A stretch of 64,000 bases of DNA from an uncultured Mycoplasmatota bacterium. GTDB lineage: Bacteria; Bacillota_I; Bacilli_A; Izemoplasmatales; Izemoplasmataceae. Each line of letters starts with the position of its first letter. Position 1 is the stretch's first letter. Positions 1-64,000 of the stretch are shown here, piece by piece. The notes under the pieces were generated by a model. It saw only the letters and a program-made list of their open reading frames with translations. It was not told where the DNA came from and ran no database searches. Both the position numbers and the translations under genes were made by a program. Location of the stretch: positions 248,001 to 312,000 of the forward strand of contig CAJXVW010000001.1 in assembly GCA_913062645.1 (NCBI GenBank), in the 5' to 3' direction.

Positions 1-1146
1 CTAGCGCTCGTATCGAACAGCGTCCCGGTTCCGTTTGCGGCCGTTGGCACACCGGTTCAAATCGGACTGGGCAACATTTCAACGGACGTGGCGTTCTTTA
101 ATGAAATCGCCTATACGATTACTTCACTCGAGTTCTTGTCGGGCGTGTTCATGCCGACCGTCGTCGTGTACATGTTGCTGCTATTTTTCGGTACGAACAC
201 GACCAAGAAAGATTATCTTGAGATTCTGCCATGGACGCTGTTCATCGGGTTGACGTACTCGACCATCGCCTTTGTCATTGCCCGTACGCTCGGTTTCGAG
301 TTCGTCACGATTGTCTCGTCGATCACGACGTTGCTGATTGCGACCGTGAGCATTCGTTACAACTTCCTTACTCCGAAACACCCCTGGCACAATGCCAGGA
401 CGGACGAACCGGAGGAGATCGCCCACAGCGACATGCCGCTTTGGAAGGCTTGGGCGCCGTACGGAATCGTCATCTTGTTATTGGTCCTCAGTCGTGTTGT
501 TGCCCCGATCAAATGGTTTTTCCAAAACGCCATTGATTTATCCTCATCTGATATTCTGGGCATCGATGGCATCGACAGCTCCCTGCAACTACTCTACTCG
601 CCGGGGTTCATCCTGGTGCTCGCAGCGATTTTGGCCGTGTTCATTCAAAGGGCTTCCAAGCGAAACATCAAAATGGCAACGATGCGAAGCCTGAACAACG
701 TCAAAGGCGCGGCACTGGCATTGGTGCCTACGTTGGCATTGGTGCAGATATTCTCCAATTCTGGCATCAATCTTTCGGATCTCGACAGCATGCCGATCTA
801 CCTTGCGACGTTCCTCGGCGAACACTTGAACGGTATCTGGATTCTGTTGGCGCCATTTGTCGGCGAGTTGGGAAGTTTCATTACCGGCAGCGCCACGGTC
901 AGCACGTTGACCTTCAGTCCGGTTCAGTATCAGATCGCGTTGCAGTATGGACTGAGTCCAGTGTTGATCCTCAGCCTTCAATTGATGGGTGGGGCCGCCG
1001 GCAACATGATCTGTGTTCACAATGTCGTCAGCGTCGGCGCCGTCGTCAAGACCGAAGGTCAGGAAGGTCTAATCATCAAAAAGACGATCTGGCCGGCGAT
1101 CTTGTATGGATTGTTGGCCGGATTCGCAGCGTTATTGTTATTTTGA
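1..1146 (+). CDS. lctP: L-lactate permease, 5'-truncated by window edge
   Basis: Partial gene: the frame is open from base 1 and ends at TGA 1144-1146, so about 381 C-terminal residues of a permease that is usually near 550 residues are seen. The first visible stretch contains VPFAAVGTPVQIGLG, a segment I recognise from the LctP/LldP lactate permease family, which imports lactate (or glycolate) with protons across the cytoplasmic membrane. Many hydrophobic membrane segments follow, and the C-terminal part has the family-typical region SLQLMGGAAGNMICVHNVVS. It is followed by its own terminator, so it is not part of the sugar locus downstream. The substrate is inferred from family only. Confidence 0.93.
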   Translation, partial: LALVSNSVPVPFAAVGTPVQIGLGNISTDVAFFNEIAYTITSLEFLSGVFMPTVVVYMLLLFFGTNTTKKDYLEILPWTLFIGLTYSTIAFVIARTLGFEFVTIVSSITTLLIATVSIRYNFLTPKHPWHNARTDEPEEIAHSDMPLWKAWAPYGIVILLLVLSRVVAPIKWFFQNAIDLSSSDILGIDGIDSSLQLLYSPGFILVLAAILAVFIQRASKRNIKMATMRSLNNVKGAALALVPTLALVQIFSNSGINLSDLDSMPIYLATFLGEHLNGIWILLAPFVGELGSFITGSATVSTLTFSPVQYQIALQYGLSPVLILSLQLMGGAAGNMICVHNVVSVGAVVKTEGQEGLIIKKTIWPAILYGLLAGFAALLLF

Positions 1147-1150
1147 TTAG

Positions 1151-1177
1151 AGCGGATGATTCATCCGCTTTTCTTTT
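1151..1177 (+). terminator. Intrinsic terminator of lactate permease
   Basis: The inverted repeat AGCGGATG/CATCCGCT (arms 1151-1158 and 1162-1169, loop ATT) is followed by TTTTCTTTT. It starts five bases after the lctP stop codon. Confidence 0.85.
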
Positions 1178-1218
1178 GGTAAAAATTTATTGATATGATG
1201 GTAAAAAAATGGTAAAAT
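1177..1218 (+). promoter_or_regulatory. lacI-family promoter with three TGGTAAAA repeats
   Basis: A sigma-A type promoter is visible: TTGATA (1190-1195), 17-base spacer, TAAAAT (1213-1218). The octamer TGGTAAAA occurs at 1177, 1199 and 1210, that is 22 and 11 bases apart, on one face of the helix; the last copy overlaps the -10 box. The same octamer occurs in the same register over the promoter of the CBM lipoprotein at 2293-2351, so these are candidate operators for the LacI-family protein, implying autoregulation (inference). Confidence 0.7.
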
Positions 1219-1247
1219 AGATGTAAGATTATGAAAAGAGGTATCAT

Positions 1248-2249
1248 ATGGCTACGATCAAAGACATTGCCAGTCGGGCAGATTGTTCCATTGCTACGGT
1301 ATCACGGGTTTTGAATTTTGACGAAACCCTGCGCGTATCCGATGAGAAGAAGCAAACCATTCTCAAAATAGCCGAAGAACTGCAGTACAAAACGATGAGA
1401 CAACGGAGTAAGAAAACCAAGTTCAAGTTTGCCGCGATCAGCATGTATACCAAACTGGAAGAAATTCAGGATCCGTTCTATTTATCGATTCGTCTCGGCG
1501 TCGAAAAACAGATTCAGGGAAAGAACATTGAACTGGTCGTTCTCAATGATGTTGATGGCGCTTATGATTACTCCCTATTGCGTGGTGTGGACGGGATTGT
1601 CTGCATCGGCCATTTTACCACCAGTGAGATTGCAGAGTTTGAAAAAAGCACATCGAATATCGTCTTCGTCAACAGCAATCCGAATCCGCGAAAATTCGAC
1701 TCGGTTCTCTTTGATGGTGTGAACGCCGTTGAAGAGGCGGTCCAGTATCTGTATGACAATGGACACCGTGATATTGGCTACATTGGTGTTAAATCCATAC
1801 GTGAAAGTAAAATGATGGACTTAGCCGAACATCGTTATGATCTGGTCAAGAGCAAACTAATGGAACTTGGTATCTACAATGAGAATAAAATCTATCGGGG
1901 TGGAAAAACACACAAAGACGGATACGAATTGATGAATCGCATCATATCCGCAAACCACTTGCCGACGGCATTCTTCATCGGCAACGATTCGATGTGCATC
2001 GGTGCGATGAATGCGCTCTTCGAACATGGAATCGCCGTGCCTGAGGACATTTCGTTGATCGGCTACAATGACATTACCTCGGCGGAGTTTGTAACGCCTT
2101 CGCTGACAACCGTCAAAGTCTATACCGAGCTGATGGGTGAATCTGCCGTCAACTTGTTGTTGGAACGGTTGGATGACCGCGATGTACCGATCAAACTCGT
2201 TACACCGACAAGCTTGATTGTTCGTGATAGTGTGAAAAAGAGTGCGTAG
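1248..2249 (+). CDS. LacI/GalR-family transcriptional regulator
   Basis: Full-length (333 residues) sugar-responsive repressor. The N-terminus is a classic LacI helix-turn-helix (TIKDIASRADCSIATVSRVL, residues 3-22) with hinge, followed by a periplasmic-binding-protein-like effector domain up to residue 330, including the typical C-terminal pattern ISLIGYNDITSAEFVTPSLT. ATG 1248 has AAAGAGG eight bases upstream. It sits directly before the carbohydrate locus and the two promoters share TGGTAAAA repeats, so it probably controls itself and the lipoprotein, GH43, ABC and GH2 genes. The inducing sugar cannot be read from sequence; an oligosaccharide of xylan, arabinan or galactan type would fit the enzymes. 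Confidence 0.93.
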   Translation: MATIKDIASRADCSIATVSRVLNFDETLRVSDEKKQTILKIAEELQYKTMRQRSKKTKFKFAAISMYTKLEEIQDPFYLSIRLGVEKQIQGKNIELVVLNDVDGAYDYSLLRGVDGIVCIGHFTTSEIAEFEKSTSNIVFVNSNPNPRKFDSVLFDGVNAVEEAVQYLYDNGHRDIGYIGVKSIRESKMMDLAEHRYDLVKSKLMELGIYNENKIYRGGKTHKDGYELMNRIISANHLPTAFFIGNDSMCIGAMNALFEHGIAVPEDISLIGYNDITSAEFVTPSLTTVKVYTELMGESAVNLLLERLDDRDVPIKLVTPTSLIVRDSVKKSA

Positions 2250-2262
2250 ACACTCTTTTTTT
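2235..2262 (+). terminator. Intrinsic terminator after lacI-family gene
   Basis: Stem AAAAAGAGTG (2235-2244) and CACTCTTTTT (2251-2260) with a six-base loop, continuing in a T-run. The stop codon TAG (2247-2249) lies in the loop. Confidence 0.85.
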
Positions 2263-2292
2263 TACAAAAATGTAAGGGATTTCAAGATGTAA

Positions 2293-2351
2293 TTGACATT
2301 GGTAAAAAGGTATGGTAAAATTTTGGTAAATAGAGTTAAATATTTTACCAA
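2293..2351 (+). promoter_or_regulatory. Promoter and operator cluster of the polysaccharide locus
   Basis: TTGACA (2293-2298), 17-base spacer and TAAAAT (2316-2321) form a near-consensus promoter. TGGTAAA-type repeats start at 2300, 2313 and 2324, and the last copy (TTGGTAAA, 2323-2330) forms an inverted repeat with TTTTACCAA (2343-2351). The middle octamer lies three bases before the -10 box exactly as in the lacI-family promoter. Binding by the regulator would block RNA polymerase. This is inference from shared motif and register. Confidence 0.75.
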
Positions 2352-2361
2352 GGAGGAGACA

Positions 2362-5300
2362 ATGAAAAAACTAGCGATCACATTGCTTCTGGGTCTGGGT
2401 GTTTTGACACTTTCGGCATGTAAGGCGGAAGATCAGGCACCTGTCATTACAGGCGCAGACGACACAACGATTTTACAGGGAGAGACGTTCAACATTCTGG
2501 AGGGAGTCACCGCTCTTGATACCGAAGATGGTGATCTTACTGCACAAATTGAAACGGACGGTTTTGTCGACAGCTCAATTCTGGGCGAACATGCCGTCAA
2601 TTATATCGTTACCGACTCGGCTGGTAATACGACACGCGTGACGCGTATTATTACCGTAGAATTCGTCACAGCGAGTCCGAGTTCACTCTACAACGGTGAC
2701 TTTGCGCTGGGCACTGGCGGTTGGTCTTTGGACGAGCCGGGTGCCGAAGCAGATTTCGACGTCGTCGATGAAGTCATGGAAGTCAACATCACTTCACTCG
2801 GACAAGAATGGTGGAATCTGCAGATGCACCAGACCATCAGCATTGACGAGGGGGTAACTTACAAACTGTCATTTGATGCCAAAACGGATACGGCAAAACG
2901 GATCGGTGTTGGCATGGAAGATACCGCGGACGGTTATGTCATGCTGCCCGGCGGTGACGTAGTATTCGAACTCACCACGGATTTCATGACCTATGAGTAC
3001 TACTACACCAGCGATCGTACCATCGATACTGCGAAGTTCGTTCTGTATCTTGGTCGTATCGGCGAAGATGAATCTCCGGCGAAAGTGTATGTCGACAACG
3101 TCAGTGTCGAAGTTGTCGAACTCGACGACAGCGACATCGTCTTTGACGGTATCGAACCTGCCACCGTGATTCTTGGCGATGGTTTCGACATTATGGCTGG
3201 AGTCACCGCCGAAGACAGCAGTGGTACAGATCTGACAGCGAGCATCGAAACCGATAACGTCGTCATCACCAATCTCAGCAACGTCGCCAACTATGTCGTA
3301 CAGTATCGCGTCAGCGATGGCACCACCACCAAATATGTGGATCGTGTCATCTCCGTCGTACTCGGCAAGGAAAACGATTGGGAACTGTTCAACACTGATT
3401 TCGCACTCGGTGTGACCGGTTGGTCACTTGACTTCCCGGTCGGCGAAGGCACCATGACCGTGGAAGACGGTGTGTTGGTCGCCAACTTGACCGATCTTGG
3501 CGATGCTTGGTGGCACATTCAACTGTTCCAAGGCGGCATCAGCATTGAAGAAGGCAAAACCTATCGTGTCAGTTTTGATGCCAAAGCGGACGGTTCGAAA
3601 CGAATCGGTCTCGGCATCGAAGACGTCGCTGACGGGTATGCGGATCTGAAAGGTGAATCAGTCGAGTGGGATCTCACTTCGGACTGGGTAACCTATACCT
3701 ACGATTTCAGTGCGCCGCGCACCATTGATACCACCAAGTATGCCATATTCCTTGGTATGATTGCGGGAACCGACGAAGCAACCACCGTATATATCGACAA
3801 TTTCGAAGTCATCATGCTCGAAGACAGTCTGCCCACGATCAGTGGTGCAACCGACACGACGATTTCCGTCACGGCGGATTACGATTTGCTTGACGGTGTC
3901 ACCGCAAGCGACTTTGAAGATGGCGACTTGACCGCCGACATCACGGTCAGCGGCACCTTTGATTCCTCCGTCGCAGGCATCTATACCGTAACCTATTCGA
4001 TCACGGACAGTTTCGGAAATACGACCACCGTTGATCGTGAAATCACCGTCAACGCGGAAGTCGTCGAACCGTATGAACTGTTCAACTCCGGATTTGACAA
4101 TGACCTGGCCAATTGGTTGATGGATTTCAACGCCGGCACCAGTGGCACAGCCACCGTCGTCGATGGCGTTCTGCAGGTAGTCATGGACAGCGTCGGTAGT
4201 GAATGGTGGCATGTCCAGTTGCATCAGGACGGCCGCAGCGTGTCGCAGGATCAATCCTATGAAGTGACGTTCCAAGCCAAAGCGGATGGTGTCAAGACAA
4301 TCGGATTCGGTGTAGAAGACACCGCCGACAATTATGCTGACATCACCGGACAAGGACATGCCATTTACAACATGACAACCGACTGGCAAACCTTCACCTT
4401 CACGTTCACATCCGATCGCTCCATCGATACGACGAAGTTCGTGGTGTTCCTTGGGCAAATGGATGGAACCGATACGGCTACGACGGTATATATCGATAAC
4501 ATCATCGTGACCGAACTCGCCGACAGTCTTCCCGTCATTGACGGAGCGGACGACACCACAATCTCGGTGCAGGTGGATTATGATCTGCTGGCCGGAGTCA
4601 CTGCAACCGACCCCGAAGATGGCGATCTGACTGCAAGCATTACCGTCTCCGGAACGTTCGATTCCACAACGGCAGGAGTCTACACGGTCACCTACACCGT
4701 CACCGACAGCTATGGCAACACGACATCGGTTGATCGAACGATCACCATTAACGCGGAAGTTGTGGAACCGTATGAACTGTTCAACTCTGAATTCAACAAC
4801 GGACTCACCGACTGGCTGCTTGATTTCAATGCCGACGGCGCCGGAACCGGCAGTGTTGTCGATGGTGTACTCGAAGTTGACATCACAAGCGTCGGAAATG
4901 ACTGGTGGCACATTCAACTGCACCAGGATGCACGCAGCGTAACCGCAGGAAAAACCTACGTATTGACGTTTGATGCCAAAGCGGACGGTGTCAAGACAAT
5001 CGGCGCCGGTGCAGAAGACACCGCAGACGGATTTGCCGACATCACCGGTTTGGGACATGAAGTATTCGATCTTTCAACCGACTGGCAAACCTTCACCTTT
5101 ACCTTTAACGCCGACCGTACGATTTCATCCACCAAGTTTGTCGTATTCCTCGGCAAAATGGCGGACACCGATACGGCGACGACAGTCTATCTGGACAATA
5201 TTCAGGTTACCGAACTCGCGGACAGTCATCCCCAACTCAATGGGTTGATGGATGCGACCATTACCGCCGGCGATGCGTTTGATCCGACTGCCGGCATCAC

Positions 5301-6366
5301 CGCCAGCGACTACGAAGACGGCGACATCACGGCCGACATCGTCATCACCGGAACCGTCAACAACAACACGCCTGGTGACTACACCTTGACCTACACCATC
5401 ACCGATTCCTTCGGCAACGTCACATCCGCCGATCGCATCGTCACGGTCTTGGAAGATACCGGACAACCAATCAGCGTGGTAACCAATCCCTACATGGAAG
5501 CCTCCGACGGATGGGTATTCGACTTTCCGGGCGGACAAGGCACCATGGCATACAGCAACAATGAACTCGTCGCCACATTGACTGACTTGTCCGACGCTTG
5601 GTGGAAGATTCAATTGCAGCAAGACGGCATCAATCTCGTGGAAGGTCAACTGTACATGGTTGTGCTGGAAGCCAAATCCGACAGCGATCGCGTCGTCGGT
5701 CTCGGCATTGAAGATACTGCGGACGGATTCGCCGACATCAAAGGCGAAAGCGTCGAGTGGAACCTGACTGCTGACTATCAAACATTCTATTATGTATTCC
5801 GCGCCAACCGTACGATCAGCACCGCCAAACTGGCCTTGTTCCTCGGTCAGATCACCGGCAGTGATCCCACCAGCATTGTCACCGTTAACCGATTCGACAT
5901 GGTTTCGGTCGATGACTACAACATCTTGCTCAACTCGAACTTTGCCGACGATTCAAACTGGAACTATGACTTCCCGGTTGGTACGGGAACCATGTCCGCT
6001 GCAGACAACAAGGTGACCATCGCTTTGACCGATGTCGGTACGGCATGGTGGCATGTGCAACTGCATCAAACCGACGTTTCGATCATCAGTGGAAAACAAT
6101 ACGTCGTCTCGTTCAAAGTGACGAGCGATCAGGATCGTCGCATCGGCCTCGGCATCGAGGATCCAGCCAATGGCTTTGCCGATTTGAAATATGGCGAAGT
6201 GGTCGAATGGGACGTTGGTGCAAACTGGCAGACCGTATCCTACGTATTCACCGCACAGGACACCGTCAGCACCGCCAAGTTCGCCGTCTTCCTCGGCCAG
6301 ATTACCGGTACTGATCCAGCGAGTACACTGGAAATCACGGATTTCGTTGTCATTGAATTGACGTAA
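2362..6366 (+). CDS. Giant lipoprotein with alternating Ig-like and CBM4/9-like modules
   Basis: Secreted, lipid-anchored protein of 1334 residues; start chosen at ATG 2362 because AAGGAGG lies just upstream and a type II signal peptide with lipobox LSAC follows. The rest is modular. Five Ig-like modules of the DUF5011 type (pattern EDGDLTA... Y..TDS.GN.T) begin near 2437, 3130, 3822, 4522 and 5221. Six CBM4/9-like jelly-roll modules begin near 2686, 3379, 4066, 4765, 5475 and 5919, each with a conserved W-[WH]-[NHK]-[IVL]-Q-L core and a GVEDTAD-like segment. No catalytic domain is visible. Probable role: binding and holding a polysaccharide at the cell surface for the co-encoded GH43 enzyme. 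The glycan specificity is unknown. First gene of the likely operon 2362-12188. Confidence 0.88.
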   Translation: MKKLAITLLLGLGVLTLSACKAEDQAPVITGADDTTILQGETFNILEGVTALDTEDGDLTAQIETDGFVDSSILGEHAVNYIVTDSAGNTTRVTRIITVEFVTASPSSLYNGDFALGTGGWSLDEPGAEADFDVVDEVMEVNITSLGQEWWNLQMHQTISIDEGVTYKLSFDAKTDTAKRIGVGMEDTADGYVMLPGGDVVFELTTDFMTYEYYYTSDRTIDTAKFVLYLGRIGEDESPAKVYVDNVSVEVVELDDSDIVFDGIEPATVILGDGFDIMAGVTAEDSSGTDLTASIETDNVVITNLSNVANYVVQYRVSDGTTTKYVDRVISVVLGKENDWELFNTDFALGVTGWSLDFPVGEGTMTVEDGVLVANLTDLGDAWWHIQLFQGGISIEEGKTYRVSFDAKADGSKRIGLGIEDVADGYADLKGESVEWDLTSDWVTYTYDFSAPRTIDTTKYAIFLGMIAGTDEATTVYIDNFEVIMLEDSLPTISGATDTTISVTADYDLLDGVTASDFEDGDLTADITVSGTFDSSVAGIYTVTYSITDSFGNTTTVDREITVNAEVVEPYELFNSGFDNDLANWLMDFNAGTSGTATVVDGVLQVVMDSVGSEWWHVQLHQDGRSVSQDQSYEVTFQAKADGVKTIGFGVEDTADNYADITGQGHAIYNMTTDWQTFTFTFTSDRSIDTTKFVVFLGQMDGTDTATTVYIDNIIVTELADSLPVIDGADDTTISVQVDYDLLAGVTATDPEDGDLTASITVSGTFDSTTAGVYTVTYTVTDSYGNTTSVDRTITINAEVVEPYELFNSEFNNGLTDWLLDFNADGAGTGSVVDGVLEVDITSVGNDWWHIQLHQDARSVTAGKTYVLTFDAKADGVKTIGAGAEDTADGFADITGLGHEVFDLSTDWQTFTFTFNADRTISSTKFVVFLGKMADTDTATTVYLDNIQVTELADSHPQLNGLMDATITAGDAFDPTAGITASDYEDGDITADIVITGTVNNNTPGDYTLTYTITDSFGNVTSADRIVTVLEDTGQPISVVTNPYMEASDGWVFDFPGGQGTMAYSNNELVATLTDLSDAWWKIQLQQDGINLVEGQLYMVVLEAKSDSDRVVGLGIEDTADGFADIKGESVEWNLTADYQTFYYVFRANRTISTAKLALFLGQITGSDPTSIVTVNRFDMVSVDDYNILLNSNFADDSNWNYDFPVGTGTMSAADNKVTIALTDVGTAWWHVQLHQTDVSIISGKQYVVSFKVTSDQDRRIGLGIEDPANGFADLKYGEVVEWDVGANWQTVSYVFTAQDTVSTAKFAVFLGQITGTDPASTLEITDFVVIELT
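3823..5220 (+). repeat. Exact-length 699-bp tandem module duplication in the CBM lipoprotein gene
   Basis: Units 3823-4521 and 4522-5220 are each 699 bases (233 codons) and each encodes one Ig-like plus one CBM module. Anchors such as GACAGTCT (3823, 4522) and GAACCGTATGAACTG (4066, 4765) repeat with the same offset, and a third unit begins at 5221 in register but is more diverged. Near-identity of stretches at DNA level suggests relatively recent duplication. Confidence 0.8.
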
Positions 6367-6381
6367 TCGTATTATAATGAA

Positions 6382-6410
6382 CTTAGGGGCTCGCCCTGCG
6401 AGCTCCTAAG
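6382..6410 (+). other. Intercistronic stem-loop between CBM lipoprotein and GH43 genes
   Basis: Thirteen-base arms CTTAGGGGCTCGC and GCGAGCTCCTAAG with a CCT loop form a strong hairpin (one G-U pair), followed by ATACTATTTA rather than a T-run. It could be a weak attenuator or a processing/stability element that sets different levels of the abundant surface binder and the enzyme. A TATAAT lies just before it (6373-6378), without a convincing -35. Confidence 0.6.
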
Positions 6411-6430
6411 ATACTATTTAGGGTGATAAC

Positions 6431-7456
6431 ATGAAAAAACTACTGATTCTCTTATTGGGAGTGATTCTCGTGGCATGCGAACCGCAAGAAGATCCAGAAC
6501 CCGAAGCAAACGAGTTTGTCAATCCGGTCTTTGAACCAGTGATGGCCGACCCGTCGATCATTCGTGCGGAAGACGGCTATTTCTATGCCTATGCGACGGA
6601 AGACTTCTGGGATTACGATGCCGGCGTACGTCTGGTACCGATCATTCGCTCGAAAGACTTGGTAAACTGGGAGTACGTTGGTGACGCCTTTGAAGAAAAA
6701 CCGACATGGGCTGGATTCAAGCATATCTGGGCTCCAGACATTCAATATTTCAACAACATGTATTACTTGTATTACTCGATGAGCGTTTGGGGCGATGAAA
6801 ACCCGGTCATTGGTGTCGCAACATCACTGACACCCGATGGTCCGTTCACCGACCAAGGCATGTTGTTCAGCAGCGATGAAATCGGCGTCGAGAACTCCAT
6901 CGATCCGTATGTCTTCATCGAAAACGACGGAACAAAATGGATGTTCTGGGGCAGTTTCCGCGGTATTTATGCAATTCAACTGTCGGACAACGGTCTCGAA
7001 ACCGTTGGCGAGAAACATCACATTGCCGGCAATGCATTTGAGGCCAGTTATGTGGTTCATAAAGATGGATTCTATTATTTGTTCTTGAGTACTGGTTCTT
7101 GTTGTGATGGTGCCAACTCGACGTACAGTGTCCGGATTCTTCGTAGCACCGAGCTTCTGGGACCCTACGTCGATCGAATCGGTCGAACCGGCTTTTCCAA
7201 CTCCGGATCCATTGTCATGGATCGGGGGGAACAATACGTCGGCGTGGGACACAACTCGATTGCCATGGACGACAACGGCGACTATTGGATCATCTATCAC
7301 GGCATCAACATCGACGATCCGTATCTGCCCAATGGGGCAACGCGTCGTCCGTTGATGATCGACAAGATTATTTGGGATTCCAACGGATGGCCGCAAGTCC
7401 GGAACTTCCGGCCCAGTGAATCGCCCACGGAAGCACCATATTTTGAGGAGGAATGA
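6431..7456 (+). CDS. Lipoprotein glycoside hydrolase, family GH43
   Basis: 341-residue extracellular lipoprotein; signal peptide ending in lipobox LVAC (Cys16). The five-bladed beta-propeller pattern of GH43 is clear: ADPSII (Asp40, catalytic base), NSIDPYVF (Asp158, pKa modulator) and AFEASYV (Glu204, general acid). Family members are arabinanases, arabinofuranosidases, beta-xylosidases or galactanases, and the exact substrate cannot be fixed here. Motifs such as HIWAPDIQYFNNMYYLYYS resemble the arabinan-active subfamilies. GGGTGATAAC before ATG 6431 serves as ribosome site. It ends two bases before the solute-binding-protein start, so released oligosaccharides would be captured directly by that importer. 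Confidence 0.9.
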   Translation: MKKLLILLLGVILVACEPQEDPEPEANEFVNPVFEPVMADPSIIRAEDGYFYAYATEDFWDYDAGVRLVPIIRSKDLVNWEYVGDAFEEKPTWAGFKHIWAPDIQYFNNMYYLYYSMSVWGDENPVIGVATSLTPDGPFTDQGMLFSSDEIGVENSIDPYVFIENDGTKWMFWGSFRGIYAIQLSDNGLETVGEKHHIAGNAFEASYVVHKDGFYYLFLSTGSCCDGANSTYSVRILRSTELLGPYVDRIGRTGFSNSGSIVMDRGEQYVGVGHNSIAMDDNGDYWIIYHGINIDDPYLPNGATRRPLMIDKIIWDSNGWPQVRNFRPSESPTEAPYFEEE

Positions 7457-7458
7457 AC

Positions 7459-8724
7459 ATGAAAAAGATTCTATTGATCGTTTTGACATTGTTCGCCGCG
7501 GTTGGTTTGACAGCATGTGGTGGCGGCGGCGACAACAACAACGATGACGATTATTTGGTTACCATAACGTTCTGGAATATCTTCACCGGACCCGACGGGG
7601 AGGAAATGATCAACCTCGTCAACGATTTCAATGCCGCCAACGAAGGTGTCTACCGTGTCAACACACAGACAATTCCGTCCAATGATTTTTATGAGAAACT
7701 CAATACGGTCGTACCGCAAGGACAAGGCCCGGACGTAGCTATCATGCATCTTGATCAACTGGCGCGCTACGCACAACTCGGTCTGTTGACATCATTCGAT
7801 GATCTGGCCAGCGATCTGGATCTCGATGAAACGAATTACATCGAAGCAGTCTGGGATGCCGGCATCTACGAGTCGAAGCGCTATGCCGTTCCCTTGGACG
7901 TACACCCCATAGGTCTGTATTACAACCAGGACATTCTGGATGCCTACGATGTGGAAGTTCCCACAACATTTGATGAACTGATTGCTGCGTGTGAGATTCT
8001 GAATGACGACACCATCGATCAGTGGTGTCTGCCGTTGTCCAACGTGTGGCCCTCACAACTGCTGTTCCAGGCGTCGCTCTATCAGCACGGCGGAATGGAT
8101 CTCGATGAAGACGGATTGTATCCCGCCTACAATACCCAAAACGGCTACGATGCGTTGAACGTGTTTCATGAGTTGATCTTCACGCATGGTGTCAGCCCCG
8201 TCAACACCACCGTCGATGAAGATTTGGCGCTCTTCCGTCAAGGCAAGGCCGCTTTCCACATCAACGGCATATGGATGTTGAACGGCATCATCGACTCCGG
8301 TATCAACTTCGGCACAGCATCGATTGCAACATTGTTCGGAGACACGCCGGCGGTCTGGGCAGGTTCGCATAACTTCGTCATGCCGCGTCCTGCCAAGGTC
8401 AATGAAGACAAACAAGAAGCCATTGTGGCATTCATCACATACGTTAGTGAAAACAGCCTGCGCTGGGCAAATGCCGGACAAATTCCGGCCAATCTCACCG
8501 TGCTGGACAGTGCGGAGTATCAAGCACTCCCCTATCACTCCACGTTCGTCGACATCGACGACATTATGTTCCCGAGCTTGTCACCGTACTTCCAGGATTC
8601 GTTCGAGCCGATTTTCTCGCGCGTCACCGATGCGATGAACGACCCCAACGCGGATATTCAGGCGCTGTTGGACGAAGCCGAACTGGAAGGAACGCAGCGT
8701 CTCAATGAAGCGCTCGGTAATTGA
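7459..8724 (+). CDS. Sugar ABC transporter substrate-binding lipoprotein (family 1)
   Basis: 421 residues with a lipoprotein signal peptide and lipobox LTAC followed by a Gly/Asn/Asp-rich linker, then a MalE/UgpB-type solute-binding fold starting VTITFWNIFTGPDGEEM. It captures oligosaccharides at the membrane surface and delivers them to the two permeases encoded next. Start 7459 is preferred over the in-frame ATG at 7453 because GAGGAGG (7445-7451) sits seven bases before 7459 but only one before 7453. Its 3' end overlaps the next permease by 20 bases, indicating translational coupling. Confidence 0.93.
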   Translation: MKKILLIVLTLFAAVGLTACGGGGDNNNDDDYLVTITFWNIFTGPDGEEMINLVNDFNAANEGVYRVNTQTIPSNDFYEKLNTVVPQGQGPDVAIMHLDQLARYAQLGLLTSFDDLASDLDLDETNYIEAVWDAGIYESKRYAVPLDVHPIGLYYNQDILDAYDVEVPTTFDELIAACEILNDDTIDQWCLPLSNVWPSQLLFQASLYQHGGMDLDEDGLYPAYNTQNGYDALNVFHELIFTHGVSPVNTTVDEDLALFRQGKAAFHINGIWMLNGIIDSGINFGTASIATLFGDTPAVWAGSHNFVMPRPAKVNEDKQEAIVAFITYVSENSLRWANAGQIPANLTVLDSAEYQALPYHSTFVDIDDIMFPSLSPYFQDSFEPIFSRVTDAMNDPNADIQALLDEAELEGTQRLNEALGN

Positions 8725-9610
8725 TCGTCTCAAAGAAAAGTCCAGCCTGCTGTTCATCGCACCACATCTGATCATCTTTTCGATCTTCTTCATCATTCCG
8801 TTCTTTTACGGGATTGTCATATCCTTGTTCAACTGGCACATGTTCTTTCCGGAGATGCGCGAGTTCATTGGATTCGACAACTATCAGAAGATCTTGTTTG
8901 ACACGGAACACATCTATCATGAATACTTCTTCAACGGACTCGGCAACACCTTCACGTTCGTCTTGATTAGTGTTCCCTTGTTGGTGGCGTTCCCCTTGCT
9001 GTTCGCGTTGTTGATCAACATCGAGCCACCCGGCTACAAAGTGTTTCGGGGGATATTCTACCTGCCGTCCCTGCTGAGCATATCGACGCTCGTGCTGATT
9101 TGGAGGTGGGTGTTGAACACCAACGTCGGGATATTGAATCTGACGCTCAGTGAGGTTGGTCTGGACCGCATTCCATGGTTGGCCGAACAACCGTTCGCAT
9201 GGGCCAGTCTGGTCACGATGACCGTCTGGTGGACCATTGGTGGCAACATGGTCATTTTCACAGCATCGCTCAAGGAGATACCACAATCCCTGTATGAAGC
9301 GGCAGAAGTGGATGGCGCCAATATCTTTCAGAAGTTTTTCAACATCACCATCCCCGGGATGAAGAATCAGTTGCTGTACATCACGATCATGACTACGCTC
9401 GCATCGTTCAATGTTTTTGGACAACCGCAACTGGCCACGGGTGGTGGACCATCAGAATCGACCAAGGTACTGATGATGTACATCCGTGAAATCGCCTTTG
9501 GCGGTGGCCGACCAAACCCCGGAATCGCTACGGCGATGGCGGTGCTTCTCGGTATCATCATGATCGCGATCAGTCTGTTTCAGTCGCGCATCATCCGGAG
9601 ATTGGGGTGA
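8705..9610 (+). CDS. Sugar ABC transporter permease, MalF/UgpA type
   Basis: 301 residues, six predicted membrane segments, binding-protein-dependent permease family. The cytoplasmic EAA loop is visible as SLYEAAEVDGANIFQKFFNI with the conserved G of the coupling helix. It pairs with the next gene to form the membrane channel. The start lies inside the previous gene. No dedicated ATPase gene occurs in the locus, as in many Firmicutes where one shared MsmX-type ATPase serves several importers (family knowledge; not visible here). Confidence 0.93.
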   Translation: MKRSVIDRLKEKSSLLFIAPHLIIFSIFFIIPFFYGIVISLFNWHMFFPEMREFIGFDNYQKILFDTEHIYHEYFFNGLGNTFTFVLISVPLLVAFPLLFALLINIEPPGYKVFRGIFYLPSLLSISTLVLIWRWVLNTNVGILNLTLSEVGLDRIPWLAEQPFAWASLVTMTVWWTIGGNMVIFTASLKEIPQSLYEAAEVDGANIFQKFFNITIPGMKNQLLYITIMTTLASFNVFGQPQLATGGGPSESTKVLMMYIREIAFGGGRPNPGIATAMAVLLGIIMIAISLFQSRIIRRLG

Positions 9611-9616
9611 TCTGCG

Positions 9617-10456
9617 ATGGCATTGAGAAAAATAGAACGCCGTAAGAAACGAGCTTCCTTCACGATTCTGACTTTGATCTCCATCGTTTGGATCATTCCC
9701 GTATTATGGGTTATCAGCACCTCGTTCAAAACCGAACAAGAAGCGGTCTCCGGCGGGATCAATCTGATCCCCAACGAGTTCACGCTGGATAGTTACCGAT
9801 TCATATTCAATGATACGAACAACAATATTCTCCATTACATCCGCAACAGTCTCATCGCAGCCGGAAGTCATACTCTGTTGTACCTTTTGATTGCCTCAAT
9901 GGCGGCCTACGGGTACGGCATTCTGAAGTGGAAGTATCGGGACAAATTGTTCTGGTTCCTCATTTCAACGATGATGATTCCCGCCGTTATGAATTTGATT
10001 CCACTGTATTCAATCATGATCACATTCGAGTGGTTGGACAAGCTTCAGGCATTGGTCGTGCCTGGATTGGGCGGCGTGTTTGGTGTGTTTTTGTTACGTC
10101 AGTTCTTTCTTGGGATTCCCAAGGATCTGATTGAATCGGCCAAGATTGATGGTGCATCGCATCTTCAGATTTACCTGCGGATCGTGTTGCCATTGGCCAA
10201 ACCGGCCTTGATTGTTGTCGGGCTGTTTTCGTTCATGGGCAACTGGAACGATTATCTCTGGCCCTTGATCGTACTCAACAGTGACACGTATCGCACGCTG
10301 CCAATCGGACTCGCTCTGATGCAGGGCAACTACAACATTTACTATTCCCGTTTGATGGCGGCCACGGTCGTTTCCATCATTCCGGTACTGGCCTTGTTCA
10401 TGGTCAGCCAGCGGTTCTTCATTCGCGGCATCACCATGACGGGTATCAAACAATGA
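9617..10456 (+). CDS. Sugar ABC transporter permease, MalG/UgpE type
   Basis: 279 residues with six predicted membrane segments. The EAA loop reads LIESAKIDGASHLQIYLRIV, and the C-terminus ends in the usual short FIRGITMTGIKQ tail typical for MalG-like subunits. GGGGTGATCTGCG just before ATG 9617 supplies the ribosome site. It is the second half of the importer channel and is followed after 13 bases by the intracellular GH2 enzyme. Confidence 0.93.
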   Translation: MALRKIERRKKRASFTILTLISIVWIIPVLWVISTSFKTEQEAVSGGINLIPNEFTLDSYRFIFNDTNNNILHYIRNSLIAAGSHTLLYLLIASMAAYGYGILKWKYRDKLFWFLISTMMIPAVMNLIPLYSIMITFEWLDKLQALVVPGLGGVFGVFLLRQFFLGIPKDLIESAKIDGASHLQIYLRIVLPLAKPALIVVGLFSFMGNWNDYLWPLIVLNSDTYRTLPIGLALMQGNYNIYYSRLMAATVVSIIPVLALFMVSQRFFIRGITMTGIKQ

Positions 10457-10469
10457 GGAGGATGACACC

Positions 10470-12188
10470 ATGAACAAAGGATACCCAAGACCTCAGCTGA
10501 AGCGTACGAAGTGGATCGACCTCAACGGTACATGGGCGTTCTGCTTCGATGATGATGATCAGGGACGACAGCTGGGATATCCAACCAATTTCCCAGCCGC
10601 ATCGGACATCCTCGTACCGTTTTCCTATGAGACCAAACGTAGCGGCATCGGTGAAACCAAGCGTCATGACATCGTCTGGTATCATCGAACCATTCACCAT
10701 CGCCCTTCCGAACCGGTCACGCTGCTCCATTTCGGAGCCGTGGACTATCTTGCTGAAGTGTATCTGAATGGAACATTGGTCGGAACGCACGAAGGAGGGA
10801 ACTTGCCGTTTTCGTTCGATGTATCGCAACATTTGAACAAGCAATCGGAAAATCATCTTGTTGTTCGTGTCGAGGACAATTTGGAAGACCGTGAAATATT
10901 GCGTGGCAAGCAGTATTGGAAAGAGACATCTGAAAGCATCTTTTATACACGTACCACCGGCATTTGGCAAACGGTCTGGATGGAGGATGTTCCCGCCACT
11001 CGGGTTGATGCCGTTCGTTTCACTCCCGATCTTGATCGACGCCTGGTACAGGTTGACGTCACGGTGATCAACGGCAAGGACCAACCAATCAGCATCCTTG
11101 TCCAGGATGAGTTCAACTATCAGACATCCCTCACCATACCAGTGACCGGGGAGACCACATCAGTGAACATCGATTTGGCTGACAACCCGGCGTTCAGCGA
11201 CATGCTATGGAGTCCCGAGCAACCACATCTGTACGATGTCAAGATCCACCTCAAGGACGATACGATACAGTCCTACTTCGGCATGCGCAAGGTTCATGTG
11301 GATGAGGACAACCGCTTTTGTCTGAACAATCAACCCTACTACATGCGATTGGTTCTGGATCAGGGATATTATCCAGACTCGCTGTTGACGAGTCCCGACG
11401 ATGACGCGTTGATTCGCGACATCGAACTGACCAAACAGATGGGCTTCAACGGTGTACGCAAACACCAGAAAATTGAAGAAGAACGTTACTTGTACCATGC
11501 CGACAGACTCGGTCTTCTTGTGTGGGGCGAACTGCCCAGCGCATACGTCTACACCGAACGATCGCAGCAGAACATTCGCCGCGAACTAGGGGGCATGATT
11601 CAGCGCGATTACAATCATCCTTCGATCATCGTGTGGGTTCCCATCAATGAATCGTGGGGTGTCCCTGATTTGCCGAAGTCATCCGAACAACGGCAGTTTC
11701 TGGATGAACTCTATCATCTCGTCAAGTCGCTGGATGACACGCGACTGGTGGTGTCCAATGACGGATGGGAACATTCCACCACCGACTTGTTTACCGTCCA
11801 TGATTATGAAAGCAAGTACGATGTACTGAAAGCTCGCTACGCCGACATGAATGTGCTGTTGGCTTCCAAACCGGGCTACAAACCGCTCTGGAACAACGGG
11901 TATGACTATCAGGGGCAGCCGCTCTTGGTCAGTGAATTCGGCGGTATTTCCTATCAGATGAACGGTGCACAAGGATGGGGCTACTCCAGTGCGAACGATG
12001 CCAAAGAGTTGCATCAACGATTGCAAGCGGTGTTCCTGCCCCTGTTCGAATCGTCTTATGTCCAAGGATTCTGTTACACCCAATTGACGGATGTGGAACA
12101 GGAAATCAATGGACTGCTAACCTATGACAGAGAACCAAAACTTCCCCTTGACCTAATCAAACAAACCGTAACCAACATCTCTTCATAA
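10470..12188 (+). CDS. Glycoside hydrolase family 2 (beta-galactosidase/glucuronidase-like)
   Basis: 572 residues without signal peptide, so cytoplasmic, acting on imported oligosaccharides. Domain order is that of GH2: sugar-binding jelly roll (about residues 10-180), Ig-like domain (180-275) and TIM barrel (280-570). The acid/base motif is VPINESW (Glu394) and the nucleophile motif LVSEFGG (Glu489). It lacks the C-terminal domains of LacZ and is close to the short GH2 type. Candidate activities: beta-galactosidase, beta-glucuronidase, beta-mannosidase or arabinopyranosidase. Last gene of the locus, followed by a terminator. Confidence 0.9.
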   Translation: MNKGYPRPQLKRTKWIDLNGTWAFCFDDDDQGRQLGYPTNFPAASDILVPFSYETKRSGIGETKRHDIVWYHRTIHHRPSEPVTLLHFGAVDYLAEVYLNGTLVGTHEGGNLPFSFDVSQHLNKQSENHLVVRVEDNLEDREILRGKQYWKETSESIFYTRTTGIWQTVWMEDVPATRVDAVRFTPDLDRRLVQVDVTVINGKDQPISILVQDEFNYQTSLTIPVTGETTSVNIDLADNPAFSDMLWSPEQPHLYDVKIHLKDDTIQSYFGMRKVHVDEDNRFCLNNQPYYMRLVLDQGYYPDSLLTSPDDDALIRDIELTKQMGFNGVRKHQKIEEERYLYHADRLGLLVWGELPSAYVYTERSQQNIRRELGGMIQRDYNHPSIIVWVPINESWGVPDLPKSSEQRQFLDELYHLVKSLDDTRLVVSNDGWEHSTTDLFTVHDYESKYDVLKARYADMNVLLASKPGYKPLWNNGYDYQGQPLLVSEFGGISYQMNGAQGWGYSSANDAKELHQRLQAVFLPLFESSYVQGFCYTQLTDVEQEINGLLTYDREPKLPLDLIKQTVTNISS

Positions 12189-12200
12189 TCCTCCGGTTAA

Positions 12201-12230
12201 GACTCCGAACATTCTCGGAGTCTTTTCTTT
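12201..12230 (+). terminator. Terminator of the polysaccharide locus
   Basis: Stem GACTCCGA/TCGGAGTC (12201-12208, 12215-12222) with a six-base loop and TTTTCTTT tail. Confidence 0.9.
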
Positions 12231-12278
12231 ATATATATGAGTCTTCATTTGGTACAATGGAAACAAGGAGGTGTCGAC

Positions 12279-13307
12279 ATGGACCCAACATCATTTCAAA
12301 CGGCGTTGCTTGATTGGTATGATTCGTCAAAACGCATTTTGCCATGGCGCGACAACCCCAATCCATATCATGTATGGGTATCGGAGATCATGCTCCAGCA
12401 AACTCGTGTGGAAGCGGTGATTCCCTATTTTCATCGTTTCATCGCGGAACTGCCGACGATTGCCGATCTGGCTACAGTCGATGACGATAAACTGAACAAA
12501 CTGTGGGAAGGGCTTGGGTATTACTCCCGTGTTCGCAATCTCAAGAAGGCGGCCCAGCAAGTGATCCATGACTTCGATGGCGAGCTCCCCAGCAACCGCA
12601 CAGATTTGGAATCGCTCTCCGGCATCGGTCCGTATACCGCGGGGGCCATTCGCTCGATTGCCTTCAACCAGCAGGACACCGCCGTCGATGGCAATGTGCT
12701 CCGCGTGTTTGCCCGGTTGACAGCGAATCAAAACGACATCAAATCGCCTCCTGTCAAGCGCGAGATTCGCCGTTTGGTCGCATCGCTGTTGCCAGAGGAA
12801 CGTGTCGGTGATTTCAATCAAGCATTGATGGAAATCGGTGCGACCGTCTGTTTGCCCAACGGCAAACCGCTCTGCATGGTATGTCCGCTGAACTCGTTCT
12901 GCGAGGCATTCCAACAAGGATTAACCGACACCATACCCAAGAAACAGAAAAAGACCAAACGACGCATCGAAAAACGCACGGTCCTGTTGTTGGAACACAA
13001 TGGCAAGTTTGCCATTCGGCAACGCCCGGTGGACGGTTTGCTCGGTGGGCTCTATGAGTTTCCGAATGTTCTGGGTCATTTGACGAAAGCGGACGTGTTG
13101 AAACAATATCCGGATTCCACCATATCGAAGTTGCCCAAAGCCAAGCATGTGTTCTCTCATCTGGAGTGGCACATGATCGGCTTTCATGTCTTGTTGGACG
13201 AGCAGATTGAACAGTTTCCGTTCGTCTCCCCCGAAGAACTGTATGCAACCTACTCGGTACCCACAGCGTTCAAAACGTACAAGGAAGCATTGTTGAAGTT
13301 GAACTAG
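12279..13307 (+). CDS. mutY: A/G-specific adenine glycosylase
   Basis: Base-excision enzyme that removes adenine opposite 8-oxoguanine. 342 residues from ATG 12279, chosen for AAGGAGG at 12266-12272. The helix-hairpin-helix GPD domain contains VSEIMLQQTRVE (Glu36), LSGIGPYTAGAI and the catalytic Asp in AVDGNVLR (Asp137). Four Fe-S cysteines are at 191, 199, 202 and 208, giving C-x7-C-x2-C-x5-C, one residue longer in the first gap than the usual x6. A C-terminal Nudix-like 8-oxoG recognition domain follows from about residue 225. TACAAT at 12253-12258 is a likely -10. It heads a series of oxidative-damage genes (peroxidase, Nudix hydrolase). Confidence 0.95.
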   Translation: MDPTSFQTALLDWYDSSKRILPWRDNPNPYHVWVSEIMLQQTRVEAVIPYFHRFIAELPTIADLATVDDDKLNKLWEGLGYYSRVRNLKKAAQQVIHDFDGELPSNRTDLESLSGIGPYTAGAIRSIAFNQQDTAVDGNVLRVFARLTANQNDIKSPPVKREIRRLVASLLPEERVGDFNQALMEIGATVCLPNGKPLCMVCPLNSFCEAFQQGLTDTIPKKQKKTKRRIEKRTVLLLEHNGKFAIRQRPVDGLLGGLYEFPNVLGHLTKADVLKQYPDSTISKLPKAKHVFSHLEWHMIGFHVLLDEQIEQFPFVSPEELYATYSVPTAFKTYKEALLKLN

Positions 13308-13345
13308 CATTGGAACTCGAAATATCCAATGGGATTTGATATAAT
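13308..13345 (+). promoter_or_regulatory. Inverted repeat and -10 box before glutathione peroxidase
   Basis: CATTGGA (13308-13314) and TCCAATG (13325-13331) are perfect arms around ten bases, directly upstream of TATAAT (13340-13345). No T-run follows the hairpin, so it is more likely an operator covering the -35 region than a terminator. The regulator is unknown. Confidence 0.45.
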
Positions 13346-13368
13346 GGAGGCAGAAGGGAGTTGTTATA

Positions 13369-13842
13369 ATGGATTTTTACGACATTGAAGTGGAAACCGT
13401 AGCCGGATTGAAAACCACTCTCGAGGAACATCGCGGTGATGTGCTCTTGATTGTCAACATCGCCAGCAAATGCGGGTACACGCCGCAATTGCTGGGCCTT
13501 GAGAACCTGTGGAAGAAGTATCAGGATCGAAACTTTAAGGTGCTTGGATTTCCATGCAATCAGTTTTTGCGTCAGGCACCGGGTACCAACACTGAAATCA
13601 TGAATTTCTGTCAAAGCAACTATGGCGTCAGTTTTCCGATTTATGGCAAACTGAATGTCAAGGGACGCAACATCAGCGACTTGTACAAGTATCTTGTCAA
13701 CGAATCAAAGCAGATGCGTGGCAAAGCGGTAAAATGGAACTTTGAGAAATTTCTTCTGAATCGCAATGGCGTCGTGATCAAACGGTTTAAGTCAAAAGTG
13801 GAACCGAATGAAATCGAAGACGACATTGAACTCTTACTGTAG
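13369..13842 (+). CDS. Glutathione peroxidase-family thiol peroxidase
   Basis: 157 residues, usual length for bacterial BsaA/GPx. Reduces hydroperoxides in the cytoplasm, in bacteria usually with thioredoxin as donor. Visible active-site elements: peroxidatic Cys35 in SKCGYTPQ (cysteine, not selenocysteine), Gln69 in NQFLRQAPG, Trp123-Asn124 in KWNFEKF, and Cys81 in FCQSNYGV, where the resolving cysteine of the thioredoxin-dependent type is expected. The canonical FGxQEPG is changed to FLRQAPG. Start ATG 13369 has AAGGGAG upstream. Together with the next small membrane protein and the heliorhodopsin it forms a tightly spaced group. Confidence 0.93.
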   Translation: MDFYDIEVETVAGLKTTLEEHRGDVLLIVNIASKCGYTPQLLGLENLWKKYQDRNFKVLGFPCNQFLRQAPGTNTEIMNFCQSNYGVSFPIYGKLNVKGRNISDLYKYLVNESKQMRGKAVKWNFEKFLLNRNGVVIKRFKSKVEPNEIEDDIELLL

Positions 13843-13850
13843 GTGATGAC

Positions 13851-14174
13851 ATGACCAAACGACTGATCGTATCAACCATCACGGGAGCCATTCTCGGCGT
13901 GGTCTGCATTGTTGGCGCCAATCTCCGCTTCGGCGGTGATCTGGCCGTGTATTTCCTGTTCGCCTTTTGGTTCAATCGGCTCCTCATGGGGGTGCTGTTT
14001 GGCGTATTGCCACCACTCGAGGACTGGAAGTTGCTGGTCGGCCGTGGAATCGTCGTTGGGCTACTGGTCGGTTTCGCATTCTACAGTGCGACTGATTATT
14101 TTGACCACATGGGATTTGCGGTCAGTGCGGCATATGGTGTGATTCTGGAATTCGTCGCCAAAAAACTAGCATAA
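13851..14174 (+). CDS. Small membrane protein of unknown function
   Basis: 107 residues, start ATG 13851 with AGGTGATG eight bases after the peroxidase stop, so almost certainly co-transcribed with it. Three or four hydrophobic helices (about residues 6-26, 33-52, 61-80 and 86-102) are separated by short loops; PPLEDWK lies between the second and third. No recognisable catalytic motif. Its position between a peroxidase and a heliorhodopsin is its most informative property; a partner of either is possible but unproven. Confidence 0.75.
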   Translation: MTKRLIVSTITGAILGVVCIVGANLRFGGDLAVYFLFAFWFNRLLMGVLFGVLPPLEDWKLLVGRGIVVGLLVGFAFYSATDYFDHMGFAVSAAYGVILEFVAKKLA

Positions 14175-14177
14175 TCG

Positions 14178-14206
14178 TTGAGTATTTCTCGATATCAAAG
14201 TATAAT
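14178..14206 (+). promoter_or_regulatory. Heliorhodopsin promoter with imperfect inverted repeat
   Basis: TTGAGT (14178-14183), 17-base spacer, TATAAT (14201-14206). The spacer contains an imperfect inverted repeat TTGA(G)TAT...ATATCAA (14178-14198), placed where a repressor would compete with polymerase. The heliorhodopsin can therefore be transcribed independently of the peroxidase. Confidence 0.65.
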
Positions 14207-14243
14207 TAGTACACAAATGTTATAAATATTGAAGGGAGAACTC

Positions 14244-15041
14244 ATGGAAAAACAAGTATCGTTTCAAAGCTTAAAACGTTTCAACATCATCATGGGCGGC
14301 CTGCATCTGTTCCAAGGCCTGTTGATGATCATTCTCGGTCTCACCGTAACCGCATTCGGTGATTTCAAACTCACCATCACGCAGAATTTCTTGAACTTCG
14401 ATTTCACGACGGAGGAACTCGTGTCCGACAGCACCGAGCTGTTCGAAGTACCGTTCTTCGTACTGGTCGCATCGTTCCTGCTGATCTCGGCTCTCGCCCA
14501 CGCACTGATCAGCCTGCCGAAGAAAACCAACGACATCTACAACGCCGATCTCGAACAAGGCATCAACCGCTTCCGATGGTTTGAATATGCCCTCTCATCG
14601 AGCGTCATGATCGTGCTCATCTCGTATCTGTTCGGCATCTATGACATCGCTTCGCTGGTTCTGATCTTCATCGTCAACGCCGCTATGAACCTGTTCGGTC
14701 TCGACATGGAAATCATCAACTCCGGCAAAGAGAAGAAAAACGTCAACTGGGGTCCGTTTGTCTGGGGAACCATCGCCGGTCTCGCACCGTGGATCGCGAT
14801 CATCCTCTATCTCGGCGGCGCGCCCGCCGAAGTCAACGAAGCCACTCCGTGGTTCGTCTGGGCCATCGTCGGTACCTATTTCGTTGCCTTCAACAGTTTC
14901 CCGATCAACATGATCCTGCAGTATCTGGGCAAAGGCAAATTCGCCAACTACATGTATGGCGAACGCGGTTACATCGTGCTCAGCCTTGTCGCCAAGTCGA
15001 TCCTCGCCTGGCTTGTCCTCGTCGGCGCCCTCCAGCCCTGA
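14244..15041 (+). CDS. Heliorhodopsin
   Basis: 265-residue seven-helix retinal protein of the heliorhodopsin family, recognised by direct similarity to the prototype 48C12: RWFEYALSSSVMIVLI in helix 3 and GERGYIVLSLVAKSILAW in helix 7. Lys251 is the retinal Schiff-base lysine; Glu114 matches the 48C12 counterion Glu107; His21 and His86 match the paired internal histidines, and Ser247 the serine near the Schiff base. Heliorhodopsins sit inverted in the membrane (N-terminus inside), do not pump ions, and are thought to be sensory or regulatory light receptors. ATG 14244 is preferred (GAAGGGA upstream). No retinal-synthesis gene is seen in the window, so the chromophore source is unknown. Terminated separately downstream. 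Confidence 0.97.
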   Translation: MEKQVSFQSLKRFNIIMGGLHLFQGLLMIILGLTVTAFGDFKLTITQNFLNFDFTTEELVSDSTELFEVPFFVLVASFLLISALAHALISLPKKTNDIYNADLEQGINRFRWFEYALSSSVMIVLISYLFGIYDIASLVLIFIVNAAMNLFGLDMEIINSGKEKKNVNWGPFVWGTIAGLAPWIAIILYLGGAPAEVNEATPWFVWAIVGTYFVAFNSFPINMILQYLGKGKFANYMYGERGYIVLSLVAKSILAWLVLVGALQP

Positions 15042-15060
15042 TCCGAAGCCAACCAACACA

Positions 15061-15090
15061 AAAACGAATTCCTGCGAATTCGTTTTTTCT
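15061..15090 (+). terminator. Terminator after heliorhodopsin
   Basis: Perfect 11-base arms AAAACGAATTC and GAATTCGTTTT (15061-15071, 15076-15086) with a CTGC loop and T-run. TATAAT at 15097-15102 follows, giving the next gene its own start. Confidence 0.92.
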
Positions 15091-15120
15091 TTGTGCTATA
15101 ATGGAAGAGGAGGTGGACCG

Positions 15121-15888
15121 ATGAAAGTCATCTTGTTCAAGATTGCCGTGGTGGTGGTCTACACTGGTGTGTTGCTTGTCAATTTTCTTGCCAATTATTT
15201 GCCGTTCAACAACCGTTCGACCGGTGACATCAGCGATTCTTACGCGTCCTATTTCACTCCGTCGGGATTCACGTTCTCGATCTGGGGTGTGATCTACATC
15301 ATACTTGGGGCGTTCGTGATCCAGGTGCTTACCCGCGATCCGGCGTGGTTCGATGGGGAGTATGTGACATCGTTGTTGTTGTGGTTTGCCGTGTCATCGC
15401 TGTTCAACATGCTGTGGCTTGTCACTTGGCATTATGACTGGATCGGCTGGAGCGTCGTCGTGATGCTCGGGCTGCTTGTGAGTCTCATTTTTGCCTATCT
15501 GTCAATCCCCACGACGGAGCTGTTGATCAAAGCCGCCTTCAGTCTCTACCTCGGTTGGATCAGCGTAGCAACGATTGCGAACGTGACGATCCTGCTTGTG
15601 AAACTGGACTGGCCGTTCTTCCTCAACCAGGCCACGCTCTGGTTCGTCATCGTGTTGTTGGTTGGCGTAGTGCTGGTCGGGACAGTACTGTTTGTCCGCC
15701 ATGACGTGCTGTATGGGGTCGTCTTCGTCTGGGCGTATTTTGGAATTCTGATGAAGCATCTCAACAAGGAACTCATGTCATTCGATGCTCGGGGCCCCGT
15801 CATGTACAACGTGGCGATGCTTGGGGTGATCGCGATTCTGGTTCTCGTCACGCTGTATCAAAACGGCTATCAACTCTACCGAGGATGA
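15121..15888 (+). CDS. TspO/MBR-related tryptophan-rich membrane protein
   Basis: 255 residues, start ATG 15121 after GAGGAGG. The N-terminal third carries the pattern of the larger TspO/MBR-related Firmicutes family: NRSTGDISDSYASYFTPSG followed by FSIWGVIYI, then aromatic-rich helices (about eight in all). TspO proteins bind tetrapyrroles and are linked to light, oxygen and stress responses in bacteria; the function of the longer version is less certain. Its position right behind a heliorhodopsin is suggestive of a shared light or oxidative-stress role (inference). The stop overlaps the next gene region. Confidence 0.8.
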   Translation: MKVILFKIAVVVVYTGVLLVNFLANYLPFNNRSTGDISDSYASYFTPSGFTFSIWGVIYIILGAFVIQVLTRDPAWFDGEYVTSLLLWFAVSSLFNMLWLVTWHYDWIGWSVVVMLGLLVSLIFAYLSIPTTELLIKAAFSLYLGWISVATIANVTILLVKLDWPFFLNQATLWFVIVLLVGVVLVGTVLFVRHDVLYGVVFVWAYFGILMKHLNKELMSFDARGPVMYNVAMLGVIAILVLVTLYQNGYQLYRG

Positions 15889-15893
15889 TCCCG

Positions 15894-16307
15894 ATGACGA
15901 CGTACAATTTGATCATGGTACTGGATAAAACGGAAACGAACATGCTGATGTGCCTGCGCGCCAAGGATCCCTACGAAGGCAAGTACAATCTTGTCGGAGG
16001 TCGCGTCGAAGACGGCGAAACACTGATGGAATCCGCTTACCGGGAACTGGTGGAAGAAACCGGCATCACCCAAGATGACATCACCCTCCACCGGTTCATG
16101 AACTTCACCTGGTATCCGGTCGACATGAAGATGAAAGTGTTCGTCGGACGGTTGAATCAAGACGTCGAACTGACCGAGGAAATCCACACTTTGCACTGGA
16201 TCAGTCTCAATGAGAACTTCTTCGACACCAACCGATTCGCCGGCGAGGGCAACATCGGACACATGGTTCACATCTATCGACAAACGAGGAGGTATTTCTA
16301 TGACTGA
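15894..16307 (+). CDS. Nudix hydrolase, MutT-like
   Basis: 137 residues. The Nudix box GRVEDGETLMESAYRELVEE plus TGI is intact, so it is predicted to hydrolyse a nucleoside diphosphate linked to another group; oxidised dNTP sanitation would fit the mutY/peroxidase context but specificity is not readable. ATG 15894 is preferred to ATG 15885 because GAGG (15881-15884) is then nine bases upstream. Coupled to the TspO-like gene in front and overlapping the following gene by eight bases. Confidence 0.85.
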   Translation: MTTYNLIMVLDKTETNMLMCLRAKDPYEGKYNLVGGRVEDGETLMESAYRELVEETGITQDDITLHRFMNFTWYPVDMKMKVFVGRLNQDVELTEEIHTLHWISLNENFFDTNRFAGEGNIGHMVHIYRQTRRYFYD

Positions 16308-16887
16308 CACGGATGTGTTCTGGCATTGGTTTGCCGAACAGGAAGCCTACATCCATCAGGAACTCGAACAACATCCCGACGCCATCGCCGAGGCGATCGC
16401 GACGAAGTTGAAGACGATTCATCCCGATCTTGTGTTTGACATTCCATTTGAACTGGAGAACGGAAAACGCCAGCTGATTCTGTCCGCCGATGGCGATGCG
16501 TCGCTGTTTGATCTCGTGTTTTCACTGGTTGACGCCGCGCCGGATCTGCCGAACTGGAACATCGTCGCACTTCGTCCCCGCACCAATCAGGCCGATCAGG
16601 CCATCGATTTGGCCGGTTTGTATCTCGAATACGAAGACATCTTTTTTCGCATCACGAATGATGATCTTCCGCTCGAACTGGAGATCTACATCCGCGGTTA
16701 TGACAACGAAGACAACCGCTACGTGCATGGCTTCTTCTTGCTGTTGGATACGTTGCTCGGCGAGTACGACGCCGTGACCTACACGGAAACCGTCGCGATT
16801 CATCCCTATGATGATGAGATCGAGGACTTGTCGCGATTCATCACGCTCCGGGACATCTTTGATGAACGCAAACAAAAAAAGAACTAA
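16300..16887 (+). CDS. Conserved hypothetical acidic protein
   Basis: 195 residues from ATG 16300 with GAGGAGG upstream, overlapping the Nudix gene by eight bases (translational coupling). Soluble, acidic, aromatic-rich at the N-terminus (FWHWFAEQEAYIHQEL). The central pattern LILSADGDASLFDLVFSLVD and a later LPNWNIVALRPR look like a conserved small-domain family seen in many bacteria without assigned function. No catalytic residues recognised. Last gene before a terminator shared with the opposite strand. Confidence 0.7.
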   Translation: MTDTDVFWHWFAEQEAYIHQELEQHPDAIAEAIATKLKTIHPDLVFDIPFELENGKRQLILSADGDASLFDLVFSLVDAAPDLPNWNIVALRPRTNQADQAIDLAGLYLEYEDIFFRITNDDLPLELEIYIRGYDNEDNRYVHGFFLLLDTLLGEYDAVTYTETVAIHPYDDEIEDLSRFITLRDIFDERKQKKN

Positions 16888-16904
16888 CTCAGGTTAGTTC
16901 TTTT
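16879..16904. terminator. Bidirectional terminator
   Basis: GAACTAAC/GTTAGTTC (16881-16888, 16893-16900), flanked by an A-run on the left and TTTT on the right, lies between convergent genes and can work in both directions. Confidence 0.85.
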
Positions 16905-17094
16905 CGGTTGGTTCGAACTTGCAGGTATTGATGCCGAACAGACGATACAGTCCGCATTGGCCGAGATAGCCGGTTGCGATGGCGATCGCCGCCGGAATCA
17001 ACAGCCACCAGCTGACGAACACGGCGAGGACGATCAGTACCACGCCGAATCCATAACGAATGTAGCTGTCCGTTTTTCCTACGTTCTTTTGCAT
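16894..17094 (-). CDS. Small DUF2892 (YgaP-like) membrane protein
   Basis: 66 residues. The pattern MQKNVGKTDSYIRYGFGV... GYLGQCGLYRLFGINTC matches the two-helix DUF2892 family (the membrane part of YgaP). The conserved Cys-x-x-Tyr...Gly-x-Asn-Thr-Cys is complete. Start at 17094 chosen because AGAGGTG precedes it on the minus strand, with TATAAT at 17119-17114 as likely -10. Role unknown; homologues often accompany rhodanese or sulfur-related proteins, but none is adjacent here. Confidence 0.85.
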   Translation of the reverse strand: MQKNVGKTDSYIRYGFGVVLIVLAVFVSWWLLIPAAIAIATGYLGQCGLYRLFGINTCKFEPTEKN

Positions 17095-17243
17095 GCATAT
17101 CACCTCTAACATCATTATACCAAACGATGACGCATTCACTCGCAAGAACGCATTTTCCAACAAAACGCTACCGTTTGGATGCGATTTGCGATACAATGTA
17201 ACCGCAGGGTCAGAAGGCCCATGAACACAAGGAGGTTCGAACC

Positions 17244-18377
17244 ATGCCCACCTATCAACTCATCGCGACCGCAACGTTCGGCCTCGAAGCCGTCGTCCGA
17301 CGGGAACTGGAAGCGCTGGGACTCACCGTGCTCGCCACCGAAAACGGGAAGGTCACGTTCGAAGGAACGGAGAATGACATCGCTCGCACCAATCTGTGGT
17401 TGCGCAGCGCCGACCGGGTGTTGATCAAGTTCGGCGAGTTCACCGCAACGACATTTGACGAACTCTACGAACAAACCCGCAATCTTCACTGGCAGACAAT
17501 CATTCCGCAAGACGGCAAGTTCGATGTCAACGGCAAAAGCGTGAAGTCAACGTTGTTCAGTGTTCCCGATTGTCAGCGCATTGTCAAAAAGGCGATTGTC
17601 GACAAGTTGATGTTCGCCTACAAGACCGATCTGTTACCGGAAACCGGCAGCGATCATACCGTTCAGATCTCGCTCCGCAACGATGTCGCAACGCTCACCA
17701 TCGACACCAGCGGCGACGGTCTTCACAAGCGTGGGTACCGCGTGGAAACAGTGGAAGCGCCGCTCAAGGAGACACTCGCCGCCGGACTGGTTCAACTCAG
17801 TTATTGGTCCAAGGACCGGGTTTTATACGATCCGTTCTGCGGATCCGGGACGATCCCCATCGAAGCGGCGATGATCGGTCGCAACATCGCCCCCGGACTA
17901 AACCGTGACTTCGCCGCCAAACACTGGCCCAACGTGATTTCGGACGCCACTTGGAAACAAATCACCAAAGAAGCCTATCAGGCAATTGACTATGCCAGCA
18001 ACATCGACATCTACGCATCCGACATTTCACACGCCAATCTCGCCAAGGCCAAACAAAACGCCATCGAGGCCGGCGTCGACGACTGCATCACCTTCCACGT
18101 CGCTGATTTCCGCGATCTCAGTTACCATCACGACTACGGCATCCTCATCAGCAATCCACCCTACGGCGAGCGACTGTTGGAATCGGGCGACATCGAACGG
18201 ATGACCAAGGACATGACCCGGACTTTCGCTCATCTTGACAGTTGGAGTCTCTACATTCTGACGTCCTACAAACCATTCGAACAACACTTCAAAAAGGCCG
18301 ATCGCAAGCGCAAATTCTACAATGGACGGATTGAAACCTGGTACCATCAGTACTACGGTCCGCGTCCGCCCAAATAG
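17244..18377 (+). CDS. THUMP-domain 23S rRNA guanine N2-methyltransferase (RlmL/YpsC type)
   Basis: 377 residues: N-terminal ferredoxin-like/THUMP RNA-binding region (about 1-155), then a class I SAM methyltransferase with DPFCGSGTIPIEA (SAM-binding, near residue 195) and the catalytic NPPYGERL motif near residue 303. The length and order match the short Gram-positive YpsC/RlmL-N type that methylates a guanine N2 in 23S rRNA. AAGGAGG (17230-17236) precedes ATG 17244. Monocistronic by appearance. Confidence 0.92.
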   Translation: MPTYQLIATATFGLEAVVRRELEALGLTVLATENGKVTFEGTENDIARTNLWLRSADRVLIKFGEFTATTFDELYEQTRNLHWQTIIPQDGKFDVNGKSVKSTLFSVPDCQRIVKKAIVDKLMFAYKTDLLPETGSDHTVQISLRNDVATLTIDTSGDGLHKRGYRVETVEAPLKETLAAGLVQLSYWSKDRVLYDPFCGSGTIPIEAAMIGRNIAPGLNRDFAAKHWPNVISDATWKQITKEAYQAIDYASNIDIYASDISHANLAKAKQNAIEAGVDDCITFHVADFRDLSYHHDYGILISNPPYGERLLESGDIERMTKDMTRTFAHLDSWSLYILTSYKPFEQHFKKADRKRKFYNGRIETWYHQYYGPRPPK

Positions 18378-18391
18378 GTTTAATTAACCTG

Positions 18392-18421
18392 TTGGCATTT
18401 TTGAAAGTTTTGTGATATACT
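18392..18421 (+). promoter_or_regulatory. Promoter of the L25 gene
   Basis: TTGGCA (18392-18397), 18-base spacer, TATACT (18416-18421), located 34 bases before the start codon of the ribosomal protein gene. Confidence 0.6.
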
Positions 18422-18454
18422 AGGTTAGACAATATCAAATAAGGAGTGAAACCG

Positions 18455-19081
18455 ATGAAAATTCAACGTCGCAGCGACAGCGTCAACGCGCTTCGCGCAA
18501 ACGATCAGGTTCCCGGTGTAATCTATGGACACGGCGTCGATTCGACCCCGATTCAAGTCGATTATCAAGTGCTTCGCAAAGCACTCAACCAATATGGTAC
18601 CGCGATGACGTTCGAGACCGAACTCGAAGGCGAAACCCACATCGTCTACATCAAGGACTATCAGGAAGATTTCCTGGCGAACTACAAAGTCATCCATTTC
18701 GATCTCATGAAAGTGTCGGCCACCGACACGATCAGCGCCAGCGTACCGCTGAACTTCCTCAATCGTGACGGCATCGCCGGTGCGGGTCAGGTCGTATCGA
18801 CCAACCTCAACGAAATCGAAGTCGAGTATCAGGTCGGTAAGGGTACCAACTCGATTGATGTCGATCTCGCACCGCTCAAACTCGTTGATGCGATCTACGT
18901 CAAAGACGTCACCGTGCCCGAAGGCATCACCGTCTTGAACGATTCCGAACAGATCGTCGCCAACCTGACGAGCGTATCGGAAGTCGTCGAAGAAGTCGAA
19001 GAAGTCGAAGAAGACGACGGCGAAGACGTAGTCTTCACCACCGAAGACACCGACGACGTCGCAGAACCCGAAGAAGAATAA
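18455..19081 (+). CDS. rplY: 50S ribosomal protein L25 (CTC/TL5 form)
   Basis: 208 residues. The N-terminal L25 domain that binds 5S rRNA begins KIQRRSDSVNALRANDQVPG and has VPGVIYGHG; a second beta domain (about 90-175) makes this the longer CTC/TL5 general-stress form. The last 30 residues are almost entirely Glu, Asp and Val, an unusually acidic tail. ATG 18455 has AAGGAGTG upstream. Own promoter and terminator. Confidence 0.95.
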   Translation: MKIQRRSDSVNALRANDQVPGVIYGHGVDSTPIQVDYQVLRKALNQYGTAMTFETELEGETHIVYIKDYQEDFLANYKVIHFDLMKVSATDTISASVPLNFLNRDGIAGAGQVVSTNLNEIEVEYQVGKGTNSIDVDLAPLKLVDAIYVKDVTVPEGITVLNDSEQIVANLTSVSEVVEEVEEVEEDDGEDVVFTTEDTDDVAEPEEE

Positions 19082-19082
19082 G

Positions 19083-19107
19083 AAAAGAGGCCTCGGCCTC
19101 TTTTTTT
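19083..19107. terminator. Terminator between rplY and ppk (convergent)
   Basis: AAAAGAGGC/GCCTCTTTT with CTCG loop and A/T-runs on both sides. It ends within the ppk stop codon on the opposite strand. Confidence 0.85.
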
Positions 19108-21121
19108 ATTGCAGTAATTTGTACAAGTCCATCTGGGAATGAACTGGTTTGTCGCCATCTGCGACGTGCTCGTACTTGCCTTGGATGTTCTCGCGGGCCT
19201 TGACGTTGTCTCTGAGTTGAAGCTCCAAGAGACGCAGCAATTTGCGTTTGGCTCCGGCATCGGTAACCTTGAGGGCGAGTTCGATGCGGTTTTCCATGTT
19301 GCGAGTCATCAGATCGGCGGAACTGAGATAGGTGTCGCTCCGACCGTTGTTGTGGAAGTGGTAGATGCGCATGTGTTCGAGGTAGCGGCCGACGATCGAG
19401 ATCACGCGGATGTTGTCTGACAGACCGGGAACACCGGGGACGATGCAGCAGATGCCGCGCACGATCATGTCAATCTTGACGCCTTGTTGGGATGCTTCGT
19501 AGAGTTTCTTGATCATCTGGATGTCGGTGATTGAGTTGATCTTGATGATCAACCGACCGTTGCCATGCTGTTTCTGATTCTCGATTTCGCGATTGATGCC
19601 GACAAACAGCATGTCGCGAATCGAGTTGGGCGAGGCCACCAATTTTTTGTACGACGGAGTTTTCGTATAACTGGAGATGTAATTGAAGAACTTGGTCGCA
19701 TCGTCGCCAATCATCCGTTTGGATGTGAAGTAGGACGCGTCGGTGTAAATTTTGGCATTGTCTTCGTTGTAGTTGCCGGTTGAAAAATGGACGAACTGTT
19801 CGATTTGCTTCTTGTCACGACGCACCACGAGAAACACTTTGGAGTGGGTTTTGAGATGAGGGACGCCGTAAATGACATGGGCGCCGGCCCGTTCCAATTG
19901 GTTGCCCCAGTAGAGGTTGTTTTCTTCGTCGAAGCGAGCACGCAGCTCGAACAGGACCGTGACCTGTTTGCCGCTTTCGGCGGCTTTGACAAGATATTCC
20001 ATGATCCGCGAATCGCGGTTCGTGCGGTAGATCGTCTGTTTGATCGCGACGACGTTGGGATCTTCCGCGGCTTCTTTGAGCATGCGAAGGACCGGTTCGT
20101 AGGAGTGATGGGGGTGCAGCAACAGCACGTCACGCTTGCGAATCACATCGAAAATGCTCGGTTGGTTCTGAAACACACGTGGTTCGATCGGTGCCACTTC
20201 GGGATACACCAAACCGGGAATTTTGGACTTGATGGCCTCGTGCACTTCGTGCAGGAAGGTGAGATCGACAGGACCATTGATCTTGACGATGAATTTTTTT
20301 TGAATCGGCAGATGCTCCATCAGATAGGAGATGACTTCGTCGCTTGCCGCGGCATCGATTTCGAGTCGTACGGCCGCTCCGCGTTTGCGGTTTTTCAACT
20401 CCGACTGCACGCTTTTGGCGAAATCATCGGACTGGTCGTCAAACTCGATGTCCCAGTCGCGGGTGATGCGGAAGGGAACCACTTCGAGAACCTTCCAGCC
20501 TTGGTAGAGATGATTGATGTTTTGAATGATCACATCCTCCATCAAGATGTAGATGTCTTTCTTGACATGGACCAGTCGTTCGAGATTTTTCGGTACGGTG
20601 ACGACCGAGTAATGGATCTGGCCTTTGTCGTCTTCGAGTTTGCTGATGAGGTACAAGCTCAGATTGGGCAACAAGGGAAACGGTAGATACTGGCTGAATC
20701 GGATGGGTGTCAGCACCGGGTAAATCAGATTCTTGAAGAAGTTGTCCATTTTGAGTTGGTGTTTGGCTTTGAGCTGATCATAGGTGGTGAAGCGGATGTG
20801 CTCGTTCAGTTCCGCAATGCGTTGGTGGTAGAGTTCGTATTGCATTGCCACCAACTGATTCGCTTTCTTCAGCATTTTCTGGAGATACTCGCGGGCCATG
20901 AACCCGGATTTCTTGTCGGGAGTGGTTAAGCCGATGTCGACTTGTCCTTTCATGCCGGAGATGCGGATCATGAAATACTCGTCGAGGTTGGACGAGAAGA
21001 TGGCGAGAAAACGAAGCTGTTCTAGAAGCGGGTTGGTGGGATCGCTCGCTTCTTCCAAAACGCGTTTGTTGAACTGCAGCCAGGACAGTTCACGTGCGGA
21101 AAATATCGGCTTCTGACTCAT
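19106..21121 (-). CDS. ppk: Polyphosphate kinase 1
   Basis: 671 residues, full length. Reversibly transfers the terminal phosphate of ATP to inorganic polyphosphate. Recognised by SSNLDEYFMIRISGMKGQ near the N-terminus, the phosphohistidine segment KTHSKVFLV (His426, equivalent to the autophosphorylated histidine), HFSTGNYNEDNAKIYTD, and HNNGRSDTYLSSADLMTRN in the C-terminal domain. ATG overlaps the ppx stop by four bases (ATGA, 21118-21121), so the exopolyphosphatase and kinase are translated together. Confidence 0.97.
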   Translation of the reverse strand: MSQKPIFSARELSWLQFNKRVLEEASDPTNPLLEQLRFLAIFSSNLDEYFMIRISGMKGQVDIGLTTPDKKSGFMAREYLQKMLKKANQLVAMQYELYHQRIAELNEHIRFTTYDQLKAKHQLKMDNFFKNLIYPVLTPIRFSQYLPFPLLPNLSLYLISKLEDDKGQIHYSVVTVPKNLERLVHVKKDIYILMEDVIIQNINHLYQGWKVLEVVPFRITRDWDIEFDDQSDDFAKSVQSELKNRKRGAAVRLEIDAAASDEVISYLMEHLPIQKKFIVKINGPVDLTFLHEVHEAIKSKIPGLVYPEVAPIEPRVFQNQPSIFDVIRKRDVLLLHPHHSYEPVLRMLKEAAEDPNVVAIKQTIYRTNRDSRIMEYLVKAAESGKQVTVLFELRARFDEENNLYWGNQLERAGAHVIYGVPHLKTHSKVFLVVRRDKKQIEQFVHFSTGNYNEDNAKIYTDASYFTSKRMIGDDATKFFNYISSYTKTPSYKKLVASPNSIRDMLFVGINREIENQKQHGNGRLIIKINSITDIQMIKKLYEASQQGVKIDMIVRGICCIVPGVPGLSDNIRVISIVGRYLEHMRIYHFHNNGRSDTYLSSADLMTRNMENRIELALKVTDAGAKRKLLRLLELQLRDNVKARENIQGKYEHVADGDKPVHSQMDLYKLLQ

Positions 21122-22029
21122 AGGCCACCTCCGAGCATGTCGACGAGCACACCTTCGCGAAGACCGGTGCGGCTACAGACATAGTAGTCGGCTTTGATGT
21201 ATTTGTAAAGGGTTTCGAACACGTAAATGGATGGGATGATGATGTCGGCTCGGAAACTGGTGAATCCGTTGATTTTCTCGATTTCGTCAATGGACAGCAA
21301 CATCAGGATTTTGCGGATCCGGGTGATTTCCCGAAGCCCCAGGCGATAGCCGTGGGTGGGTTCTTCCCGTTTGGTCAGAAAGGCGTCGATGCGGACCAGG
21401 TTTCGGGAACTACCACCGACTACGACCAGGGGTTTGTTGAGATTGCGAAGCCAGGGGACCGCTTCGAACTTGCCGTGCAGATAACTGTTCAGATAGGCGA
21501 TTTCGTCGTCCGTCGGAATGGCGTGTTCGATCATGTTGCGGAGCACGATGCTACCGAAGTCGAAACAGTAGTATTCCAACGGTTTGTTGTCCTTGAAATG
21601 GACGATTTCGGTACTACCGCCACCGAGGTCGACATAGAGACCTTCGTCCTCGTGCACGAGATAGGTGTTCATGCCGTTGAAGCCCGTCAGCGATTCTTGC
21701 TCTTCGCTGAATACTTCGATGTCGATTCCGAAGGTATCCTTCATGCGACGCAAGATGTCCGCTTGGTTTTCAACCATGCGCACGGTCTGGGTGGCGAAAA
21801 ACTTGACATCCTGGATGCCGTCCTTGTCGATGATGGCGGTGAACACTCGGAGCACTTTTTCCAACCGATCGATACCCTCTTCCGTGAGTTTCCCGTCCTT
21901 GACGTAGTTGCGCAGACGAACGGATTCCTTCATGTTGAGCTCGAGGTCGTATTGATAGTTCCTGTCCACCTTGTAGATGCACAGGCGAACGGTGTTCGAT
22001 CCGATGTCGACGATGCCGATCTGTTTCAC
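21118..22029 (-). CDS. ppx: Exopolyphosphatase (Ppx/GppA family)
   Basis: 303 residues, the short two-domain ASKHA form. Phosphate-binding loops are visible: IVDIGSNTVRL at the N-terminus and YVDLGGGSTEIVHF near residue 140; the catalytic glutamate is expected in the FSEEQESLTGFNGM segment. Degrades polyphosphate from the end or hydrolyses pppGpp. The start is GTG (22029-22027), preceded by GAAGGATG and TATAAT (22056-22051). First gene of the ppx-ppk operon, giving one unit for synthesis and breakdown of the polymer. Confidence 0.93.
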   Translation of the reverse strand: MKQIGIVDIGSNTVRLCIYKVDRNYQYDLELNMKESVRLRNYVKDGKLTEEGIDRLEKVLRVFTAIIDKDGIQDVKFFATQTVRMVENQADILRRMKDTFGIDIEVFSEEQESLTGFNGMNTYLVHEDEGLYVDLGGGSTEIVHFKDNKPLEYYCFDFGSIVLRNMIEHAIPTDDEIAYLNSYLHGKFEAVPWLRNLNKPLVVVGGSSRNLVRIDAFLTKREEPTHGYRLGLREITRIRKILMLLSIDEIEKINGFTSFRADIIIPSIYVFETLYKYIKADYYVCSRTGLREGVLVDMLGGGL

Positions 22030-22081
22030 GTTACCACATCCTTCATTCCCATTATATCAAAGATTGCCGTTTGCGGGTATC

Positions 22082-22110
22082 AAAAAAACCGGATGTCTCA
22101 CTCGACACCC
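22082..22110 (-). terminator. Terminator of the membrane protein/BFD unit
   Basis: On the minus strand GGGTGTC/GACATCC (one G-U pair) with a six-base loop is followed by CGG and seven Ts. The stop codon of the small Fe-S protein is inside the loop. Confidence 0.7.
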
Positions 22111-22298
22111 AGTTTGGCTTTGTATTTCTTGAACTTGACTTTGGTTTTCTTCTTGCAGGACGAACACTTGGTACCGATCTTGGTCAGTCGCTGCAGGTCC
22201 TTGTATTTGATGACGCCATCTCTGATGTGTTGTTTGACCTCCGCTTTGGTGATGTCAAAACAGGGACAGATGACGTTCTTTGGTTTGGATTTGGCCAT
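22098..22298 (-). CDS. Small BFD-like [2Fe-2S] protein
   Basis: 66 residues with ICPCFDITKAEVKQHIRDG and KCSSCKKK: C-x-C near the N-terminus and C-x-x-C about 33 residues later, the cysteine arrangement of the bacterioferritin-associated ferredoxin fold. The strongly basic C-terminus is unusual. GAGGTGTG lies before the ATG. It follows the membrane protein gene by 57 bases on the same strand, so is probably co-transcribed. Partner unknown. Confidence 0.8.
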   Translation of the reverse strand: MAKSKPKNVICPCFDITKAEVKQHIRDGVIKYKDLQRLTKIGTKCSSCKKKTKVKFKKYKAKLGVE

Positions 22299-22355
22299 GA
22301 ATCACACCTCACATATTGGATTGCTCTGGATGGATGGCGACATCAATCTGCCATC

Positions 22356-23288
22356 TCAAATCTCGTTGGTTTCTTTCAGATACTGGGTTCCTTTGCGAAT
22401 CATTTTGCGCGTGATGGCGCCGGAAATCGACAGATCCGCATACGAGTCGTAGACGATCACAAGACCGGTGATGCGATAATAGAAATAATAATATCCGTTC
22501 ACCAGATTGCGATAGATGATGATCGAACCCGATCGGTAGATCTCCTGATAACCAAGGTGGAACTTGAAGGATTTGACGTTCATCACCGTTTTGATGAAGA
22601 ACATCCGGTTGTCCAGCCGGGTTTCGACAACGAAACCGACCAACAGGATTACGAACGTCAGGGTCATGACAAGCGGATTGAAATCGCCGAAAGTGATCGA
22701 GCCTGGGTCGTATTGGAATGCGATCAAGGCCGAGATTCCGAAGTACACGATGTTGTTGAGCAGCGTCGCCAGCAGGATCAGTCCGAGCAGGAACAGGAAG
22801 TAGAAGATGTTGGCTGCGACGAATACCGTGATGTTCGGTAGAAACAACACCAGAAACGCGATGACAACGGCCGCCTTGATGACAAACGAATAGGAACCAC
22901 TCGCGGCTTCGGTCAGTTTGTCGCGGAACTCATTGGCGTCTTCCGAACGTTTCAAGAAGAACATTTTCGCATAGCGGTAGATGTAGCGGATGCGACTGAA
23001 GAAACCATTGATCGAAAACGAACTCTGGAGGATGGAGAAACCGAAGAACAGCGCTAGAAATAGCGTCAGTTCGATGAGGTGCTGCTCGTGGAAGTTGTTG
23101 TGGATGAGGACGATCAAAAGCAGGGAAATCAACGCCTTGGCGACGATTTCACCAGAATAGATCAGCACTTTGTGCCATGTGACTTCCTTGTACCAACTGC
23201 GGAAAAAGGATCGGTATTGATGCAGCAAGAACCAGAAACCAAGTCCAAGCAGAACCACCGGCAATCCGAACGAGAGCACGTATCGCAT
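22356..23288 (-). CDS. Multi-pass membrane protein, unknown
   Basis: 310 residues from ATG 23288 (GAGGAGGTGAGACGG upstream). Two N-terminal hydrophobic blocks (about 5-22, 40-62), two more around 70-90, then a charged cytoplasmic stretch (FLKRSEDANEFRDKLTEA), three to four further helices to about residue 235, and a soluble C-terminal region of 75 residues rich in Tyr (NGYYYFYYRITGLVIVYDSY). No family recognised. Likely in one transcript with the Fe-S protein downstream. Confidence 0.7.
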   Translation of the reverse strand: MRYVLSFGLPVVLLGLGFWFLLHQYRSFFRSWYKEVTWHKVLIYSGEIVAKALISLLLIVLIHNNFHEQHLIELTLFLALFFGFSILQSSFSINGFFSRIRYIYRYAKMFFLKRSEDANEFRDKLTEAASGSYSFVIKAAVVIAFLVLFLPNITVFVAANIFYFLFLLGLILLATLLNNIVYFGISALIAFQYDPGSITFGDFNPLVMTLTFVILLVGFVVETRLDNRMFFIKTVMNVKSFKFHLGYQEIYRSGSIIIYRNLVNGYYYFYYRITGLVIVYDSYADLSISGAITRKMIRKGTQYLKETNEI

Positions 23289-23413
23289 CCGTCTCACCTC
23301 CTCATTATATTATAACAACAAACCGATTTTAGGAACAATGATATGTCATATAAATTGCTCACTCGGCGATCCTGTGGTATGATATCATTAGCATACAAAC
23401 GGAGGTGGTCCGG

Positions 23414-24331
23414 ATGGCATGGACCGAAACAAACATTCCCAACTTGAACAACAAGACGATTGTTGTGACCGGAGCCAACAGCGGAATCGGCTTTGAGGCC
23501 GTCAAGCTGTTCGCGAAAAATGGTGCGGAAGTCGTCATGGCGTGTCGCTCGACTGAGCGCGGGCAACGAGCCTTCGATGACATCAAAGCCGAGCATCCAC
23601 AGGCATCGTTGACATTGATGAGCCTCGATCTGGCTAGTTTCCAGTCGATTCGTGCATTCAGCAAGCAACTGCATGAACGGTTTCAAAAGATTGACATTCT
23701 GCTCAATAACGCGGGCATCATGATGACGCCGTTTGGCGTCACCGTCGATGGCATCGAACAGCAGCAGGCCGTCAATCACTTCGGACATTTCCTGCTCACC
23801 AGTCTGGTGTTCGATCTGATCAAGAACGCCGACCAGCCTCGAATCGTCAACATCGCCAGCATCGCGCACAAGTATGGTAAAATGAACTTTGACAATCTGT
23901 TCTATCAAAACGGCAAGGGATACAACTCGATGACGGCGTATGGTCGCAGCAAACTGGAAAATCTGCTGTTCACCTACGAACTTGCCCGTCGTGTTGAGGC
24001 CGCCGGTCTCGACATCAAGGTGCTTGCCGCCCATCCGGGTGTTGCGACCACCAATCTCGGCAGTCGCATCCACGCCAAATGGTATTACAAAGTATTCAAG
24101 GTGTTTACATCGAGCTTGTCACAGGATGCCTACATGGGTTCGCTACCCGGCGTTCGCGCCGCGGTCGACCCCGATGCGCAAAACGGCACGTATTATGGCC
24201 CCGACGGTTTCAATGAAATGAAAGGCAACCCGGTGGTCGTATCATCGAACAAGCGATCACACGACAAAGACGCCCAAGCGCGTTTGTGGACGCTCAGTGA
24301 ACAACTCACCAACTCGACGTTCCAGATATGA
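23414..24331 (+). CDS. Short-chain dehydrogenase/reductase
   Basis: 305 residues, classical/extended SDR. Cofactor motif TGANSGIGFEA (TGxxxGxG), NNAG motif LLNNAGIM, catalytic Ser in NIASIAH and YGRSK as the Y-x-x-x-K pair. The arrangement and the MACRSTERGQRA motif (Arg after the second strand) indicate NADP(H) preference and resemble the RDH/WWOX-like subgroup, whose bacterial members have mostly unknown substrates. ATG 23414 with GGAGGTG upstream; TATGAT (23379-23384) with TTGCTC 18 bases upstream is a plausible promoter. Monocistronic. Confidence 0.9.
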   Translation: MAWTETNIPNLNNKTIVVTGANSGIGFEAVKLFAKNGAEVVMACRSTERGQRAFDDIKAEHPQASLTLMSLDLASFQSIRAFSKQLHERFQKIDILLNNAGIMMTPFGVTVDGIEQQQAVNHFGHFLLTSLVFDLIKNADQPRIVNIASIAHKYGKMNFDNLFYQNGKGYNSMTAYGRSKLENLLFTYELARRVEAAGLDIKVLAAHPGVATTNLGSRIHAKWYYKVFKVFTSSLSQDAYMGSLPGVRAAVDPDAQNGTYYGPDGFNEMKGNPVVVSSNKRSHDKDAQARLWTLSEQLTNSTFQI

Positions 24332-24361
24332 AAACTGCGACCAATCAGGTCGCAGTTTTTT
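24331..24361. terminator. Bidirectional terminator (SDR / patA)
   Basis: Twelve-base arms AAAACTGCGACC/GGTCGCAGTTTT with AATCA loop and T-runs on both strands, between convergent genes. Confidence 0.92.
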
Positions 24362-25490
24362 CTTTGCGTTCGCGGATGAAGGCCATCAACCGTTCGATCG
24401 CTTCTTTGAGATCATCCATGTCGATGGCATAAGAGATGCGGATGTAATCGGCGTGACGACCGAGAAATGACTCTCCAGGAATCGCCGCGACCTTGTACCG
24501 GTACAACAGGCGCTCGCAGAATGCGATGGACGATTTGGAGTACGCCGAGATGTCGATGAACACATAAAATGCGCCTTCGGGGCAGATGCATTTGATCTGC
24601 TCGCGCTGGAAGATGTCACACAGATATTCACGGCGCTTGCGCAGTTCATTCATGATCTGGGTGCTGTCGTCATCGTGGGCGGCCAGAGCCGCGTACTGGG
24701 AGATGGACGTTGCCGAGGTTACCGTATATTGATGGGTTTTGAGAAGTTCTTTGATGGTCAGCTCGTCGCCGAGAATGTAGCCGATGCGGAACCCGGTCAT
24801 GGCGTGGGATTTGCTGAACCCGTCCAGCACCAGCATGTTGTCTTTGAGTTCTTTGTAACGGCTGAACGAACGGAATTTGCCGTAGAAGTCGATTTCACTG
24901 TACACCTCGTCGACAATCAGGAGGATGTCGTGTTCGAGCACGAAGTCGCGGATGGTTGTCATCTCGTCTTCGTTCAGGATGATGCCGGTCGGATTGTTGG
25001 GATTGGTGATCAGGATCGCCTTGGTGTTCTCATTGTAGGCGGCTTCGAGTTGTTCTTTGGTGATCCGGAAGTTGCTGGTTGTCAGATCGATTTCCCGAAC
25101 GACCCCGCCTTCGATGTGGACGAGTGGTTCGTAGCCGACGTAACCGGGCGTGGGAATGATGACTTCGTCACCGGGTCCGATGACCGATTTGATGATGATC
25201 GCCAAGCCTTCGGTGGTCCCGACGGTGACGATGATGTCGGTCATGTTGTAGTGTTCGTAGCGGAGTGAAATTTTCTTGCGCAGTTCCTCGATGCCAGCAT
25301 TCGGGGTGTATCTGGTTTTGTTGTTTTGGGCGGCCTGATAAACGGCTTCCTTGATGTGGGGGAAGGTGTCGAAATCGAGTTCACCGAGCGTCAGCCGAAT
25401 GACGCCTTCGACGTCATTGGCTTTTTGGTTGAACTGACGGATGCCGCTGATGGCGATGTCCTTCACTTGATCTTTGATGAACTTACTCAT
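24345..25490 (-). CDS. patA: Aminotransferase, N-acetyl-LL-diaminopimelate type
   Basis: 381-residue PLP enzyme, fold type I, class I/II. TNPNNPTG (residues 162-169), VDEVYS and the Schiff-base lysine in LDGFSKSHAM (Lys227) are all present, as is FRIGY. The gene overlaps by eight bases the N-acetyl-diaminopimelate deacetylase gene and faces the lysine operon that contains dapH, so the assignment as the aminotransferase of the acetylase branch is well supported by context. ATG 25490 is preferred over GTG 25499 because GGGTGG lies five bases upstream of it. Confidence 0.9.
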   Translation of the reverse strand: MSKFIKDQVKDIAISGIRQFNQKANDVEGVIRLTLGELDFDTFPHIKEAVYQAAQNNKTRYTPNAGIEELRKKISLRYEHYNMTDIIVTVGTTEGLAIIIKSVIGPGDEVIIPTPGYVGYEPLVHIEGGVVREIDLTTSNFRITKEQLEAAYNENTKAILITNPNNPTGIILNEDEMTTIRDFVLEHDILLIVDEVYSEIDFYGKFRSFSRYKELKDNMLVLDGFSKSHAMTGFRIGYILGDELTIKELLKTHQYTVTSATSISQYAALAAHDDDSTQIMNELRKRREYLCDIFQREQIKCICPEGAFYVFIDISAYSKSSIAFCERLLYRYKVAAIPGESFLGRHADYIRISYAIDMDDLKEAIERLMAFIRERKEKTAT

Positions 25491-26622
25491 GAATGCCACC
25501 CAGTTTCTCTAGAAGTGTGATGTAGGTCGAAAGCCCATGTTCGAGCACCCGGGGATGGAAGTTGAACTTGGGGTGATGCAGGGAGTGGATGTAGCCGAGT
25601 TCTTCGTTGCGGGTACCGACGTAGTAGAATACTCCTGCGGCGGCCCGTTGATAGAACGAGAAGTCTTCGGCGATCATCAACGGATCGGCGAACTCGTGGA
25701 TGTGATAGTTGTCTCGCAAGGCTTGATGCCAAGTCTGGTACAGTTCTGGATCATTGATTACTGGGAGATATCCATCCTTGACCTCCACATTGATCGTGCA
25801 GTCATAGAGCGTTTCGTATTGGCGTGCGAACGTGCGCATCGCTTCGCTCATCTTGTGTTGCGTCGCTTCATCGAAGGATCGCATCGTACCTTTCATTACG
25901 GCCTGATCACTGATGGCGTTGCGGACACTGCCGCCTTCGATTCGGCCAAACGTGAGAATGGTTGGTTGCAGTGGCGACACGAAGCGGGTTTGGATGGTCT
26001 GAAAATCCAGCAACAACTTGGCGAGAATGATGTTGGCATCGACACCAAGATGGGGCATCGCGCCATGGGCGCTGCGTCCCGTGACGGTTACATCGATCTC
26101 GTTGGCCATGGCCATGAATGGACCCGGACGCGATCCGATCGTCCCTTCGGGAAGTTCGGGAAACAGGTGAATCCCGAATACCTGCGCCACGTTGTATTTG
26201 GCGAACGTGCCCGCATCGACGATGCGCTTCGCACCACCAATCGACTCTTCGGCCGGCTGAAAGATCAGGAGGATGTTCTTTCGCAGAAGATGTTGCTTGT
26301 CTTTGAGGTAATCAGCGAAACCGAGCAACATCGACATGTGGCCGTCGTGACCGCAGGCATGCATGTTGCCGGGATGTTCGGAGACAAACGAGACACCGGT
26401 TTCTTCGGTTACCGGCAAGGCATCGATGTCGGTGCGAAAGGCGATCGTCTTGTCCGCCTTGGCATCAAGATAGACCAACAGTCCGGTCTCGAGAATTTCG
26501 ATCGGTTCATAGCCCATCGCCTTCAATTGCTTCAGCAGATACGCCTTCGTTTTGAATTCGGTATAACTGGTTTCGGGTATCTTATGCAGATCCTCCCGGA
26601 ATGTCTGCAGCAAGTTGTTCAT
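25483..26622 (-). CDS. dapL: N-acetyldiaminopimelate deacetylase
   Basis: 379-residue M20D amidohydrolase: HACGHDGHM (88-96) and PAEESIGGAK supply metal ligands, GRSAHGAMPH the dimer-domain motif and the Q-x-x-x-x-A/S-E-D-F-S pattern appears as MIAEDFSFYQ. Hydrolyses N-acetyl-LL-diaminopimelate to LL-diaminopimelate. ATG 26622 preceded by GAAGGTAGTGA. It is divergent from lysA and lacks the riboswitch on its own leader, so it may be regulated differently from the main pathway operon. Confidence 0.92.
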   Translation of the reverse strand: MNNLLQTFREDLHKIPETSYTEFKTKAYLLKQLKAMGYEPIEILETGLLVYLDAKADKTIAFRTDIDALPVTEETGVSFVSEHPGNMHACGHDGHMSMLLGFADYLKDKQHLLRKNILLIFQPAEESIGGAKRIVDAGTFAKYNVAQVFGIHLFPELPEGTIGSRPGPFMAMANEIDVTVTGRSAHGAMPHLGVDANIILAKLLLDFQTIQTRFVSPLQPTILTFGRIEGGSVRNAISDQAVMKGTMRSFDEATQHKMSEAMRTFARQYETLYDCTINVEVKDGYLPVINDPELYQTWHQALRDNYHIHEFADPLMIAEDFSFYQRAAAGVFYYVGTRNEELGYIHSLHHPKFNFHPRVLEHGLSTYITLLEKLGGIHE

Positions 26623-26680
26623 GTTATCACTACCTTCACAATTAAAATATACCACACAATCAAAATAATCAATAAATTAT

Positions 26681-26709
26681 TTTACAAACCAAATGGGATG
26701 TGGTAATAT
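26681..26709 (+). promoter_or_regulatory. Promoter of the lysine operon
   Basis: TTTACA (26681-26686), 17-base spacer, TAATAT (26704-26709), placed 13 bases before the first stem of the lysine riboswitch. Confidence 0.75.
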
Positions 26710-26721
26710 AAACTAAGTTCA

Positions 26722-26888
26722 AAATAGAGGCGCGATAAACATCAGTACGCATTGTGATCATGATCACATCGCACAATGCCGAAAGGGAATATCGCCGAAG
26801 CACAATCGGGCCGGATCAGCTCGCTGTGTTGGGACTGCGGAGAACATCTGCAGGACTCCATTACCTTGACGTAATGAGGCGCTATTTA
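26722..26888 (+). promoter_or_regulatory. Lysine riboswitch (L-box)
   Basis: The 167-base leader shows the L-box core: AGAGGCGCGA then AGTA near the 5' end, TCGCCGAAGCA, GGGACTGCGG and a 3' closing strand ending GAGGCGCTATTT. The outer stem P1 is AAATAG (26722-26727) with CTATTT (26883-26888). Internal helices such as GCATTGTG/CGCACAATGC can be drawn. Lysine binding would stabilise P1 and let the downstream terminator form, lowering expression of lysA-lysC-dapF-asd-dapA-dapB-dapH. Confidence 0.95.
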
Positions 26889-26890
26889 TT

Positions 26891-26936
26891 GACGAATAGA
26901 ACGTCAGTAGGTATGCCCTGCTGACATTTTTTATTA
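26891..26936 (+). terminator. Riboswitch-controlled terminator and antiterminator
   Basis: Terminator: GTCAGTAGG/CCTGCTGAC (26904-26912, 26918-26926) followed by ATTTTTTATT. Antiterminator: TGACG (26891-26895) with CGTCA (26903-26907), and the 3' strand of P1 CTATT can alternatively pair with AATAG at 26896-26900. These are mutually exclusive with the terminator and P1, which fits transcriptional OFF switching by lysine. Confidence 0.85.
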
Positions 26937-26951
26937 CCTGGAGGAATCACC

Positions 26952-28244
26952 ATGTTATTCGGAACCATGACCACCCAAGACAATCAACTCACCATTGGCG
27001 GCCGCACTGCACGCGATCTGATTGCCGATCACGGCAGTCCCCTGTATGTCTATGATCTGGCACTCATCAAACACAATCTTCGTGCGTTCAAAACGCACTT
27101 TTCCAGCAAGCTGTTCGACACGCGGATTGCGTATGCATCCAAAGCCTTTCTGACCAAAGCGATGGTGCGGTTGTTGCAAGCGGAAGGAACCAGTCTTGAT
27201 CTTGTCAGCGCCGGCGAACTGCATACCGCCATCGCCGGGGGATTCGATCTCTCACAAGCACTCTTCCATGGCAACAACAAATCCCCAGAGGAACTGGAAC
27301 TTTGCTTGTCGCATGGTGTCGGTCTGATCATGGTCGACAACATCGATGAACTGGATCAACTGATTGAACGCGCCGCGGCATCAGGACAAGTTGTCCACAC
27401 CTTGTTGCGCGTCAATCCCGGTGTGGAAGCACACACCCATGAATACGTCATTACCGCCAAACACTCTTCCAAGTTCGGAGAATCCATCTACGACAACGAG
27501 CGCATCGCGGCCATCATGAATCGGTATCGCGATCAGTCGCATGTGGTCTTGGACGGGTTTCATTGCCACATCGGATCGCAGATCTTCGACATCACATCCT
27601 ACTTGAAAACGATCGAAGTGATGTCGACGTTCATCAACAAGATCACAGCCCAGTTCGAACTGTCCATTTCGACGTTGAATCTGGGCGGTGGGTTCGGCGT
27701 GTTTTACACCGACGGTGACACACCGATGGACATCGAAACAACAGGGCGTACGTTGATCCGCGCACTGGAAGAAAAGCAAATCACCAACGAATTGTCGATC
27801 AAGACATTGATCATCGAACCCGGTCGCAGCATCGTCGCCAACGCCGGAACCACACTCTATACCGTCGGCCATACGAAACGCACCTACGGCGGCAAGCATT
27901 ATCTATTTGTCGATGGCGGCATGACCGACAACATCCGACCCGCCCTCTACCAAGCCGAATACAGTGCGGATCTTGCCAATCGGATGACCGATCAGAAGGA
28001 CACCCACTACACCGTCGCCGGCAAACTGTGTGAATCCGGTGACGTCCTGATTCGCGACATTCAGCTCCCCGCAGCCAACCCTGGTGACATTCTCGCGATC
28101 TACTCCACCGGCGCCTACACCTACTCGATGGCAAGCAACTACAATCGCCTGTTGCGGCCAGCCGTGGTGTTCGTCGAAGATGGCAAGTCATCGGTCGTCG
28201 TGCGTCGTGAGACCTACGACGATCTCCTCCGAAACGACGTGTGA
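26952..28244 (+). CDS. lysA: Diaminopimelate decarboxylase
   Basis: 430 residues, fold type III PLP enzyme. Schiff-base lysine in AYASKAF (Lys64), HCHIGSQ glycine-rich/histidine motif, LNLGGGFGV, EPGRSIVANAG and C-terminal CESGDV supplying the active-site cysteine of the second subunit. Converts meso-diaminopimelate to L-lysine. GGAGGA lies eight bases before ATG 26952. First gene of the riboswitch-controlled operon. Confidence 0.97.
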   Translation: MLFGTMTTQDNQLTIGGRTARDLIADHGSPLYVYDLALIKHNLRAFKTHFSSKLFDTRIAYASKAFLTKAMVRLLQAEGTSLDLVSAGELHTAIAGGFDLSQALFHGNNKSPEELELCLSHGVGLIMVDNIDELDQLIERAAASGQVVHTLLRVNPGVEAHTHEYVITAKHSSKFGESIYDNERIAAIMNRYRDQSHVVLDGFHCHIGSQIFDITSYLKTIEVMSTFINKITAQFELSISTLNLGGGFGVFYTDGDTPMDIETTGRTLIRALEEKQITNELSIKTLIIEPGRSIVANAGTTLYTVGHTKRTYGGKHYLFVDGGMTDNIRPALYQAEYSADLANRMTDQKDTHYTVAGKLCESGDVLIRDIQLPAANPGDILAIYSTGAYTYSMASNYNRLLRPAVVFVEDGKSSVVVRRETYDDLLRNDV

Positions 28245-28246
28245 TC

Positions 28247-29449
28247 ATGGGCCTCGTATTGAAATACGGTGGCACCAGCGTCGCGGACCTCGCCAACATC
28301 CGGGCCGTCGCATCCTACATCCGTGAGGTGCATGCCACGCAGCCAGTGGTGGTGGTCGTCAGTGCCATGGGCAAGACCACCGATCAGTTGCTCCAGATGG
28401 CCAAGTCGTTGTCGAATGCATTGTCGAAACGCGAACTGGATACCTTGCTTGCCACCGGCGAACAACAATCGATCGCCCTGCTGACGATGGCCCTTCATCA
28501 GCTCGGCACCGACGCAATCAGCCTGACGGGGTCCCAAGCGGGTTTCCTGACCACCAAATCACACACCAAAGGAATCATCACCGACGTGCGCATCGAACGC
28601 GTCCAACAACACCTGCAAGAAGGCAAGGTGGTCGTGGTCGCGGGATTCCAAGGCATCACTCCGGATGGTGACATCACGACGCTCGGTCGAGGCGGCAGCG
28701 ACACGTCTGCCGTGGCGCTCGCGGCTAAACTGGGATTCCGTTGTGAAATCTACACCGATGTCGACGGCATCTATACGGTTGATCCGCGACATTATCCCAA
28801 GGCCAAACGGTTGTCCCACCTGACCTATACCGAATGCATGGAAATGTCGGCGTTGGGGGCCGGTGTCATCGAAGCAAGAAGCGTCGAACTGGCCAAAAAA
28901 TACAATGTGGAACTGTACATCGCCCGCAGTCTCAGCACACAAGGAAGTGGAACCACGATCATGAACGATGACTACATGTTTGAAGCAAAACCGATCACCG
29001 GGCTCTCGATCACGGACAACGTCGTGATGATCACCCTCAAAGGCATCGACAACGACAACCGCCGGGTCGCCGGCATCTTTCAAGTCGTCAGCGATCACAA
29101 CATCAATCTCGACATGATTTCGCAGACCATCGATCAGCACAATCGGCTGGTCCTCTCCTTCAGCATCGACGGCGACGATCTGGAGGAATGGCATCAATTG
29201 CAGTCGGGTCATGAGAACCTGTTTCGCGGATTGGACATCGAGACCCATGACAACTTGGTGAAACTATCCTTGATCGGTGTTGGCATGGCCAGTCATTTCG
29301 GTGTCGCCGCACGCGTGTTTGAGACGCTTGCAGACGCCGACATTCCGTTTTACCATATCAGCACCTCGGAAATCAGCATCTCCGTCACGGTTGACAACGC
29401 CCATCAAAATCCCGCCATCCATCGCCTGGCTGAGGTGTTCCAGTTGTGA
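28247..29449 (+). CDS. lysC: Aspartate kinase
   Basis: 400 residues: amino-acid kinase domain starting LVLKYGGTSVADL with TLGRGGSDTSAVALAA and TDVDGIYTVDPR, then two ACT domains (about 260-400) for allosteric control. Phosphorylates L-aspartate as the first step to lysine, threonine and methionine; its place in the lysine riboswitch operon argues for the lysine-dedicated isozyme. ATG 28247 chosen because it gives the standard family N-terminus; an in-frame GTG at 28241 also exists. The gene follows lysA without gap. Confidence 0.96.
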   Translation: MGLVLKYGGTSVADLANIRAVASYIREVHATQPVVVVVSAMGKTTDQLLQMAKSLSNALSKRELDTLLATGEQQSIALLTMALHQLGTDAISLTGSQAGFLTTKSHTKGIITDVRIERVQQHLQEGKVVVVAGFQGITPDGDITTLGRGGSDTSAVALAAKLGFRCEIYTDVDGIYTVDPRHYPKAKRLSHLTYTECMEMSALGAGVIEARSVELAKKYNVELYIARSLSTQGSGTTIMNDDYMFEAKPITGLSITDNVVMITLKGIDNDNRRVAGIFQVVSDHNINLDMISQTIDQHNRLVLSFSIDGDDLEEWHQLQSGHENLFRGLDIETHDNLVKLSLIGVGMASHFGVAARVFETLADADIPFYHISTSEISISVTVDNAHQNPAIHRLAEVFQL

Positions 29450-30270
29450 TCCGGGCAGTCAAATACCACGGACTGGGCAATGATTTCATATTGGTCCGAG
29501 CGAGCGACGTGACAGCTTGGAACCCATCGCACCTGGCCCGGACGTGGTGCGATCGTCATACCGGCATCGGCGCCGACGGATTGATTCTGGTTGGAACCGA
29601 TCCGTTGACGATGTTGTACTACAATGCCGACGGCAGTCAAGCCAAAATGTGCGGCAACGGCATTCGCTGTTTCGCATCGTATGCGTACCGCGAGGGAATC
29701 GTCTCATCCAACGTCTTTGCTGTGACGACGCTGGCGGGTCCGTACGCGATCGAAGTACTGGATGAGAGCGCCACCCGAATTCGTGTCAACATGGGCAAGC
29801 CGGATTTTTCTCCCGCACGGATTCCGATTGCCCAGTCGCATGAAATGCTTCAGCAAGAAGTCCAGCTAGACAACCAGACGGTGACACTCACCAGTCTGTT
29901 CATGGGAACGACGCACACGGTCGTTCTGGTGGATGATCTCGCCGCAGTGGATCTTGTCGCGACGGGCAAGGCGATTCAACAACTGCCTCTGTTCTTTGAA
30001 GGAACCAATGTCAATTTCGTGGAACCCACGAACAATGCTATAATGAAACTACGCACGTACGAACGTGGCGCCGGTCTGACACTGGCCTGCGGTACCGGAG
30101 CGACCGCCTCCTATGCGGCCATCGACCGGATCCGTGGTGTCGATCACCCCATCTCGTTTCACCTGCCACTTGGCGATCTTGTCGTCTGGCGTGATGAAAC
30201 AGGGGATCTGATCATGGAAGGACCCGCCGCATTCGTATTTGAAACCACCATAAAGGACGTGATACCATGA
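29446..30270 (+). CDS. dapF: Diaminopimelate epimerase
   Basis: 274 residues; starts with GTG at 29446 overlapping the lysC stop (GTGA). N-terminal KYHGLGNDFI, and the two catalytic thiols: Cys69 in MCGNGIRC and Cys215 in LACGTGATAS. Interconverts LL- and meso-diaminopimelate, the step before LysA. Stop overlaps asd by ATGA. Confidence 0.96.
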   Translation: MIRAVKYHGLGNDFILVRASDVTAWNPSHLARTWCDRHTGIGADGLILVGTDPLTMLYYNADGSQAKMCGNGIRCFASYAYREGIVSSNVFAVTTLAGPYAIEVLDESATRIRVNMGKPDFSPARIPIAQSHEMLQQEVQLDNQTVTLTSLFMGTTHTVVLVDDLAAVDLVATGKAIQQLPLFFEGTNVNFVEPTNNAIMKLRTYERGAGLTLACGTGATASYAAIDRIRGVDHPISFHLPLGDLVVWRDETGDLIMEGPAAFVFETTIKDVIP

Positions 30271-31271
30271 ACATCGCCATCGTTGGTGCGACAGGACTCG
30301 TCGGACGCACCTTTCTGAGAATCATCGAGGAACGCAGGATTGCATATGACAACCTCTATCTCTACGCTTCGGCGCGCAGCGCCGGAACGACCATTGCTGT
30401 CAATGGGGTGGATCATCCGGTGCTGGAAACAACCGCAGCGAACATCCGCGACAAAGCCATTGATGTCGCTTTGTTCAGCGCCGGCAAGCACGTCAGTAAA
30501 ACCCTTGCTCCGGTGTTTGTCGAAACGGGCGCACTCGTCATTGATAATTCGAGTGCCTTTCGGATGGAAGCGGATGTGCCGCTTGTTGTTCCTGAGGTGA
30601 ATGGTGTCGACATCAATCGCCATCACGGCATCATCGCCAATCCCAACTGTTCAACGATTCAGAGTGTCTTGCCGCTCAGTGTCGTCGACTTCTATTACCA
30701 CGCCACACGCGTCGACTACACCACCTATCAGGCGGTCAGCGGCAGTGGCCAGAAGGGGCTCGCCGATCTGGAACAAACCGCCGCTGGTGGCGCCCCTGTT
30801 CATTATCCCCATCCGATACACAACAACGCGATCCCGCACATCGATGACTTCCAGGCGGACGGGTTCACCTACGAAGAAGAAAAGATGATATGTGAAACGC
30901 AGAAAATCCTTCATCGCGAGGAACTCGAAGTGTCCGCCACCTGCGTCCGCGTGCCTGTCGCACATGCTCACAGCGTGTCCATGGTCGTCACCACCACCGA
31001 GCGTGTCAATCTCGATCATCTACGGTCGTACTTGCGTGATACCGACGGTATCGTGGTTCTCGATGATCCCCACAACAACAACAACATCTACCCGACACCG
31101 CGACAAGCCGCCGGCACCGATTCCGTATACGTCGGGCGGTTACGTCGCGATCGATTCGACGAACATAAGATTCACCTGTTCTGCACCGCCGACAACATCC
31201 GCAAGGGCGCCGCATTGAACGCGATTCAGATTCTGGAGACCTGGCGGAAACGAGGTGGCAAGGATGAATAG
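30267..31271 (+). CDS. asd: Aspartate-semialdehyde dehydrogenase
   Basis: 334 residues. NADP-binding IVGATGLVGRTF at the N-terminus, NSSAFRM, catalytic Cys128 in NPNCSTIQ, and YQAVSGSGQKG; substrate-binding and histidine motif VPVAHAHS. Reduces aspartyl phosphate to the semialdehyde at the branch point feeding DapA. Start ATG 30267 overlaps dapF by four bases. Confidence 0.97.
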   Translation: MNIAIVGATGLVGRTFLRIIEERRIAYDNLYLYASARSAGTTIAVNGVDHPVLETTAANIRDKAIDVALFSAGKHVSKTLAPVFVETGALVIDNSSAFRMEADVPLVVPEVNGVDINRHHGIIANPNCSTIQSVLPLSVVDFYYHATRVDYTTYQAVSGSGQKGLADLEQTAAGGAPVHYPHPIHNNAIPHIDDFQADGFTYEEEKMICETQKILHREELEVSATCVRVPVAHAHSVSMVVTTTERVNLDHLRSYLRDTDGIVVLDDPHNNNNIYPTPRQAAGTDSVYVGRLRRDRFDEHKIHLFCTADNIRKGAALNAIQILETWRKRGGKDE

Positions 31272-32136
31272 CGGTTCGTTTGTCGCCATCGTCACGCCGT
31301 TTCACGACGACCTTACCATCAACCACGACCGCTTTGCCGAATTGCTGGAGTGGCACATCGAACAAGGCACCGACGGCATCGTCGTCCTCGGCACCACCGG
31401 TGAAGCCCCGACGATATCGACGGAGGAAAAACTGCGTCTCTTCGAGCAGGCCGTCGCGGTTGTCAACGGCCGCGTTCCGGTGATCGCCGGAACCGGCAGC
31501 AACGATACCATGCAGACCTTGGCGCTGAGTCATCAAGCCTCCGCACTGGGCGTCGACGGACTGCTGCTCGTATCACCATACTACAATCGCAGCAACGATG
31601 CCGGATTGATTCAGCATTTCACGACCATCGCCGATCATGTCGATCTGCCGATCATTCTGTACAATGTTCCCGGACGCACCGGTCAGAGTCTGCCCATCGA
31701 AGTGGTTCGAACACTGAGTCATCACGAACGCATCATCGGCATCAAGGAAGCATCCGGCAACCTGTCCTATGCCGCACGCGTTGCGGCGGCGACGGCCGAT
31801 GACTTCTTGTTGTTCAGCGGCAATGACGATGTGGTGTTGCCGGTACTGTCCCTTGGTGGTTCCGGCGTGATCAGCGTCGCCGCCAACGTCATTCCCGGTG
31901 TCATGAGCAAGATGGTACATGCCTATCTGGCGGGCGATGTCAAAACCGCCACGCATCTTCAGCTGGAATATCTGGATCTGATTGACAGTCTGTTCATCGA
32001 AAACAATCCGATTCCCGTCAAGGAATTGATGAACATGATGGGACTTGAGGTCGGTGGATATCGTCTTCCCTTATACCCGATGTCCGGTCAGAACAAATCC
32101 ATTCTGAACGACATCCATCGGAGGTACTTCCAATGA
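31264..32136 (+). CDS. dapA: 4-Hydroxy-tetrahydrodipicolinate synthase
   Basis: 290-residue class I aldolase TIM barrel. GTTGEAPT near residue 43, Tyr133 in ILYNVPGRTG, Schiff-base Lys161 in GIKEASGN. Condenses pyruvate with aspartate semialdehyde. ATG 31264 has GAGGTGG six bases upstream and overlaps the asd stop by eight bases; the stop overlaps dapB by ATGA. Confidence 0.97.
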   Translation: MNSGSFVAIVTPFHDDLTINHDRFAELLEWHIEQGTDGIVVLGTTGEAPTISTEEKLRLFEQAVAVVNGRVPVIAGTGSNDTMQTLALSHQASALGVDGLLLVSPYYNRSNDAGLIQHFTTIADHVDLPIILYNVPGRTGQSLPIEVVRTLSHHERIIGIKEASGNLSYAARVAAATADDFLLFSGNDDVVLPVLSLGGSGVISVAANVIPGVMSKMVHAYLAGDVKTATHLQLEYLDLIDSLFIENNPIPVKELMNMMGLEVGGYRLPLYPMSGQNKSILNDIHRRYFQ

Positions 32137-32855
32137 ACGTGCTGCTCCGTGGTTACGGTCGGATGGGCAAACGCCTCGCAACACTGATCGAGGCCGATGA
32201 ATCCCATCAGCTTGTGGGCATCATCGATGTCAATGGGGAGGGGGATGCAACGTCGTTCTCCGCCTTTGCCGGTACGGCCGACGTGATCATCGATTTCTCG
32301 CATCCCGATGGGATTGAGGAGTTGTTGCACTACGTATTGAATCACCAGTTGCCCTGCGTCTTGGCAACCACCAACTACAGTGCCGACCAGCAACGAAAGA
32401 TCGATCTCGCCAGTGAAGTGATACCGATTCTGCAGACCTCCAATACGGCCTACGGCGTTCAAATTCTACTGGATGCGGTGCGTCGCTTGCACCACCAGTT
32501 ACCAGATGCCGACGTGGAACTCGTGGAAACCCACCACAAACACAAAATCGATGCCCCGAGCGGCACCGCCAAGATGATTCTAAATGAACTGAAGACAGGC
32601 GGTCCTGAGGTCCATGGCCGTCACGGCGAAGCGAAACGTGAAGCTGGTGAAATCGGAGTCCATTCGATTCGCGGCGGCAATGTCGTCGGCGTTCACGAAG
32701 TGCGGTTTCACCTGGATGATGAAATCATCACCGTTCGCCATGAAGCCCTGAGTCGCGATGTGTTCGCCCGGGGTGCGATTCGCGCTGCGGCTTATCTGAT
32801 CGGACAACGTCCTGGTCGTTACACCATGACGGACATGCTCAAGGAGGATCAGTAA
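32133..32855 (+). CDS. dapB: 4-Hydroxy-tetrahydrodipicolinate reductase
   Basis: 240 residues, at the short end of the family. Rossmann start LLRGYGRMGKRL, and the substrate-binding signature ETHHKHKIDAPSGTA with later SIRGGNVVGVHEV. Reduces the cyclic DapA product with NAD(P)H. No gap to either neighbour; ATGA overlap with dapA and TAAATG junction to dapH. Confidence 0.96.
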   Translation: MNVLLRGYGRMGKRLATLIEADESHQLVGIIDVNGEGDATSFSAFAGTADVIIDFSHPDGIEELLHYVLNHQLPCVLATTNYSADQQRKIDLASEVIPILQTSNTAYGVQILLDAVRRLHHQLPDADVELVETHHKHKIDAPSGTAKMILNELKTGGPEVHGRHGEAKREAGEIGVHSIRGGNVVGVHEVRFHLDDEIITVRHEALSRDVFARGAIRAAAYLIGQRPGRYTMTDMLKEDQ

Positions 32856-33554
32856 ATGAACGCTACCGAAATCATTCAATTCATCAAAAACGCCAACAAG
32901 ACGACACCGCTCAAGGTGTATTTGAACGGGGACCTTGCTGATGTGACGTTTCCCAATTGCACGGTGTTCGGCACCGATCGTTCCAAGATTGTGTTTGGCG
33001 ATCAACGCGACATCGAACCCGTCTTGACGCACCACGCGGATCGCATTAACGATCTGGTCATTGAACAGGATCGTCGCAACAGTGCGATTCCGCTACTCGA
33101 CACACGCCACATCAATGCCCGCATCGAACCGGGCGCGATCATCCGCGATCAGGTGGAGATCGGCGCCAACGCCGTGATCATGATGAACGCCACAATCAAC
33201 ATCGGCGCCGTCGTCGGAGCGAACACGATGATCGACATGAACGTCGTACTTGGCGGCCGAGCCATGGTCGGCAACAACTGTCACATCGGTGCCGGTACGG
33301 TCTTGGCCGGCGTCATTGAGCCACCCAGTGCGACACCGGTTGTCATCGAAGACGACGTCGTCATCGGCGCCAATGCCGTGGTTCTCGAAGGGGTACGTGT
33401 TGGACGAGGCAGTGTGGTCGCCGCCGGAGCGGTCGTCATCAAGGATGTTCCTCCCGGAGTCGTGGTCGCCGGCATGCCGGCCAGAATCATCAAAAAGAAA
33501 GATGAACGAACTACATCAAAAACCGGTCTTGTCGAAGATCTGCGCACCTTATGA
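32856..33554 (+). CDS. dapH: Tetrahydrodipicolinate N-acetyltransferase
   Basis: 232 residues: an N-terminal helical domain (1-85) and a left-handed beta-helix of hexapeptide repeats (about 88-215) with characteristic [20 protein letters not shown] and [13 protein letters not shown]. Acetylates tetrahydrodipicolinate, committing the pathway to the acetylase variant that PatA and DapL (opposite strand) complete. ATG follows the dapB stop directly; AAGGAGG is inside the dapB end. Confidence 0.95.
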
Positions 33555-33586
33555 AGAAAAAGGAGTCTCTCGGACTCCTTTTTTTG
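33555..33586 (+). terminator. Terminator of the lysine operon
   Basis: AAAAAGGAGTC/GACTCCTTTTTTT with TCTCG loop, starting just past the dapH stop. Confidence 0.92.
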
Positions 33587-33640
33587 ATCAGCGTTTGTTT
33601 CGGGAACAGGATGAGCCGCGAAGATATGGAGAGCTTGTTG

Positions 33641-33669
33641 TTGTGAACCTGCGGATTGTTGTGTACAAT
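33641..33669 (+). promoter_or_regulatory. Promoter of the YczE-like gene
   Basis: TTGTGA (33641-33646), 17-base spacer, TACAAT (33664-33669), 19 bases before the ATG at 33688. Confidence 0.6.
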
Positions 33670-33687
33670 GAATAGTAGGTGAGAGAC

Positions 33688-34323
33688 ATGAAGAAAATCC
33701 CTTATCTGATCGTTGCCATCATCGGCAATGGATTGGGCAGTGCGATTATGTTTCGGACCCATGTCGGAATGTCGGCGTGGGGGACCAGCGCTGCCAATGT
33801 CAGTTATGCCCTCGACATCACACCGGGAATGGCGTTCATCGTGGTGAGCGTTGTCTTTTACGTTGTTTCGATTGTCATCCGCAAGCGGTTCGTCCCGCTG
33901 GAGATGTTGTTGTCGATGTTGTTTTTGCTGGGATTCAGCGGGGTTCTCGATTTCTTCGTTGGCGTGCTACCGGATTTCGGTGTGATGCGTCTGTTCATCC
34001 GGGTTGCGATCAACTTCGGGGGGTTGTTGATACTGATGTTCTCGATCGCGCTTCACATCAAGGTCAATCTGGCCGTTCATCCGATGGACGTGTTTTTGAA
34101 GACCATGCAGGAAGACGTGTTCAAGAACGTTGCGCGAGGGACCTATGTCGCATATGGCTGCGCATTTCTCGTGGCCATCGTGTTCGGTTTGATCGATGGC
34201 GAGATTCATGACGTTGGAATCGGTACGGTGATGACCTTGATGCTTGGCGGTGCAATCATGGGGTTCTATGATCGCACCATTCTCAAGTCGTTCGGCAAGG
34301 AGCAGAACCATGTATCTGATTAG
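33688..34323 (+). CDS. YczE/YitT-type integral membrane protein
   Basis: 211 residues with five to six hydrophobic helices. The N-terminus (AIIGNGLGSAIMFRTHVGMSAWGT) and VHPMDVFLKTMQ match the YczE/YyaS-like membrane family of Firmicutes, whose function is unknown (YczE is linked to surfactin production in Bacillus). ATG 33688 has AGGTGAG upstream. Overlaps the next gene by 14 bases. Confidence 0.8.
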   Translation: MKKIPYLIVAIIGNGLGSAIMFRTHVGMSAWGTSAANVSYALDITPGMAFIVVSVVFYVVSIVIRKRFVPLEMLLSMLFLLGFSGVLDFFVGVLPDFGVMRLFIRVAINFGGLLILMFSIALHIKVNLAVHPMDVFLKTMQEDVFKNVARGTYVAYGCAFLVAIVFGLIDGEIHDVGIGTVMTLMLGGAIMGFYDRTILKSFGKEQNHVSD

Positions 34324-34744
34324 CGCCTGCCTGATTGGTGAGAATGTCAAGTACGATGGTGGCAACAATCTTCATTCCCTCGCCCGTTCGTTGTATGAAA
34401 GCGGTCAAGCAATACCTGTCTGTCCGGAAGTTCTCGGTGGATTGTCCATACCGCGGGTGCCCTCGGAAATGGTTGGTTCACGAGTGATCGCCGCGGATGG
34501 TACCGATGTTACTGCACAGTTTCATCGCGGTGCCGAACAAACCCTTGCATTGGCGAAGAAACACCACATCAAAACAGCGATATTGCAAGCCCGCAGTCCG
34601 TCTTGCGGCAGTCAAACCGTCTACGACGGATCGTTTACTGGACGACTCATACCGGGACAGGGGATCACGACTCGGTTGTTGGAAGCGCACGGCATCGAAG
34701 TAATCACGATTGACGAGTTTGCGCGACGCCAGTCGGAAAAGTAG
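34310..34744 (+). CDS. DUF523 family protein
   Basis: 144 residues. Typical DUF523 motifs: YLISACLIGENVKYDGG near the start, PVCPEVLGGLSIPR, and ARSPSCGSQTVYDGSFTG. Conserved cysteines (Cys7, CPEV, SCG) suggest a metal or redox site, but no biochemical role is established. AAGGAGC precedes ATG 34310, inside the end of the preceding gene, so translation is coupled. Confidence 0.88.
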   Translation: MYLISACLIGENVKYDGGNNLHSLARSLYESGQAIPVCPEVLGGLSIPRVPSEMVGSRVIAADGTDVTAQFHRGAEQTLALAKKHHIKTAILQARSPSCGSQTVYDGSFTGRLIPGQGITTRLLEAHGIEVITIDEFARRQSEK

Positions 34745-34772
34745 TTGCAATTGCGGTGACTTTCGGTATAAT
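34745..34772 (+). promoter_or_regulatory. Promoter of the fluoride-switch transcript
   Basis: TTGCAA (34745-34750), 16-base spacer, TATAAT (34767-34772), six bases before the aptamer. Confidence 0.7.
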
Positions 34773-34778
34773 GGTGAG

Positions 34779-34841
34779 TAGGGAATGATGTTCTCCCTTA
34801 GTATTCGATACTAAAACCGCGAAAGCTGATGACGTCTGCCA
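34779..34841 (+). promoter_or_regulatory. Fluoride riboswitch (crcB motif)
   Basis: The core matches the fluoride aptamer: GGGAATGATGTTCTCCC (stem GGGA/TCCC) and later AACCGC...GCTGATGACGTCTGCC. The loop GATGTT (34785-34790) can pair with GACGTC (34831-34836) using two G-U pairs, forming the characteristic pseudoknot. A private 7-bp hairpin TTAGTAT-TCG-ATACTAA occupies the variable region. Fluoride would stabilise the aptamer, prevent the overlapping terminator and switch on the transporter gene. Confidence 0.88.
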
Positions 34842-34866
34842 CTTGGGTGGAGTCTCGGCTTTTTTC
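34824..34866 (+). terminator. Fluoride-controlled terminator
   Basis: AGC...GAC (34824-34833), CCAC/GTGG and GTC...GGCT fold into one bulged stem followed by six Ts. The 5' arm overlaps the pseudoknot strand of the aptamer, so folding is mutually exclusive. Confidence 0.7.
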
Positions 34867-34884
34867 ATACAAGGAGGAATGCAC

Positions 34885-36063
34885 ATGCTGCTCAGTCTAG
34901 CTCTCATATTCACGATCGGACTCATTTTGGGCGAACTGTTCGTCAAACTCAAACTGCCAGGATTTTTGGGGATGATCCTGACGGGTTTGTTGCTTGGACC
35001 TTACGCATTGGATTTGATCAGTGTCGACATCTTGAACATCAGCGCCGATCTCAGGACGATCGCCTTGGTTGTGATCCTGTTACGGGCGGGGTTGTCACTT
35101 GACATCGAGGACTTGAAGCAAATCGGCCGGCCGGCGATACTGATGGCATTCATTCCTGCCACCTTGGAACTGGCCGCGGTGATTCTGCTCGCTCCGTTGC
35201 TGTTTGACATCGGGTATTTTGAAGCGGCGATTCTCGGTAGCGTGCTTGCCGCTGTGTCCCCTGCTGTCGTCGTTCCCAAGATGATCCGACTGATGGAAGA
35301 AGGGTATGGCAAGGCCAAACGAATCCCCCATCTGATCATGGCTTCAGCGAGCGTCGATGACATTTTTGTGATCGTCATTTTCACCTCGTTGATCAGCATG
35401 TATCAGAGTGGTGATCTTGCCTTGGGCTCGTTCCTGCTGGTTCCGCTTGCCGTATTGATGGGCATTCTCGCCGGGATTCTCATCGGATTGTTGTTGTCGT
35501 GGTTCTTCCGTGTCTTCCGCGTGCGCGATACGATCAAGGTGATGATTTTACTTGCCGTGTCGTTGTTTGTCATCGTCGGTGAACCACGTGTCAATGATGT
35601 CCTTCCGTTCTCGGCGTTGCTCGCCGTGATGGTCATCGGCATCACGTTCCTGAATCGTTCGGAAGAACGCGCGCTCCGTTTGCGGGAGAAGTTTTCCCGT
35701 GTCTGGGTGTTTGCCGAGTTGGTGTTGTTTGTACTTGTCGGGGCCGCCGTCGACGTTCATGTCGCATTGGCGGCGGGACCGTTGGCGCTCTTGTTGCTTG
35801 CGGTCGCCTTGACGTTCCGCTTCGGTGGTGTCCAGCTCTGTTTGATTGGAACCAATCTGGAATCCAATGAACGGTTGTTCGCGGGGCTTTCGTATCTTCC
35901 CAAAGCTACCGTTCAAGCTGCCATTGGCGCCATTCCGTTGACGCTCGGTGTTCCTGGCGGCGATCTGATTCTGGCGCTTGCGGTATTCAGCATTCTCGTC
36001 ACCGCACCACTAGGAGCAATCGGCATTGATGTGACGCATACAAGATTTTTAGAAAAAGGATGA
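34885..36063 (+). CDS. Cation:proton antiporter (CPA family), fluoride-induced
   Basis: 392 residues, about 12 hydrophobic helices. KLPGFLGMILTGLLLGPYAL near the start and SVLAAVSPAVVVPKMI followed by ASVDDIFVIVIF are typical of CPA1/CPA2 exchangers; the Asp-Asp pair in SVDD takes the place of the ion-binding acidic residues. CPA-type antiporters are one of the gene classes known to stand behind fluoride riboswitches, so a role in fluoride resistance or coupled pH/Na+ homeostasis is likely. ATG 34885 is chosen because AAGGAGG (34871-34877) is seven bases upstream; ATG 34879 would be too close. Confidence 0.88.
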   Translation: MLLSLALIFTIGLILGELFVKLKLPGFLGMILTGLLLGPYALDLISVDILNISADLRTIALVVILLRAGLSLDIEDLKQIGRPAILMAFIPATLELAAVILLAPLLFDIGYFEAAILGSVLAAVSPAVVVPKMIRLMEEGYGKAKRIPHLIMASASVDDIFVIVIFTSLISMYQSGDLALGSFLLVPLAVLMGILAGILIGLLLSWFFRVFRVRDTIKVMILLAVSLFVIVGEPRVNDVLPFSALLAVMVIGITFLNRSEERALRLREKFSRVWVFAELVLFVLVGAAVDVHVALAAGPLALLLLAVALTFRFGGVQLCLIGTNLESNERLFAGLSYLPKATVQAAIGAIPLTLGVPGGDLILALAVFSILVTAPLGAIGIDVTHTRFLEKG

Positions 36064-36077
36064 AAGTCCTTTTTTTA
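36053..36077 (+). terminator. Terminator after the antiporter
   Basis: AAAAAGGA/TCCTTTTT with loop TGAAAG; the loop holds the stop codon TGA (36061-36063). Confidence 0.8.
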
Positions 36078-36107
36078 TTGGGTATAATGAACATAAGGAG
36101 TGATACG

Positions 36108-36563
36108 ATGCGAATACTCGTGGTATACGATTCGGTGTTCGGCAACACCAAAAAAATCGCCAGCACGATTGCTGATGCGCTGGGAGAAGATGTGACACTG
36201 AGTCACGTCGAAGAAACGGCATTGGAGGGTTCGTATGACGTCATCGTCGTCGGTTCACCGACACGGGCATTTCAACCAACCAAGCCAATCAAGGACTTTG
36301 TCAAACGATTGACGAAGGATCAGGTAGCGAAGATTGCGTTCTTCGATACCCGCATTGACATCGAGAAGGTCGATTCGAAGATGCTGAGGCGCATGGAAAA
36401 ATGGTTTGGCTACAGCAATGACACCCTTGAAAAAATCGCAGCGAAAAAGCACATTCCCTGTCATCCGAACAGCGGTGCATTCTTTGTTCTTGATTCCGAA
36501 GGACCGCTGGCCGATGACGCAGTTGAAGATGCCGCAATCTGGGCAAAATCGATTGTCGCGTGA
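36108..36563 (+). CDS. Flavodoxin-like protein
   Basis: 151 residues. The FMN phosphate loop VVYDSVFGNTKKIASTIA at the N-terminus and VVGSPTRAFQPTKPIKDF as the second flavin loop identify the flavodoxin fold. An electron carrier or small flavin-dependent reductase; partner unknown. ATG 36108 with AAGGAGTGAT; TATAAT at 36083-36088 as -10. Two short gaps follow to the next two genes, so a three-gene unit with xpt is possible. Confidence 0.88.
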   Translation: MRILVVYDSVFGNTKKIASTIADALGEDVTLSHVEETALEGSYDVIVVGSPTRAFQPTKPIKDFVKRLTKDQVAKIAFFDTRIDIEKVDSKMLRRMEKWFGYSNDTLEKIAAKKHIPCHPNSGAFFVLDSEGPLADDAVEDAAIWAKSIVA

Positions 36564-36592
36564 CAAACGAAACATATAGAAGAGGTGATCAC

Positions 36593-37165
36593 ATGAGATT
36601 TGTGGATTATGAGCATTACGTGCAAGCCAAGAAACAATTGGATCTCCGCATGGCGCTGTTCGCCAGCATACTGACCGGGATCTTGTTGTTCCTGTTGGGA
36701 CTTGGTGGCGGTGCCGGGCTGGCATTCGGGCTGGGCATCGGCGGATTCATCATCCTGTTCTTGTTGGTGTACGGACTGCTGCGGCTCACCGAAGCAGGGG
36801 CCGACCGCAAGCGTCGCAAGATCGACATCAACTTGCCGTATCTCGATGTGACGTTCCAAGGTGAACTGGGCATTCTCATTCTGGCTGATGACGCGATCGT
36901 GTTCAAAGCGTTGAACGCGATGGCAACCAACAAGGAAGTCGTTCTCGACATCAATGAGGATCTGTTCGTTTCGTTCGGAGAGTTCCGGCGCAAAGCGCTC
37001 GACAAGTACCGCTACGGGGAACTCGAGAAATGCCACATTACGGTCCGCCCGATGCCGCATGGCGTGGTTCGGACATTCGTGTTCTTCAACATCGACAACT
37101 GCATCGAGTCCGTGGAACGACGTCTCAATGAGATCAGTCGGTTCAATTCGGCGAAGTACCAGTGA
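36593..37165 (+). CDS. Membrane-anchored protein of unknown function
   Basis: 190 residues from ATG 36593 (AGAGGTGAT upstream). Short soluble N-terminus (about 20 residues), two adjacent helices (about 22-42 and 47-65) very rich in Gly and Leu, and a soluble C-terminal domain of 120 residues beginning RKRRKIDINLPYLDVTF. The C-terminal domain resembles a small beta-rich, PH-like fold by its alternating strands, but this is a guess. Ends one base before the xpt start. Confidence 0.65.
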   Translation: MRFVDYEHYVQAKKQLDLRMALFASILTGILLFLLGLGGGAGLAFGLGIGGFIILFLLVYGLLRLTEAGADRKRRKIDINLPYLDVTFQGELGILILADDAIVFKALNAMATNKEVVLDINEDLFVSFGEFRRKALDKYRYGELEKCHITVRPMPHGVVRTFVFFNIDNCIESVERRLNEISRFNSAKYQ

Positions 37166-37166
37166 C

Positions 37167-37733
37167 ATGCAGCGACTGATTGACAAGATTCAAGCCGAAG
37201 CCTATGTGATCGACAACCGCATTGTCAAGGTCGATCATTTCATCAACCACATGCTCGACACCGAACTGGTGTATGAAATCGGTCATCGGTTCGCCGAACT
37301 GTTTCCCGATGCGACCAAGATTCTGACCATCGAATCCAGTGGCATCGCGTTTGCCGTGGCAACCGCTTTTCAGCTCGATCACATCCCCATCATCTTCGCC
37401 CGCAAACGCGAGAGTCTGATTACCGGCAACAATGTCTACAGTGCGAAGGCAATATCCTTCACCAAGGAAGAAGACACCACGATCATCGTCGATTCCGAGT
37501 TCATCCAATCAACCGATCGGGTCCTGATCGTTGACGACTTTTTGGCCACCGGCAGTGCGCTCAACGCGCTCGTTTCGATCGTCGAGCAAGCCGGGGCGAC
37601 GATCGAGGGAGCCGGCATTGTGATTGAAAAACGATTCCTGGATGGTCGCAAAGTGCTGACGGACAAAGGAATTCCTGTTCACTCACTGGCGACAATCACG
37701 GCAATTCGTGACAATCAAGTGTTCTTTGAATGA
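37167..37733 (+). CDS. xpt: Xanthine phosphoribosyltransferase
   Basis: 188 residues. PRPP-binding motif VLIVDDFLATGSALNAL, plus IESSGIAFAVATA and FARKRESLITGNNVYSA, are diagnostic of the Firmicutes Xpt type. Salvages xanthine to XMP. No purine riboswitch is present in front (the start follows the previous stop by one base), unlike in Bacillus. Confidence 0.95.
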   Translation: MQRLIDKIQAEAYVIDNRIVKVDHFINHMLDTELVYEIGHRFAELFPDATKILTIESSGIAFAVATAFQLDHIPIIFARKRESLITGNNVYSAKAISFTKEEDTTIIVDSEFIQSTDRVLIVDDFLATGSALNALVSIVEQAGATIEGAGIVIEKRFLDGRKVLTDKGIPVHSLATITAIRDNQVFFE

Positions 37734-37762
37734 TGTAACGCAATATCGATACCTAAATGCGA

Positions 37763-37887
37763 TATGATCCACGACCATCATCAACCCATGGTTGACAGAA
37801 CCGCAAAGACCTTTCATCAGTGGATTCTGAACGACCCCGCTCACCCAGCCTTCAAGCAATCGAAAACGGTTGCTTGATTTTTGTTTT
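37763..37887 (+). ncRNA. Structured leader or small RNA candidate upstream of pfp
   Basis: A 120-base gene-free stretch shows three consecutive hairpins: TCAACC/GGTTGA with CAT loop (about 37791-37805), CAGAACCGC paired with GTGGATTCTG (about 37807-37840), and the terminator at 37852-37887. TATGAT at 37763-37768 could be a -10 box. It matches no riboswitch or RNA family I recognise. It may be an independent small RNA, an attenuating leader of the phosphofructokinase gene, or only the 3' end of the xpt transcript. Confidence 0.4.
37852..37887 (+). terminator. Terminator upstream of pfp
   Basis: TCAAGCAA/TTGCTTGA (37852-37859, 37870-37877) with a ten-base loop and a long T-rich tail. Confidence 0.85.
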
Positions 37888-37900
37888 TTCTATTTCATTT

Positions 37901-37917
37901 TTATCACTTTGTGATAA
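37901..37917. promoter_or_regulatory. Palindrome overlapping the pfp promoter
   Basis: TTATCAC-TTT-GTGATAA is a perfect 7+7 inverted repeat overlapping a possible -10 (TAAGAT, 37915-37920). It is a candidate operator for control of the glycolytic gene; the regulator is not identified. Confidence 0.5.
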
Positions 37918-37951
37918 GATGGTAGTGTAGAGTTTTTTTAGGAGTGATATC

Positions 37952-39175
37952 ATGAGCAAACTGAAAGGCAACTTGCTGTATGGACAAAGCGGCGGACCGA
38001 CGAGCGTCATCAACGCATCGGCCTACGGTGTCATTACCGAAGCGCTGAAAAACAGTGATCTGATCGAAGAGGTCTACTGCATGCAGCACGGCATTCAAGG
38101 AGCGCTCAACGAAGATTTCTTCGCGATGAGCATCCAGGACAAGGAACAGATTGAGTTTCTCAAACACACCCCCGGTAGCGCGTTCGGTTCGGTGCGTTAC
38201 AAAATCGTTGATTTCAAAGAAGACGAAACCGACTACATCCGTCTTCTCTATATCTTCCGCAAATACAACATCCGGTATTTCTTGTACAATGGCGGCAACG
38301 ATTCGATGGACACCTGCTACAAGATCGCCGAGTACATGAAGCATGTCGATTACGACATTCGTGTCATCGGTGTTCCCAAGACGATCGACAACGATCTGCC
38401 GTACACCGACCATACGCCAGGATTCGGCAGTGCTGCCAAATACGTCGCCAATACGATGCAGGAAGTCGCCTACGACATGTTGGCGTATCCCAAAGGGAAA
38501 GTCACGATCGTGGAGATCATGGGACGACATGCCGGCTGGTTGACGGCCGCAGCGAGTCTCGCCAATCTCTCGGGCTTCGGTCCGGATCTGATTTACCTGC
38601 CGGAAGTACCGTTCTCAATTGAAAAGTTCAAATCCGATGTTCGTCGTGTCTATGGTGCCAGCCACCAATGTCTGGTCGCTGTCAGCGAAGGACTCGTCAA
38701 TGAAGAGGGTATTCTGATCGGCTCCTCGAGCGGTCTCAAAGATGCGTTCGGACACTTCCAACTCGGTGGTGTCAGTTCCAAACTGTCGAACATTCTGAAC
38801 AGCGAAATGCGGATTTCCTCACGCACCATCGAACTGGGTACGACCCAGCGCGCTGCCAGTCACCTGCAGAGCAAGGTGGATGTCGAGGAGGCAATCGAGG
38901 TCGGACGTCGCGCCGTACAGCTCGCACTCAAGGGCGAACACGGCCTGATGGTTACGATCAACCGCATCAAAGGCGATGAATACAAAGTCAAGTATGGAAA
39001 ACACCCGCTCAGTGAAATCGCCAACGTCGAACGCAACATCCCCGAAAGCATGATCAACGAAGACGGCAATGGCGTCACGCAAGAGTTCATCGATTACGCA
39101 TTGCCGCTGATCGAGGGACATCATGTTCCCCCGTTCAAAGCCGGCATGCAGCAGTTCGCACGATTCAAAAAATAA
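37952..39175 (+). CDS. pfp: 6-phosphofructokinase, pyrophosphate-dependent type
   Basis: 407 residues. GQSGGPTSVINAS at the N-terminus, NGGNDSMDT (residues 113-121) instead of the ATP-type GGDGS, and VPKTIDNDLPY with Lys143 where ATP-dependent enzymes have Gly; both features mark PPi as phosphate donor. MGRHAGWL follows as usual. Interconverts fructose 6-phosphate and the 1,6-bisphosphate reversibly, saving ATP. AGGAGTGAT precedes ATG 37952. Own transcription unit with palindromic promoter and strong terminator. Confidence 0.92.
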   Translation: MSKLKGNLLYGQSGGPTSVINASAYGVITEALKNSDLIEEVYCMQHGIQGALNEDFFAMSIQDKEQIEFLKHTPGSAFGSVRYKIVDFKEDETDYIRLLYIFRKYNIRYFLYNGGNDSMDTCYKIAEYMKHVDYDIRVIGVPKTIDNDLPYTDHTPGFGSAAKYVANTMQEVAYDMLAYPKGKVTIVEIMGRHAGWLTAAASLANLSGFGPDLIYLPEVPFSIEKFKSDVRRVYGASHQCLVAVSEGLVNEEGILIGSSSGLKDAFGHFQLGGVSSKLSNILNSEMRISSRTIELGTTQRAASHLQSKVDVEEAIEVGRRAVQLALKGEHGLMVTINRIKGDEYKVKYGKHPLSEIANVERNIPESMINEDGNGVTQEFIDYALPLIEGHHVPPFKAGMQQFARFKK

Positions 39176-39180
39176 TCAAA

Positions 39181-39207
39181 AAAAGGAATGACCGTGTCAT
39201 TCCTTTT
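39181..39207. terminator. Bidirectional terminator (pfp / YCII gene)
   Basis: Twelve-base arms AAAAGGAATGAC/GTCATTCCTTTT with CGT loop between convergent genes. Confidence 0.92.
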
Positions 39208-39514
39208 TATATGTCGGATTGTACAGAGCGACGTTGTAAGCGAACAAGGCCCCTTGCATGATGCCGGCCTGTATCGCGGGGTCCTGATTCATGATGATCG
39301 TCGCCTGTTCCATGTCGAGGGCTTTGAAGATGACGATCCCGAGACCATTTGGGTCGAGACCGGCGGTTTTGCCGGCGAGAATCAAGATGTCCTGCGCAAG
39401 CAAATCCTGCAGATGTCGAAAATGCAACTGGACGATGTCGTTCTCACGATCGGTCCAATTGGTCGGATCGTACAAGTCGGACCGCAAGGTCAGCTTGTAC
39501 AGATACTCGTTCAT
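39197..39514 (-). CDS. YCII-domain protein
   Basis: 105 residues, start ATG 39514 overlapping the upstream GNAT gene by ATGA. The sequence YLYKLTLRSDLYDPTNWT, then HFRHLQDLLAQDILILAGKT, and C-terminal AGIMQGALFAYNVALYNPTY fits the YCII/YciI dimeric alpha-beta barrel family, with His and Asp residues positioned as in that family. Function unknown; perhaps a small enzyme acting on a reactive metabolite. Co-transcribed with the acetyltransferase. Confidence 0.8.
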   Translation of the reverse strand: MNEYLYKLTLRSDLYDPTNWTDRENDIVQLHFRHLQDLLAQDILILAGKTAGLDPNGLGIVIFKALDMEQATIIMNQDPAIQAGIMQGALFAYNVALYNPTYKKE

Positions 39515-39792
39515 GATGTTTTGTGCAATACGTCTTGAAAGTCCGGATTGCGTTTGAACGCCGCAACGGCGTACGAACAAACCGGAACGATCTTCAAGTT
39601 CTCTTCACGAGCCATGTCGATGACGCGTTGCATCAGCTTCGCGGCGATGCCCTGGCCGCGCAACGACGGATCGACGAATGTGTGGTCGACGATGATCACG
39701 TTGTTGCCACCGTTCTTGAAGGTGATGTGGGCGGTGAAGTCGGTTTCCGACGCACCGATGTAGAACTTGCCTTTGCCTCGTTTGATGTCCAT
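39511..39792 (-). CDS. Small GNAT-like N-acetyltransferase (YjdJ/GtlA type)
   Basis: 93 residues, the minimal acetyltransferase type. The acetyl-CoA loop is DPSLRGQGIAAKLMQRVID and the C-terminal KIVPVCSYAVAAFKRNPDF is typical of the YjdJ group (COG2388). AGGAGGG precedes ATG 39792, and TATAAT lies further upstream on the minus strand. Substrate unknown. Operon with the YCII protein. Confidence 0.87.
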   Translation of the reverse strand: MDIKRGKGKFYIGASETDFTAHITFKNGGNNVIIVDHTFVDPSLRGQGIAAKLMQRVIDMAREENLKIVPVCSYAVAAFKRNPDFQDVLHKTS

Positions 39793-39837
39793 AAGGGAAT
39801 CCCTCCTATGCAATTATTATACTAGGAAAAAACGACT

Positions 39838-39866
39838 TTCACAATCAAAGTGTTTTGTGGTATAAT
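39838..39866 (+). promoter_or_regulatory. Promoter of the RDD-protein gene
   Basis: TTCACA (39838-39843), 17-base spacer, TATAAT (39861-39866). Confidence 0.6.
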
Positions 39867-39889
39867 CTCGATTAAAGGGGGGACATCCC

Positions 39890-40399
39890 ATGCAGCATGC
39901 CTTGTTTACGGTTTTGGCGTCACCCAAGCGACGTTATCTGGCGGTTTTCATCGACGCATCGATCATCGCGTTTTTGCTGTTGCCGATGGTGTTTTACACC
40001 GCTGATTTTCGCAGTGGTCTGGTTGAGCCGGAGTGGTGGATGGTTTGGATGATCTTCGCTTATAAAACCATCATTTATCTGCTGGTTGATGTTGTCATTC
40101 CCGCCTCCAGCAATGGCAAGACGATCGGTCGATATTTCGCGCAGATTCGGATGATACGTCGCGATGGTCGCAGCGCGGTCGTGTCCAACTATGCTCTTCG
40201 GGCGGCGATATTCATTGCAATAACGCTGATCTGTGACATTCTGATGCAAACCACCATATCGTATTTGCTGTGGGCGCTCGTCGTTGTGCTGTCGGTCTAC
40301 TTGATGCATGCGGACGATCATCGCATGACCATCCATGACAAAGTCGCCGGTACGATGTTGATCCAGGATCTGCATGCGTCCTGCCACAAGGTGAACTGA
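39890..40399 (+). CDS. RDD family membrane protein
   Basis: 169 residues with four predicted helices. The N-terminal RRYLAVFIDASI places Arg and Asp as in the RDD family; SNGKTIGRYFAQIRMI and TIHDKVAGTMLI are the other family hallmarks. Members are small membrane proteins, some implicated in ion transport. AGGGGGG lies before ATG 39890. Followed after one base by the DUF554 gene. Confidence 0.88.
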   Translation: MQHALFTVLASPKRRYLAVFIDASIIAFLLLPMVFYTADFRSGLVEPEWWMVWMIFAYKTIIYLLVDVVIPASSNGKTIGRYFAQIRMIRRDGRSAVVSNYALRAAIFIAITLICDILMQTTISYLLWALVVVLSVYLMHADDHRMTIHDKVAGTMLIQDLHASCHKVN

Positions 40400-40400
40400 G

Positions 40401-41084
40401 ATGATCGGCGTCATTGTCAACGTAGCCGCAATCATTGTCGGTGGGTTGATTGGTTTGTTGTTGAAACACGGACTCAGTGAAAACATCAAGCGTGTCGTCA
40501 TGCAGGGCATCGGTCTGGCCGTCGTGATCATCGGCATCGCCGGTGCGATCGCCACGGAGAACATATTGCTGATGGTGATGAGTCTGGTCATCGGAGGCAT
40601 CATCGGAGCACTGATCGGCATCGAAGATCGTCTCGATCGTCTGGGTCAGCGCATCGAACGGAGATTCAGCAAGCAAGAAGGCGGCTTCGCCAAGGGATTC
40701 GTACTTGCATCGTTGGTATACTGCGTGGGCGCGATGGCCGTTGTTGGAAGCATCGAAGCCGGTGTGGCCGGAGACAATACGACCCTCTACATCAAATCGA
40801 TTCTTGACGGAGTGACGGCTGTCATCTTCACGGCCACCGTCGGTTGGGGCGTCATCTTTTCCAGCATTCCCGTATTGCTGTATCAAGGAGCGATTGTATT
40901 GCTGGGAATCCGCATCGAACCATATCTGACCGATGAACTGATCAATGAGATGAGTGCCGTCGGCAGTGTCATCATCATGGGCATCGGCATCAACATTCTC
41001 GAGTTGAAACACATTCGTGTGGGCGATCTCCTGCCGGCAATCTTCATTCCGCCGATCTGGATTCTCCTGCTCAGTCTTCTATAA
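40401..41084 (+). CDS. DUF554 (YqgA/YdfK) membrane protein
   Basis: 227 residues and about six helices. The pattern VNVAAIIVGGLIGLLLKHGLS, GLAVVIIGIAGA, ASLVYCVGAMAVVGSIEAG and LDGVTAVIFTATVGWGV is diagnostic for DUF554. Proposed transporter-like proteins without confirmed substrate. ATG 40401 directly after the RDD gene, hence an operon of two membrane proteins ending at the terminator. Confidence 0.92.
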   Translation: MIGVIVNVAAIIVGGLIGLLLKHGLSENIKRVVMQGIGLAVVIIGIAGAIATENILLMVMSLVIGGIIGALIGIEDRLDRLGQRIERRFSKQEGGFAKGFVLASLVYCVGAMAVVGSIEAGVAGDNTTLYIKSILDGVTAVIFTATVGWGVIFSSIPVLLYQGAIVLLGIRIEPYLTDELINEMSAVGSVIIMGIGINILELKHIRVGDLLPAIFIPPIWILLLSLL

Positions 41085-41089
41085 AAATT

Positions 41090-41116
41090 ATCGTTTCTCG
41101 GAAGCGATATTTTTTT
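41090..41116 (+). terminator. Terminator after DUF554 gene
   Basis: ATCGTTTC/GAAGCGAT (one G-U pair) with TCG loop and eight Ts. Confidence 0.85.
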
Positions 41117-41163
41117 TGCCCGATGGATGGTGTATAATGGATTTGAATGTGAGTGTGATATGC

Positions 41164-41703
41164 ATGAAAGAAACTACCTTAAGCAGCACCAAGAAATACG
41201 AATGCTTCTTCATGGAACTCCATGAAGATGACGTTCGCCTGCCCGACGGAAAGACCAGCAAGCGGATCTGGATCGATCATCCCGGAGCCGCGGCGGTATT
41301 GCCGATCACCAGTGACAACCGGGCGATTCTGATTCGTCAGTATCGCTATCCAATCCGTTCGATTACGATTGAAGTGCCGGCCGGCAAGAAGGATGTCATC
41401 GGTGAAGACGGCTTCGAATGCGTACGCCGCGAACTGGAAGAAGAGACCGGACATGCGTCGGACGACATCGTCAAGGTGATGGACATGCACAGCTGTCTCG
41501 GTTACAGCAACGAGCTGATCGAGCTTTATCTGGCACGGGACTGCTGTCCGTTGGAGAACCCCGAAAGCGGCGATGACGACGAGTTCATCGAGGTGTTCCA
41601 TGTCACCCGCGAAGAAGCGGGAGAGCTGCTTCGTAAGGGACAGATCACGGACGCCAAGACAATCATTCTGCTGCAGCAGTTCGTACATCAGATCCATGAC
41701 TGA
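41164..41703 (+). CDS. Nudix hydrolase, ADP-ribose pyrophosphatase-like
   Basis: 179 residues. The Nudix region reads EVPAGKKDVIGEDGFECVRR followed by ELEEETGH; a substrate segment ILIRQYRYPIRSITIEVPAG is typical for ADP-ribose/ADP-sugar pyrophosphatases. The expected Gly at the start of the box is in PAGK. The start at ATG 41164 gives a domain-complete protein; the ribosome site is weak (GAGTGTGAT). A TATAAT 30 bases upstream serves as -10. First of a tightly packed Nudix-GNAT-Nudix group. Confidence 0.88.
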   Translation: MKETTLSSTKKYECFFMELHEDDVRLPDGKTSKRIWIDHPGAAAVLPITSDNRAILIRQYRYPIRSITIEVPAGKKDVIGEDGFECVRRELEEETGHASDDIVKVMDMHSCLGYSNELIELYLARDCCPLENPESGDDDEFIEVFHVTREEAGELLRKGQITDAKTIILLQQFVHQIHD

Positions 41704-42223
41704 TATCCGTTTTGTCGATGCCACTATGGACGATCTGCAACCGGGTTTTCTGAGCGGCTATCGTCGCCGTCAGGAAATCCATGCGATTGCCGTTCATCAG
41801 GATGGTACCATCTTCGAGCAACCGCTCACATACGTTCACGACTGGGATGCGTCGAAACTGACAACCATTGAAAACGAAATGCGGACTATGCTGAACCAAG
41901 GTGGATACGTTACTGTGGCGTACGAAGGCGACGCAGTCGTCGGTTTCGCCAGTCTGGATCCGACCTGGTATCCGCAGCATACAATGAACATGCCACTTTG
42001 TCATGTGTCCGAACCCGCTCGCGGCAAGGGCGTCGGACAAACCTTGTTCGCGCGAATTGTTGCCGAAGCGAGACGTCGGCATGCAGACAGGCTATACATC
42101 AGTGCTCATCCCGATGTCAACACCCAACGTTTTTATCGTCAACAAGGTTGTCGTCCGACTACGCCGATTCCCTCGTTTTACGAACAGGAACCCAACGACA
42201 TACATCTCGAACTGAAACTGTGA
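41696..42223 (+). CDS. GNAT family N-acetyltransferase
   Basis: 175 residues, start ATG 41696 overlapping the Nudix stop by eight bases. Motif A of GNAT is [22 protein letters not shown], shown here as [32 protein letters not shown] precedes it, and [20 protein letters not shown] follows. Acetylates an unknown amine. Operon position between two Nudix genes suggests a metabolite-repair or nucleotide-sugar function, but there is no direct evidence. Confidence 0.88.
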
Positions 42224-42234
42224 GGAGGTCCGTC

Positions 42235-42681
42235 ATGGATTATGTGTCCTACATTCGTGCCATGGTCGGTACGAACAAGATCATCATGAACGCCGCCGCC
42301 TGCATCATCCCCGACGGCGAGAATCGGATTCTCCTTCAACTGCGTGGCGATGATCATTTCTGGAGTTTGCCCGGCGGTATCATGGAACTGGGTGAGACAC
42401 TGGAAGACACCTGCCGCCGTGAAGTCCATGAGGAAACGGGCCTGCTTGTTGATTTGATTCAAGATCTCGGTCCGTTCATCAACCCCAGCAAAGAGTGGCC
42501 CAATGGCGACCAGGCACAGATCATCTGTCAGGTGTATGTGGGACGGATCAAGGATGGCGAACTGACGATTGACGGTGTGGAAACGCTCGATCTCAAATAT
42601 TTCGCATACGAAGATTTGCCGCCTATCGACGCCGTCGATCACCGCAAGGCAATCGACTCTTACTATGGTCAAACAGACTGA
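42235..42681 (+). CDS. Nudix hydrolase
   Basis: 148 residues. Canonical box [20 protein letters not shown] plus ETGL, preceded by FWSLPGG. N-terminal [18 protein letters not shown] is shared by Firmicutes Nudix proteins annotated as ADP-ribose or RNA-cap type hydrolases. AGGAGG lies before ATG 42235. Third gene of the group. Confidence 0.92.
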
Positions 42682-42731
42682 ACTGTGATACAATTTTTCT
42701 ATAGCACATGTCACACCGATGGGAGACGACC

Positions 42732-43880
42732 ATGAAACCAACCCGAAAAGACCGACGCCAGGACTTTCTGATGACCTTGCTGAAACCGCTGGTCCGCGTT
42801 TGGATGAAACTCGACATGAAGACCAGTTATGTGTTCCACGAAACCTTTGATCCCAAGCGCAAAGAACCGTACGTCCTGATTGCCAATCACACGTTCTTAT
42901 TTGACGTGGTCCATGTTCCGCTCCCACTGAAAAAGGTCCCGTTCATCGTCGCGTCGCACAATTTATTCATCAAGCAACCGACGAAACTGCTGCTGACGCA
43001 GATCGCCCATGCCATCCCCAAGACCAAGAACGCCAGTGACATCCGCACCGCAAGAGAACTGATTGGCGCCGTCAAGCGTGGCTATCCGGTCGCTATCTTC
43101 CCCGAAGGCAACACCACGTTCAACGGCGAAACGACCTACATCGAAGCGGCCACGATGAAACTGATCAAGAAACTGAAGATCGATGTCGTCACCGTCAAGG
43201 TCGAGGGTGGATATCTCTCGAAACCGCGCTGGGCGACCGGCAAACGCAAGAATCGTCGAGCCACGCTCAACTACAAGGTTGCGATCCCCAAAGAACGACT
43301 CAAGGATCTCACAATCGAGCAAATCAACGACATTGTCAATGAGGAACTCTACCATAATGACTACGAGTATCAACGCCGTGTCATGGTGCCACATCCCGGC
43401 AAGGATCTGGCCGAAGGCATTGAAAACATTCTCTACGTCTGTCCCGAATGCGAGTCGTTCGGCACTTTGGAGACCCATCTGCGAACCATCCGTTGCAACG
43501 CCTGTGGTGCCGAAGGCAACATCGACGATTACGGTTTCATCCATGGCTTCCGTTTCGACAACACCGTCGATTGGGATCATTGGCAACGCCAGTTTGATCG
43601 CGACATCCTCAACCATGAGATCGCATCGCCATGCGTGACGTATCTGTATGACGACCACACCTTCCGGCGAACCAAACTCGGTAAAGGTACGGTTACATAC
43701 AAGAACAAACAACTGATTCTTACCGGCGAATTCGAAGCCGTCTTCGACTTCGCCGACATCAAAGTGCCGATCATCACGTTGCGCCGAGAGTTCAACATCA
43801 ACGTCGGCGACAAGCACTACGTCATCGTCATCGATCAATACATCACCTCGTTCCTGCGCGCCATTCAGGACAAGTATTAG
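42732..43880 (+). CDS. PlsC-like acyltransferase with zinc-ribbon extension
   Basis: 382 residues. Lysophosphatidic-acid acyltransferase core: NHTFLFDVVH (HX4D) and FPEGNTTFNG (substrate glycerol-phosphate motif), residues about 40-225. It then has CPEC (residues 237-240) and CNAC about 20 residues on, a zinc ribbon not found in standard PlsC, followed by a 120-residue C-terminal domain rich in Asp and aromatic residues. Probably acylates lysophospholipid or a related glycolipid at the membrane. ATG 42732 with GGGAGA; TACAAT 42689-42694 as -10. Confidence 0.82.
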   Translation: MKPTRKDRRQDFLMTLLKPLVRVWMKLDMKTSYVFHETFDPKRKEPYVLIANHTFLFDVVHVPLPLKKVPFIVASHNLFIKQPTKLLLTQIAHAIPKTKNASDIRTARELIGAVKRGYPVAIFPEGNTTFNGETTYIEAATMKLIKKLKIDVVTVKVEGGYLSKPRWATGKRKNRRATLNYKVAIPKERLKDLTIEQINDIVNEELYHNDYEYQRRVMVPHPGKDLAEGIENILYVCPECESFGTLETHLRTIRCNACGAEGNIDDYGFIHGFRFDNTVDWDHWQRQFDRDILNHEIASPCVTYLYDDHTFRRTKLGKGTVTYKNKQLILTGEFEAVFDFADIKVPIITLRREFNINVGDKHYVIVIDQYITSFLRAIQDKY

Positions 43881-43890
43881 GAGACGTCCC

Positions 43891-44148
43891 ATGAGCATAT
43901 TTGAAGCATTCATGCTGATTTGTTTCGGATTCGCCTGGCCAACCTCGATTTGGAAGAGCATCCGCAGCAAAAGCATCGAAGGAAAGAGTGTCACCTTCCT
44001 GTACATCATTATGACCGGATATCTGTTCGGGATGCTGCACAAGATATTTTACAACATGGATTTGGTATTCACGCTTTATGCCATCAACTTCACGATGGTG
44101 TTCATTGATTTGATGCTGTACTACCGCAACAAACGACTTGCTGCCTGA
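43891..44148 (+). CDS. Small three-helix PQ-loop-like membrane protein
   Basis: 85 residues, three hydrophobic helices (5-22, 36-53 and 57-77). The arrangement FGFAWPTSIWKSIRSKSIEG KS resembles a half-transporter of the SemiSWEET/PQ-loop superfamily, with Pro-Thr in place of Pro-Gln in the first helix. AGGAGA precedes ATG 43891, ten bases after the acyltransferase. It may form a homodimeric small-molecule channel or be a membrane partner of the GGDEF protein that follows 13 bases later. Confidence 0.65.
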   Translation: MSIFEAFMLICFGFAWPTSIWKSIRSKSIEGKSVTFLYIIMTGYLFGMLHKIFYNMDLVFTLYAINFTMVFIDLMLYYRNKRLAA

Positions 44149-44161
44149 AGGAGGTGGGCCG

Positions 44162-45301
44162 ATGAGAGATCTGTTGTTTTATGACCTCGAGATCTTTGCT
44201 CTGATTCTGCTTGCGATGCTGTTGATTGTCATCTACGTCAAACAGGAGCTTTACACATTGAAGGGACGACTGTTCCGTTATTTGATTATGGCGACGATGC
44301 TGATGCTGTTGTTGGAGATGCTCAGTTGGGCCTTTGATGGACGCCCCGGTGTCTGGAACATGCGCTTGAACTGGACGTTCAATACGCTGTTCACGATGCT
44401 GTCGGTGTTGGTTGCCTCGTTATGGGCCACCTACATCGACTACATGATGTTCGGTGATCGCAAACGCCTTGCCGAACAGGCATACATCTACTTCGCCCCG
44501 TTGTTCATCACGATCATGTTGGCATCGTTGAACTTGTTTTTTCCGGTTCTGTTTACCATCGACGCCGACAATGTGTATGCTCGGGAGCCGGGGATTTGGA
44601 CGGGAGCGATCATGATCTATCTGATCTATTTCTACGTGGTCGTGTTGGTCTTCCGCAATCGCAAGCAGCTGACGACGAACTTCCTGTATGGGGTCTTGCT
44701 GTTTCTGGTTCTCCCCTTGGTGGGCAGTTTCATCCAACTCACCAATCTCGGTTTGCTCTTGATTTGGCCGTCGACCGCGCTTGCCGTCGTGTTTTCCTAT
44801 CTGTTGTTTGAAACGACAAGCGGAACCATCGATTATCTCACCGGTGTCTTTACACGCAGTCGGGCCGAGGATTATCTGAGGTCCTTGATCATCAAGCAGA
44901 AAGATTACGTCGTACTGATGATTGACATGGACGACTTCAAAGAACTCAACGACACCTACGGTCATCATGCCGGGGACATGGCGCTCATCGAGATGGCGCA
45001 GATCCTGACACGCTTCGTATTCAAAGGGGACATTGTCTGTCGCTATGGTGGCGATGAATTTCTAATCGTCAGTGAAAACATCATTCCCGAAGAAATCGAA
45101 CGCTATCGCAACAGAATCTATGATTTGATGAGCGAATCCAAAAACGACTACATCAAGAACGCGCGGTTCAGTCTCGGCATCAGCTCCAGCAAGGACGAAC
45201 TGAACGAGACCGTCGAGACGATGCTCACCAGAGCCGACAACAGCATGTACATCGACAAGGCTAAAAATAAGAATTATAAACGCCGAAAAGACGACAAATG
45301 A
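44162..45301 (+). CDS. Membrane-bound diguanylate cyclase (GGDEF)
   Basis: 379 residues: seven hydrophobic helices (about 8-215) as an input domain with no known sensor family, then a GGDEF domain (220-375) that starts with DYLTGVFTRSRAEDYL. The catalytic RYGGDEFLIV motif (GGDEF 296-300) is canonical, so it should make c-di-GMP from GTP at the membrane. The inhibitory I-site RxxD, expected five residues before GGDEF, reads FKGD, so product feedback inhibition is probably absent. GGAGGTGGG before ATG 44162. A c-di-GMP riboswitch lies about 7 kb downstream. Confidence 0.92.
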   Translation: MRDLLFYDLEIFALILLAMLLIVIYVKQELYTLKGRLFRYLIMATMLMLLLEMLSWAFDGRPGVWNMRLNWTFNTLFTMLSVLVASLWATYIDYMMFGDRKRLAEQAYIYFAPLFITIMLASLNLFFPVLFTIDADNVYAREPGIWTGAIMIYLIYFYVVVLVFRNRKQLTTNFLYGVLLFLVLPLVGSFIQLTNLGLLLIWPSTALAVVFSYLLFETTSGTIDYLTGVFTRSRAEDYLRSLIIKQKDYVVLMIDMDDFKELNDTYGHHAGDMALIEMAQILTRFVFKGDIVCRYGGDEFLIVSENIIPEEIERYRNRIYDLMSESKNDYIKNARFSLGISSSKDELNETVETMLTRADNSMYIDKAKNKNYKRRKDDK

Positions 45302-45317
45302 TCCGTCGTCTTTTTTT
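45286..45317 (+). terminator. Terminator after the GGDEF gene
   Basis: AAAAGACGAC/GTCGTCTTTT with a nine-base loop that contains the stop codon, then T-run. Confidence 0.88.
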
Positions 45318-45354
45318 GTGTTTGTGTTATAATGGACGTAAAGGAGATGATATC

Positions 45355-45591
45355 ATGGAACCGAAACGCGCTGGAAACGGACCGATCGTTGCCGACCTTG
45401 AAGCTGGCAAAACCTACTATTGGTGTGCCTGTGGTGAAAGCAAGAACCAACCGTTCTGCGACGGCAGTCACAAACAAAAAGGCGAGTTCTCGCCGGTCAA
45501 GATCGTTGTCGAAGAACCAGGCAAAAAAGCTCTCTGCGTTTGCAAGCAAAGCGGCAACAAACCGTTCTGCGACGGATCGCACCGCAAATAG
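45355..45591 (+). CDS. Tandem CDGSH iron-sulfur protein
   Basis: 78 residues with two CDGSH zinc-finger motifs, CACGESKNQPFCDGSH and CVCKQSGNKPFCDGSH, each supplying the 3-Cys/1-His ligands of a redox-active [2Fe-2S] cluster. This is the MiNT-like two-cluster type on one short chain. Role: probable electron or cluster transfer. AAGGAGATGAT before ATG 45355; overlaps the next gene by one base. Confidence 0.93.
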   Translation: MEPKRAGNGPIVADLEAGKTYYWCACGESKNQPFCDGSHKQKGEFSPVKIVVEEPGKKALCVCKQSGNKPFCDGSHRK

Positions 45592-45983
45592 TGCCCGACC
45601 GCTACACTTCACAGATAACGTTTCTGTATTACCACGACTTCGATCGAGCGATTCGCTTCGTCGAAGACGTGCTTGCCGTCGATCTTGTGATGGATCAGGG
45701 ATTTGCCCGCATCTACCGGATTCATGACAAGGCGTTTCTCGGCATCGTCAAGGAACGTGACGCATCGATTGACACCCGCAACAAAGGTGGGGTCCTGATC
45801 AGCATCAATGTGGCCAATCTCGATGCCGAATACGAACGCGTGAAGGCGCTCCACCCACCGGGCCTGACCGCACCGAAGACCATCGAGCGGATTCCGCTTC
45901 GCTCGTTTTTCTTTCAGGATTACGAAGGATACCACTATGAAATGCAGGCGTTCCTGAACGACGCCGACCGCACCAAGTTCTGA
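45591..45983 (+). CDS. VOC/glyoxalase-superfamily protein
   Basis: 130 residues assuming the GTG at 45591, which shares its G with the stop codon of the CDGSH gene (TAGTG). Begins SQITFLYYHDFDRAIRFVED and ends FFFQDYEGYHYEMQAFLN: a beta-alpha-beta-beta-beta arrangement of the glyoxalase/bleomycin-resistance/dioxygenase superfamily. Metal ligands are not obvious. Tight coupling to a CDGSH protein suggests a redox setting. Start choice is uncertain as the ribosome site is weak. Confidence 0.75.
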   Translation: MPDRYTSQITFLYYHDFDRAIRFVEDVLAVDLVMDQGFARIYRIHDKAFLGIVKERDASIDTRNKGGVLISINVANLDAEYERVKALHPPGLTAPKTIERIPLRSFFFQDYEGYHYEMQAFLNDADRTKF

Positions 45984-46000
45984 CCTCAGGAAGTGATACC

Positions 46001-46603
46001 ATGACCGATCAACTCGTTCGTCTGATTCTGCTGATTGTCATCGGTGGTCTCATCGGATACATCACCAACAAAGTCGCCATCAAGATGCTGTTTCGACCCG
46101 TCAATCCGGTTCGTCTCGGGTTTTTCACGTTGCAAGGGGTGTTCCCCAAACGAAAAGATCAGATGGCGATTTCTCTCGCCGATACGATCGAGCGCGAATT
46201 GTTGAGCAAGGATGTCATCCTCGACAAGATTCTCAATCCCGAGCGACTCGAAGAGTACAAAATCCTCATCAAGAACACGCTCGTGGAAAAGATCACCACG
46301 ATGGTGCCACCGATGTTCCGCATGTTCATGGGGGATGATCCGCAAGCCATGGTGCGCCGTCTGCTCGACCGGGAAGGCGATCAGATTCTCGATGATCTCA
46401 TCGATAAACTCAAGAGTGAAGGAATGGACAATCTCGACATTCACGCGATTGTCAAAGAACGCATTGATGCGCTCGACTTCGTCGAGTTTGAACGGATCAT
46501 CTTCGGGTTGATGAATCGGGAATTGCGGTTCGTCGAAATCATCGGACTGTTCTTGGGGGCATTGATTGGCCTCTTGCAGTTCGTCGTAACGCTCTGGTTT
46601 TAA
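46001..46603 (+). CDS. DUF445 (YheB-like) membrane protein
   Basis: 200 residues. N-terminal helix LILLIVIGGLIGYITNKVAI followed by KMLFRPVNP and GVFPKRKDQMA are the DUF445 signature; an alpha-helical cytoplasmic domain and a C-terminal helix (FVEIIGLFLGALIGLLQFVV) follow. It is shorter than the 370-residue YheB, corresponding to the compact form. Function unknown. GGAAGTGAT before ATG 46001. Confidence 0.87.
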   Translation: MTDQLVRLILLIVIGGLIGYITNKVAIKMLFRPVNPVRLGFFTLQGVFPKRKDQMAISLADTIERELLSKDVILDKILNPERLEEYKILIKNTLVEKITTMVPPMFRMFMGDDPQAMVRRLLDREGDQILDDLIDKLKSEGMDNLDIHAIVKERIDALDFVEFERIIFGLMNRELRFVEIIGLFLGALIGLLQFVVTLWF

Positions 46604-46609
46604 AAAAAT

Positions 46610-46641
46610 ACACACAACGGCTACTTGCCGTTGTGTGTTTT
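46610..46641. terminator. Bidirectional terminator (DUF445 / amidase)
   Basis: ACACACAACGGC/GCCGTTGTGTGT with TACTT loop and A/T-runs on both sides. Confidence 0.93.
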
Positions 46642-48045
46642 TGTTAGCGGGTCAAAAGTAAGATTCAATTGTTGCTCGAGCGCGTACGCGATTTCAATCA
46701 ACTGGTCTTCCCGCTCGTGCCGCGCGAGAAAGTAAGTGCCGATCGGCATCCCGTCTTCATCCAGGCCGATCGGCATGCTCAATGTGGGATAGCCGCAATG
46801 TGGCCCGAGTGAGGTGTAACTGGCAAAGTAGATCATGTCGAGCTGATGCTTCTCGAACACGTCATTCAGTGCTGCTGTAGCCTTGTCGCGTTCGTCCAGT
46901 GCATCCAGATATTCGACCTCGTTCAGTTGGCCGGATGTATGGTTGAGCACGTCGAGAAGAACGGCTTGGCCATATTTCAAATTCGCCTGTTCGTCACGAT
47001 GATTGTAATCGACGATGTCCGCGAGGGTGATGGGGAGCCCTTCCTCAGCCAGATATGCATTGATGGTTCGTTTGAACTCATATTTCATCACATGATAGAT
47101 TTGTTTGGTCTGTTGGATGTCGAGATCCTCGATCAGAGTCGCGCCCTGGTCTTTGAAGATTGTGAGAACTTGCTCGAACGCGGCCTTCCGTTGATCCGAC
47201 AACTCATCGAATTTGCTGCGATCGATGCCGATCCGCTTGCCGGTAAGACCGTCTTGTTTGAGATGCACGGCATAATCGATGGGCTTGGGGTCCTTGATGT
47301 TGGTGACCGGATCGAGCGGATCATTGGCGCGGATGGCGCCAAGCAGAAGGGCGGCGTCGGTAACGTTGGTTGCCATCGGACCGGCCGTGTCGAGGGTGGA
47401 TGAAATCGGGACGATGCCGCGGCGTGACACGTGTCCGATCGTCGGCTTGATCCCGACGACTCCGTTCTTCATGGACGGCGACATGATCGACCCTCCGGTT
47501 TCCGTGCCGATGGCAAGCGGAGCCAATCGGAGACTCACGGCAACGGCGCTTCCCGTGGAACTGCCGGAAGGATCCTCGTCGGTGTTCCAGGGACAAAGCA
47601 CATAGCCAGCCAGACTGGAGAATCCATTGACGGTATTGAATGATTTGAAACAGGCAAGTTCGGTCAGATTGGTCTTGCCCAAAATCACCGCGCCCTGTTC
47701 GCGCAGGGTCTTGACAAGATACGCATCCTCCTTGGCAAAATGGTCCTTGAGAATGTTGGCGCCTGCGGTTGTACGTGTCTTGTCACCGGTATTGATGTTG
47801 TCCTTGAGCAAGACGGGGATGCCGTGAATCGCGGAACGTATGGTGCCACGTTTGCGTTCCGCATCTCGCTGTCGGGCCAGAAACAGAGCGTCGGGGTTGA
47901 CCTCGAACACACTGTTGTAGTTGGGATCGCCGTTGTCGATGCGGACGATCCGATCCAGATAGAACTTCGTTATATCATACGACGACAAAGTTCCCTTATT
48001 CATGGCGTCTTGCATGTCGGGAATGTTCATCACGAGTAGATTCAT
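46621..48045 (-). CDS. Amidase-signature enzyme
   Basis: 474 residues. The Ser-cisSer-Lys triad is in place: LLKDNI (Lys), DPSGSSTGSAVAV (cis-Ser) and GTETGGSIMSPS (nucleophile Ser). GatA-specific context is absent (no gatC or gatB nearby) and the N-terminus is unlike GatA, so it is more likely a stand-alone amidase acting on small amides or N-acyl compounds. AGGAGGC precedes ATG 48045 on the minus strand. Monocistronic. Confidence 0.9.
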   Translation of the reverse strand: MNLLVMNIPDMQDAMNKGTLSSYDITKFYLDRIVRIDNGDPNYNSVFEVNPDALFLARQRDAERKRGTIRSAIHGIPVLLKDNINTGDKTRTTAGANILKDHFAKEDAYLVKTLREQGAVILGKTNLTELACFKSFNTVNGFSSLAGYVLCPWNTDEDPSGSSTGSAVAVSLRLAPLAIGTETGGSIMSPSMKNGVVGIKPTIGHVSRRGIVPISSTLDTAGPMATNVTDAALLLGAIRANDPLDPVTNIKDPKPIDYAVHLKQDGLTGKRIGIDRSKFDELSDQRKAAFEQVLTIFKDQGATLIEDLDIQQTKQIYHVMKYEFKRTINAYLAEEGLPITLADIVDYNHRDEQANLKYGQAVLLDVLNHTSGQLNEVEYLDALDERDKATAALNDVFEKHQLDMIYFASYTSLGPHCGYPTLSMPIGLDEDGMPIGTYFLARHEREDQLIEIAYALEQQLNLTFDPLTKTHNGK

Positions 48046-48141
48046 GGCATGCCTCCTAGTTTGCAGTTACAATAATTATACCATATGATTGGCTTTCGGG
48101 GTCTCTTTTGATATAATTATGTATGATTTGAGGTGGGTAAC

Positions 48142-48966
48142 ATGAAAGCCGATTTGCACATGCATTCCACACACAGCGATGGTCGTTTGACGACCCGTGA
48201 GCTGGTGGATCTCGCCGCCGAACGCGGTGTGGACGTCATCAGCATCACCGACCATGACACCGTCGGTGATGTCGAAGATACCATTGCCTATGCCCAACAG
48301 CGCAACATTCGTTTCATTCCCGGCGTGGAATTGTCCACGTTGGAAGACGGACGAAGCGTTCATGTGTTGGGATATTTCACGGATCGATCGTACCAGTCGG
48401 AATCGCTTCTCCGATACTTCCGTGACATTCGCCAGAAACGCGAACATCGCGCTCGTAGGATGATCGAGCTTCTTGACACCCACTTTGACATCAAGATCAG
48501 CTACGATGCGGTTGCCGGCCATGCCCGCGGCATCATCGCTCGGCCACACATCGCCAAGGCGATTGTCGATGCGTATCCTGAATATGATCATGATGATGTA
48601 TTCGAGCGGTTCATCGGCAACGACTGCAAAGCATATGTTCCGTCCGTGGAACTGCCTGTTCAAGATGGCATCGATTTGTTGCGTCGTCACAATTGTCTGG
48701 TCGTGCTCGCCCATCCGACGTTGCTGAAGGACACGATTCACGATAAGGTTCTGGCGTATGCGTTCGACGGCATTGAGGCTCGCTATGTTCGCAATCAGGA
48801 CAATCACGAACACTACTATCGCACCATTGCCGCAGAGCGTGGCTGGATCGTGACCGGTGGGTCGGATTTTCACGGCATCCAAGGTGATACCAAACATGCC
48901 GAACTGGGACAACTCACGATTGATGGGGAGGATCTAAAGGCGTTTTTGACAGCCTTGCAAAAATGA
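48142..48966 (+). CDS. PHP-domain phosphoesterase
   Basis: 274 residues. Metal-binding motifs DLHMHSTHSDG, ITDHDTV, PGVELSTLE and the late TGGSDFHG are all present, the arrangement of the YciV/RNase AM group (nucleoside 3',5'-bisphosphate phosphatase or 5'-3' exonuclease). ATG 48142 with GAGGTGGG upstream. Own promoter (TATAAT at 48113-48118 or near). Confidence 0.9.
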   Translation: MKADLHMHSTHSDGRLTTRELVDLAAERGVDVISITDHDTVGDVEDTIAYAQQRNIRFIPGVELSTLEDGRSVHVLGYFTDRSYQSESLLRYFRDIRQKREHRARRMIELLDTHFDIKISYDAVAGHARGIIARPHIAKAIVDAYPEYDHDDVFERFIGNDCKAYVPSVELPVQDGIDLLRRHNCLVVLAHPTLLKDTIHDKVLAYAFDGIEARYVRNQDNHEHYYRTIAAERGWIVTGGSDFHGIQGDTKHAELGQLTIDGEDLKAFLTALQK

Positions 48967-49033
48967 TATCAATTGCTGGTCTTTTACCATTGTTCTATAG
49001 TATAATGAATACAAGCAGAGAGGATGTGTTGTT

Positions 49034-49384
49034 ATGAAAAATCGTATGATCGTCGACAGTTTACGCTACAAGGATCGCGGTCAGATCCAGTACAAGATCA
49101 TCCAGGGATTCGACAGCGAACAGGATTGTCTGGAACTGAAGTATAGCGATGATGAAAAGACGTATACCTGGGACTACTACTTCGATGAAGACGGCAAGAC
49201 GCCGCTCGAACATGTCCAGGGCGTGTCCTACGAAGAACTGAAAAAGGGATTCGTCGAGAACCTTGCACACAATGGCTACTACCTTCACAAAGGTGAGTAC
49301 CAGTTGCTCAAGGAGGCAATCGTCATTTTCGTAAGCCACAAGAAGTACATCATCGACATCTGCAAGTTGAATGGAATGTGCTGA
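49034..49384 (+). CDS. Hypothetical acidic protein
   Basis: 116 residues from ATG 49034 (AGAGGATG upstream). Soluble, rich in Asp, Glu and Tyr, with alternating strands in the first half (YKIIQGFDSEQDCLELKYSD) and a helical segment EELKKGFVENLAHNGYYLHK. No known family recognised. Good ribosome site and a terminator directly after the stop support a real gene. Confidence 0.65.
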   Translation: MKNRMIVDSLRYKDRGQIQYKIIQGFDSEQDCLELKYSDDEKTYTWDYYFDEDGKTPLEHVQGVSYEELKKGFVENLAHNGYYLHKGEYQLLKEAIVIFVSHKKYIIDICKLNGMC

Positions 49385-49410
49385 CACTGCCGATGGCGGT
49401 GTTTTTTTCT
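49384..49410 (+). terminator. Terminator after hypothetical gene
   Basis: ACACTGCC/GGCGGTGT (one G-U pair) with GAT loop and seven Ts. Confidence 0.88.
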
Positions 49411-49462
49411 TTGCCATCAGGGCGAATGTTTGATATAGTGGAAACGAAAGAGTGGTGATGAC

Positions 49463-49879
49463 ATGCGCTATCGCGAACTGCAAAAACGGTTATCCGGTTG
49501 CACCATAAGCAAGGGACGGCTGAAGGATTACACTTACCGCATCGACTGTGGCGAGCGGGTCTTTCATGTATTGGTGCTGCCTGTTTCGCACCGCCATCTC
49601 GTGACCGTCAACTCCAAGCACATCTGGAACATCAAGTCGGGAAATCTCAAGGGCATTCGATTTCAAACGACTTCCAGTCGGATGATCGACCTTCGCGCTT
49701 TCAACAAACGCACCAACCGGATCGTCCTGTTCAAACATGCACCCTATAAAATTCTGAAGTACATCAACGAATCGGAGGTCATCGACATCACCGGAAAACC
49801 ATCGGTTCACGACACGATGCTGGCGCGTTCGACGCAAGCACTTGTCAAGATTGTCAAAACACAGGTGGACAACGGATAG
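49463..49879 (+). CDS. Hypothetical basic protein
   Basis: 138 residues, strongly basic, soluble. Contains RYRELQKRLSGCTISKGRLK, two short beta-like segments (VFHVLVLPVSHRHLVTVNS) and SRMIDLRAFNKRTNRIVLF. The charge suggests nucleic-acid or membrane-surface binding, but no family is recognised. AGTGGTGAT precedes ATG 49463; TATAGT lies 30 bases upstream. Confidence 0.65.
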   Translation: MRYRELQKRLSGCTISKGRLKDYTYRIDCGERVFHVLVLPVSHRHLVTVNSKHIWNIKSGNLKGIRFQTTSSRMIDLRAFNKRTNRIVLFKHAPYKILKYINESEVIDITGKPSVHDTMLARSTQALVKIVKTQVDNG

Positions 49880-49935
49880 TTGTTCACTTTTTATGTGGTA
49901 AATGATATAATCGAATTAGGAAAGCGGGTGAGACG

Positions 49936-50535
49936 ATGAACATCATGATTACCGGATTCGGCCGTTTCATGAATCATGAATCGAATCCGACCAAGGAGTT
50001 GTTGGGGCTCTTGCCAAAAAGCATTCACGGCCATCCCCTGATCAAGATCGAACTGCCGGTCATTTTCGATGAGTGTTTCGATGTGTTGCTGGAACATGTC
50101 AACAAGCACAAACCCGATGCGATTCTGATGTTGGGACTTGCCGCTGGTCGGAGGGCAATCACGCCGGAGCGGGTCGCCATCAATCTGAAAGACGCATCGG
50201 CGCCGGACAACGTCGGCAACCAACCGCACGACACGCCCATCATAGCGGGTGCGCCAGACGCCTACTTCAGTCGTCTGCCGCTGCGTCGAATCGAGCAACG
50301 CTTACAAGACAAGAACATTCCCGTGGCAATCAGCAACTCGGCTGGGCTGTACGTCTGCAACAACCTGTTCTATCACGTCATGCATCATCTGGATCAAGTG
50401 GGCTCGAACGCGGTTGCCGGGTTCATTCATGTGCCATACATGGACGAACAGGACAAACCCGCGGATGCGTTCAGCTTACCGCTCGATCGCATACTGGAAG
50501 GAATCATCGACGCCATCAAGTGCGTCATTGAATAA
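49936..50535 (+). CDS. pcp: Pyroglutamyl-peptidase I
   Basis: 199 residues. The Glu-Cys-His triad of family C15 is visible: Glu78 in TPERVAIN, Cys141 in AGLYVCNNLFY and His165 in GFIHVPY; N-terminal MITGFGRFMNHESNPT is typical. Removes N-terminal pyroglutamate from peptides in the cytoplasm. GCGGGTGAGACG before ATG 49936. Followed after 13 bases by the alpha/beta hydrolase. Confidence 0.95.
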   Translation: MNIMITGFGRFMNHESNPTKELLGLLPKSIHGHPLIKIELPVIFDECFDVLLEHVNKHKPDAILMLGLAAGRRAITPERVAINLKDASAPDNVGNQPHDTPIIAGAPDAYFSRLPLRRIEQRLQDKNIPVAISNSAGLYVCNNLFYHVMHHLDQVGSNAVAGFIHVPYMDEQDKPADAFSLPLDRILEGIIDAIKCVIE

Positions 50536-50548
50536 AAGGAGGAAGGAC

Positions 50549-51475
50549 ATGGAACCGATACGCTTCAAAGTAGGAGGGAAACACCGCATCGATCTGGATT
50601 GTGTCAAGGTGGAACCGAAGAAGGATCCCAAGGCCATCGTTCAGATCTTTCATGGCATGGGCGAACACAAGGAACGGTATCTGCCGTTCATGACATACCT
50701 TGCCGAACAAGGATATGCGGTGTATGCGCACGATCATCGCAAGCATGGACAAAGTGTGATTGACGAAACACAAGTTGGCATCTTCGATCGCAACGACCGT
50801 TGGGATGACGTGTTGGATGATTGTTATTTCGTTACGCGTAAAATCCACAAGGATCATCCCGGCAAGAAACTCGTCATTTTCGGACATTCGATGGGCAGCA
50901 TCATTGCTCGCGGGTATCTAAGCCGCAATCCATTGGCCGCCAAAGCGGCCATACTCAGCGGTACGCTGCCGCGTTACACCACGTTCGGAGCGATGTTGCC
51001 ACGACTGCTCGCCGGTGTGGTAGGTCTATTCTCATCCAAGCGCAAACCGAATGCATTTCTGGCCGAACAGCTGAACAAGCCGCTGCTCAAAGATCTGGAA
51101 TCGCCGCGTACCAAATTCGACTGGCTGACGAGGGATGAAGCGGTTGTCGACGCCTACATCAAGGACCCGTTGTGCGGGTATGCCTACACGCCGATGTTTT
51201 ATCGTGAGTTCTTTCGCAGCATCGTCGCCATCAACAAGTCCGATTTTATCCTGCTGACCAAGGACATCCCGATTTTGTTCATATCCGGTTCGGCTGACCC
51301 AGTGGGAGGAAACGGCGACGGTGTCGAGGAACTATACCGTACTTACGGCGGACACGGGTTCACTCAATTGACGCTGAAACTGATTGACGGAGCACGCCAC
51401 GAGGTGCTCAATGAGATCGACAAACAGCAGACGTTTGACTACATCAAGAACTGGCTCGACCAGGCAATCCTGTAA
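50549..51475 (+). CDS. Alpha/beta hydrolase, monoacylglycerol lipase-like
   Basis: 308 residues from ATG 50549, chosen for AAGGAGGAAGG upstream. Nucleophile elbow FGHSMGS (Ser114), HGMGEHKERY oxyanion region, acid Asp in FISGSADPVG and His in GARHEVLNE. The serine-aminopeptidase S33/Hydrolase_4 pattern (YAHDHRKHGQS) points to a monoacylglycerol or lysophospholipid lipase. Operon with pcp. Confidence 0.9.
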   Translation: MEPIRFKVGGKHRIDLDCVKVEPKKDPKAIVQIFHGMGEHKERYLPFMTYLAEQGYAVYAHDHRKHGQSVIDETQVGIFDRNDRWDDVLDDCYFVTRKIHKDHPGKKLVIFGHSMGSIIARGYLSRNPLAAKAAILSGTLPRYTTFGAMLPRLLAGVVGLFSSKRKPNAFLAEQLNKPLLKDLESPRTKFDWLTRDEAVVDAYIKDPLCGYAYTPMFYREFFRSIVAINKSDFILLTKDIPILFISGSADPVGGNGDGVEELYRTYGGHGFTQLTLKLIDGARHEVLNEIDKQQTFDYIKNWLDQAIL

Positions 51476-51478
51476 GAC

Positions 51479-51503
51479 GAAAGGGTCATATATGACCTTT
51501 TTG
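51479..51503 (+). terminator. Terminator upstream of the c-di-GMP riboswitch
   Basis: AAAGGGTCA/TGACCTTTT around TATA, ending in TTTTTG; it separates the lipase unit from the mreB operon. Further on, TGGTAGATT (51518-51526) is a possible extended -10 for the riboswitch transcript. Confidence 0.75.
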
Positions 51504-51538
51504 TTTGCTCTCGCCTGTGGTAGATTGGTACCGTGCAA

Positions 51539-51633
51539 ATAAATATTCCAAGGGCAAATACGCGGAAACGCGTAGACGCAAAGCCACGGAGCTAAGGCGC
51601 ATGACGCTATGCCAGCCGGGCCGCAATATTTAT
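51539..51633 (+). promoter_or_regulatory. c-di-GMP-I riboswitch (GEMM-I)
   Basis: The aptamer is recognised from AAGGGCAAA, a P2 hairpin TACGCG-GAAA-CGCGTA (51559-51574), GACGCAAAGCCACGGAGCTA and the 3' part GCCAGCCGGGCCGC. The closing helix P1 is ATAAATATT (51539-51547) with AATATTTAT (51625-51633). The GAAA tetraloop that docks into the P3 receptor is intact. The guanine that contacts the ligand in c-di-GMP-specific members is kept (GGGC), which argues against the 3',3'-cGAMP subtype. It lies 128 bases before the first mreB with a terminator in between. Confidence 0.94.
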
Positions 51634-51694
51634 GGGGGAAAGTGTTTGGTTTGGCCGAGACTTTCTTTTGATATAACAAATATTGTGATTGCGA

Positions 51695-51721
51695 AACGCC
51701 CTGGTTGCCAGGGCGTTTTTC
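51695..51721 (+). terminator. Riboswitch-linked terminator before mreB1
   Basis: AACGCCCTGG/CCAGGGCGTT (51695-51704, 51708-51717) with TTG loop and T-run, between the GEMM aptamer and the mreB operon. An outer helix TTGTGA (51683-51688) with TCACAA (51744-51749) could enclose it. It is the probable expression platform. Confidence 0.9.
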
Positions 51722-51760
51722 TATTGTTTATTTGTGCAATATCTCACAAAGGAGGATTTT

Positions 51761-52792
51761 ATGAGTGACAAACCAAAAGGTTCGTTCAACGTTGGGGTGG
51801 ATCTGGGCACCTCGAATCTGCTGATCTATGTCGAAGGCCGCGGTACGATTTTCAATGAACCATCGTACATAGCGGTTGACAAAGCGACCAAGCAAGTCGT
51901 CAGCGTCGGATTCGAAGCCGCCGAACTCGTCGGCAAGGTTCACGACAAGGTTGAAGTGGTGAAACCGCTTCAAGGAGGAGTCATCAGCGATGTCAGCATG
52001 ATACGCGAGATCTTGATGTTCACCTTCGAGAAACTGTTCGTCAATGCGACCGAACAGATTAACAAATTGTTGATCTGCATTCCCTCGGAAATCACCGAAA
52101 CCGAGAAGGCCGCCATCCTGCAACTCGGCCAGGAACTAGGCATTGCCGATACGCGGATCGACGAGGAAATCAAGGCTGCCGCCATCGGTAGCGGTGTCGA
52201 CATCTACACCGCAAGCGGACATCTCGTCGTCGACCTCGGCGGCGGAACCACCGACTTCGGCGTCCTGTCATTGGGTGATGTCGTGCTGTCCAAAAGCATC
52301 AAGATTGCTGGTGATTACTTTGACAAGCAGATCACCGATTACGTCAAAGAGAAACACAAGTTGGAGATTGGACCGCAAACTGCTGAAAAAGCCAAAATCG
52401 CCCTTGCTTCATTAACTGGCGAATATCCCAAGGACGAAGAAGGCAACGACATAACCTTCCCGGTAATGGGTCGCGATCTCGTCAGCGGTCTCCCCAAGCA
52501 GGTCGTTCTTAACACCAAGGAAATCCGCAAGATTCTACTCGATGCCTTCGAGGCCATCAAAGCAACGCTGATCGCCACCCTGGAAGCTACTCCGCCGGAG
52601 CTGGCCGGAGATCTGGTCGACAACGGCATCATCGTCACCGGTGGTGGCGCCAAGATCAAAGGCATCAAAGAATTCTTCGAAGACGTTACCAAGGTCAAGG
52701 TCCACATCTCGAACACCCCGCTCACCGATGTCGTGGATGGTACGAAAAAACTCTTGAAGATTGATAAGAAACACTACTTTGGGGAATTTTAG
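51761..52792 (+). CDS. MreB-like actin homologue, paralogue 1
   Basis: 343 residues, full actin fold. Phosphate-1 VGVDLGTSNLLIYVEGRGTI, phosphate-2 VVDLGGGTTDFGVLSLGD and adenosine motif IIVTGGGAKIKGI. The segment usually reading IEEPxAAAIG is RIDEEIKAAAIGSG, a deviation shared with the two neighbours. Polymerises with ATP under the membrane and, in wall-less relatives, is linked to shape and movement. Contains an extra acidic insertion (TGEYPKDEEGNDITF) near residue 225 absent from paralogues 2 and 3. AAAGGAGGA before ATG 51761. First gene behind the c-di-GMP riboswitch. Confidence 0.94.
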   Translation: MSDKPKGSFNVGVDLGTSNLLIYVEGRGTIFNEPSYIAVDKATKQVVSVGFEAAELVGKVHDKVEVVKPLQGGVISDVSMIREILMFTFEKLFVNATEQINKLLICIPSEITETEKAAILQLGQELGIADTRIDEEIKAAAIGSGVDIYTASGHLVVDLGGGTTDFGVLSLGDVVLSKSIKIAGDYFDKQITDYVKEKHKLEIGPQTAEKAKIALASLTGEYPKDEEGNDITFPVMGRDLVSGLPKQVVLNTKEIRKILLDAFEAIKATLIATLEATPPELAGDLVDNGIIVTGGGAKIKGIKEFFEDVTKVKVHISNTPLTDVVDGTKKLLKIDKKHYFGEF

Positions 52793-52803
52793 GAGGACAT
52801 GAC

Positions 52804-53817
52804 ATGGCAGACAAATTAGGACTCGGAATTGACCTGGGCACCGCGAATCTCCTGGTGTTCCTCGAGAAGAAAGGCATCATTTTCAATCAACCGAGCGTCA
52901 TCGCGTTCGACCGTGAAAGCGGCCAGATCGTCGCCGCCGGCAAGGCGGCCCACAACATGCTCGGCAAGGTACATGATAAAATCAGTGTCATCAAACCACT
53001 CAAAAACGGTGTGATCAGTGACATGAAAGCGGCCAAGGAATTACTTACCTACGTATTGAAGGAAGTCGAGAATCTGACCGAAAAAGATCTCACCAACACG
53101 TCTTGCGTGATGTGCTGTCCAAGCGAAGTGACACGCATCGAGCGTGACATCATCATCGACCTCGCACGGCACATGGGAATCTCCGATGTGCTCATCGATG
53201 AAGAGATCAAGGCGGCTGCGCTTGGTGCGAACATTGACATTTTCAAATCCAAGGGCGTCATGGTTGTCGACATCGGCGGTGGCACCACCGACGTTGGCGT
53301 ACTGTCGTTCGGCGATATCGTCTTGTCGCGTACGATTCGCATGGCGGGTACGTACATCGACACCGAACTGGCCAAACAGATCAAACAGAATGAGAAAGTT
53401 GAAATCGGCGAACTCACTGCCGAAAAGTGTAAGATCGACCTGGCCGATCTACGCAGTGACGCGGCCGAAAAGACCAATCGGTATGCCGGACGCGACATCG
53501 TTCGCGGCATCCCCAAATGGGTCGATGTCTCGAGCAAGGACGTAAACAAGGTGGTCGTTCCCACCTATGAGGAAGTCGTCAAGTTGATTTCCGCCGTGCT
53601 CAAGGATACGCCGCCCGAACTCAGTGCGGACATCTATCAGCATGGCATCCACCTGACGGGTGGCGGCTCCTTGATCAAAGGTGTCGAAGAGTTCATATCA
53701 TCCCGGATCAAGGTTCCGGTTTCCGTCGTTGCCAATCCGCTTACATGCGTAGCGGAAGGCTCGAAATATTTGTTGAAGAATCGCGGAGACTACCTTGTCA
53801 ATCCGCTCAAACTCTAG
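52804..53817 (+). CDS. MreB-like actin homologue, paralogue 2
   Basis: 337 residues. LGIDLGTANLLVFLEKKGII, VVDIGGGTTDVGVLSFGD and IHLTGGGSLIKGV show the complete nucleotide pocket. It shares LIDEEIKAAALGAN in place of the usual EEP-x-A segment, and CCPSEVTRIERDII where MreB has PSGIT-x-VE. AGGAGGACATGAC precedes ATG 52804, 12 bases after paralogue 1. Closer to paralogue 3 than to paralogue 1 by these motifs. No mreC, mreD or rodA gene is adjacent. Confidence 0.94.
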   Translation: MADKLGLGIDLGTANLLVFLEKKGIIFNQPSVIAFDRESGQIVAAGKAAHNMLGKVHDKISVIKPLKNGVISDMKAAKELLTYVLKEVENLTEKDLTNTSCVMCCPSEVTRIERDIIIDLARHMGISDVLIDEEIKAAALGANIDIFKSKGVMVVDIGGGTTDVGVLSFGDIVLSRTIRMAGTYIDTELAKQIKQNEKVEIGELTAEKCKIDLADLRSDAAEKTNRYAGRDIVRGIPKWVDVSSKDVNKVVVPTYEEVVKLISAVLKDTPPELSADIYQHGIHLTGGGSLIKGVEEFISSRIKVPVSVVANPLTCVAEGSKYLLKNRGDYLVNPLKL

Positions 53818-53830
53818 AGAGGTGAGAGCT

Positions 53831-54856
53831 ATGGCCAATAAAACCAATAAGAAATACATCAAGATCGGTGTCGATCTGGGCACTGCGAACCTGCTGGTCT
53901 ATGTCGACGGCGAAGGCATCATATTCAACGAACCCAGCGTCATCGCGATGGAGTATGAAACCAACGAAGTCATTACGACCGGTTTCAACGCCGCACGCAT
54001 GATCGGCCGCGGTCACAGCGGCATCAAAATCGTCAGTCCCCTCAATCAAGGTGTCATCAGCGATATGGATGCCGCCAAGAAACTGATTGAGATCGCCGTT
54101 CACAAAGCGGAAACGATCGACGTCAATCTCAAAGCCACGACGCTGCTCATCTGTTGTCCGAGCGAAGTGACGCAGATCGAACGCGATGCGCTCATTGATC
54201 TCGCGCACAATCTCGGTGTACCCGACGTGTTCATCGAAGAAGAAGTCAAGGCCGGCGGCATCGGAGCCGGACTCGACATCTACGATTCGGTCGGCAGCAT
54301 GGTCGTCGACATCGGCGGCGGTAGTACCGACATTGGCGTTCTGTCGCTCGGCGACATCGTCGTCAGTGACTCGGTCCGCATTGCCGGCAATTATCTCGAC
54401 CAGGAAATCATCAATTACCTGCAGTATGAAAAAGGCATTTTAATCGGCAAAAAAACCGCACAACGAATCAAGGAAGAAATCGGCACGTTGCGCAAGAGCG
54501 CATCAGAGGAAGTGACCGCGCTGGCCAATGGCCGCGACATCGTCAGCGGTTTGCCAAGACAGATCACAATCACGCAGAAAGAAGTGCGTGACATATTCGT
54601 CGAGCCGTTCCGCTCGATTGCCAACACGATTCTCAAAGTTCTCCAGAACACGCCGCCTGAACTCAGCGCCGACATCATCAAGAGCGGAATGCTCATCAAT
54701 GGTGGGTGTGCCCTCATCGACGGTGTTGACGAGTTCCTGGAACAAGAGATCGGGCTGGATGTCCACATCGCCAAGAATCCTTTGACGGCAATCGTCGAAG
54801 GAACCAAAGTTCTATTGCAAAACCGGGGCAACTATTACGTCAAGCCGGTTGACTAG
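53831..54856 (+). CDS. MreB-like actin homologue, paralogue 3
   Basis: 341 residues from ATG 53831 (AGAGGTGAGAG upstream). IGVDLGTANLLVYVDGEGII, MVVDIGGGSTDIGVLSLGD and MLINGGCALIDGV: the adenosine loop has Gly-Gly-Cys rather than Gly-Gly-Gly and phosphate-2 has Gly-Ser. EEEVKAGGIGAG replaces EEP-x-AAAIG. A short basic N-terminus (ANKTNKKYIK) could contact membrane. It ends three bases before the GGDEF/EAL gene. Confidence 0.94.
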   Translation: MANKTNKKYIKIGVDLGTANLLVYVDGEGIIFNEPSVIAMEYETNEVITTGFNAARMIGRGHSGIKIVSPLNQGVISDMDAAKKLIEIAVHKAETIDVNLKATTLLICCPSEVTQIERDALIDLAHNLGVPDVFIEEEVKAGGIGAGLDIYDSVGSMVVDIGGGSTDIGVLSLGDIVVSDSVRIAGNYLDQEIINYLQYEKGILIGKKTAQRIKEEIGTLRKSASEEVTALANGRDIVSGLPRQITITQKEVRDIFVEPFRSIANTILKVLQNTPPELSADIIKSGMLINGGCALIDGVDEFLEQEIGLDVHIAKNPLTAIVEGTKVLLQNRGNYYVKPVD

Positions 54857-54859
54857 CGG

Positions 54860-56302
54860 ATGATCAAAAACAACAAGATTTACTTCGGTTTCATCCTGCT
54901 ATTGATCCTGATCATCGCAGATGCGGCATTGGACCAAAACCTCGTCGTGGTTCTGCTCGGGATCGCCGGCATCGCTCTGACATCCTATCAGATCCGTGTC
55001 AACGAAGACGTTCGGCTGGTCATTGTCAAAAACAAGATTCGGCGCAAGTATCGCAACCAATCGCTCAAGGATCATTTCGTCACCTTCATCGAATTGTCCA
55101 ACTTGTCCACCTATAGCCAATTCTATCACCTGAAACTAAGCGATCAAATCGTCGAAGAGACCTATCGTCTGTTGAAAAAGATATTCCACTCGAACGTCTT
55201 CTTGTACGCGGCCGACCAACTTGTCATCATTCAGGAATTCGAACACAAAACGGTCATCAACCAGCGGCTGCGCGTGAACGAACAAATGGACAAACTAACT
55301 CGACTGATGTATCAGCTCGAGCACCACAAATTCTACATTGACAAACCCGATCAGTACTATCAGATCAGCATCACTGCCGGAACCGGATCGATCGGAATCC
55401 GCGGTGATTACGACACCATCGACGAGATGATTCGTCTCGCTCACTTCACGATGCTGCGGGCCAAGGACCGTGGCTTGAAATACCTGGTCGCCACCGAGGA
55501 GATCCGCATCATCAAGGATGACGTGGACATCTTCAATCAAGAGTTGACGGATGGCTTGCGATACGACGAAATTGTACCGTATTTCCTGCCCATCATCGAT
55601 CCCAAAACGATGACCATTATCGGTTGCGAGAGTCTGATGCGCTGGGAAAAAAGCGAGTACCGGATCATCGAAGCGGACAAGTTTCGCCAAGTTGCCGAGG
55701 AAAAGAACCTGCTTGCCGTGATGGACCAGACGATTCTCAGAAAGACGTTTCAGGCTTACCGGCAATGGCGTCAGGATGATCTGATTGATGACAATTTCCG
55801 CATTGCCGTCAATCTCTCCTTGCAGACATTATCCACGGTTCCAATCCAGACCTTCGTCAAACTGGCTCACGACTATGGCATCGAACCGAACAATGTCGAC
55901 ATCGACATCAGTGAACACGATCTGTCGCGCGCTACAACCGAAGATGCGATTCTACGGTTCAAGGAAGCCGGCTTCGGCGTCTCGATCGATGCCTTCCATA
56001 CCAGCAACGAGTTCGTCAAGGTGTTGTCGCGCATCTCCGTCGACACGATCAAACTGGATCGTTTCATCCTCCCGGATGGACAACCCGACGACGGTGAATA
56101 TCGGTTTTACCGGATGATTGTCAAGCTTTCCAAACTGCTTGGTTATCGCGTCATGGCCAAGGGGGTCGAACATCGCACCCAATTGGCACTCGCGCGGGAA
56201 CTGAACATCGATTATGTTCAAGGATACTACATCACCCCACCTCTGAATGATATGAAGATTCGCGGCTTTTTGAACAAATATCATCGTAGTGTCCTTGCGT
56301 AA
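54860..56302 (+). CDS. Membrane protein with degenerate GGDEF and EAL domains
   Basis: 480 residues: two N-terminal helices (7-23, 27-44), a degenerate GGDEF domain (about 75-215) where the motif reads AADQL (117-121), and an EAL domain (220-475). Of the EAL catalytic residues, Glu257 (ESLMRW), Asn318, Glu352, Asp377, Lys398 and Gln454 are kept. The second Asp of DDFG is Ala378, and the Glu of the EGVE motif is Lys434 in AKGVE. Phosphodiesterase activity is therefore unlikely, and a c-di-GMP receptor role, as in FimX or LapD, is favoured (inference). Last gene of the riboswitch operon, joined to mreB3 by three bases. Confidence 0.9.
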   Translation: MIKNNKIYFGFILLLILIIADAALDQNLVVVLLGIAGIALTSYQIRVNEDVRLVIVKNKIRRKYRNQSLKDHFVTFIELSNLSTYSQFYHLKLSDQIVEETYRLLKKIFHSNVFLYAADQLVIIQEFEHKTVINQRLRVNEQMDKLTRLMYQLEHHKFYIDKPDQYYQISITAGTGSIGIRGDYDTIDEMIRLAHFTMLRAKDRGLKYLVATEEIRIIKDDVDIFNQELTDGLRYDEIVPYFLPIIDPKTMTIIGCESLMRWEKSEYRIIEADKFRQVAEEKNLLAVMDQTILRKTFQAYRQWRQDDLIDDNFRIAVNLSLQTLSTVPIQTFVKLAHDYGIEPNNVDIDISEHDLSRATTEDAILRFKEAGFGVSIDAFHTSNEFVKVLSRISVDTIKLDRFILPDGQPDDGEYRFYRMIVKLSKLLGYRVMAKGVEHRTQLALARELNIDYVQGYYITPPLNDMKIRGFLNKYHRSVLA

Positions 56303-56308
56303 TATGAG

Positions 56309-56338
56309 AAAGGAACAGCCGTTCCTTTCTTTTTTTGT
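56309..56338 (+). terminator. Terminator of the c-di-GMP/mreB operon
   Basis: AGAAAGGAAC/GTTCCTTTCT with a four-base loop and seven Ts. Confidence 0.92.
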
Positions 56339-56424
56339 GGTGATTTTGATGAAATCTTGATAAATCATTTAAAATTGTTCATTTCTAGTGGTACAATGAT
56401 AGTAAGGGTAAAAAGGAGGATAAC

Positions 56425-59067
56425 ATGGCACAAGCAAAAGAACAATCGCAATCCATTCTGGAAGAAAACTACGGTTCCGTGCAATCCAAGGAACTGGATT
56501 TGAACGATCAGGCCGCCAAACGGATCAAGGATCTGGGTCAGGCGACGAGCAAAATCGAGAAGACATACAAGGACGACTTGAAACAAGTCGACCAGCAGGA
56601 GAAAGAAGAGAAAACCGCCTACAAGGGACGCATCAAAGACGCCCAGGACGAACACAAGCAAACGCTTGCGGACATCACGGCAAAAAAAGAAGCGGCCGAA
56701 GCGGAGTATCAAACTGCCCTGAACGAACATCAAGAAGCGTATCAGAAAGCCGTCGATGAAGTCAAAGCGGCACTGGCCGAGCAGAAGAGCACCCTTGACG
56801 CAGCCCTCAAGGACATGGCCAAACAGCACGACAAGGAAGCGAAGGCCACCGCCAAACGAGTTGCAGCGATCAAGGACAAAGGTGTCAAAGACCAAGGTAC
56901 ATTCGATACCAGGCTGACGGACTTGCGGACCAAGTATGATCAGAACATCGTCGCCCTCAACGAGAAAGAGCAAGTCAAAATTGAAAAACTGACGGCCGCC
57001 GCATCTCAGAAAGTAATCGATCTCGAAGCCAAACTCAAATCCCTCGAGGAAGCCTTCACGAAGAAACAAGGAACATTCCAACTCGTATACGAAGAAGAAC
57101 TGGCGGAAATCGACGAAAAGATCGCCGGTGAACAAGACGAGTTCGAACAAAAACATCAAAACATCAAGGACTCGACAGAAAAACGCATCGCCGTTCGCGA
57201 AAAACACATGCAACGGGCGATTCAGGACAACGATCAACGATCCGCCAAACAGCACAAGAAAGACATCGCCAAATTCCGCAAGGAAGCCGATCGCGACCTG
57301 GCTCTCCTGGAGAAGAACTACAAGCAACAGAAAGCTCAATCGGCCGACTACCGGATGAATTTCATCAAGGAACATTTCCAGCAAGTCGCCCAGCAAGAAA
57401 TCGAGCAAGCCGGCAAACTGGAAGACAAACGGATCGAAATTCAAACCGTCAAGGCGACGCTCGAGCACGACATCGCCAACACCAAACTCGAATACGAACA
57501 ACTGCGTGCCGAGGAACTTCAGAAGTTCAACAAGGATTACGCCCAGATCCGTGAAAAACAAGAAACCGTACGTCACCAGCAAGACAAGGATGTCGCCGCC
57601 GAACAGCATGCACAAGCCGTTCGTGAAGTGGAATACGAGCGTGACAAGGCGATTGCCAAAGAAGAACACAACCTCTTTACGGAAAACAAGGAGAAAGATC
57701 TTCGGGTCCTGGCCATCAACCTGCAAAACGGTAAGGACATCGCTCTGAACACCAAAGATGAAGCACACCGTCGTCTGGAATTTGAAACCGGTGTTGCCGA
57801 CATCAAACTGACACGCGATCTCGCCGTGTTGGAACGCGAACATGAAATCGTCCTTCACAAGCTTCAGGACAAACGTCATCAACTGCTCAATCCACGCCAA
57901 GTCGAAGCCGTCAACGCGCAACGACCCAACGTCTTCCCGCGCGGCAAGGATCGCCACGATCTTGCCGTATTGGAAATCTCCAATCGCACCAAACTGCGGT
58001 TGGCCGAGTTGGAAGCGGAACAGAAACGTCTCGAATCCGAACACATCGATCGCGTCAAACACATTGACACCGTCTTCACCGCGGAAGCGGCATATTATGA
58101 GACCAATGTCGCGACGCTCGCCGGTGACTTGAGTAAAGAACTCGATGCATTCATCGCCGAACAAGAAGGCATGCTTGCCGACAAACGTGAGGCCATTGAA
58201 AAAATCGAATCACGACGCGACCGCAAGACGCTTGAACAGGAATACGAAACAGCAGAACAAAACTATCACGACAAACGGGCCGAGATGGAGCAGCAACTGA
58301 GTGACAAAGTCGGCGCCTACCGTGATGCCTTGACAAAAATCGAGGCTCGTAAAGCAGCCGCCATCGCCGCGGAAACCGCCTTCCATCAAGCGGCAATCGA
58401 CCAAATCAACAAGTCCCGTGACTTGATCGTCAATCATCGCGACGCCGAACTGGCTTCCGCCAAGCAAACCTTTGAAAATCTCGAAGCCAACTTGCAGAAA
58501 CTGGAGACCGCCGCAGCCAATCAGGCACAAAACCGCAACAGCGATCTCGCGTCCTATCTGCAACGGCAGATCGATCAGGAGAACAAGCGGATCAACACCA
58601 TCAAGACCCGTTTCGAAGGATCGCGCGAGACCCTCAGTAACGTGCTTCAGCAAGCGCTCAGCGACAACGCCGTCAAACGGCAGGAACTGCTCGAAGCGGC
58701 AGCGGAACAACGCAAGTCCGAAGAGCAGCGCTTGGAGGACGTACGCGTTAAGACCGAACAGCAGGTCGAGACCATTCGGGAGGATGCGGCCACCCGCATC
58801 GCCGAAGCCAATGACGAACACAGCACTGCCACCAACACCATCGCCGCCGCCTTGAACGCAGAATTAAGTCAGATTCAGGGGTCGCTCGCCAACCAGACCT
58901 CCGAGTATTCGAAACTGCTGGCGGACATCACCGATCGTATCGGCAAGGCCAAGGAACAGTTGGATGAGGCCGTCAAACGGATCCGCAAGGAATCCGCGGA
59001 CCACCTCAAGGAACAGACTGTGGCAATCAACAGCAAAGCCGAACAAGCCACGGCCGACGCCCTCTAA
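56425..59067 (+). CDS. Long coiled-coil protein with central proline hinge
   Basis: 880 residues, predicted almost wholly alpha-helical coiled coil: dominated by Ala, Glu, Lys, Gln and Asp with heptad-like spacing, no Cys or Trp, and no signal peptide or membrane helix. The only three prolines (490, 501, 505) cluster in NPRQVEAVNAQRPNVFPRGK, dividing the rod into two arms of about 490 and 375 residues. No ATPase heads, so not an SMC protein. A structural filament or spacer is the likely role; its place behind the MreB/c-di-GMP operon suggests a cytoskeletal partner (inference). AAAAGGAGGATAAC before ATG 56425, with TGGTACAAT (56389-56397) as extended -10. Confidence 0.85.
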   Translation: MAQAKEQSQSILEENYGSVQSKELDLNDQAAKRIKDLGQATSKIEKTYKDDLKQVDQQEKEEKTAYKGRIKDAQDEHKQTLADITAKKEAAEAEYQTALNEHQEAYQKAVDEVKAALAEQKSTLDAALKDMAKQHDKEAKATAKRVAAIKDKGVKDQGTFDTRLTDLRTKYDQNIVALNEKEQVKIEKLTAAASQKVIDLEAKLKSLEEAFTKKQGTFQLVYEEELAEIDEKIAGEQDEFEQKHQNIKDSTEKRIAVREKHMQRAIQDNDQRSAKQHKKDIAKFRKEADRDLALLEKNYKQQKAQSADYRMNFIKEHFQQVAQQEIEQAGKLEDKRIEIQTVKATLEHDIANTKLEYEQLRAEELQKFNKDYAQIREKQETVRHQQDKDVAAEQHAQAVREVEYERDKAIAKEEHNLFTENKEKDLRVLAINLQNGKDIALNTKDEAHRRLEFETGVADIKLTRDLAVLEREHEIVLHKLQDKRHQLLNPRQVEAVNAQRPNVFPRGKDRHDLAVLEISNRTKLRLAELEAEQKRLESEHIDRVKHIDTVFTAEAAYYETNVATLAGDLSKELDAFIAEQEGMLADKREAIEKIESRRDRKTLEQEYETAEQNYHDKRAEMEQQLSDKVGAYRDALTKIEARKAAAIAAETAFHQAAIDQINKSRDLIVNHRDAELASAKQTFENLEANLQKLETAAANQAQNRNSDLASYLQRQIDQENKRINTIKTRFEGSRETLSNVLQQALSDNAVKRQELLEAAAEQRKSEEQRLEDVRVKTEQQVETIREDAATRIAEANDEHSTATNTIAAALNAELSQIQGSLANQTSEYSKLLADITDRIGKAKEQLDEAVKRIRKESADHLKEQTVAINSKAEQATADAL

Positions 59068-59073
59068 ATAACA

Positions 59074-59105
59074 AAAAGAACTCTTACAATGGAGTTCTTT
59101 TTTTT
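59074..59105 (+). terminator. Terminator after the coiled-coil gene
   Basis: AAGAACTC/GAGTTCTT with an eight-base loop and T-run. TATAAT of the next gene follows at 59107-59112. Confidence 0.9.
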
Positions 59106-59129
59106 GTATAATGGGGATGGGTGATCATC

Positions 59130-60674
59130 ATGCGCTTCAGTGTCAAACGAAACTTCTGGATTACCATCATCCTGATTGTTGCTATTGTGGCGCGCATCGC
59201 GTTCGAACTCGCGATTCGCGTGTTTCGTCTGGATTACTCGTTTACGGAGTTCCTGCTTCTTGGATTCCGCTATCTCACGTACCTGCTGGCCATTCTGGTT
59301 TGGGTCCGCATCGTCATCAAAAGCGAGTACTCGGTGTCCAAAGTACCGTGGCTGCTGCTATTGGCGTTGGAACCCTTCACCGGGTTGTTCTTCTTTCTGA
59401 CATTCGGACGCGATTATCGCGAGAGCATCCGGTACAACAGCCATCCCCTGACCAAAGATGGCCAATATCTTCGCCATGAACCGAACACCGATTTTGAGTT
59501 GTACGAGTACCAGGAGATCGATAGCGAAGTGACCGACATCTACAAAACCGCCTACAACATGACCCATCATCACGCCTACCTCAATGACACCGCCGCAACG
59601 GTGTTGCGAAACGGCGATGTGTTCTTCCCGCGCCTGCTCGAGGAGTTGAAACAGGCGCGCGATTTCATTCTGATGCAGTATTTCATCATCCGTACCGACA
59701 AGACAGGTCGATTGATCTTCAATGTTCTGAAAGAGAAAGCCGCTGCCGGCGTTGAAGTCAAACTGTTGTACGACGCGGTTGGCAGTGTATTCCTTTCAAA
59801 ACGATATCTGCATTCATTGCAGGCGGCCGGTGTAGAGATTGCCGCCATCGATCCGGTTTATTTTGGCTTTTTCGATACCCGCGTCAACTACCGCAATCAC
59901 CGCAAACTGACCATCATCGATGGTCGCATCGGATACATCGGCGGGATGAACATCGCCAATGAATACTGGAACAAATCTCGACGATTTCCACCGTTTCGAG
60001 ACACGCAGTTAGAGATTGAAGGCAAAGCCGTCAACTCGATGACGGCACTGTTCTTCCGCGATTGGTATTACACCACCGATGACTTCATCGATGACAAGCG
60101 TTATTACCAAGCGCCAAGCGTCGAAGCCGAAGGCTTGGTTCAAATCATTCCGTCGGGACCCGATTTCAAATATCCACCGATCCGCAACGTCTATGTCAAA
60201 ATGATCAACAATGCCAAGCGTTCGATTAAGATCATGACACCTTATCTGGCACTTGACCACGAGATGATTACATCGCTCATCATTGCCGCTCGAGGCGGCG
60301 TTGAAGTCGATTTGATCGTACCCGGACGACCCGACAAGAAATACATCTACGCGGTCACCCGAAGTTTCTTTCAGGAGCTGTTGTCGGAGGGCATTCGCAT
60401 CCATCTGCTCAATGGTATGTTCAGTCATGCCAAGGTGCTTATCATCGATGACAATCTTGCGTCATGCGGCACCTACAATCTCGACAATCGAAGCGCCCGC
60501 ATCAACTTTGAAGCAACGGCGTTGCTGTATCGCCAAGGGGTTGCGCAACTGGTCGAGGACTTTGATCTGGACCGCTCCAACTCGATGCTTGTGGATCCCG
60601 AAGAATGGGCCAAGCGACCATTGCTCAAGCGTATCATCGAGGGAATATTCGGATTGTTCTCACCTCTAGTCTGA
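59130..60674 (+). CDS. cls: Cardiolipin synthase
   Basis: 514 residues: two N-terminal membrane helices (about 10-30, 45-65) and a third up to 90, then two phospholipase-D repeats with HKD motifs NHRKLTIIDGRIGYIGG and SHAKVLIIDDN. Joins two phosphatidylglycerols into cardiolipin. Length and order match bacterial Cls. GGTGAT near ATG 59130 gives the ribosome site; GTG 59121 is an alternative. Cardiolipin-rich domains are known to influence MreB placement, so the neighbourhood is notable. Confidence 0.95.
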   Translation: MRFSVKRNFWITIILIVAIVARIAFELAIRVFRLDYSFTEFLLLGFRYLTYLLAILVWVRIVIKSEYSVSKVPWLLLLALEPFTGLFFFLTFGRDYRESIRYNSHPLTKDGQYLRHEPNTDFELYEYQEIDSEVTDIYKTAYNMTHHHAYLNDTAATVLRNGDVFFPRLLEELKQARDFILMQYFIIRTDKTGRLIFNVLKEKAAAGVEVKLLYDAVGSVFLSKRYLHSLQAAGVEIAAIDPVYFGFFDTRVNYRNHRKLTIIDGRIGYIGGMNIANEYWNKSRRFPPFRDTQLEIEGKAVNSMTALFFRDWYYTTDDFIDDKRYYQAPSVEAEGLVQIIPSGPDFKYPPIRNVYVKMINNAKRSIKIMTPYLALDHEMITSLIIAARGGVEVDLIVPGRPDKKYIYAVTRSFFQELLSEGIRIHLLNGMFSHAKVLIIDDNLASCGTYNLDNRSARINFEATALLYRQGVAQLVEDFDLDRSNSMLVDPEEWAKRPLLKRIIEGIFGLFSPLV

Positions 60675-60739
60675 TGAAATGGAGCACGATCGGGCATACT
60701 CCCACCGGGAATGAGGTATAATGGGTTTGAGGTGATACC

Positions 60740-61441
60740 ATGACCTACGATCAAGTCATGAACGAACTCCGTCAACTGGGGACCGAACAAAACCGCAAGA
60801 TTTATCGACGACACGGCTGTGACATCGACCAGTTCGGCGTCAGCGTCGGCAACCTGAAACAAGTCGTCAAACCGATCCGCAACGATGCGGAACTGGGACG
60901 TCGGTTGTTGTTTTCCGACAATGCGGATGCCATGTATCTGGCTCAGTGGATGGTGTCTCCCGATCAGTTGACCACTTCCGAATGGGAAGACCGCATTCTC
61001 GCTTCGAACTACTACATGTTGATCGAGTACGCGATTCCCAACATCATCGTTCGTGATGAAGAACGAACCAATCAACTGCTCGAGCGTTGGCTGGATCATG
61101 ACGAGGTGCGCCTGCGTCAGGCGGGGTATTCTCTGTATGCTCTGCATGTTTGCAGTCGTTCGGATGATCACCTGGATCACGATGATTTGACAAGACGTCT
61201 GCGCCACATTGAAGCTGTCATCCACAGCGAAGCCAACCGCGTGCGGTATGCGATGAACGGATTTGTTATCGCGGTTGGGGCCTGCGTTGCTGCGTTTCAC
61301 GTCATGGCAAAACAAGTGGCCGAAGCGATTGGCGAAGTGGAGGTGTCGATGGGGGAGACGGCCTGTAAGGTCCCCTATGCCCCCGATTCATTACAAGGGA
61401 TTGCCGACCGCAATCGGATTGGTCGTAAACGCAAGTTGTAA
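60740..61441 (+). CDS. DNA alkylation repair protein (AlkD/HEAT-like)
   Basis: 233 residues, all-helical HEAT-like repeats of the DNA alkylation repair family (VMNELRQLGTEQNRKIYRRH and FGVSVGNLKQVVKPI at the N-terminus; aromatic LAQWMVSPDQL further on). AlkD-type proteins excise 3-methyladenine and 7-methylguanine without base flipping. GAGGTGAT before ATG 60740; TATAAT 60717-60722. The C-terminus is Lys/Arg rich and its stop falls in the terminator. Confidence 0.85.
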   Translation: MTYDQVMNELRQLGTEQNRKIYRRHGCDIDQFGVSVGNLKQVVKPIRNDAELGRRLLFSDNADAMYLAQWMVSPDQLTTSEWEDRILASNYYMLIEYAIPNIIVRDEERTNQLLERWLDHDEVRLRQAGYSLYALHVCSRSDDHLDHDDLTRRLRHIEAVIHSEANRVRYAMNGFVIAVGACVAAFHVMAKQVAEAIGEVEVSMGETACKVPYAPDSLQGIADRNRIGRKRKL

Positions 61442-61456
61442 CTTGCGTTTTTTTTC
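61427..61456 (+). terminator. Terminator after alkylation-repair gene
   Basis: AAACGCAAGT/ACTTGCGTTT with TGTA loop and T-run. The stop codon TAA is within it (61439-61441). Confidence 0.92.
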
Positions 61457-61526
61457 TTGCGTAAGAGGAGAATCTGTAGTACAATTTGTGTAGTTGTTTT
61501 GAACTTCAAAGTAAAAGGAGCAGCTC

Positions 61527-62264
61527 ATGTTTGATCCCATCTACGAAAACACATTTACCACGTTCAGTCTGCAGCACCTGATGGCCGATCTGGTCGTCTT
61601 CTCCATCGTTGCGTTGATCATCATCAATGCCGTGAAGATTCGACAGTCACGCTATCTGGATGCGATGCGCATTGGTCTCGCGTCATTGATTCTGCTTCAG
61701 GAAGTGTCGCTGAATGTCTATCGCATTGCGGTCGGCGAGTGGGAGATTGCCACCAGTCTACCCTTGCAACTATGTGGTCTTGGCGTGCTCAGCTCGGCAA
61801 TCATTCTCCTGACCAAATCGGAACGACTGTTCCGCAATGTCTTCTTTGTCATGCTGATCGGGGCGACAATGGCATTGCTAACCCCCTCGATCGAGTACAA
61901 TCTCGGGTTTCCGCATTACCGGTACTTTCAGTTCTTCACGTCGCACGGTCTGATTGTGATCAATCTCACGTTCGCGCTGTTCGTGCTCAACTTTCAAAAG
62001 GACATTCGTTATCGCCATCTGTTGAATAACTTCTTCACCATCGCCCTGATTGCCATCGTCTTGTTACCCATCAACTTGCTCACTGGTGGCAACTACATGT
62101 ATCTGATGGGCAAACCGGGTGTCGGTACCGCCTTTGATCTGTTTGGCGAACACCCATGGTATCTGCTGAACATTCTGGTGTTTGGTATTCCGGTGTTCTT
62201 TCATCTATTCTATCTGCCGTTTTTCATTCGCGATTATCGCCGCAAACAACGAGCCCTGGCATAG
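61527..62264 (+). CDS. YwaF/TIGR02206-like integral membrane protein
   Basis: 245 residues, seven helices. The pattern LPLQLCGLGVLSSAIILLTKS, PHYRYFQFFTSHGLIVINL and TGGNYMYLMGKPG is typical for the YwaF (TIGR02206, TMEM164-related) family, with His residues in conserved positions. Function unknown. AAAGGAGC before ATG 61527. Monocistronic. Confidence 0.88.
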   Translation: MFDPIYENTFTTFSLQHLMADLVVFSIVALIIINAVKIRQSRYLDAMRIGLASLILLQEVSLNVYRIAVGEWEIATSLPLQLCGLGVLSSAIILLTKSERLFRNVFFVMLIGATMALLTPSIEYNLGFPHYRYFQFFTSHGLIVINLTFALFVLNFQKDIRYRHLLNNFFTIALIAIVLLPINLLTGGNYMYLMGKPGVGTAFDLFGEHPWYLLNILVFGIPVFFHLFYLPFFIRDYRRKQRALA

Positions 62265-62280
62265 GGCTTGTTTTCTTTTT
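62252..62280 (+). terminator. Terminator after YwaF-like gene
   Basis: AGCCCT/AGGGCT (62252-62257, 62263-62268) with loop holding the stop codon, then TGTTTTCTTTTT. Confidence 0.8.
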
Positions 62281-62310
62281 GTAAAGAATCACGCACAATC
62301 CGCAAATCTA

Positions 62311-62339
62311 TTGAAAAGTGATAGTTTATATATTAAAAT
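62311..62339 (+). promoter_or_regulatory. Promoter of the ABC exporter
   Basis: TTGAAA (62311-62316), 17-base spacer, TAAAAT (62334-62339). Confidence 0.7.
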
Positions 62340-62371
62340 GGTTTTTGACGAATCACAATGGAGGTAATCAT

Positions 62372-63283
62372 ATGGCTAAAGCGATTGAAGTTCGTGGCCT
62401 GTTCAAGTCGTACGAGAATGTCGAAGCCGTCAAAGGCATCAATTTCGACGTCGAAGAAGATACGTTCTTTGCATTTCTCGGACCAAACGGAGCGGGCAAA
62501 TCAACCACCATCAACATCATATCCACGCTGCTGGAGAAAAACAGTGGTGAAGTGAAGGTGCTGGGGCACACCCTCGGCGAAGAGGATCATCAGATCCGCA
62601 GTAAGATCGGTGTTGTGTTTCAAAACTCGATGCTCGATGAGTTGCTCACCGTGCGCGAAAACCTGATGGTGCGGGCATCCTTTTATGACTTGTCGAAGGA
62701 ACAGTTCGACAAACGTATTGAGGAAATCAACGAGTACATCAAGATCATGCCGTTTTTTGATCAGCGCTACGGGAATCTGTCCGGCGGACAGAAACGCAAA
62801 GCCGACATCGCCCGTGCCCTTCTCAATTGGCCCAAGATCCTGATTCTGGATGAACCGACGACGGGGCTTGATCCGAAGAGCCGCAAGGACATCTGGAAGC
62901 TGATCTCCAAACTACGGGATGAAAAGGAACTGACGATTTTTCTTACGACCCACTACATGGAAGAAGTGCTCGATGCCAACAAGGTGGTTGTCATTGACGA
63001 AGGGTTGATTGTTGCCGAAGGCAGCAGTGAACAACTCCGTCTGGAGTATTCTTCGGATCGTGTCAAAATCATTCCCTCAAACAATCTCGAAGCCATGCTC
63101 AAACGTGATAACATCGCATATTACAATGTTAACGATACGATCAACATCGATCTTGATTCGTGTTTTGATGGACTAGCAATCATTGAAAAATATCGAGATG
63201 AAATCAAAGAGTTCGAGATTCTCCGCGGTGACATGGACGATGTATTCGTCAACATCACCGGACGAAAGCTGGGTGACGAATGA
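62372..63283 (+). CDS. ABC-2 exporter ATP-binding protein
   Basis: 303 residues. Walker A GPNGAGKS, Q-loop VVFQNS, signature LSGGQKRK and Walker B ILILDEPTTGLDP, then HYMEEVLDANK switch histidine; a 75-residue C-terminal extension follows as in DrrA/NatA-type exporters. GAGGTAATC before ATG 62372. Overlaps the permease start by ATGA (63280-63283). Confidence 0.95.
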   Translation: MAKAIEVRGLFKSYENVEAVKGINFDVEEDTFFAFLGPNGAGKSTTINIISTLLEKNSGEVKVLGHTLGEEDHQIRSKIGVVFQNSMLDELLTVRENLMVRASFYDLSKEQFDKRIEEINEYIKIMPFFDQRYGNLSGGQKRKADIARALLNWPKILILDEPTTGLDPKSRKDIWKLISKLRDEKELTIFLTTHYMEEVLDANKVVVIDEGLIVAEGSSEQLRLEYSSDRVKIIPSNNLEAMLKRDNIAYYNVNDTINIDLDSCFDGLAIIEKYRDEIKEFEILRGDMDDVFVNITGRKLGDE

Positions 63284-64000
63284 TGGCAATACTGAAACAG
63301 ATGGTTCTGCGTAATCTGCGCTTGTATCTTCGTGATCGCGCCGCCGTGTTCTTCAGTTTCTTGAGCGTCATCATCATTCTCGCACTGTACATTCTGTTTC
63401 TTGGCCGGATGCACAGTGACAGCATCATTCAAAACTTCGGCGATGTCGACGGAGCCGAATGGCTCGTCGCATCGTGGATCATGGCTGGCTTGGTCATGGT
63501 GAGCACCGTGACAGTGCCGCTTGGTGCTGTCGGCAAACTGATCGACGATCGTGCCGATGGCATGATCAACGACTTCTACACCAGCCCGATCAACCGCAAC
63601 ATCCTCGCCCTGAGTTATCTGATCAGCTCCTGGGTGATCGGGTTCATCATGGTCATGGCGAATCTCGCCATCGGCCAGATCTATGTGCTCAGTCAGGGTG
63701 GAGAACTGATGTCACTACTGGGGTATGCGAAGACGATTGGTCTCTTGATTCTGTCGATCATGACCTTCAGTTCGTTCTTTTTCTTTCTCTCGCTCTACAT
63801 CCGAACGCGCAATGCCTGGGGGACGCTGTCGACGTTGGTCGGAACCTTCATCGGTTTCCTTGGCGGCATCTACATCCCCATCGGCGTATTGGACAAAAGC
63901 GTGCAGAATGTGATGAACGTACTGCCTACCGCGCATGCGGTGACCATCATCCGTCGGGTGTACATGGAACGCGCGATCAACCATGTGTTTGAGGGTGTTC
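63280..64000 (+). CDS. ABC-2 type permease, 3'-truncated by window edge
   Basis: About 240 residues are visible from ATG 63280 (MMAILKQMVLRNLRLYLRD) with no stop before base 64000. Hydrophobic helices at about 22-42, 65-90, 110-135, 150-175 and 185-200, with DDRADGMINDFYTSPINR in the cytoplasmic loop, are those of the ABC-2 (DrrB/NodJ) exporter permease. It partners the ATPase directly upstream. The substrate cannot be inferred. Confidence 0.9.
   Translation, partial: MMAILKQMVLRNLRLYLRDRAAVFFSFLSVIIILALYILFLGRMHSDSIIQNFGDVDGAEWLVASWIMAGLVMVSTVTVPLGAVGKLIDDRADGMINDFYTSPINRNILALSYLISSWVIGFIMVMANLAIGQIYVLSQGGELMSLLGYAKTIGLLILSIMTFSSFFFFLSLYIRTRNAWGTLSTLVGTFIGFLGGIYIPIGVLDKSVQNVMNVLPTAHAVTIIRRVYMERAINHVFEGV

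Follow-up and report, generated by a model that had tools for sequence, protein, structure and literature searches.

A heliorhodopsin gene beside a small membrane protein as candidate partner in an Izemoplasmatales genome

The locus described here raises the question of which of its neighbours, if any, a heliorhodopsin (HeR) works with. The DNA analysed, referred to as the window, is 64,000 nucleotides long and its host is a wall-less sediment bacterium of the Izemoplasmatales. In the sequence-only reading, HeR had been proposed to serve a photo-oxidative defence module composed of the genes around it, and recurrence of these neighbours around other HeRs was set beforehand as the test of that proposal.

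Gene content and transcription of the locus

The six genes, described earlier as contiguous on one strand, were all recovered in tandem on the + strand by profile matches and ORF calls. mutY (12279–13307), encoding an A/G-specific adenine glycosylase, was assigned by TIGR01084 (333.9 bits, cut-off 286.5) and by synteny. It is followed by a gene of the glutathione-peroxidase family (GPx, 13369–13842; PF00255, 1.2e-34, 118.6 bits; trees) and, starting 8 bp past the end of GPx and directly 5' of HeR, by the gene for a 107-aa four-helix membrane protein (smTM, 13851–14174). HeR itself (14244–15041, 265 aa, ATG at 14244) precedes a TspO-like membrane protein gene (15121–15888) and a Nudix hydrolase gene (15885–16307; PF00293, 8.9e-15). 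The run on this strand extends past the Nudix gene through an overlapping gene (16294–16887), whose product has no Pfam match and which is part of a backbone common to Xianfuyuplasma coldseepsis zrk13 (G002; ortholog L127_6), a relative in the same genus as the window genome.

The HeR protein scored far above the family cut-offs of both PF18761 (303.2 bits against 26.7; 1.6e-90) and NF038020 (280.5 bits against 100). Alignment to 48C12 HeR placed the SxxxK motif at SLVAK, with K251 as the retinal lysine, and the Schiff-base counterion at E114; both residues are kept, and the gene reads as intact. The window HeR thus resembles 48C12 HeR (PDB 6SU3) and TaHeR (PDB 6IS6) in its full-length family match, lysine, counterion glutamate and monoderm host. 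It differs from them in falling within a small Izemoplasmatales clade together with zrk13, G023 and genus g17, where chromophore and topology are predicted only. Its sister in the tree is the HeR of zrk13, at 87% identity.

Promoter-like sites were found 5' of GPx (TCGAAA-17-TATAAT, 13317–13345, +) and 5' of HeR (TTGAGT-17-TATAAT, 14178–14206, +; 10 of 12 positions), each by consensus match only. Inspection of the sequence 3' of HeR revealed an intrinsic-terminator-like hairpin with a 12-bp stem and a T-run (15060–15087, +). Flanked by this near-consensus promoter and the hairpin, HeR looks like a transcription unit of its own. One operon for the whole run was rejected on this ground, in support of the earlier view of a neighbourhood with several internal promoters. 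For the same reason co-transcription of smTM and HeR is not implied in the window.

Neighbours of heliorhodopsin in relatives

Neighbours were counted within 5 kb of 94 HeR sequences from relatives and named genomes. The recurrence that the module called for was not seen: TspO-like genes were found at no other locus, mutY at one, and GPx at two, both from genus g17. Comparison with zrk13 was equally telling. Its orthologous locus, identified by synteny, reads mutY, smTM, Nudix and downstream genes, with the Nudix ortholog adjoining smTM and with HeR, GPx and TspO all missing; HeR lies 73 kb away, between an MFS-type gene and a beta-lactamase-like gene. Since this block stands without HeR, mutY and Nudix are present independently of it and were ruled out as HeR-linked; by synteny they are backbone genes and bystanders. 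The adjacency of mutY and smTM was found in G023 as well as in zrk13, and in G008 mutY and GPx lie near each other in the absence of HeR. The Nudix protein belongs to its superfamily, as had been said, but its further description as MutT-like is not borne out by the curated MutT model (32.5 bits against a cut-off of 97.9).

The TspO-like assignment stands in part. The protein passes the PF03073 gathering score (29.2 bits against 24), while at 255 aa it is a divergent and longer relative of a family of about 150 aa. Fold matches to its model (pLDDT 76) were weak, with chains of the five-helix TSPO fold at the top of the list reaching target TM-scores of up to 0.74 at E above 1. Relatives were sought by protein query, the PF03073 search having missed the window's own gene, and were found in 19 of 90 other genomes. 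The one nearest to a HeR, in G014, is about 9 kb off. As no other HeR had such a gene within 5 kb, linkage to HeR was rejected for the TspO-like gene, which shows no sign of it on these comparisons. The statement that all five enzymes or sensors have to do with light, tetrapyrroles or oxidised nucleotides goes further than the family assignments allow.

A narrower link between HeR and GPx was retained. The GPx protein is a Cys-type member of its family by sequence, with the motifs SKCGYTP, FPCNQF and WNFEKF and the catalytic cysteine present; its reductant would be glutathione or thioredoxin. GPx lies within 5 kb of HeR at 3 of the 94 loci, including the window, and the window GPx groups with the HeR-linked GPx of g17 (support 78/94.7). 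Genus g17 has a tight operon order of MarR, smTM, HeR and GPx, in which MarR and smTM overlap by 11 bp and smTM and HeR by 4 bp, and HeR and GPx are separated by 12 bp. In G019 the catalytic motif of GPx is interrupted by a one-base frameshift. This link is already known in the literature: Bulzu et al. 2021 (PMC8612252) described HeR beside GSHPx or glutaredoxin genes and proposed HeR as a switch for oxidative stress induced by light; their main text names no TspO, mutY, Nudix or small membrane protein. The window is alike in having a GSHPx-family gene near HeR, with the same proposed output, but differs in that smTM stands between the two and HeR has its own promoter, operon-like spacing being confined to g17. 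Under the criterion used there (GSHPx on the same strand, less than 10 bp from HeR) the window falls outside, GPx being one gene away, and the GPx–HeR gap in G033 is 12 bp.

Other partners recur elsewhere. Photolyase lies within 5 kb of HeR at 16 of the 94 loci, making repair of light damage a theme in relatives, and a Na+/H+ exchanger is another recurrent partner. A recurrent 450-aa neighbour at first taken for a photolyase was rejected as such, being an RNA m5U methyltransferase; photolyase forms another cluster. The HeR–photolyase partnership in Trichococcus (PMC9769723) and the HeR operon groups that include DUF2177 (PMC11109279) are matched in relatives with photolyase, DUF2177 and DUF1295 beside HeR, as in the operon-like locus L099, whereas neither photolyase nor DUF2177 was found within the 64-kb window. 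A tocopherol-cyclase-like gene (PF14249) adjoins HeR at seven loci and smTM at L130, L133, L135 and L142, overlapping it in three of these four; none was found in the window.

Family and distribution of smTM

Searches of Pfam, NCBIfam and PDB sequences returned no family for smTM. Pfam matches were scattered and weak, the best being DUF1097 at 1e-4 in one of ten members that matched it at all. Alignment of the relatives collected by genome searches showed 18 invariant residues, and the AF2 model consists of four helices (pLDDT 94.2). A fold search with this model gave no clear match; chains resembling complex I NDUFA11 and TIM22 appeared at Z 4–6 among unrelated rows, and this likeness was put down to a common arrangement. 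No smTM was found in viral contigs. Judged by sequence, smTM is a previously undescribed family.

In the window, G023, G019, G033 and G020 the gene immediately 5' of HeR, in the same orientation, is smTM; in an Anaerolineaceae genome it lies 348 bp upstream. HeRs with smTM upstream occupy three separate places in the HeR tree, Chloroflexota included, and the smTMs of G020 and the Anaerolineaceae genome fall into a single clade (99/100) although the HeRs of these two genomes stay apart, meaning that the pairing arose more than once. By chance, smTM would come to lie in the 400 bp 5' of HeR with a probability of about 0.004, summed over the genomes that carry both. The majority of smTM genes stand apart from HeR; in zrk13 smTM was kept with mutY and Nudix. 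Across 392 genomes of the phylum, smTM occurred in 13 and HeR in 29, and all 13 genomes with smTM had HeR (the samples of 392, 150 and 147 genomes used in this work overlap). Within the two best-sampled families most HeR genomes are without smTM and the association did not reach significance (Fisher p 0.13). HeR and smTM were lost together in genera g1 and g7, with 3 cases of both, 8 of neither and 1 of an smTM fragment only. Six relatives had smTM with no HeR found; these are mostly incomplete MAGs, but G065 is 90% complete. Both genes are present in zrk13, zrk29 and Halolactibacillus miurensis.

Explanations of the neighbourhood

Taken together, smTM is read as a probable, still tentative, partner of HeR. 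A stronger form, in which smTM would be dedicated to HeR, either taking over its light signal or supplying its chromophore, and would be kept in HeR-bearing Bacillota and Chloroflexota even when non-adjacent, is possible but rather doubtful. A serious competitor, if not a probable one, is a neutral neighbourhood in which a mobile single-gene HeR landed by housekeeping genes and has no functional tie to them. It would account for the different HeR surroundings of species in one genus, for the promoter and terminator of HeR and for the proximity of mutY and GPx in G008; the three GPx loci are not far from the number, roughly 0.5, to be expected by chance at up to 5 kb from HeR, and may go back to one ancestral event. 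It does not readily explain smTM 5' of HeR in three HeR lineages, the co-occurrence in 13 of 13 genomes or the tight, overlapping gene run of g17.

That HeR reports light to mutY, GPx, TspO-like and Nudix proteins handling photo-oxidative damage is unlikely. The gene families are compatible with it, and both the adjacency and stress role proposed in PMC8612252 and the photolyase counts in relatives lend it some weight, but the near-absence of TspO-like and mutY recurrence, the HeR-free block of zrk13 and the MutT score speak against it; the appealing idea of a photoreceptor with a five-gene module fell apart on comparison with a genome of the same genus. Less likely still is a prenyl-lipid or chromophore-handling set, in which smTM and the tocopherol-cyclase-like protein would assist in acquiring or processing retinal, or else an isoprenoid with a protective role. 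Such a set would account for a HeR in genomes with no known route to retinal, no canonical Blh/BCD-type gene (PF15461) having scored over the cut-off in 150 relatives, and fits the PF14249 genes adjoining HeR and smTM; the window itself, however, has no such gene.

As a whole the locus is best explained, tentatively and at somewhat short of even confidence, by a HeR unit beside smTM in an older mutY–smTM–Nudix block, with smTM as candidate partner and GPx as one output. The block would have been entered by the HeR, GPx and TspO-like genes. Retinal taken up from outside would be bound by HeR, which would change shape upon illumination and pass the signal on by contact with a membrane partner, by analogy with the published contact-based partners glutamine synthetase, photolyase and an ABC transporter (PMC9529153, PMC9769723, PMC11109279). 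AbHeR acts in this way on glutamine synthetase, the product of the adjacent gene (PMC9529153); that partner is a soluble enzyme, whereas the best candidate for physical partnership here, smTM, is a membrane protein. Peroxide defence via the HeR-linked GPx may be one output in a small clade.

Neighbourhood studies based on named domains are blind to a partner without a Pfam family. The function of heliorhodopsins is a standing question, for which smTM offers a concrete and small candidate partner, made accessible by cultured carriers of both genes among zrk13, zrk29 and H. miurensis.

Heliorhodopsin locus and light input

Every gene listed in the sequence-only reading (mutY, a glutathione-peroxidase-family gene, GPx, a small membrane protein, heliorhodopsin, HeR, and TspO-like and Nudix genes) was confirmed in the window (G000:C1:248001-312000; GC 51%), and HeR indeed lies amid them. 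The host belongs to the Izemoplasmatales, wall-less bacteria of sediment, and its genome of 1.99 Mb is held in two contigs. The genome of Xianfuyuplasma coldseepsis zrk13 (G002, same genus) is a single contig of 1,958,905 bp, and that of Hujiaoplasma nucleasis zrk29 (G052, same order) spans 1,808,583 bp. In the window HeR, the lysine of the SxxxK motif (K251) is retained, as is the glutamate aligned to the 48C12 counterion. A second, divergent HeR on the other contig (L033, G000:C2:126148-126888) belongs to a long-branch clade of Izemoplasmataceae paralogues, and none of the window's HeR neighbours were found around it.

No Blh/BCD-type retinal gene (PF15461) scored above cut-off in 150 relatives. 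HeR would need external retinal or some other route; rhodopsin function has been reported without known retinal genes (PMC7734400). As several relatives are deep-sea isolates, any natural light signal is putative.

A TTGAGT-17-TATAAT site (10/12 consensus matches) occupies the gap between HeR and smTM, the 107-aa four-helix membrane protein upstream, and a 12-pair hairpin with a T-run is located 3' of HeR. GPx has a TATAAT-type site of its own and is spaced 8 bp from smTM, while the TspO-like, Nudix and unknown genes overlap. These calls, predicted from consensus matches, are read as the putative units mutY, GPx-smTM, HeR alone and TspO-Nudix-unknown, in line with the earlier view of several promoters rather than one operon.

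Recurrent neighbours and the GPx link

HeR was detected above the curated cut-off in 64 of 150 relatives. About 90 neighbourhoods were fetched. Families lying no more than 5 kb from HeR were counted for 94 HeR sequences, some of which come from related genomes or truncated contigs: RNA m5U methyltransferase (25), photolyase (16), Na+/H+ exchanger (13, of which 10 directly downstream of HeR), DegV/FakA-like (12), DUF1295 (10), tocopherol-cyclase-like, DUF554 and K+ channel (8 each), DUF2177 (7), smTM (6), GPx (3, window included), mutY (2, window included) and TspO (1, the window's own). The usual setting in the window's family is one of RNA methyltransferases on either side and the exchanger downstream, not oxidative genes. 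The exchanger follows HeR by 94–157 bp in ten Izemoplasmataceae loci, and a homologue is encoded in the window at 34789-36060. Outside the family the recurrent light-damage gene is photolyase, as in the compact run DUF1295-DUF2177-HeR-photolyase (L099:7715-11015; DUF2177 and HeR overlap by 4 bp), in agreement with PMC9769723 and PMC11109279. HeR frames in four relatives (G113, locus L100; G084, locus L095; G214; G276) are split or carry in-frame stops, which suggests repeated HeR decay.

The proposal that HeR reports light to a photo-oxidative module of mutY, GPx, TspO-like and Nudix was not borne out for mutY and TspO as recurrent neighbours. The zrk13 order, mutY-smTM-Nudix-unknown-<YgaP-RlmL-L25-<PPK, is collinear with the window and lacks GPx, HeR and TspO, so that mutY-smTM-Nudix represents an older block. 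The zrk13 HeR (87% identity to the window HeR, its sister in the HeR tree) lies 73 kb from this block amid different genes. Either GPx entered the mutY/smTM gap and HeR with TspO the smTM/Nudix gap, or zrk13 lost them; judged from gene order, mutY and Nudix are independent of HeR under gain or loss alike. The five-gene photo-oxidative module is for the most part synteny, with one-off arrivals added.

For GPx the proposed link stood in part. Besides the window, GPx was found near HeR in genus g17 only, where it forms a tight run (L066: MarR 1230-1718, smTM 1708-2058, HeR 2055-2861, GPx from 2874). The window GPx clusters with two g17 proteins (SH-aLRT 91, tree of 43 GPx proteins; 78/94.7 in a careful tree), and the host's other GPx groups weakly with that of zrk13 (81/48, careful tree). 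With this moderate support, the trees are consistent with a HeR-linked GPx lineage predating the split of g17 from the window's genus, g1. The HeR-linked GPx of G019, a nearly complete genome, has a single-base frameshift in its catalytic cysteine motif (L051:9850-10322) and is either a pseudogene or the product of a sequencing error. In G008, GPx and mutY are no more than ~0.7 kb apart, away from its HeR (L197, G008:C46), and their pairing is therefore independent of HeR. The HeR-GPx link holds for this small clade and is of an already published kind, HeR adjoining GSHPx or glutaredoxin with a proposed role in light-induced oxidative stress (PMC8612252).

The small membrane protein smTM

The sequence-only reading had listed smTM merely as a "small membrane protein" and passed it over. 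No relatives were found in Pfam, NCBIfam or the PDB. Across an alignment of 28 family members 18 positions are invariant, among them a Cys, a Trp, an Asn and an Arg; the predicted structure has four helices (pLDDT 94), and a fold search with this model gave no convincing match.

In five Izemoplasmataceae loci smTM is the gene immediately preceding HeR, and in one Anaerolineaceae genome it precedes HeR by 348 bp. Chance expectation for this placement is ~0.004; the figure needs discounting, as the test was chosen post hoc and many other families might equally have been selected. The Anaerolineaceae locus L110 holds two smTM copies (2-187 and 7323-7652) separated by ~7 kb, and HeR lies downstream of one copy. 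The smTM-adjacent HeRs occupy three separate places in the HeR tree. The Anaerolineaceae and G020 smTMs fall together in a single clade of the smTM tree (99/100), yet their HeRs do not group; the pairs were therefore not simply co-inherited.

smTM was present in 13 of 392 phylum genomes, all 13 of which carry HeR, a co-occurrence inflated by shared ancestry since the two genes are limited to related families. It was also found in HeR-bearing Anaerolineaceae, Clostridiaceae and Halolactibacillus miurensis genomes. The association was not significant across Izemoplasmataceae and Hujiaoplasmataceae (p 0.13). Within genera g1 and g7, three genomes hold both genes, eight neither and one an smTM fragment (hypergeometric 4/220 = 0.018), and this distribution indicates that smTM and HeR were gained or lost together there.

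An indirect further tie may be provided by a tocopherol-cyclase-like gene (PF14249), which adjoins smTM in four Hujiaoplasma-group loci, overlapping it in three, and adjoins HeR in seven loci of other families; no publication combining tocopherol cyclase and heliorhodopsin was found in the literature collection searched. smTM is a candidate partner of HeR, and this is the new, testable point.
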